Virus record (IMG/VR): IMGVR_UViG_3300021961_000758
Location: 1 to 21,121 of that record
Length of the DNA: 21,121 nucleotides
From: a virus
Strand: one strand, 5' to 3'
Positions 1 to 21,121 of the stretch are shown here, piece by piece. The translations under genes were made by a program, and so were the position numbers. The notes beneath the pieces are model-generated. The model saw nothing but the letters and a program-made list of their open reading frames with translations. It did not search any database and had not been told where the DNA came from. Position 1 is the stretch's first letter. Each line of letters starts with the position of its first letter.

Positions 1-1
1 T

Positions 2-496
2 GGACTTAAAATTGCTCTTGCTCTAGGACTAGCTGGTGCTGTGGCAGGAGGCTGGTTTTATGTACAATCACTAAAAAGCGATCTCGAAGCTCAACAAGCA
101 CAAACAGCTCGTGCAATGGATGTTGTTAACCAGCAGGCGGCAACATTGGATCAGCTACAAAAAGACATTGCTCGTGTCCAAGAGATCACCACAGATCTAA
201 ACAAAAAGATGCAGGATGCTGAACAGAGTGTGCGTGATCTAGACTCTAAGTTTTCACAAAACAGCTCAGGTAAAGCACGTGACATTGGAGCAGATGCGGC
301 AGCTAAGCCTGCTGCCGTTGAAAAGATTATCAATCGTGCATCACGCGATGCTATACGCTGTGGCGAACTTGTAACAGGTGCAGAGCCAAAGCCTGGTGAA
401 ACAAACAGTCAATGTCCTGAACTTGTTCCTGGTACTTTTGAAAAAACAGAAGACAAAAAGGAAACACCAGCTAGTATCAAGGAGTCAGTAAAATGA
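2..496 (+). CDS. Putative i-spanin (Rz-like), 5' end outside window
   Basis: The reading frame is open from base 2, so the true start lies upstream; a GTG at 41 is probably internal because the preceding residues form part of a hydrophobic Gly/Ala/Leu-rich membrane segment ending near GGWFYV. Next comes a long heptad-like helix rich in Gln, Asp and Lys, then a C-terminal part with NRASRDAIRCGEL and a second Cys in the NSQCPEL stretch. An N-terminal membrane anchor, periplasmic coiled coil and soluble tail with cysteines is the plan of inner-membrane spanin subunits, and I recall similar 'NRA...RC' tails in marine T4-like phages. The stop overlaps the next gene, a lipoprotein, by ATGA, which strengthens a two-component spanin reading. 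The role would be fusing inner and outer membranes at the last step of lysis. The assignment is by architecture and neighbourhood. Confidence 0.7.
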   Translation, partial: GLKIALALGLAGAVAGGWFYVQSLKSDLEAQQAQTARAMDVVNQQAATLDQLQKDIARVQEITTDLNKKMQDAEQSVRDLDSKFSQNSSGKARDIGADAAAKPAAVEKIINRASRDAIRCGELVTGAEPKPGETNSQCPELVPGTFEKTEDKKETPASIKESVK

Positions 497-852
497 AGAA
501 AATACTTCTAGCACTTGCGGGTGTGGCTCTATTATCTGGTTGTAGTTCAGTAAAAGAAATACTTGCTGTCAGCCCTAAAGTAGTAGAACGTCCACCACTA
601 ACTGTGCAGACACCAAGACCTGCTACTGGTTACCCATTTGACTTTGTTATTATAACCCGAGACAACGTCGATGAAAAGTTCAAAGAGCTTGAAGCATCAG
701 GCAAAAACGTTGTGTTCTTTGCACTAACAGATGATGGGTATAAAGCACTAAGCCTAAGCGTTGCAGAGTTGCGTAGATATATTGTGCAACAGAATGCAGT
801 GGTCAAAGCATACAAAGATTACTACCTACCAGCCAAAGATAAGAACAACTAA
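493..852 (+). CDS. Putative o-spanin-like outer-membrane lipoprotein
   Basis: A 119-residue protein starting at ATG 493, overlapping the previous stop by four bases, with AAGGAG at 479-484 as ribosome binding site. The N-terminus is a textbook lipoprotein signal: two lysines, a hydrophobic stretch and the lipobox LSGC with the acylated Cys at residue 17. The mature part has a proline-rich stretch (ERPPLTVQTPRP) and a mixed alpha/beta C-terminus ending in an amphipathic helix and YKDYYLPAK. A lipoprotein directly behind a membrane-anchored coiled-coil protein suggests the outer-membrane spanin partner, but it is longer and more folded-looking than the classical short Rz1. It could instead be another phage lipoprotein, such as a superinfection-exclusion factor. 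The lipoprotein call is firm; the spanin role is inferred. Confidence 0.65.
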   Translation: MKKILLALAGVALLSGCSSVKEILAVSPKVVERPPLTVQTPRPATGYPFDFVIITRDNVDEKFKELEASGKNVVFFALTDDGYKALSLSVAELRRYIVQQNAVVKAYKDYYLPAKDKNN

Positions 853-853
853 C

Positions 854-863
854 GATAAATACT
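854..863 (+). promoter_or_regulatory. T4-type late promoter
   Basis: GATAAATACT lies 25 bases before the LamG-type gene. It matches the T4 late promoter core (TATAAATA) at seven of eight positions and shares the ACT extension with the other sites in this window. Confidence 0.65.
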
Positions 864-878
864 CGTATAAAATACGAG
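862..878 (+). other. Perfect 7-bp inverted repeat in the leader
   Basis: CTCGTAT (862-868) and ATACGAG (872-878) are exact reverse complements with a three-base AAA loop. The element begins inside the late promoter and ends a few bases before the Shine-Dalgarno-like GAGGTGAAG. It would form a hairpin at the 5' end of the late transcript, and could stabilise the mRNA or set ribosome access. It is AT-rich, so the fold is only moderately stable. Confidence 0.45.
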
Positions 879-888
879 AGGTGAAGAA

Positions 889-1902
889 ATGTCAGCTAAT
901 GGTATTTCAAGTAGTTCTAATACGAAAAGTCAGCGTCAGATTGCAAAGTTGACCTATTCGCAAGCAAAACGTAAAGGACAACTTATTAATGAGGCCAATA
1001 GTGCATGGACCACCAACGGTGTTGACAATGATCAGGCAGGATGGTATAGAGCCCGTAACGTATACGACATTAATGCACTCAGTTTAAAGTATTCTGATAA
1101 CTCTCTAGGTAACAATGCTGAAACCTACGATCCTTTACTTCCAAGGCGTCCTTGGTTGACTGGTGGGACAGCACCTGTTTCAGTTGAAACCGCTGTTACA
1201 GAAGCTACACTGGATAGACTACAAACAAACTATGACGCTGAGGATAATGTTTATCTTAAGCCAGCAGGGTTAGCAAGTGGCGGAACCATTACCCAATGGC
1301 TTGACCAATCTGTTTTTGCACACAATCTAAACAGTGGTGGTAGTGCAAGACCCACATGGCACGAAAATGTAAAGAACAGTTTAGGTGTGCTTCGTTTTGA
1401 TGGTGTAAATGATTGTTTAAATATTAATCCTGTGGCTTGGTTAAACAGTATCCCGCAAGCAACATTCTTTATTGTTTGTAAACCAAATGCTACAACAGGA
1501 CAAAGTGCAATGGGTAGCGATAACGGTGATATTCGTATCTTTAGTGATGCAGGTGCCTGGAAGGTTGGCATGGCAGGTGTAACAGCTGGGCAAGCATCAG
1601 GAACAGATGCTAATATCAGTGCTGGCAATTGGTATTATATGAGTGTAGTTTATAACGGCGCTGGTGCTACTGACGCTGATAAATTGAGATTCAAAGTAAA
1701 TGGTAATTGGATAACGCTATCACTAAGTGGTACAGTTGGTGCAACCACAAATGCCAGCAACACTGAGTTTGCAGTTGGGTGTTTTAACAATACAATGTTC
1801 TTTGATGGTGACATCAGTGAGGTGCTAATTTTTGATACACTATTAATTGATCCAGAAGTTTCTAGCATCGAAACTTACCTTTCTAACAAATGGGCAATTT
1901 AA
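889..1902 (+). CDS. LamG/concanavalin-like lectin-fold virion protein
   Basis: A 337-residue protein with GAGGTGAAG immediately before ATG 889. Residues 1-90 are a polar segment (RQIAKLTYSQAKRKG, then a WYRARNVYDIN stretch) of a type I recall at the N-terminus of marine T4-like structural proteins, probably an attachment module. From about residue 110 the sequence fits a concanavalin/LamG jelly roll: FDGVND at 170-175, alternating beta strands, a WYYMSVVYNG stretch and the terminal ISEVLIFD...YLSNKWAI pattern typical of LamG_3 domains. Such domains bind glycans or decorate capsids and tail fibres. There is no signal peptide. It sits between spanin-like and holin-like genes with its own late promoter, so it is likely a late-made surface or adhesion protein. 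The fold is confident; ligand and virion location are unknown. Confidence 0.8.
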   Translation: MSANGISSSSNTKSQRQIAKLTYSQAKRKGQLINEANSAWTTNGVDNDQAGWYRARNVYDINALSLKYSDNSLGNNAETYDPLLPRRPWLTGGTAPVSVETAVTEATLDRLQTNYDAEDNVYLKPAGLASGGTITQWLDQSVFAHNLNSGGSARPTWHENVKNSLGVLRFDGVNDCLNINPVAWLNSIPQATFFIVCKPNATTGQSAMGSDNGDIRIFSDAGAWKVGMAGVTAGQASGTDANISAGNWYYMSVVYNGAGATDADKLRFKVNGNWITLSLSGTVGATTNASNTEFAVGCFNNTMFFDGDISEVLIFDTLLIDPEVSSIETYLSNKWAI

Positions 1903-1930
1903 TTAGCGCACAGGTTTATCCAAAAATAAC

Positions 1931-1940
1931 GCTAAATATT
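1931..1940 (+). promoter_or_regulatory. T4-type late promoter (variant)
   Basis: GCTAAATATT lies 34 bases before the holin-like gene. Aligned with the site at 854 it shares 15 of 17 bases, including the downstream TCGTATAA. An imperfectly placed inverted repeat, TTAGCG (1903-1908) and CGCTAA (1930-1935), overlaps it. Confidence 0.5.
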
Positions 1941-1973
1941 CGTATAATCAATAATTGAGGAGCGAGTACGTTC

Positions 1974-2360
1974 ATGAGTGACAAAGACGAGATAACACCA
2001 ACCCGCCCAAAAATGGACTGGTGGTGGTATGCCCCAGAATATTTTAGCCGTTGGCGTTTATTCCCAAGAGCGTTTATTAGCATGTACATCTATCTACTCT
2101 ATAGAGTAGTAGAGTGGTTTATGGCATTACCAGATCCAAACATGAACCAAGCAGGTCTTGTATCAGTTGTAGTTGGTGCAGGTGCCGCATGGTTTGGATT
2201 ATATGTTAACAGTGTTGGTAGTAGTGGAAAAGATCCACAAAGTCCACTAGTGCGTGTATCAGAAACACAAACTACAACAACAAGAACTGTTGAACCTGTA
2301 AAAGAAGATAAGCCAAAGCCTGCAAGAAAAACCACTTCTAATAAATTTGATATCAAGTAA
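1974..2360 (+). CDS. Putative holin, two membrane helices
   Basis: A 128-residue protein starting at ATG 1974, with GAGGAG at 1957-1962. A Trp-rich N-terminus (DWWWYAPEYFSRW) precedes a first hydrophobic helix (about residues 34-52, FISMYIYLLYRVVEWFMAL). A short polar turn (PDPNMNQ) leads to a second helix (about 62-80, GLVSVVVGAGAAWFGLYVNS). The last 45 residues are hydrophilic, Thr/Lys/Pro-rich and charged. Two close helices with a charged C-terminal tail fit a class II-type holin. I recall similar proteins annotated as holins in marine T4-like phages. The context of spanin-like genes upstream fits a lysis role, namely permeabilising the inner membrane for an endolysin that is not in this window. 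It might instead be an unrelated small membrane protein. Confidence 0.65.
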   Translation: MSDKDEITPTRPKMDWWWYAPEYFSRWRLFPRAFISMYIYLLYRVVEWFMALPDPNMNQAGLVSVVVGAGAAWFGLYVNSVGSSGKDPQSPLVRVSETQTTTTRTVEPVKEDKPKPARKTTSNKFDIK

Positions 2361-2365
2361 TTGGT

Positions 2366-2373
2366 AGTAAATA
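2366..2373 (+). promoter_or_regulatory. Weak late-promoter-like site before dnaJ
   Basis: AGTAAATA is a poor match to the late core and ends only eight bases before the dnaJ start codon. If used, transcription would begin almost at the ATG and give a nearly leaderless mRNA. No clear Shine-Dalgarno sequence is present there. Confidence 0.25.
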
Positions 2374-2381
2374 AGTGTGTT

Positions 2382-3305
2382 ATGTCACATTATGCTACCC
2401 TTGGTATTAAAGAAGATGCTACATCAGCTGAGGTTAAGAAAGCGTTTCGTAAACTTGCCGCAGAACACCACCCTGATAAAGGTGGAAACGAAGAAAAGTT
2501 TAAGCAAATAAACGAAGCCTATCATACTCTCAAAGAAGATAGCACACGACAACAATACGACGCCCAACGACGCATGGGCGCGAATCCATTTGCCAATGGT
2601 CCTTTTAGGCAACATAGAACGCCACATGGATTTAGTTTTTCCTTCTCTGATGATGGAATGAATGCAGGCGGATTTGCTGACGGTAGTTTTCCTGACGATA
2701 TAGGTGAAATATTTAGACATATGACCGGACGTTCTCCTAGAGGACAAAGTTATAATCAAGAAAAGCGTAATAAAGATATTAGGGTAAATCTTAGAGTTGG
2801 TCTCCAAGAGATTATGAACAACCAAAGCAAAACATTATCAGTACGCAAAAGCAGTGGGGAAAACGAAACGCTATATGTTACTATTCCAAGGACCACTAGG
2901 ACCGGAACTCGCATACGTTATCCTGGTTTAGGAGACGACATGTTTACGAGTTTGCCCAGAGGAGACTTATACGTAGAGATTACCATTGACAATACAGATA
3001 AATTTACATATAATGGTGATGATCTTTACACTAAAATTGAAATTGATGCATTTGATGCAATGACTGGAGGACATACAGACATAGACGGTATAGATGGTAA
3101 AAAGTTTACATTGACTATTCCTGCTGGTACCCAACCAGGAACAAAAATGCGTATACCAAACCAAGGGCTATATAAAAGCAATAACAATGACGAACGAGGA
3201 CATTTGTTATTGACTATAGATGTTAAAATTCCTAAAGTTTATGAAAAATTTACAGATCAAATTGCTGAACTAAAAGAAAACATAATGAGAGAGAAGAACA
3301 AATGA
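2382..3305 (+). CDS. DnaJ/CbpA-type (type B) J-domain co-chaperone
   Basis: A 307-residue protein. I chose ATG 2382 (MSHYATLGI) over an upstream in-frame TTG because J domains begin this way. The J domain spans about residues 2-65 with the HPD tripeptide at 30-32 followed by KGG, and ends in QQYDAQRR. A Gly/Phe-rich linker follows (about 65-120). The C-terminal half holds two beta-barrel substrate-binding domains (IRVNLRVGLQEIM; then ALTIPAGTQPGTKMRIPNQGL-like motifs) with no CXXCXGXG zinc repeats, so it is CbpA/type B rather than classical DnaJ. It would stimulate host DnaK and deliver clients. The stop overlaps the ClpA-like start by ATGA, so the two are translationally coupled. No phage DnaK or GrpE is in view. 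A consensus sigma70-like sequence lies inside the gene. Confidence 0.92.
   Translation: MSHYATLGIKEDATSAEVKKAFRKLAAEHHPDKGGNEEKFKQINEAYHTLKEDSTRQQYDAQRRMGANPFANGPFRQHRTPHGFSFSFSDDGMNAGGFADGSFPDDIGEIFRHMTGRSPRGQSYNQEKRNKDIRVNLRVGLQEIMNNQSKTLSVRKSSGENETLYVTIPRTTRTGTRIRYPGLGDDMFTSLPRGDLYVEITIDNTDKFTYNGDDLYTKIEIDAFDAMTGGHTDIDGIDGKKFTLTIPAGTQPGTKMRIPNQGLYKSNNNDERGHLLLTIDVKIPKVYEKFTDQIAELKENIMREKNK
2986..3014 (+). promoter_or_regulatory. Perfect-consensus sigma70 promoter sequence inside dnaJ
   Basis: TTGACA at 2986-2991 and TATAAT at 3009-3014 are separated by exactly 17 bases. Both hexamers are perfect consensus. The expected start, near 3021, lies about 280 bases before the ClpA-like gene, so it could transcribe clpA separately. 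It lies in coding sequence and may be fortuitous. Confidence 0.45.
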
Positions 3306-5605
3306 TACAAAATAATCCAGAGATTGAAGCGATTGTGCAATCTGCAATGGACTATGCAGTAAAGAACCAACACGAATATGTTACACTAGAACATTTACTA
3401 TATGGTATCGTTACATATCCAGCGTTTCAAAAACTGCTAGTACACGCCGAAGTTGATGTAGATGGATTAACTGCTGATATTGATCATTATGTTAAAAAGC
3501 AAACACATCTTGTGCCTAAAGAAAAAAGAGAAACATCACCTAGAAAAACACATGCATTAGAAAGAGTTTTTAATCGTTCGTTTACACAGGTTCTGTTTAG
3601 CGGACGTAGCCATGTTCAAGTAATTGATTTATTCCTAAGCATTGGTGCAGAAAACAACAGCTATTCTGTTTATTTTATGGTAAAGTATGGAATTGATCGT
3701 GGTAAACTTGTTGACTTATACAACGAACGCTGGTCTGGCATCACAACTAAACAGGTTATGGCTAATACACAGGCAGATGCTATCCTCGAAGAATTTTGTA
3801 TTAACCTAAACAAGCTCGCACAAGAAGATCGTATCGATCCTGTTATTGGCCGTGAGCACGAAATTGAAGAAATTGTACAGGTACTTGCAAAGCGTACTAA
3901 AAGCAACGTACTAATGGTTGGCGATCCTGGTGTAGGTAAAACAGCAATCGCAGAAGGTTTTGCTAAACGTATTGTAGAAAAGCATGTTCCTGAATACCTG
4001 TTAGATCATACCATTTGGAGTTTAGATGTAGGTACACTACTCGCCGGATCCAAGTACCGAGGCGAATTTGAAGAAAAACTACAGAATGTTATTCGTGCGC
4101 TGAAGTCTAAAAAGAAGTGCATCTTGTTTGTAGACGAAGCACACCAAATGCGTGGCGCAGGTGCAGGCTCAGGTTCCAGCGTAGATTTTGCAAACATGAT
4201 CAAGCCTGCTATTAGCAAGGGCGAAGTCAAAGTTATTGCATCAACAACTTGGGAAGAATACACAGAGTCATTTGAAAAAGATCGTGCGCTGATGCGTAGA
4301 TTTTATAGAATGACCATTGAAGAGCCTACACCAGATGTAGCCAAAGACATCCTACGTGGAATACGCAAATACTTTGAAGAGTTCCACGGAGGTAAGATCA
4401 CAGACGAAGCACTAGACAGTGCAGTTGATCTAAGCGTTAGATATCAAAGCGACAAGAAGTTGCCAGACAAAGCATTGGATCTTGTAGACACAGCCTGTGC
4501 AAAGGTAAAACTACGCAAGATTGATTGGCAACTCACACGCAGAGATATCATTGAATCACTCAGCAAAGCAACTAAAATTCCAGTGGAGCAGTTAGGGGTT
4601 GGTGATAATAATCATACTATTACTAAACTAGAGACACAGATTAAGGAAAAACTGTTTGGGCAAGACGAAGTTGTTGACCAACTTCTAGAAACAGTGTATG
4701 TTAGTAAAGCAGGACTTAAAGCAGTTAACAAGCCCATTGGAAGTTATTTGTTTATTGGTCCCACTGGTACAGGTAAGACAGAACTTGCTAAACTACTCAG
4801 TGAGTTTATGGGTATGAAGTTGCTACGCTACGACATGAGTGAATACCAGGAGAAGCATGCGGCGGCAAAGTTAATCGGTGCACCTCCTGGCTACGTAGGT
4901 TACGATGACTCAAACCTTGGCGGTGGCTTATTGGTTTCAGACATTGAGAAGAATCCAAATTGTGTCATACTCTTTGACGAGATTGAAAAAGCACACCGTG
5001 ACGTAACCAACGTATTACTAGCATTGTTAGATGAGGGTGCTGTTACAAGTTCGAATGGTAAAAAAGCAGATGCACGTAACGCAATTATTATTCTAACATC
5101 AAACCTTGGAGCGGCGGCAGGCGATGCTAATGCTATTGGTGTTGGACGTGATTTCCAAAAGCAAGGCGAAGATGATAAAGCGGTTAAGAACTTCTTTAGG
5201 CCAGAGTTCCGCAACAGACTTGATGGCATTTGTAAGTTTGGAAAACTCAATGAGCAGGCAGTTAAGAAGATTGTTTGCAAGTTCATAAACGAACTCAATG
5301 AACTACTTAGCGAAAAAGAAATGCGTGTACGTTTAACAGAGGAAGCAATCCAACACATTGCAGATGTTGGATACGACCCTAAGATGGGTGCAAGACCTAT
5401 TGGACGTAAAATCAACGAATTGATTAAAATTCCGCTAAGTAGAAAGATAATTTTTGAAAATGTTTCATCACAATCTGTAATTATTGTTGATTATGTCAAC
5501 GAAGAGATTGTGTTTGACATTCAAAAGATTGAAATAGATTTTAACCAACCAAGTGTAGACGTAGATGGATATATCGTACTGGACCAGTTTAAACCTAAAG
5601 CATAA
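3302..5605 (+). CDS. clpA: ClpA-type double AAA+ unfoldase
   Basis: A 767-residue Hsp100 ATPase, close to the length of bacterial ClpA. Residues 1-145 are a two-repeat Clp_N domain. AAA1 has Walker A GDPGVGKT at 207-214, Walker B ILFVDEAH at 274-281 and ALMRRF as likely arginine finger. AAA2 has Walker A GPTGTGKT at 486-493, Walker [12 protein letters not shown] from 555, sensor [16 protein letters not shown], and sensor 2 GARPIGRKI. There is no ClpB/Hsp104 coiled-coil M domain, so it is ClpA-like. Residues 612-614 read IGV, where ClpA has its ClpP-docking IGL loop, so it may dock host ClpP. A short extra C-terminal tail (VDGYIVLDQ) is present. It likely unfolds proteins with the adjacent J protein, either for degradation through host ClpP or for remodelling during virion assembly. 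No phage ClpP is seen. Confidence 0.95.
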
Positions 5606-6284
5606 GATTGAACCCACACAAAAACTATTTTTTAACAAATATTTGTGTCGTGTTCAATACTACTGCCCAGGCAGTTCGTACCTTCGCGACTATTCTAGTA
5701 GATGGTGGGGACACCCTGAAGAGTTTCTTAATTATAAAATTGAAACTGACCGCAATCGCAATCAGATAGGCAGTTGGTATACTCCACGAAAAGCTATCAT
5801 TGAAGACATTATTTTACCACAACTTGAAAGTACGAGATTAATAATTAGTAACAATCAAGTCAAAAATAGAATAGAAGAACCATTTGTATCTCTCTACACA
5901 GAAAAAGAATCTGAATTGTTTGATATTGTTAGCGAACTATCGTTGTGTATAGATAGAATTGAACATATTAACTTACCATTGACTGCTCAAGTGCAACAAG
6001 ACCTAGAAAATAATGTTATCTATATGAAAAGAGGTGTGGGATATCAATACAAAGTTACACTAAAGGATCGCTGGGAAAATGATTCTATACCAGGCAGTAT
6101 TGTAAAATATTTAGATAATATGGGCGATCAAGTAAAAATTAGTAAAACAGTTCGTAAAACTTTAGAAAAAAATTTAATCTCTCAGTGCTGGTTCTATACC
6201 AACGATATTACATTCTTATCAATGATTGATTTGATGTATCCAAACGGTGTACTGAAAGTTCAACAAATAAAAACATGCAAATAA
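5565..6284 (+). CDS. Hypothetical protein, unknown function
   Basis: A reading frame of up to 239 residues. ATG 5565 is the only ATG near the N-terminus; a stop codon directly precedes it in frame, and it overlaps the ClpA-like gene by 41 bases with no good Shine-Dalgarno sequence. A non-ATG start nearer 5607 (around [10 protein letters not shown]) is possible. The protein is soluble and mixed alpha/beta with an aromatic patch (YYCPGSSYLRDYSSRWWGHPEEF) and ends in MIDLMYPNGVLKVQQI. The start [13 protein letters not shown] resembles an opening I have seen in unassigned T4-like phage proteins. I do not recognise a catalytic motif, signal peptide or membrane helix. The stop codon lies inside the next late promoter. 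Confidence 0.7.
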   Translation: MDISYWTSLNLKHKIEPTQKLFFNKYLCRVQYYCPGSSYLRDYSSRWWGHPEEFLNYKIETDRNRNQIGSWYTPRKAIIEDIILPQLESTRLIISNNQVKNRIEEPFVSLYTEKESELFDIVSELSLCIDRIEHINLPLTAQVQQDLENNVIYMKRGVGYQYKVTLKDRWENDSIPGSIVKYLDNMGDQVKISKTVRKTLEKNLISQCWFYTNDITFLSMIDLMYPNGVLKVQQIKTCK

Positions 6285-6289
6285 ATACT
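6280..6289 (+). promoter_or_regulatory. T4-type late promoter
   Basis: AATAAATACT overlaps the stop codon of the preceding gene and lies 22 bases before ATG 6312. It should start transcripts for the small ORF, glycosyltransferase and beta-rich protein. Confidence 0.6.
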
Positions 6290-6311
6290 CAGTTAATTCA
6301 AGGAGGGCTTT

Positions 6312-6491
6312 ATGGCCAAAGTTAATACTCAAATCGTTGTTATTAAGTTTAGTAAACTAGTACGAGATGACGCTCCACATCAAAACATTATTCCCGATGA
6401 TTTAGGCAACAGTCTAGAACAGGTAGCACAAGAATTAGCTGGCGATGGTGTAATTGTTGAGGTGGAGAGCATTGATGAATCAGGAAACTGA
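6312..6491 (+). CDS. Small 59-residue protein, unknown function
   Basis: ATG 6312 follows a strong ribosome binding site (AAGGAGGG around 6300-6307) and a late promoter. The 59-residue product starts MAKVNTQIVVIKFSKLVRDD and ends GDGVIVEVESIDESGN. It predicts as strand, helix, strand, with acidic surface and no membrane segment. The strong initiation signals and a 17-base overlap with the glycosyltransferase start make it a real gene. The function is unknown; it could be a small structural or regulatory protein. Confidence 0.75.
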   Translation: MAKVNTQIVVIKFSKLVRDDAPHQNIIPDDLGNSLEQVAQELAGDGVIVEVESIDESGN

Positions 6492-7305
6492 ACGCGAACA
6501 AGTACAAAAGCTAGATTTTAGCGGAATTCATCTACATATCGCTATGCCATGCTATGCTGGGCAAGTCAGCGAACCAACAATGTCTAGCCTTTTTAAATTT
6601 ATTTTATTATCCAATGGACTAGGTCTAAATTGGAGTTTTGATAGTATTTCAAACGAATCTCTTGTTACAAGAGCACGTTGTAATCTTATGAGCAAGATGA
6701 TGGCCAACAAAGATGCCACTCATTTTATGTTTATTGACAGCGATATTCGATTTGATCCAAAAGCAATATTTCTAATGATTGCCGCAAACAAAGAAGTTAT
6801 TGGAGGGTTATATCCTAAGAAAGGATACCCAATTGGCTATTCAGCAAACCTCAACGAAGAAACAGAAGTAGAAGGTAGTCTGTTTACAGTTGATACTATT
6901 GGCAATGGGTTCTTGATGATGCAAAGACACGTATACGAAAGATTATGTGATGCTCATCCTGAAACTAAGTACATTGACGATGTATACTATGGCAAAGAAT
7001 ATGAACCATATATGTATGCAATATTTGATACACAAATTGATCACAATCGTCATTATCTCAGCGAAGATTGGACCTTTTGCAGGCGCTGGCGCAGACTAGG
7101 CGGTAAGATTTGGGCACACGGAGATGTATTGTTAAATCACACTGGATTTCATGAGTTTGAAGGAGACTTATCAAAACTTCCGCAGTTTGCACAACCCAAT
7201 GGTGATACTAGCGATATTGAAAACATTGAAGATTTGCCAGCTTCGTTGATTAATACATTAAAAATGAGTAGACCTCCAAAATTGCAAGGTGAAACAGATG
7301 AGTGA
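6475..7305 (+). CDS. GT-A fold glycosyltransferase
   Basis: A 276-residue protein. ATG 6475 (MNQETEREQV) is preferred over upstream in-frame starts because GGAG at 6464-6467 sits at good spacing. The sequence shows the GT-A pattern common in phage glycosyltransferases. HIAMPCYAGQV opens the Rossmann-like strand, and SLVTRARCNLMSKMM precedes ATHFMFIDSDIRF, whose DSD at 88-90 is the metal/nucleotide-sugar DxD. Further on come VIGGLYPKK, then TIGNGFLMMQRHVYE, SEDWTFCRRWRRLGGKIW and HGDVLLNHTG with a C-terminal His. This resembles the Anp1/Mnn9-like phage group. It probably transfers a sugar to phage DNA, a virion protein or a host glycan; donor and acceptor cannot be read from the sequence. Its stop overlaps the next gene by eight bases. 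Confidence 0.85.
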   Translation: MNQETEREQVQKLDFSGIHLHIAMPCYAGQVSEPTMSSLFKFILLSNGLGLNWSFDSISNESLVTRARCNLMSKMMANKDATHFMFIDSDIRFDPKAIFLMIAANKEVIGGLYPKKGYPIGYSANLNEETEVEGSLFTVDTIGNGFLMMQRHVYERLCDAHPETKYIDDVYYGKEYEPYMYAIFDTQIDHNRHYLSEDWTFCRRWRRLGGKIWAHGDVLLNHTGFHEFEGDLSKLPQFAQPNGDTSDIENIEDLPASLINTLKMSRPPKLQGETDE

Positions 7306-7807
7306 AACAGAATCAATTGACTTTACTATTAGACTATCAGCAGAGTACTGGGACAAAAAACCACGTTATAATATTACTGTTGACGATGAAGTTCTAGTAG
7401 CGGAAACAGAGTTTGATCTTCCACGAGGAGAAATTAAAGAGATTACATTTAGTAAAGATCTTCCAAGTGACGAGTCAACCTGTATTTTAAAAATTAACTT
7501 TTTAAACAAAGAACCAACAGATACCAAGAAAGATCAATACGAAGACCCAGACAACTACAAAATTGTAGATGACATGTTGTTAAAGGTTGTAGAAATTGAA
7601 ATTGATGGTATTAATTTACCTGTTGGCAGCGAATACGAGCTTGATTCAGATAGTGTTGGCTATTACTTAATCGATGAGCCAGTATCTTATAAAGGTGAGG
7701 ACAACGTAACACGTATTCCAGGTTGTGTTACTATGGGCTGGAACGGGTCTTATTGTTACGAGTTTAACACACCTGTGTATTTGTGGCTCTTGGATCAAAT
7801 TACCTAA
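7298..7807 (+). CDS. Beta-rich (CBM-like) protein, longer of two paralogues
   Basis: A 169-residue acidic protein. ATG 7298 is chosen over an upstream in-frame ATG at 7289 because AAGGTG (7286-7291) gives sensible spacing. The first 65 residues predict as beta strands (IDFTIRLSAEYWDKKPRYNITVDDEVLVAETEF split by turns) and align with the product of 8957-9235, as in P-x-Y-x(3)-V/I-D/N-D-x(2)-L/I-V-x-E-x-x-F. The remainder is also beta-rich and ends in a Trp/Tyr/Cys-containing segment (MGWNGSYCYEFNTPVYLWLL). The jelly-roll look and the glycosyltransferase next door suggest a carbohydrate-binding-module-like fold, perhaps a virion decoration or tail protein. This is inferred; no family is confidently recognised. 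Confidence 0.75.
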   Translation: MSETESIDFTIRLSAEYWDKKPRYNITVDDEVLVAETEFDLPRGEIKEITFSKDLPSDESTCILKINFLNKEPTDTKKDQYEDPDNYKIVDDMLLKVVEIEIDGINLPVGSEYELDSDSVGYYLIDEPVSYKGEDNVTRIPGCVTMGWNGSYCYEFNTPVYLWLLDQIT

Positions 7808-7820
7808 CGGATTAAACTAG

Positions 7821-7830
7821 TATAAATACT
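7821..7830 (+). promoter_or_regulatory. T4-type late promoter, full consensus
   Basis: TATAAATACT is an exact match to the T4 late core, 21 bases before ATG 7851. It is the clearest late promoter in the window. Confidence 0.75.
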
Positions 7831-7850
7831 GCAACAGAGGAATTTATTTT

Positions 7851-8960
7851 ATGTTTGTTGCAGATTTATTAGAAGCAGAACGCCAAGTTGTTGCTATTTT
7901 CCCTGGGCGTTTTCATCCTTTCCATAAAGGTCATGCCTATATGTACCAGCAACTTGTTAGCAGGTACGGGCGTGACCGTAGTTTTATTGCAACCAGCAAT
8001 AAAGTAGAACTTCCAAAATCTCCATTTAGTTTCAGTGACAAATCAACTATGATGCGTGTCGCTGGAATTCCTGCTGATAAAATTATTGAAACACGTAATC
8101 CATATGCTGTTCCAGAACTAGTAGAACGTTATGATCCTGCTAGTACTGTGTTAATTTTTGCTGTTAGTGAAAAAGATATGGACGAAGATCCTCGTTTTAG
8201 TTTTAAACCAAAGAAAGATGGGTCTCCAAGTTATTTGCAGAGATTGCCCAGTGATCTCAAAAATGCAAAAACACTGGACCAGCATGGTTATATCACTACA
8301 TTGCCAACACTAGATTTTTCGGTACTAGGCGAACCAATGCGTAGTGCTACTCAGCTTCGTGCAATGTATACTAATGCTGATGATGAAAAACGAAAAGATA
8401 TCATCAAAGACCTCTACGGATCCTACAGCGAAGAGATTAAGAGTATTATGGATAACAAATTAAACGAAAGCAAAGACGACTGGCGTACACAACTACGTGA
8501 GGCGGCAGGAAGAATTGTAAAAGGAGTTAACACAACTCCAGACGTTGGTGTAAATCAAATTAGTATCGAAGCCGCAAAGTTTGGTAACAAAGTAGACAAA
8601 GACGGTCGTCCACCAACATTAAGTAAAAAAGTAAAAGGCAAGTCAACCAACGTTGCATTTAACCTTGGACTGACAGAAAGTTTATACCAACTTGACAAAG
8701 ACGATCCAATGAACAGCGAAGTGGTAATTGGTGGTTTAGGACGTATGAGAATAAAAACTTTGCACAAGGATCTCTCAGCAAAATTCAAAGAGCTTTCTGA
8801 TATGATGGCGTCTATGGATCCTGGTCAAGTCTTACAAGCAAGATTTTTATTGTCAAGAAGTCCGCTTTCACACATGATGAAAGCACTAGACGATGCTTAT
8901 GACGAACTTAAACAGATCAAGCGCAAAGGTGGTGTTAATAGCAGAGGTATTGACTTATGA
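7851..8960 (+). CDS. Cytidylyltransferase-like nucleotidyltransferase with C-terminal extension
   Basis: A 369-residue protein from ATG 7851 with AGAGGA upstream. Residues 12-175 form a HIGH-superfamily nucleotidyltransferase: FPGRFHPFHKGH at 17-28 carries the HxGH site (H25, G27, H28), and RSATQLR at 164-170 matches the family's second (I/R)S(S/A)TxLR signature. These enzymes join a nucleotide to a phosphate-bearing partner, as in NMN, pantetheine-phosphate or glycerol-phosphate activation; the substrate here is undetermined. After about residue 200 there is a 170-residue Lys/Asp-rich helical extension (SLYQLDKDD, then MASMDPGQVLQARFLLSRSPLSHMMKALDDAYDELKQIKRK) that ordinary family members lack. 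This may tether the enzyme to the virion. The late promoter and structural neighbours support packaging or late use. ATGA overlaps the next gene. Confidence 0.85.
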   Translation: MFVADLLEAERQVVAIFPGRFHPFHKGHAYMYQQLVSRYGRDRSFIATSNKVELPKSPFSFSDKSTMMRVAGIPADKIIETRNPYAVPELVERYDPASTVLIFAVSEKDMDEDPRFSFKPKKDGSPSYLQRLPSDLKNAKTLDQHGYITTLPTLDFSVLGEPMRSATQLRAMYTNADDEKRKDIIKDLYGSYSEEIKSIMDNKLNESKDDWRTQLREAAGRIVKGVNTTPDVGVNQISIEAAKFGNKVDKDGRPPTLSKKVKGKSTNVAFNLGLTESLYQLDKDDPMNSEVVIGGLGRMRIKTLHKDLSAKFKELSDMMASMDPGQVLQARFLLSRSPLSHMMKALDDAYDELKQIKRKGGVNSRGIDL

Positions 8961-9235
8961 GTCTGGCACATGTAGAGTTTGACCTATACTGTGAAAAGCA
9001 CAATGGATATTATCCAGCCTATAGATTCTGGATAAATGATACTATGATTGTTGAACGCACATTTCGCTGGGAAACGCAAGAACATTATTTGCGTGAACGC
9101 ATAACTGTTGATGTTGAACCAGAATCAAACAATGTTATAAAGATTCAGAATATCGGCGATAGTGGCAAGTTTATAGCCACAAACTTAACAATCAAATGCG
9201 AAAATGAAAAAGCACATTTCAGCATTCAGGAATAA
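8957..9235 (+). CDS. Short beta-rich (CBM-like) protein, paralogue of the 7298 gene
   Basis: A 92-residue protein overlapping the nucleotidyltransferase stop by ATGA. It predicts as an all-beta sandwich (VEFDLYCEKHNGYYPAYRF, WINDTMIVERTF, ERITVDVEPESNNVIKIQNIG, FIATNLTIKC). Its first 65 residues align with the longer neighbour at 7298-7807 through the P-x-Y, N/D-D-x(2)-I/L-V and (L)KI-x-N positions. There is no signal peptide or catalytic motif. It is probably a one-domain decoration or carbohydrate-binding-type subunit. The assignment rests on similarity within the window only. Confidence 0.75.
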   Translation: MSLAHVEFDLYCEKHNGYYPAYRFWINDTMIVERTFRWETQEHYLRERITVDVEPESNNVIKIQNIGDSGKFIATNLTIKCENEKAHFSIQE

Positions 9236-9240
9236 ATACT
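9231..9240 (+). promoter_or_regulatory. T4-type late promoter, first of a tandem pair
   Basis: AATAAATACT overlaps the stop codon of the preceding gene and lies 29 bases before ATG 9269. Confidence 0.55.
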
Positions 9241-9244
9241 ACAT

Positions 9245-9252
9245 TATAAATA
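9245..9252 (+). promoter_or_regulatory. T4-type late promoter, second of a tandem pair
   Basis: TATAAATA is an exact late core, 14 bases downstream of the first site and 17 bases before ATG 9269. Two cores so close may raise expression of the virion-protein block. Confidence 0.6.
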
Positions 9253-9268
9253 GTTAGGGTACTATACA

Positions 9269-9694
9269 ATGAATTCAAAAGATTTTTTAACAGAAAGATC
9301 CGATCTGCCAGAAAAGGCATTGAGTATGGATCTTGATCACGAAGTGCAAATGGCTCGTCAGCAGTGCTACAATGCCGCTAAAGATGCCATTAGAATCCAC
9401 AGTCTACTTAAAAGCGTTTCAGAAATGGAAGGCTTAGAAGGATGGATGCAGAGCAAGATTACTAAAGCCGCTGAATATCTAAGTGCAGTTGCAGACAATT
9501 TAGAATATGATCAAGTAGAAGATAGCATTGAGGATATAGTTCCAGTACCCGACGTAGATCCTGATGCATTTGAAGATCGTTACAACACTGCACTAGAAAC
9601 CACCAGTGCAGGTGATATAGGCACAGTGATCGCTGGCGGCAACGGTTTTAAAAATGGCGGTCCAGGCACTAAAAAGCGCAAGGAAACAGTATAA
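9269..9694 (+). CDS. Small acidic virion-associated protein
   Basis: A 141-residue acidic protein. Residues 24-80 form a helical module (HEVQMARQQCYNAAKDAIRIH, then MEGLEGWMQSKITKAAEYLSAV) that I recall recurring in marine T4-like structural proteins, where the 'LEGW.QSKIT.A..Y' core is typical. The second half is disordered and Asp/Gly-rich (VPVPDVDPDAFED), ending in a basic tail (GPGTKKRKETV). Such proteins are probably internal head or neck components. Two late promoters stand directly upstream and TAATG couples it to the next gene. The virion role is inferred from family resemblance; the exact location is unknown. Confidence 0.75.
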   Translation: MNSKDFLTERSDLPEKALSMDLDHEVQMARQQCYNAAKDAIRIHSLLKSVSEMEGLEGWMQSKITKAAEYLSAVADNLEYDQVEDSIEDIVPVPDVDPDAFEDRYNTALETTSAGDIGTVIAGGNGFKNGGPGTKKRKETV

Positions 9695-10752
9695 TGAGTG
9701 ACTTTGATGCTATCTTAGAAAGACTACGCAAACTAGAAGCAAGTGAAGAAGTTCACAAGGACGTTGAAGAAAGTAGAATGGCTTTTAGGGGCGGAGATAA
9801 AGTTGAGTTTAGTTGGAAAGATGCTGATAACAATACGAGAACTTTCAAAGGCGAAGTCGTAGTAGCAAAACCGCATAAAATAATTATCAATATGGGTGAT
9901 CGAGATGTTGAAATAGATCCTCGCAAAGATAAAATTCGAAAATTAAAGTCCAAAGAAGATCAAGACATTGAAGAAGTTCACAAGGACGTTGAAGAAAGTA
10001 GAATGGGCTACAGTGATGTAGAAAAATTAGGCAGCGCCGCCGCAAGTAAAGTTGATAATGTTCTTCGTAGAAAAATTTATAACATGGGCAAAGACATCAG
10101 AGACATTGAGCCTGGCACTTTAGATAGGATGAGATATCAGGTGGCAAAAGAACTAGGACTTGTTGAATCTAGCGAAGAAACTGAACTGGATGCTGTCGAA
10201 GAAGGATACTACAACGACGAAGAGAAATATGTTGACCATTCATTTAATAAGATGTTAGACTTTGTTAACACAGCGACTAAGATGGTAGAAAAGCCACGTC
10301 TAGCAGATAATATTACGAGCATTGGTGGAGATCCTAGTTCCTTAAAAGACATTAAACAGAAGCTAGATGACTTATACAACAATGTTGAAGACGGTCACTA
10401 CGAAGCAATGGCACATCTTGGCATGGAAGAAAGCGAAGAAGCTATCGAACCAATGGATATGCGTGAACAACGTTTAGCTCAGCGTGTAAATGAACTAACA
10501 AAACGTTTACAAAGTTTTAAAGAACAGTTATCAGAAATGGACCCAGAGATGGATCCAGAAGAAATTAAACAACAACAAACAATTACATCAAACCTTAACC
10601 AATTGAAATCAGCTGGTGTTGATATTGACCCTAACAAAGGCACCGATGATCCTACGTTTAACAAAGAAATTGGTGATAAGGTTGCGGCCGCAATGGCTGA
10701 TCCTGCTCTTGCAAATCAGGTAAAGGGTGTCCTCTCAAAGGTAAAAGATTAA
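9694..10752 (+). CDS. Modular acidic virion protein with duplicated segment
   Basis: A 352-residue acidic protein starting in a TAATG overlap, with AAGGA at 9680-9684. The 12-residue segment EEVHKDVEESRM occurs twice, at about 18-29 and 93-104, encoded by an exact 38-base repeat. Between the copies lies a compact beta segment (GGDKVEFSWKDADNNTRTFK, then GEVVVAKPHKIIINMGDRDVEIDP) resembling an SH3/KOW-like barrel. After the second copy comes a helical module (VDNVLRRKIYNMGKDIRDIE, then PGTLDRMRYQVAKELGLVE) related in pattern to the N-terminus of the 11812 gene. A coiled-coil stretch (MREQRLAQRVNELTKRLQSF) and a disordered C-terminus follow. No enzyme motif is visible. It is probably an internal virion or scaffold-type protein; the function is unknown. 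Confidence 0.75.
   Translation: MSDFDAILERLRKLEASEEVHKDVEESRMAFRGGDKVEFSWKDADNNTRTFKGEVVVAKPHKIIINMGDRDVEIDPRKDKIRKLKSKEDQDIEEVHKDVEESRMGYSDVEKLGSAAASKVDNVLRRKIYNMGKDIRDIEPGTLDRMRYQVAKELGLVESSEETELDAVEEGYYNDEEKYVDHSFNKMLDFVNTATKMVEKPRLADNITSIGGDPSSLKDIKQKLDDLYNNVEDGHYEAMAHLGMEESEEAIEPMDMREQRLAQRVNELTKRLQSFKEQLSEMDPEMDPEEIKQQQTITSNLNQLKSAGVDIDPNKGTDDPTFNKEIGDKVAAAMADPALANQVKGVLSKVKD
9744..9781 (+). repeat. 38-bp exact direct repeat, copy 1
   Basis: Identical to 9969-10006, offset by 225 bases (75 codons), in the same reading frame. It encodes EEVHKDVEESRM plus flanking bases. Confidence 0.95.
9969..10006 (+). repeat. 38-bp exact direct repeat, copy 2
   Basis: Second copy of the repeat at 9744-9781. 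Recombination between copies would delete or duplicate 75 codons in frame, removing or adding the intervening SH3-like segment. Confidence 0.95.
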
Positions 10753-10772
10753 AATAATAAAAGGAAAGAGCT

Positions 10773-11822
10773 ATGCTATTATCTGAATTTAGTAAAGTAA
10801 AAAAGAGAAGCAACTTAGTTGAACACGTATTAACCGAAGCTGATATTGAGTTTGGTCCTGAGACTGGTAAAGAATCATATCCAGCTAGTTATGTTGACGA
10901 CAAAGGCAAGCAAAGCGACGGTCGTTTTGTACTACATGTTGTTAGTGATCTACTTCCACGTATTAAAGATGATGAGCTAACACTAAAGTTAATGCGCGAT
11001 ATTGATGCAGTTGAACAAGGAAGTGCTAATAGGCAAAATATTCAAAGTATCATGGCAGTGTTTAAATCAGCTAAAGAACAAGGTCTTGTTAAAAAGTATC
11101 AAGATGCCATTGGTAAGTATGACTTAGACTATAAAGACAATGATGGCGAAGATGAAGACATGGAAGAAGGCAATGCTTATGTCCATGCAGTTCGCAAAGC
11201 CAAAATGGGCGGCGCAGAAAAAGGCGACGAGATTGATGGTCCAGACGGTAAGAAGATTAAACTAGAAGATCATAGTATGAGTGATGAAGCACATGAACTA
11301 GTGCTTTATGCAGAAAACGACTATCAACTATATTCTCAAAGTGCAGTTCCAATCATGAAAAACCTAACACGCAAGCACAAGAAGGGCGTTTACGAACCTT
11401 CACTTGCTGTTAAGTTATGGAAGTATCATGCAGATCGTGCCGCTAAGAAGTATGGCAAAGAGCATGGCAATGATGACGGCTTTAAAATCTTTTCACCGGC
11501 ACACCGTATGGAAGTTGCCAAATATTTTGAAGAGTATTGGACAGAAGAACTAAAAGCTGGCAATACTATGGAAAGCAAAGTTACTGAAAATAAAGACCAA
11601 GCTCTAAGAGAGTTACGTGACATTATGGACGAACTAGCAGGTCTGGGCGATGCCGCCGCACGTATTATGCAGGAGCATTTTCCAAGCCAATATAGTCAAG
11701 GTGAAGCATATGATGCATTTAACTTTGGCACTAGCAGTAACCAATATAACACAACCCTCGAAAGTTTAATAAACGATATTGAACAAGGTGGAGACGACTA
11801 CGAGGACGAAGATGACATCTAA
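10773..11822 (+). CDS. Acidic virion-associated protein, unknown function
   Basis: A 349-residue protein from ATG 10773, preceded by AAAGGAAAGAG. It is very acidic and modular. An N-terminal globular part (MLLSEFSKVKKRSNLVEHVL, then a YVDDKGKQSDGRFVLHVVSD region) is followed by a Glu/Asp linker (DNDGEDEDMEEGNAYVHA). A Tyr/Lys-rich helical domain comes next, at about 170-262 (HELVLYAENDYQLYSQ, LAVKLWKYHADRAAKKYGKE, HRMEVAKYFEEYWTEEL). The C-terminal module has LRELRDIMDELAGLGDAAAR and ends in a run of acidic residues. The Tyr/Trp-rich helical unit looks like a module shared among marine T4-like internal virion proteins. No catalytic signature is seen. The stop overlaps the next gene by 11 bases. 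Function is unknown; packaging in the head is inferred. Confidence 0.7.
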   Translation: MLLSEFSKVKKRSNLVEHVLTEADIEFGPETGKESYPASYVDDKGKQSDGRFVLHVVSDLLPRIKDDELTLKLMRDIDAVEQGSANRQNIQSIMAVFKSAKEQGLVKKYQDAIGKYDLDYKDNDGEDEDMEEGNAYVHAVRKAKMGGAEKGDEIDGPDGKKIKLEDHSMSDEAHELVLYAENDYQLYSQSAVPIMKNLTRKHKKGVYEPSLAVKLWKYHADRAAKKYGKEHGNDDGFKIFSPAHRMEVAKYFEEYWTEELKAGNTMESKVTENKDQALRELRDIMDELAGLGDAAARIMQEHFPSQYSQGEAYDAFNFGTSSNQYNTTLESLINDIEQGGDDYEDEDDI

Positions 11823-13176
11823 GTTATTTTTAGGCGAAGGCTTTTTAACGCTACACGATATGAAAGCAAATGGCTTTGACGCTCATACAGCAAACGCTGT
11901 TGAGAACCTAACACGTCAAAAGCTGTATGCCAAGTATGGTGACCAAAGCCCAAGTCCAGAAATACACGCAGGTTTCCGTTGGATTGCCGCACGTGAGCTA
12001 GGCATTATCACTGAAGGCAAGACCAAAACAAGACTTGATCCTAAATGCTGGAAGGGTTACAAAAAGCAAGGAACTAAAATGAAGGGCGGCGTAAGAGTTA
12101 ATAACTGTGTACCAGAGTCATACGAACTATTAGATACAAAAACCGGCGAAATTAAAAAAGTCAAAGACAAAGCAGATGCTGTCAAATTGGCTCGAAACAA
12201 AAGATTTAAGATTAAAGGCCAATTATGGGAGGCACCTAAAATGATCGAAGACTGGGGCAATGATCACGAAGATGGCGCAACAGCAGAAGAAGTGGGCGGT
12301 GCTATTGCACATCGCTTTATGAATAATACAGACTTGATGAGACAGGCACTAGAAAAAGCAGGCGGCCCTGAAGGTCTAATGAACGCTATTGACAGTGTAG
12401 CACAATTTCACGCAGGTGCAGGAGAATTAGGTTCTAGTGACATCAGTATTATGGTCCGCGAAGTATTACACGACCTAGGCCTTAAAGAACGCTCATTAGC
12501 AAGTCTGCGTAACAGAGCATCATTTGATGGTAGAGATAAACTTAATAAACTAGCCGCTAAACCTAAAGCAGACAACAAAAAAGAAAAAGAAGAAGAACTT
12601 AGCGAAGTAAGTGGCGATTTTGCTGAACCAATTTATGATCTTATTGCTGAGTTAGGTGACGATGACAAGGCTCATGCCAATGTATTGCATGATCTAATTA
12701 GATATTTAGATGGTGACACGATTAAAGACTTTGTAGAAGAATTTCGTAGAGTTAATGATTATGGTAATGGACTAGAATACGAGTCAGTAGAAAAAGCAGA
12801 TGTCGCAAACGGTTACAAACCAAAAAAAAAGACTGACGAACGCAAGCTAACCGGCGGCGAAAAGCGCAGTAAAGAAGCCAACTTCAAAAAACTTAAAAAG
12901 CACAAAGGTGACTTTGAAAAACGCTACGGCAAAGATGCTGAAAGCGTAATGCATGCTGTGGCTACTAAACGTGCCAAAGGCGAAAGCATTGAAGAAGCAC
13001 TCAAAAGAGATCCTAAGCTACCTAACCTAAAAGTTAGCGATGGCAAAACTGATTACGAAAAAAAGAAGTATGCTTCTGTAACTGCAAAGAAAAACGAATC
13101 TACCAAAGACGTTAAAATGGTTGGCATGGAATCAATAATCCGCGAATACACCGAAGCAGGTTACTTCACTAAATAA
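11812..13176 (+). CDS. Large modular virion-associated protein
   Basis: A 454-residue protein. ATG 11812 is chosen because GAGGA (11802-11806) precedes it and the overlap is short; an upstream TTG is unlikely. Several modules familiar from marine T4-like structural proteins follow each other. First is a helical N-terminus ending HAGFRWIAARELGI. Next is DPKCWKGYKKQGTKMKGG with NNCVP (about 75-100), a two-Cys motif. Two helical modules follow, around 150-225 (VGGAIAHRFMNNTDLM to SSDISIMVREVLHDLG) and 265-310 (DDDKAHANVLHDLIRYLDGD, then FVEEFRRVNDYG). The C-terminus is Lys-rich with FEKRYGKDAESVMHAVATKRAKG. A run of nine A bases at 12822-12830 encodes part of YKPKKK. It is probably packaged in the virion; the function is unknown. 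Confidence 0.75.
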   Translation: MTSKLFLGEGFLTLHDMKANGFDAHTANAVENLTRQKLYAKYGDQSPSPEIHAGFRWIAARELGIITEGKTKTRLDPKCWKGYKKQGTKMKGGVRVNNCVPESYELLDTKTGEIKKVKDKADAVKLARNKRFKIKGQLWEAPKMIEDWGNDHEDGATAEEVGGAIAHRFMNNTDLMRQALEKAGGPEGLMNAIDSVAQFHAGAGELGSSDISIMVREVLHDLGLKERSLASLRNRASFDGRDKLNKLAAKPKADNKKEKEEELSEVSGDFAEPIYDLIAELGDDDKAHANVLHDLIRYLDGDTIKDFVEEFRRVNDYGNGLEYESVEKADVANGYKPKKKTDERKLTGGEKRSKEANFKKLKKHKGDFEKRYGKDAESVMHAVATKRAKGESIEEALKRDPKLPNLKVSDGKTDYEKKKYASVTAKKNESTKDVKMVGMESIIREYTEAGYFTK

Positions 13177-13202
13177 AAATTTGGTTGCTTACTACATACT
13201 GT

Positions 13203-13210
13203 TTTAAATA
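13203..13210 (+). promoter_or_regulatory. Weak late-promoter-like site before the PP-loop operon
   Basis: TTTAAATA differs from the late core at one base but ends only five bases before ATG 13216, so it would give a leaderless or nearly leaderless mRNA. No Shine-Dalgarno or good sigma70 site is seen in the 39-base gap. Treat as tentative. Confidence 0.25.
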
Positions 13211-13215
13211 ACATT

Positions 13216-13935
13216 ATGCCAACTTCAGTAGCTAAAAAGAATCATATTGGATTTGCTCTTGTAAGTTCAAATCGCAATCGTATTCTATTTTTTCACACAG
13301 ATTACGAAAGAACCAAACGCATACAATTATATTATATGCGTAATGATCTCCTATACCTGTTTCCTGTTAATGCATTTATGCTACAAAAACATACTTTGCA
13401 GGCTAGAAGAGACAGTTCGCTGGTTGAATTTACTGACAAAACTTGTATCAGATTTACTACAAGTAACGCAAGCATTTTACAAGTTGAAATGGATATTGCA
13501 CCATTTCGCTTGAAAAACATGAGAGTATACCAACACACTAAACCAAGTGCAGATGAGTATAATATACACGCTAATTTATGTTATGCAAGTGAAATCATTG
13601 AACAAGTTGAAATAGCCTGTCAAAATAGATTAAAACATCTTGAGGACAAGTTTGAATATGTATTAAAAGGATATGAAATGTTTCATAGTTTCTGCGTAGA
13701 AAATTTTGGCGAGAGCAGGAACATTGACAGTATGTTTAAGCATGACATCAATGACGAGTTACAATTTGTAGATGCTGTTAACAGCGTTAAACGTGAAATA
13801 AACAACGCTATCATGTCTATGGATTTCACCGCAGATACCTTTAAAGAAGAACTTAAACAAACACTAACAGAAATCCGTCAGAGAGATATTAACCAACAAA
13901 GTGAATTAATATTTAGGTTAATAACACTACAATGA
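13216..13935 (+). CDS. Partner protein 1 of the triplicated PP-loop module
   Basis: A 239-residue protein of unrecognised family, first gene of the overlapping PP-loop run. The N-terminus (HIGFALVSSNRNRILFFHTD, then YERTKRIQLYYMRNDLLYLF) aligns by pattern with the starts of the partners at 15231 and 17133: a short strand, loop, strand, then D-x(0,1)-Y followed by a helix with K-x-(I/V)-Q. The second half is helical, with a possible coiled coil, and ends in short helices (LKQTLTEIRQRDINQQ). There are no catalytic Cys/His motifs, signal peptide or membrane helix. It overlaps the PP-loop enzyme by ATGA, and the same order recurs twice downstream, so it is likely a dedicated subunit, substrate carrier or recognition protein. 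That role is inferred from gene order alone. Confidence 0.75.
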   Translation: MPTSVAKKNHIGFALVSSNRNRILFFHTDYERTKRIQLYYMRNDLLYLFPVNAFMLQKHTLQARRDSSLVEFTDKTCIRFTTSNASILQVEMDIAPFRLKNMRVYQHTKPSADEYNIHANLCYASEIIEQVEIACQNRLKHLEDKFEYVLKGYEMFHSFCVENFGESRNIDSMFKHDINDELQFVDAVNSVKREINNAIMSMDFTADTFKEELKQTLTEIRQRDINQQSELIFRLITLQ

Positions 13936-15104
13936 GAGAACTATTTGAACACAATCGGCTAGTAGATAATTCCTATATAAGACGACATGTTGACCCAAAA
14001 GCGATAGGAAAATACGGCGACTATTGGTTATACAGTTTTTGGGCTATACCTATGCTCAATGACCTACGAAGTCGTAGTCTTGAATTTACTACGCCGTGGC
14101 TAAACCACACTCATCCAGCATACATGCAACTTCCAACGTTTGAATATACTAACAAGTCGCTCAGCGATATCTTAGACGAACGTGCCGTAGCACTACATCA
14201 ACAAGCAACAAGAGATAACAAGCAAGTTTGGATCATGTGGAGCGGAGGTATTGATAGTACTACAATGCTCACAGCATTTATTAAAAATGTACCTGAATCA
14301 GAAATTGATAGATATTCAATTGTTATGAGTGCAAACAGTATTGCTGAAAACTTTTATTTCTATCAAAAATACATTCATAATCGTTTTCGTTTGATAAATT
14401 GGTTAGAGCTTGATTTAAATCAAGAACTACTTGAAGATACTATTGTGCTACACGGAGATCCTGCTAACGCATTATTAAGTTGCCCAACAGTTAGTGTATT
14501 TGCTCCATTGGTTGAGTCTGGCAAGCACTTGTTACCATTCAGAGAAAACGTAGGCACAATCATTGACACTCTTGAAGCATTTGTTACAAAGAGTAGAGGT
14601 GAAGTTAAAGCTGGATGGGCAGAATGGTACATCAACAAACTAGCTGATGCTATTCCTAAATATGATCAGGCCACAAGTATTGCAACATTTTGGTGGTGGA
14701 ACTATGTAAACTTCAAATGGCACGGAAGTATACTACGTCCATTTTTCTTTACACGTTCGAGTACTAACAAACCCATCAGTGAACAAGAGTTTAGATACTA
14801 TTACGATACTTGTTTTTATATCAACGATGACTTGCAAAATTGGAGTTATTCAAACATTGATCGTATTGTACAAACTCCGTTTGATTACAAACCGTTGATG
14901 CGCGATTATATTTACGATTTAAACAAAGACACGTTGTACCAAAAATACAAAGGCTTTAAAGCCAGTAGAAGAACGAACTTAAACCAAGCTCAACAGGTTG
15001 CAGACGATATGCCAATGGTCTATGATCAGCACTGGGTTGGGCATCCGAAATCTAATAGATTAATGGAAACTGTAATAGAATTACTCAATGAATTTGAAGG
15101 ATAA
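13932..15104 (+). CDS. PP-loop ATPase paralogue A (asparagine-synthetase-like, altered site)
   Basis: A 390-residue protein with the PP-loop WSGGIDS (SGGIDS at 104-109), the ATP pyrophosphatase signature of AsnB, NadE, GuaA and relatives. Paralogue-wide blocks follow: F-T-T-P-W (52-56), SLSDILDERAVAL before the loop, ENFYFYQKYI, HGDPANAL (174-181), WWWNYVNFKW, QNWSYSNI and MRDYIYDLN. The second signature departs from its sisters: they read HGDPGDCL-x-GPS, which looks like the asparagine-synthetase G(D/E)GADE(L)FGG motif, whereas here D, C and G are replaced (HGDPANALLSCP). This copy may be catalytically weakened or have changed specificity. There is no N-terminal Cys glutaminase domain. The reaction is presumably adenylation of an acid followed by attack of an unknown nucleophile. 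It overlaps both neighbours. Confidence 0.82.
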   Translation: MRELFEHNRLVDNSYIRRHVDPKAIGKYGDYWLYSFWAIPMLNDLRSRSLEFTTPWLNHTHPAYMQLPTFEYTNKSLSDILDERAVALHQQATRDNKQVWIMWSGGIDSTTMLTAFIKNVPESEIDRYSIVMSANSIAENFYFYQKYIHNRFRLINWLELDLNQELLEDTIVLHGDPANALLSCPTVSVFAPLVESGKHLLPFRENVGTIIDTLEAFVTKSRGEVKAGWAEWYINKLADAIPKYDQATSIATFWWWNYVNFKWHGSILRPFFFTRSSTNKPISEQEFRYYYDTCFYINDDLQNWSYSNIDRIVQTPFDYKPLMRDYIYDLNKDTLYQKYKGFKASRRTNLNQAQQVADDMPMVYDQHWVGHPKSNRLMETVIELLNEFEG

Positions 15105-15231
15105 AATCATAGCGCCAGTAATTTTACTGTTGACAATTATAGCAATATCTGTTATATTTGTAACACTTGTTCCTCCAGGGGACCAACACAATCCACCTGG
15201 ACATACACTTGGAAGGCACATGTTACGTTGA
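15088..15231 (+). CDS. 47-residue single-pass membrane microprotein
   Basis: ATG 15088 lies inside the end of paralogue A (17-base overlap), and the TGA at 15229-15231 shares its last base with the next ATG (TGATG). The product is short: a basic N-terminus (MNLKDK), a hydrophobic stretch of about 22 residues (IIAPVILLLTIIAISVIFVT), then a Pro/Gly/His tail (LVPPGDQHNPPGHTLGRHML). It fills the only gap in an otherwise fully overlapping operon, which argues for a real gene. Against it, the ribosome binding site is weak and a strong sigma70 promoter sequence lies within it. If real, it is probably an inner-membrane peptide; it could be an anchor for, or substrate of, the PP-loop enzymes, which is speculation. 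Confidence 0.5.
   Translation: MNLKDKIIAPVILLLTIIAISVIFVTLVPPGDQHNPPGHTLGRHMLR
15130..15158 (+). promoter_or_regulatory. Strong sigma70-type promoter between units 1 and 2
   Basis: TTGACA (15130-15135), 17-base spacer, TATATT (15153-15158), preceded by an extended -10 TGT. Predicted start is near 15165. A possible hairpin, TCCAGG (15174-15179) with CCTGGA (15196-15201), lies in the leader. It would drive units 2 and 3 of the PP-loop operon with host polymerase, fitting early expression. Confidence 0.6.
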
Positions 15232-15950
15232 TGTACGGTTTAGTAAGTTTTCATCAAAATTTCTTTGTTCTGGTTAACGACAACTACAAGAACACAAAGT
15301 TAGTACAACATTTATTTGGGTCTCAGTTTCCAACGATGTGTGTTAACCTTAAATTATACAAATGCCGTACTGACGAAATTAGTCAAAAAAATTCTGACTC
15401 GTATGCATTAAGTCCACGTCTGGCTAGATTTAATGAAGCGGACACATCAGTTCATAGACTTGTTGATGATGATTGTTACATTGATACTAGAGAATCCTTT
15501 GGGTTAGCTGAACTCACAGAAGATCAACACACAATTAAAACAAATTTTAAATTCGTATACGAATTTTTAAACACTTATTTTAGTCGTTTAGCTTTGCTTG
15601 AAGAACGTAAATTAGCCGCAATTGACCAAAAAATTGAAGGTGTAAAACAATTAGAAGAATTCTTATTACTACAAACCGGCGAAGATGCTTTTATCAGCAC
15701 ATTGTCAGCAAACCAACAAGAGCGTATTCGCCGCGGCGAAGGTGTTGTTAAAAACTATAACCAACAACTACTTAACGCTATTATGAATCTTAACATCAAG
15801 AAAGATACTACAGAGTTGATTGGTTTGTTACAGTTTGAAATGCAAAGTTTTCAACCTGTACTAGCTTCAGGAAACAAACGTCAAAGCCAGGTAATTAGTA
15901 CTCTAGCTTCAAAAAGTTTAACTGACACAAGGAAACGTATCAATGGCTAG
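15231..15950 (+). CDS. Partner protein 2 of the triplicated PP-loop module
   Basis: A 239-residue protein, the same length as partner 1. ATG 15231 is chosen because it completes the TGATG overlap; a TTG one codon earlier is less likely. A GGAAGG at 15211-15216 is rather far away, so coupling with the microprotein probably matters. The N-terminus MYGLVSFHQNFFVLVNDNY followed by KNTKLVQHLFG matches partners 1 and 3 in strand-loop-strand pattern. The rest is mostly helical, including a probable coiled coil (LALLEERKLAAIDQKIEGVK). No known catalytic motif is present. It overlaps paralogue B by eight bases. The family is unrecognised; its role as partner of the following PP-loop protein is inferred. 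Confidence 0.78.
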   Translation: MYGLVSFHQNFFVLVNDNYKNTKLVQHLFGSQFPTMCVNLKLYKCRTDEISQKNSDSYALSPRLARFNEADTSVHRLVDDDCYIDTRESFGLAELTEDQHTIKTNFKFVYEFLNTYFSRLALLEERKLAAIDQKIEGVKQLEEFLLLQTGEDAFISTLSANQQERIRRGEGVVKNYNQQLLNAIMNLNIKKDTTELIGLLQFEMQSFQPVLASGNKRQSQVISTLASKSLTDTRKRING

Positions 15951-17136
15951 TGCAGAAGAATATTTTGATAGACTAATAACAGACGGTCTCGCTGAATCTC
16001 GTATGGTGCAAATGACTTCATTGCCACTAACACGACCAATAGAAAAAAATCAATCAGCAATGTATTGGAACAGTTTGATTAGAACTGTTATTGGTGTAAG
16101 TGACTGGAGATGTCGTACTGGAACATTTTCGAATCCTTGGAATAGCAAAAGTAGCATTGAGTTTGCTCCTCCGCCATTGGCATATACTCCAGATTCTTTT
16201 GATGATATTGCTAACACCAGAGCATTAGAACTATTACATGAAGCAAGAACAACCGACCGTCAACTGTTGGTACTATGGAGCGGTGGCATTGACTCAACAC
16301 TTGTGTTGACTAGTTTTATTAAAAACATGTTACCAGAAGATCAAGAGCGTATTGTGGTGTGTTGTAACTTTGCAAGTATTATAGAAAACACACAATTTTA
16401 CATCAAACACATTAGCAACAAACTTCAATGCATGGACTATCAAGAGTTTGATTTAACACCAAACCTAATGAAAAAGTTTATTGTTATTCACGGCGATCCA
16501 GGAGACTGTCTTCAAGGACCAAGCGTTCCAGCATATGCAAAGTTAATGCCGGACGGCACACATAAAAAACCTTGGAAGAATCATATTGCTGAACTAGAAC
16601 AGACCTGTCAGATGCACACAAGCAATCCTAGCTATACTGATGGATTCGGCAAGTGGTTTGTAGAACGTGTAAGTGAAAACTTAGAAGAAGTTGCTCCTGA
16701 AAATGTTACAACTATTGCAGACTGGTGGTGGTGGACTTACTATAATTTTAAATGGGAATTCAGTTGCCAACGTCCATTTTATTTTAGTAGACAAGATTAT
16801 ACAACCGAGTTTACAAAAGATTTGGTTGAAGACTATGCACGGAATACATACTTTAATACAGCAGACTGGCAGATGTGGAGTTACACCAACTTGCAAGAAC
16901 TGGTAGGAATGGATCGTAGTACACACAAACAGCATGCTAGAGATTATATATTTGAACTAGATCATAATCAAGTTTATTATGATACTAAGATTAAAACAGC
17001 AGGTGCACCAGCTAATTTAGAAGCTAGACGTACTTCAGATTTACCTTTCTATTTTGATCAAAATTGGAAAGGACATTACTGGACAGATACAGCAGTTGAA
17101 GAAATCTCAATAAAACTGTTGATGAGGTTTATATGA
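15943..17136 (+). CDS. PP-loop ATPase paralogue B (asparagine-synthetase-like)
   Basis: A 397-residue protein with AAGGA upstream. The PP-loop SGGIDS is at 113-118 in VLWSGGIDSTLVLTSF. The second signature HGDPGDCL-x-GPS, at 183-194, keeps the Gly-Asp-(x2)-Asp spacing of the asparagine-synthetase motif that handles Mg and pyrophosphate. Shared blocks with A and C include F-S-N-P-W (62-66), DIANTRALELL, ENTQFYIKHI, TIADWWWWTYYNFKW, QMWSYTNL, ARDYIFELD and FYFDQNWKGH near the end. It lacks a glutaminase domain, so the nitrogen or other nucleophile must come from elsewhere. It probably activates a carboxylate by adenylation; the substrate is unknown. ATGA overlaps partner 3. It is soluble, with no membrane segment. 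Confidence 0.88.
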   Translation: MASAEEYFDRLITDGLAESRMVQMTSLPLTRPIEKNQSAMYWNSLIRTVIGVSDWRCRTGTFSNPWNSKSSIEFAPPPLAYTPDSFDDIANTRALELLHEARTTDRQLLVLWSGGIDSTLVLTSFIKNMLPEDQERIVVCCNFASIIENTQFYIKHISNKLQCMDYQEFDLTPNLMKKFIVIHGDPGDCLQGPSVPAYAKLMPDGTHKKPWKNHIAELEQTCQMHTSNPSYTDGFGKWFVERVSENLEEVAPENVTTIADWWWWTYYNFKWEFSCQRPFYFSRQDYTTEFTKDLVEDYARNTYFNTADWQMWSYTNLQELVGMDRSTHKQHARDYIFELDHNQVYYDTKIKTAGAPANLEARRTSDLPFYFDQNWKGHYWTDTAVEEISIKLLMRFI

Positions 17137-17813
17137 GCGAACTTTATGCACTATACAACGTAAGAGCTAATAAATTTTTAATCACTGATCGTAGCTATGA
17201 GATATTGAAACAGATACAGTTTTTGTTTAGTCATAGAATTTTATTTTATGCTGTTCGTGTTAGTGATGTTAGAAACTACAGAGACGGTCTACTAAGCAAA
17301 GGTAGATATAAAAAACTAGGATTTGCAGACGCCAATAGAATACAGCTCAACACTGATATTCATCCTCGTAGTGATGAAAACATCAAGATTGTTAGCAATC
17401 CAGAAGACAACAAAGAACACGAACGTTTTTGTGAGCTTGCTGAATTTTATAGAGACTTTATACGAGAGTTTAACAAAGAATTTGGATTCTTTGCAGACAT
17501 CACACGCACACGTAGTCGTACTCAAAAAGTTTCATTGGAACAGTTTAGCGAGTTCTGTAAACTGATTATGCCCAATGATAAAGCCATACAAGATATGGTT
17601 CAGTTTGAAATAGACTTTAACTTTAGTATGATGAAGTATCTAAGGCAATACAAAGGTTTGGTGTTTGACATGATCTATGACATAGACATTGAACAACCAT
17701 TACCAGAGGTTAAAAAACAAATTATATCGGGTTTTAAAGAAATACCAGTTAAAGTGCATCCACAGCGTTGGATCACACCAAAAATCGTGGAGTGGCTCAA
17801 TGCGAACAGTTGA
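17133..17813 (+). CDS. Partner protein 3 of the triplicated PP-loop module
   Basis: A 226-residue protein overlapping paralogue B by ATGA, with GAGGT at 17124-17128. Its start, MSELYALYNVRANKFLITDR then SYEILKQIQFLFS, has the same strand-loop-strand and K-x-I-Q helix pattern as partners 1 and 2. A helical middle (ERFCELAEFYRDFIREFNKE, LEQFSEFCKLIMP) and a C-terminal part with QRWITPKIVEWLN follow. It is the most basic of the three partners and shares no obvious catalytic motif with known enzymes. The end overlaps the start of paralogue C by 14 bases. Function is unknown; pairing with a PP-loop enzyme is inferred from the repeated order. Confidence 0.78.
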   Translation: MSELYALYNVRANKFLITDRSYEILKQIQFLFSHRILFYAVRVSDVRNYRDGLLSKGRYKKLGFADANRIQLNTDIHPRSDENIKIVSNPEDNKEHERFCELAEFYRDFIREFNKEFGFFADITRTRSRTQKVSLEQFSEFCKLIMPNDKAIQDMVQFEIDFNFSMMKYLRQYKGLVFDMIYDIDIEQPLPEVKKQIISGFKEIPVKVHPQRWITPKIVEWLNANS

Positions 17814-18987
17814 ACAACATATTGATGAAATCGGCAACCGTGCAGATATGGTTGACAATCAGCTAATTGAGTTAGTTGAATGTGAAAATCCATATGGCAA
17901 ACATTGGCAACGCTACACAAGACTAAACATTGGTGTCAAAGACATACGCCCACGATTTGGAAAGTTCACCACTCCGTGGAATACTCCTAATAGAAAAGAT
18001 TTGTGGCCTTTTCCAAAACTACGCTATATCAGCGACAGTTTAGAAGATGTGCTAAATGATCGTGCGCTAGAACTATTTCAAAAAGCTCGAGACACAGATA
18101 GAGACATCTACGTTATGTGGAGCGGCGGCATTGATAGCTCAGGCGTACTAGCCGCATTTATACAAACGCTCAGCGAAGCAGATAGAGAAATACTAACTGT
18201 TGTTATGAGTACGGATTGTGTTCTTGAAAACCCGGATTTTTACAAACGTCACATCAGTGGTAAACTAAAAATAATTCAAGTCAATGATGTTGATGTTAGC
18301 GACGAATTTTTAGAAAAACATATGCTACTACATGGTGACCCAGGAGACTGTTTGTATGGACCTAGTATTGGTGCATTTGCCCACCTAATAGATAGCAAGC
18401 AACATCTATTGCCAGCAAATGAAAATAGACATCTTATCAAAACCTTTTACGATCGTCAACAAAGCAAATGGGCACACCCAGAATTTGGCGAATGGTATGT
18501 TAATAAAGTTGCAGATAACTTTGCCGAAGCCAATTTAGAAAATGCATATACTATTGCAGACTATTGGTGGTGGCACTATTTCAATCTCAAGTATCAATTC
18601 TCAATGCAACGTCCTCTACAGCACATGGTCAAAGACTACAAGCGTGGACTTAGAGAGGACCTTTATGCTAGGTTTATTAACGAAGTGTTCTTCCACACTG
18701 AACGTATGCAACAATGGAGTTATAGTAATCTCCAAACATTCTACGAAAAGGTGCATTTAGGCGAACGCGGAACCAAATGGCAAGCAAGAGACTATCTACA
18801 CAAGTTTGATGGTAATGATCGTTATTACTATCATAAAGTTAAGATTGCTAGTAATGCAACAGACCGTGAGCGTAGACAATTAGAAATCTCACCATTCTAC
18901 TATGACCATCGCAACTGTGGTTGGTATCCTTGGGAACCCGGGGTAAAAGAAGCAATTAAACACTTTCTGGAAAATTATCAGGGTTGA
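17800..18987 (+). CDS. PP-loop ATPase paralogue C (asparagine-synthetase-like)
   Basis: A 395-residue protein. I chose ATG 17800 (MRTVEQHIDE), with GGAG at 17789-17792, over a much longer frame opening inside the partner gene, because it gives a length matching A (390) and B (397). SGGIDS is at 108-113 and HGDPGDCL-x-GPS at 178-189. The other family blocks are present: F-T-T-P-W (56-60), SLEDVLNDRALELF, ENPDFYKRHI, TIADYWWWHYFNLKY, QQWSYSNL, ARDYLHKFD and FYYDHRNCGWYPW. All visible signature residues are intact, so this copy should be active. The stop codon lies inside the -35 hexamer of the next promoter. Chemistry by family is ATP-dependent adenylation with release of pyrophosphate; the substrate is unknown. 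Confidence 0.88.
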   Translation: MRTVEQHIDEIGNRADMVDNQLIELVECENPYGKHWQRYTRLNIGVKDIRPRFGKFTTPWNTPNRKDLWPFPKLRYISDSLEDVLNDRALELFQKARDTDRDIYVMWSGGIDSSGVLAAFIQTLSEADREILTVVMSTDCVLENPDFYKRHISGKLKIIQVNDVDVSDEFLEKHMLLHGDPGDCLYGPSIGAFAHLIDSKQHLLPANENRHLIKTFYDRQQSKWAHPEFGEWYVNKVADNFAEANLENAYTIADYWWWHYFNLKYQFSMQRPLQHMVKDYKRGLREDLYARFINEVFFHTERMQQWSYSNLQTFYEKVHLGERGTKWQARDYLHKFDGNDRYYYHKVKIASNATDRERRQLEISPFYYDHRNCGWYPWEPGVKEAIKHFLENYQG

Positions 18988-18996
18988 CAAAACCCT
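18980..18996 (+). other. 6-bp inverted repeat over the -35 region
   Basis: AGGGTT (18980-18985) and AACCCT (18991-18996) form an exact inverted repeat with a five-base loop, covering the stop codon of paralogue C and the -35 hexamer of the dsbA promoter. It could be an operator for a repressor, or a weak transcript hairpin. There is no U-tract, so an intrinsic terminator is unlikely. Confidence 0.35.
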
Positions 18997-19012
18997 ATAA
19001 AATAAGTATACT
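18984..19012 (+). promoter_or_regulatory. Strong sigma70-type (early) promoter
   Basis: TTGACA (18984-18989), 17-base spacer, TATACT (19007-19012). It matches 11 of 12 consensus bases at ideal spacing in the only non-coding gap here. Predicted start is near 19019, and an AGGAG (19025-19029) precedes ATG 19037. It should drive the dsbA-like, membrane-protein and DNA polymerase genes using host RNA polymerase. Confidence 0.8.
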
Positions 19013-19036
19013 ACATGAATACAAAGGAGTTCAAAT

Positions 19037-19291
19037 ATGTCCATGTTTAATGCAGAACAAAAGGCCAAGCTAACCCAGCTTATCAATGAAGGTATTCAAG
19101 TCAAGCAAGAAGTTGAAGATTTAAATGCCGGTCTTAGCGACACTGTAAAAGCTATTGCAGAAGAGTTTGAAATTAAGCCAAGCGTTCTAAAGAAAGCTAT
19201 TTCTATCGCTCATAAGAGCAAACTAACCGACACCAACGAAGAACATGAAGTTCTAAACGATATTCTTGAGACTGTTGGTCGTACACTATAA
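19037..19291 (+). CDS. dsbA: DsbA-like double-stranded DNA-binding protein
   Basis: An 84-residue charged helical protein with AGGAG at good spacing. The core (LSDTVKAIAEEFEIKPSVLK, then KAISIAHKSKLTDTNEEHEV, ending LNDILETVG) follows the pattern of the T4 DsbA family: a helix, a short 'F.I.P..L.K....HK' segment, and an acidic C-terminal helix. T4 DsbA binds double-stranded DNA near late promoters and is thought to help late transcription; it is unrelated to the disulfide oxidoreductase of the same name. Here it is the first gene behind a strong early-type promoter and precedes DNA polymerase. The assignment is by pattern and size. TAATG couples it to the next gene. Confidence 0.75.
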   Translation: MSMFNAEQKAKLTQLINEGIQVKQEVEDLNAGLSDTVKAIAEEFEIKPSVLKKAISIAHKSKLTDTNEEHEVLNDILETVGRTL

Positions 19292-19524
19292 TGCAGGTTA
19301 AACCATATCAATGGTTGGCCTGGACTGGAACTGCGGGATTAATTTTTGCATCAATTTTTGCAAGTTTTGTCCCGCATCTTTTACTGCATCACTTCTTATT
19401 CATATTCAGTAATGCAGTATGGACCGCTGTAGGTGTACTCTGGAAAGAAAAGAGCTTGATTGTTCTTAACTTTTGTCTTACAATAGTTTATATAATTGGA
19501 TTGGTGTATAATGAGCTATATTGA
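19291..19524 (+). CDS. Small multi-pass membrane protein
   Basis: A 77-residue very hydrophobic protein in a TAATG overlap with dsbA. Three membrane segments are likely: about 7-26 (WLAWTGTAGLIFASIFASF), 29-49 (LLLHHFLFIFSNAVWTAVGV) and 56-75 (LIVLNFCLTIVYIIGLVYN), with a WKEKS loop between the last two. The 'N..W..VG.LW.EKSL...N' pattern recalls small membrane proteins I associate with marine T4-like phages and loosely resembles PnuC/SemiSWEET-like half-transporters. There is no catalytic motif. Early co-expression with DNA polymerase suggests a role in host takeover or metabolite uptake, but this is a guess. It overlaps the polymerase start by 14 bases. Confidence 0.75.
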   Translation: MQVKPYQWLAWTGTAGLIFASIFASFVPHLLLHHFLFIFSNAVWTAVGVLWKEKSLIVLNFCLTIVYIIGLVYNELY

Positions 19525-21121
19525 TGCATTGTTTGATAGAGAGCGTGATCAAATTCACGTGGTGGAACGGGTAGATGGTAAACGTGAGTTCCATACCTAT
19601 CATGCTAGCTATGTGTTTTATTATGACGATCCACGTGGTAAACACAAAACTATTTACGGAACACCTTGTACACGTTTTGCCACACGCAATAACAAAGAAT
19701 TTCAGAGAGAACTAAAGATAAATTCAGGAAAACGATTGCACGAAAGTGACATCAATCCTGTATTACGTTGTCTAGCAGAAAACTACCTGGGCAAAGACTC
19801 GCCCAAGCTACAAACATGCTTTTTTGATATCGAGGTGGACTTTGATCCAGACCGAGGATATAGCTCACCTGAAGATCCGTTTAACGCAGTTACATCAATA
19901 ACACTTTATCTCGATTGGATGGAACAGCTAATCACACTAGCTATTCCTCCCAAAAGCATGAGCATGGAAACTGCTCAGGATCTGTGCAAAAACTTTGACA
20001 ACACCTATCTGTTTAATAGAGAAGAAGACCTTATCTCAGCGTTCTTGGATTTGATCGAAGACGCAGATGTACTAAGTGGCTGGAACTCAGAAGGTTATGA
20101 TATTCCTTATCTCGTTATGCGTACCAACCGTGTACTCAGTAAAGATGATACACGCAAGTTTTGCTTGTGGGGTCAGTTTCCTAAGAAGCGTACCTTTGAA
20201 CGTTTTGGTGCTGAGAACATTACATTTGATCTAATTGGTCGTGTGCATATGGACTATATGCAACTCTATCGCAAGTATACCTATGAAGAACGTCACAGCT
20301 ATAGCTTGGATGCTATTGGCGAGTATGAACTTGACGAACGTAAAACTCAATACGAAGGCACACTAGATCAACTCTACAACAGAGACTTCAAAACATTTAT
20401 TGACTACAACAGGCAAGACGTTATGCTGTTAGTTAAGTTGGACAAGAAACTACGTTTTCTTGATCTAGCCAACGAACTTGCACACGACAATACTGTGCTA
20501 CTGCCGACCACAATGGGTGCGGTTGCGGTTACAGAACAAGCAATCATCAATGAAGCACACGAACGTGGTATGGTGGTTCCTAGCCGTAACAGAAAACAAG
20601 ATGGTATAGAAACACAAGCCGCAGGTGCGTATGTTGCGTTTCCTAAACGAGGTGTACACGAATATATTGGTGCTATCGACTTGAACAGTCTATATCCTAG
20701 TTGTATTCGTGCGCTAAACATGGGTCCAGAAACTGTGGTTGGACAACTACGTCCGACCATGACTAATAACAAGATTAATGCTCGTATAAACGACGGCAAG
20801 AGCTTTGCAGATGCTTGGGAAAACATGTTCGGCACACTTGAATACAATGCTGTAATGGATATGGATCCAAGTACAGAAATTACTATTGATTGGGAAAATG
20901 GTACAGAAGATACAACTTCTGCGGCAAATGTATGGCGTTTAATCTTTGATAGTAACCAACCTTGGACATTGAGTGCCAATGGAACAATATTTAGATACGA
21001 CATTAAAGGAATTATCCCAGGCTTGTTGGAACGTTGGTATGCAGAACGCAAAGAGCTACAGGCTAAAATGCGTGAGTGTACCGACAAAGAAGAACGAGCG
21101 TTCTGGGACAAACGACAGTTG
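19511..21121 (+). CDS. 43: Family B DNA polymerase, T4 gp43-like, 3' end outside window
   Basis: Open from ATG 19511 to the last base (537 codons), so the thumb and most of the palm are missing. The exonuclease domain is complete: Exo I FFDIEVDF (D106, E108), Exo II LSGWNSEGYDIPYL, Exo III YNRQDVMLL. Polymerase motif A, DLNSLYPS, begins at D390, close to its place in T4 gp43 (about 408). GIIPGLLERWYAERKELQAK then begins the fingers approach. All proofreading carboxylates seem present, so it should be an active replicative polymerase with 3'-5' exonuclease. It is the third gene of the operon led by the promoter at 18984 and lies in a 14-base overlap with the membrane protein. It supports the T4-superfamily assignment. 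An antisense open frame within it is a shadow. Confidence 0.96.
   Translation, partial: MSYIDALFDRERDQIHVVERVDGKREFHTYHASYVFYYDDPRGKHKTIYGTPCTRFATRNNKEFQRELKINSGKRLHESDINPVLRCLAENYLGKDSPKLQTCFFDIEVDFDPDRGYSSPEDPFNAVTSITLYLDWMEQLITLAIPPKSMSMETAQDLCKNFDNTYLFNREEDLISAFLDLIEDADVLSGWNSEGYDIPYLVMRTNRVLSKDDTRKFCLWGQFPKKRTFERFGAENITFDLIGRVHMDYMQLYRKYTYEERHSYSLDAIGEYELDERKTQYEGTLDQLYNRDFKTFIDYNRQDVMLLVKLDKKLRFLDLANELAHDNTVLLPTTMGAVAVTEQAIINEAHERGMVVPSRNRKQDGIETQAAGAYVAFPKRGVHEYIGAIDLNSLYPSCIRALNMGPETVVGQLRPTMTNNKINARINDGKSFADAWENMFGTLEYNAVMDMDPSTEITIDWENGTEDTTSAANVWRLIFDSNQPWTLSANGTIFRYDIKGIIPGLLERWYAERKELQAKMRECTDKEERAFWDKRQL

Follow-up and report, generated by a model that had tools for sequence, protein, structure and literature searches.

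The window, the whole 21,121-nucleotide stretch analyzed from record IMGVR_UViG_3300021961_000758, is T4-like phage DNA and carries at positions 13216-18987, on the plus strand, three tandem pairs of genes, each consisting of a partner gene followed by a PP-loop enzyme gene. The first pair comprises p1 (13216..13935; 239 aa) and E1 (13932..15104; 390 aa), the second p2 (15231..15950; 239 aa counted from the ATG) and E2 (15943..17136; 397 aa), and the third p3 (17133..17813; 226 aa) and E3 (17800..18987; 395 aa, taking the ATG at 17800 as the start). These ORF coordinates agree with an earlier description made from sequence alone (the sequence-only reading), of serial units of a 226-239 aa partner and a 390-397 aa PP-loop protein. 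The same reading described a fully overlapping operon: the chain does overlap throughout once a 47-aa ORF between pairs 1 and 2 (15088..15231, plus strand) is counted, but E1 (stop at 15104) and p2 are not direct neighbors. This ORF, absent from that reading, encodes a membrane-type protein with one hydrophobic segment; its 5' end overlaps the E1 stop and its TGA overlaps the p2 ATG. It is conserved in relatives, lying 5' of the p2-type partner in L004, L005, L009, L023, L025 and L029, and has a conserved C-terminal tail, DQ(H/N)(N/K)PPGHTL. The module is followed, on the same strand, by a gene for a DsbA-like late-transcription regulator (19037..19291; phrog_12534, 5e-19; phrog_639, 2e-9), a syntenic anchor to which a sigma-70 promoter-like site found in a promoter scan (TTGACA-17-TATACT; 18984..19012, plus strand) belongs.

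The three enzymes are paralogues, as the sequence-only reading had concluded, with amino-acid identities of 30-36% and E values of 1e-60 to 1e-87 in pairwise comparison (E1-E2, 32%, 5e-63; E1-E3, 30%, 1e-60; E2-E3, 36%, 1e-87). The common blocks it listed, WSGGIDS, HGDP, WWW, WSY(S/T)N and an ARDYI-like block, are all present in E1-E3; WSGGIDS is invariant in the three and retained in nearly all of 51 relatives. The second motif differs between copies, E1 having GDPAN..LLS versus GDPGD..LxGP in E2 and E3, and the LLS change of E1 is common to L004 and L005/L006. Compared with the PF00733-type motif G-x-G-x-D-E-L-F-G-G, E2 and E3 (GDPGD-C-L-x-GP) and the relatives with LFG match in part, whereas E1 (GDPAN-LLS) does not. 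Estimates of dN ranged from 0.11 to 0.64, with dS saturated or nearly so, indicating purifying selection.

The AlphaFold model of E3 (pLDDT 93.6, pTM 0.92) was compared with the PDB. The best match was the TsnB9 hydroxyamidotransferase (7ylz; Z 13.0 over 283 residues, model residues 16-392), followed by asparagine synthetase (ASNS, AsnB) and beta-lactam synthetase at Z 10-11; with carbapenam synthetase included, this group spanned Z 9-11 over 182-207 residues. GMP synthetase (Z 8.6) and NAD synthetase/LarE (Z about 7) scored lower. Alignment of the enzyme profile with a PF00733-bearing protein by hhalign gave a probability of 95.7% (E 1e-8), via the PP-loop and the G-E/D-x-G-D-x-L-x-G motif. 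Nevertheless, the Foldseek TM-scores were low (0.38 at best) and no member passed the PF00733 cutoff, the window enzymes giving no match and two of the 51 relatives E values of 0.005 at best; we therefore class the family as remotely related to PF00733 rather than as part of it. An N-terminal glutaminase domain was not found in the window enzymes, which lack a Cys at position 2; the QueC zinc motif is C-x8-C-x2-C-x2-C, and its C-x2-C-x2-C part was absent from all 28 paired enzymes and from every one of the 51 rows in the enzyme alignment, and PF06508 (QueC) matched neither the window enzymes nor their relatives. The modelled fold thus places the enzymes in the asparagine-synthetase-type PP-loop group, without a glutaminase domain and without the QueC zinc motif. 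This PP-loop fold, of the carboxylate-adenylating type, is in keeping with the ATP-dependent adenylation chemistry proposed in the sequence-only reading. Automatic annotation of relatives would instead make these proteins sulfur-transfer enzymes of the PAPS-reductase, MnmA, LarE or DndC kind, given weak PHROG and PADLOC matches labelled PAPS reductase, DndC and QueC and the annotation of the copies in Pseudomonas phage Cygsa01 as MnmA. We regard this assignment as highly improbable: the PHROG and QueC matches of known extent span only the SGGxDS loop region, the asparagine-synthetase group scored clearly higher in the structure comparison, and the C-x-x-C-x-x-C motif occurs in 0/51 members. 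Judged from the model, the enzymes form a family not described before, resembling the catalytic half of asparagine synthetase; our search of the literature on PP-loop operons in phages found nothing on it.

The partners are much less alike (12-21% mutual identity) and their direct matches are marginal (p1-p3, E 0.007; p1-p2, E 0.43), but intermediate relatives connect them in a single family of 46 ORFs (c1). Residues N13, Y22, K26 and Q29 are among the best conserved, K26 and Q29 being present in 28 of 29 partners; these two correspond to the K-x-(I/V)-Q start noted in the sequence-only reading, and the faster divergence of the partners that it claimed amounts to about twofold (total tree length of 29.8, versus 13.1 for the enzymes). 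The AlphaFold model of p3 (pLDDT 88.4) has a short alpha/beta N-terminus followed by long helices. Comparison with PDB structures yielded nothing significant, a likeness to CHMP3/CdvB (helical, Z about 8.5) being at chance level for helical bundles, and the matches in BFVD were to uncharacterized phage proteins only (best E 7e-5). Pfam matches of p1 (COG3_N, under the cutoff) and p2 were taken as coiled-coil chance. Profile-profile comparison, in which some profiles were built from few sequences, detected no kinship among partner families c1, c5, c64, c79 and the bacterial b2, b3 and b12, a weak negative given those small profiles. By eye only, the starts of these families look alike, with a short strand-strand-helix.

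The partner-enzyme order was found in many other phages. Relatives of the window phage have three, two or one pair, and the downstream flank, where covered, usually contains the same DsbA-like regulator (cluster c3, 3' of the module in many relatives) and DNA polymerase. Enzymes of the family recur across large uncultivated phages, with up to six copies (G016), whereas tblastn against 50,697 annotated phage records retrieved only one remote relative. Where a c1 partner lies upstream, all 26 distinct enzymes overlap its end by at least 4 nt, and with a c5 partner the overlap is 1-10 nt (11 of 11 enzymes). Within the same clade, four enzyme loci from three distinct lineages (L011/L030, L027 and L032) lack a recognizable c1 partner. 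Of 38 bacterial relatives, 24 have a cupin gene no farther than 1.5 kb away, and some phage relatives also have one nearby; records from the window's own group contain no cupin of that type, and it was rejected as a general component of the system.

The partner and enzyme trees had 19 of 25 splits in common, as against a maximum of three in 2000 shuffles of the labels, showing that partner and enzyme diverged together. The inheritance of linked genes accounts for part of this congruence, but not for the splits between copies within one phage, and the trees support a lasting association of every enzyme lineage with a partner lineage of its own. The "triplication" of the sequence-only reading, implying a single event, did not survive this analysis: the trees do not support a recent triplication, and instead give three ancient lineages. 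Orthologues of p1 occur only in the three-copy phages L004 and L005, and in two-copy phages the orthologue of E2 is the first enzyme. Given these ancient lineages and the single-pair phages at the same locus, a system in which one pair suffices and additional pairs add specificities fits better than does a single pathway with three steps.

A second sigma-70 promoter-like site (TTGACA-17-TATATT, extended TG; 15130..15158, plus strand), inside the 47-aa ORF, precedes p2-E2-p3-E3. It has 11 of 12 matches to the consensus and an empirical p of 0.006 in the window (best-of-180-nt scan, uncorrected for the number of genes scanned), and TTGACA-17-TATAAT/TATAGT occurs at the equivalent position in L005, L009, L023 and L025. 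Such a near-consensus site points to early expression of p2-E2-p3-E3 by the host RNA polymerase. T4-late-type TATAAATA boxes accompany two genes farther upstream. The TTTAAATA sequence 5 nt 5' of p1, present in the window and L004 but not in L005, was rejected as a T4-late promoter for the module, as 8% of random stretches of 80 nt should contain a site matching at 7 of 8 positions. The sigma-70 rather than T4-late type of the module's site also bears on whether virion proteins, those of the tail or others, are what the enzymes modify. More distant relatives follow an S74 tail fiber gene in Pseudomonas phage Cygsa01 and a Baseplate_J gene and a tail-fiber-like gene in X. albilineans, and another (L068) lies among tail-fiber and neck genes; however, in the window's group the regulator and DNA polymerase lie 3' of the module, and most bacterial relatives adjoin a cupin gene, not tail genes. 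We therefore consider a virion target very unlikely.

On balance, we lean towards each pair being an asparagine-synthetase-type PP-loop amide ligase with a dedicated helical partner that would bind the enzyme and set its specificity. Such a ligase would have lost its glutaminase domain or never had one. Its fold and motifs suggest that ATP would be bound at WSGGIDS, that the enzyme would adenylate the carboxylate of a substrate, releasing pyrophosphate, and that an amine delivered by or with the partner would attack the activated carboxylate, forming an amide. The pairs would have been duplicated as units long ago; they have co-diverged and are maintained by purifying selection. Copies 2 and 3 probably constitute the conserved core, with early expression from a host-type promoter, and copy 1, so far found only in phages with three pairs, has a remodelled loop at its active site and probably acts on a different substrate.

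The partner might instead be the substrate, with the enzyme coupling its cognate protein to an activated carboxylate, as Cap9 does with CD-NTase and as proposed for QatC and QatB. The two-gene logic of a PP-loop enzyme and a dedicated alpha-helical fold-orphan partner is common to both (PMC13279940), and the partner gene is fast-evolving, upstream of and overlapping the enzyme gene, with K26 and Q29 nearly invariant. Nonetheless, the N-terminal Gly motif of known substrates is missing (Gly2 in 2 of 29 partners), the p3 N-terminus is modelled as a confident strand with no flexible tail, and asparagine-synthetase-type structures head the PDB matches of the enzyme, which lacks the QueC zinc motif, making this reading quite unlikely.

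The presence of FolE, QueD and a QueE-like protein without a recognizable QueC in some of these phages raises another rival to the partner-steered ligase: the phage makes 7-carboxy-7-deazaguanine and the PP-loop pairs replace QueC, converting the carboxylate to an amide or other conjugate for DNA or nucleotide modification. FolE and QueD are encoded in G002, G003, G004, G009 and G005 (triple-pair, double-pair and one single-pair phage records), lying within about 2-7 kb of one another in G002, G009 and G005 with a QueE-like radical SAM and a phosphoribosyltransferase-like protein. QueC (PF06508) was not found in these five records by a search that detects it in G019 (E 4e-51), and QueC likewise catalyzes ATP-dependent amide formation on a carboxylate (PMC13329287). 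However, the module lies roughly 13-20 kb from the FolE/QueD cluster, no DNA transglycosylase of the TGT family was found in the 11 records, and the bacterial neighborhoods examined have a cupin and no que-gene cluster. Moreover, one pathway step does not need three paralogues, the QueE assignment consists of a motif and a sub-threshold PF04055 match, and the que cluster of G005 contains another PP-loop protein. We judge this reading unlikely. Equally speculative is a broader modular amidation or conjugation system in large phages, in which several asparagine-synthetase-like ligases per genome, each steered by its partner, would act early in infection, joining an activated carboxylate, possibly 7-carboxy-7-deazaguanine made by the phage, to different proteins, nucleotides or metabolites.

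Among known systems, TsnB9, of the trichostatin A pathway, matches nearly the whole E3 chain and has a PP-loop domain activating a carboxylate, but it is only 11% identical to the enzyme, and its structure comprises 576 residues, of which the roughly 160 that precede the aligned region presumably form an amidotransferase domain; we know of no partner gene of the present kind for it. The C-domain of asparagine synthetase B, beta-lactam synthetase and carbapenam synthetase share with the phage enzymes the SGGxDS loop, the G-x-x-G-D-x-L-x-G motif, the fold and, by motif, apparently the C-terminal Lys block of the PF00733 group. Unlike that group, the phage enzymes have no N-terminal glutaminase-type domain and fall under the PF00733 cutoff, and their WWW and WSY blocks and partner are new. 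QueC (PF06508) and the phage QueC-like PHROG 1550 have a PP-loop and ATP-dependent amide or nitrile formation on a carboxylate in common with the proposed ligases, but the similarity is confined to the PP-loop (hhalign, 9% over 25 residues) and the zinc motif is absent from the phage enzymes. The family has a confident fold, motifs and gene logic, and its members currently bear questionable names (MnmA, PAPS reductase, QueC) or none. QatB-QatC (qatABCD) and CD-NTase-Cap9 (type IV CBASS) likewise encode a PP-loop enzyme together with its own cognate protein, and the phage pairs overlap and co-diverge. QatB is alpha-helical and without structural relatives (PMC13279940), as is the phage partner. 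Those systems differ in having a QueC fold with a zinc site and an N-terminal Gly substrate motif, neither motif being found in the phage pairs. If each ligase is indeed steered by its partner, these phages would be a natural source of ligase-specificity pairs that are orthogonal to one another, and, by analogy with QatBC and Cap9, phages and hosts alike would deploy PP-loop-plus-partner modules in their conflict.

The window, an uncultivated-virus contig of 21.1 kb, has a T4-like layout in which three units, each consisting of a partner gene (p1-p3) and a PP-loop enzyme gene (E1-E3), occupy positions 13216-18987. To the left are genes for a spanin and for a DnaJ/Clp pair of chaperones; to the right come a DsbA-like regulator and a frame resembling DNA polymerase, the latter recognised by eye. 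At 2361-5605, the phage DnaJ (DnaJ and DnaJ_C domains) adjoins a ClpA/ClpB-type double AAA+ protein. The enzymes are paralogues (pairwise identity 30-36%, E values 1e-60 to 1e-87). Direct matches between the partners are almost absent; with relatives added, single linkage places them in one family of 46 ORFs. The three pairs proposed in the sequence-only reading were borne out, more strongly than first stated. The proposed overlapping operon also stood, given a 47-codon ORF (15088-15231) linking E1 to p2: with this ORF counted in, the whole p1-to-E3 chain overlaps end to start. The ORF encodes a single hydrophobic segment and a conserved tail, DQxxPPGHTL, and occurs at the equivalent position in six relatives (L004, L005, L009, L023, L025 and L029).

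The proposed triplication, by contrast, gave way to three old lineages. The window-type enzymes form a single clade. In the enzyme tree, E2 clusters with the first enzyme of two-pair phages and E3 with their second, and E1, on a long branch, was seen in three-pair phages alone. Copy groupings in the partner tree largely agree with these (19 of 25 splits in common, versus ≤3 in 2000 label shuffles), and this concordance by copy indicates that the lineages were kept as pairs. Partners evolved about twice as fast as enzymes (tree lengths 29.8 versus 13.1). The dN values (0.11-0.31 for enzymes, 0.19-0.64 for partners), with dS saturated or nearly so, indicate purifying selection on all six genes. 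The second motif of E1 reads GDPAN..LLS, rather than the GDPGD..LxGP of the others, so the substrate pocket of copy 1 is probably different.

A single scan of viral contigs yielded 65 loci. Within the window's own group, three pairs were found in L004, L005-L008 (near-identical to one another) and L009 (contig beginning within E1), two in L010, L023/L025 and L029, and one in L012, L013, L016, L018-L020, L024, L026 and others, some on short contigs. The same regulator and polymerase usually follow the module where the downstream flank is present. Four enzyme loci of the window's clade (L011/L030, L027, L032) had no recognisable partner. More distant enzymes have other, unrelated-looking partners (families c5 and c64) directly upstream, with a few-base overlap. 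The 244-kb record G016 contains six enzymes, and G019 five matches, one gene among them counted in two pieces. The module is one of an unnamed, widespread phage enzyme-partner family, in which each locus carries between one and three old pairs.

Several other arrangements were observed. L041/L042 (3692-10149) is a single gene run with four PP-loop enzymes, among which a cupin, a c5 partner and a glyoxalase-family protein are interspersed. L038 (3-1814) has a 603-codon open frame with a collagen-like GPTGPTG stretch ahead of the PP-loop enzyme. DctP-family (TRAP solute-binding) proteins, seemingly without a signal peptide, adjoin several enzymes (L125 4908-5840, L126 7900-8844; PF03480, 5e-43). 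The triple-module phage G002 also encodes a very divergent additional PP-loop protein (SGGYDS; L124 2763-3944), flanked by genes resembling DctP and TctA transport genes.

Thirty-eight bacterial loci were found, 24 of which have a cupin of one family ≤1.5 kb from the enzyme; this uncharacterised protein (about 210-280 aa) is also linked to distant enzymes in L033, L040, L041, L043, L087 and L088. The X. albilineans locus adjoins Baseplate_J and a tail-fibre-like gene. Among annotated phages, one remote relative was found, Pseudomonas phage Cygsa01, with two copies (L107 7709-9858) preceded by genes for an S74 tail fibre and a Gly-rich protein. Both copies are distant members of the window's enzyme family, and their annotation as tRNA 2-thiouridylase MnmA looks wrong.

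The coding sequence of the 47-codon ORF contains a near-consensus sigma-70 site for the p2-E2 pair (15130-15158; TTGACA-17-TATATT, extended TG). L005, L009, L023 and L025 have TTGACA-17-TATAAT or TATAGT at the equivalent position, in several phages with one pair TGnTATAAT or TGnTATACT stands 6-7 nt ahead of the partner ATG, and window genes further upstream, at 7851 and 9269, have exact TATAAATA boxes. These consensus matches suggest that p2-E2-p3-E3 is expressed at early or middle times, and such timing would disfavour a mainly virion-directed role in this phage.

The E3 model, built with 50 relatives (pLDDT 93.6), matched TsnB9 best in the PDB (Z 13.0), followed by asparagine, beta-lactam and carbapenam synthetases (Z 9-11), GMP synthetase (Z 8.6) and NAD synthetase/LarE (Z about 7). 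In profile comparisons, a bacterial PF00733 protein aligned over the PP-loop and second motif (95.7%, E 1e-8), and a phage QueC, used as a single-sequence query, over no more than 25 residues (9%). Neither a glutaminase domain nor the QueC zinc motif was found in the enzymes. Given what is established for enzymes of this fold, carboxylate adenylation followed by amide formation is likely. The partner model (pLDDT 88.4), a small alpha/beta start followed by long helices, had no significant PDB match. The evidence best supports an amide ligase that has its own dedicated partner, as a predicted rather than established function.

FolE and QueD were detected in G002, G003, G004, G009 and G005, and QueC in none of these five possibly incomplete records; a TGT-family transglycosylase was found in none of 11, also possibly incomplete. 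In G002, G009 and G005 (L130-L132), FolE and QueD form a cluster with two more genes, for a QueE-like radical SAM protein and for a protein resembling phosphoribosyltransferases, without QueC, roughly 13-20 kb from the module. This combination makes 7-carboxy-7-deazaguanine at most a candidate substrate. Another PP-loop protein lies within the G005 cluster (L132 6207-7046).

In QatB-QatC and CD-NTase-Cap9, a PP-loop enzyme is paired with its own protein partner (PMC13279940). These systems offer the closest working analogy, but the window-family partners lack their N-terminal Gly motif (Gly in 2 of 29).
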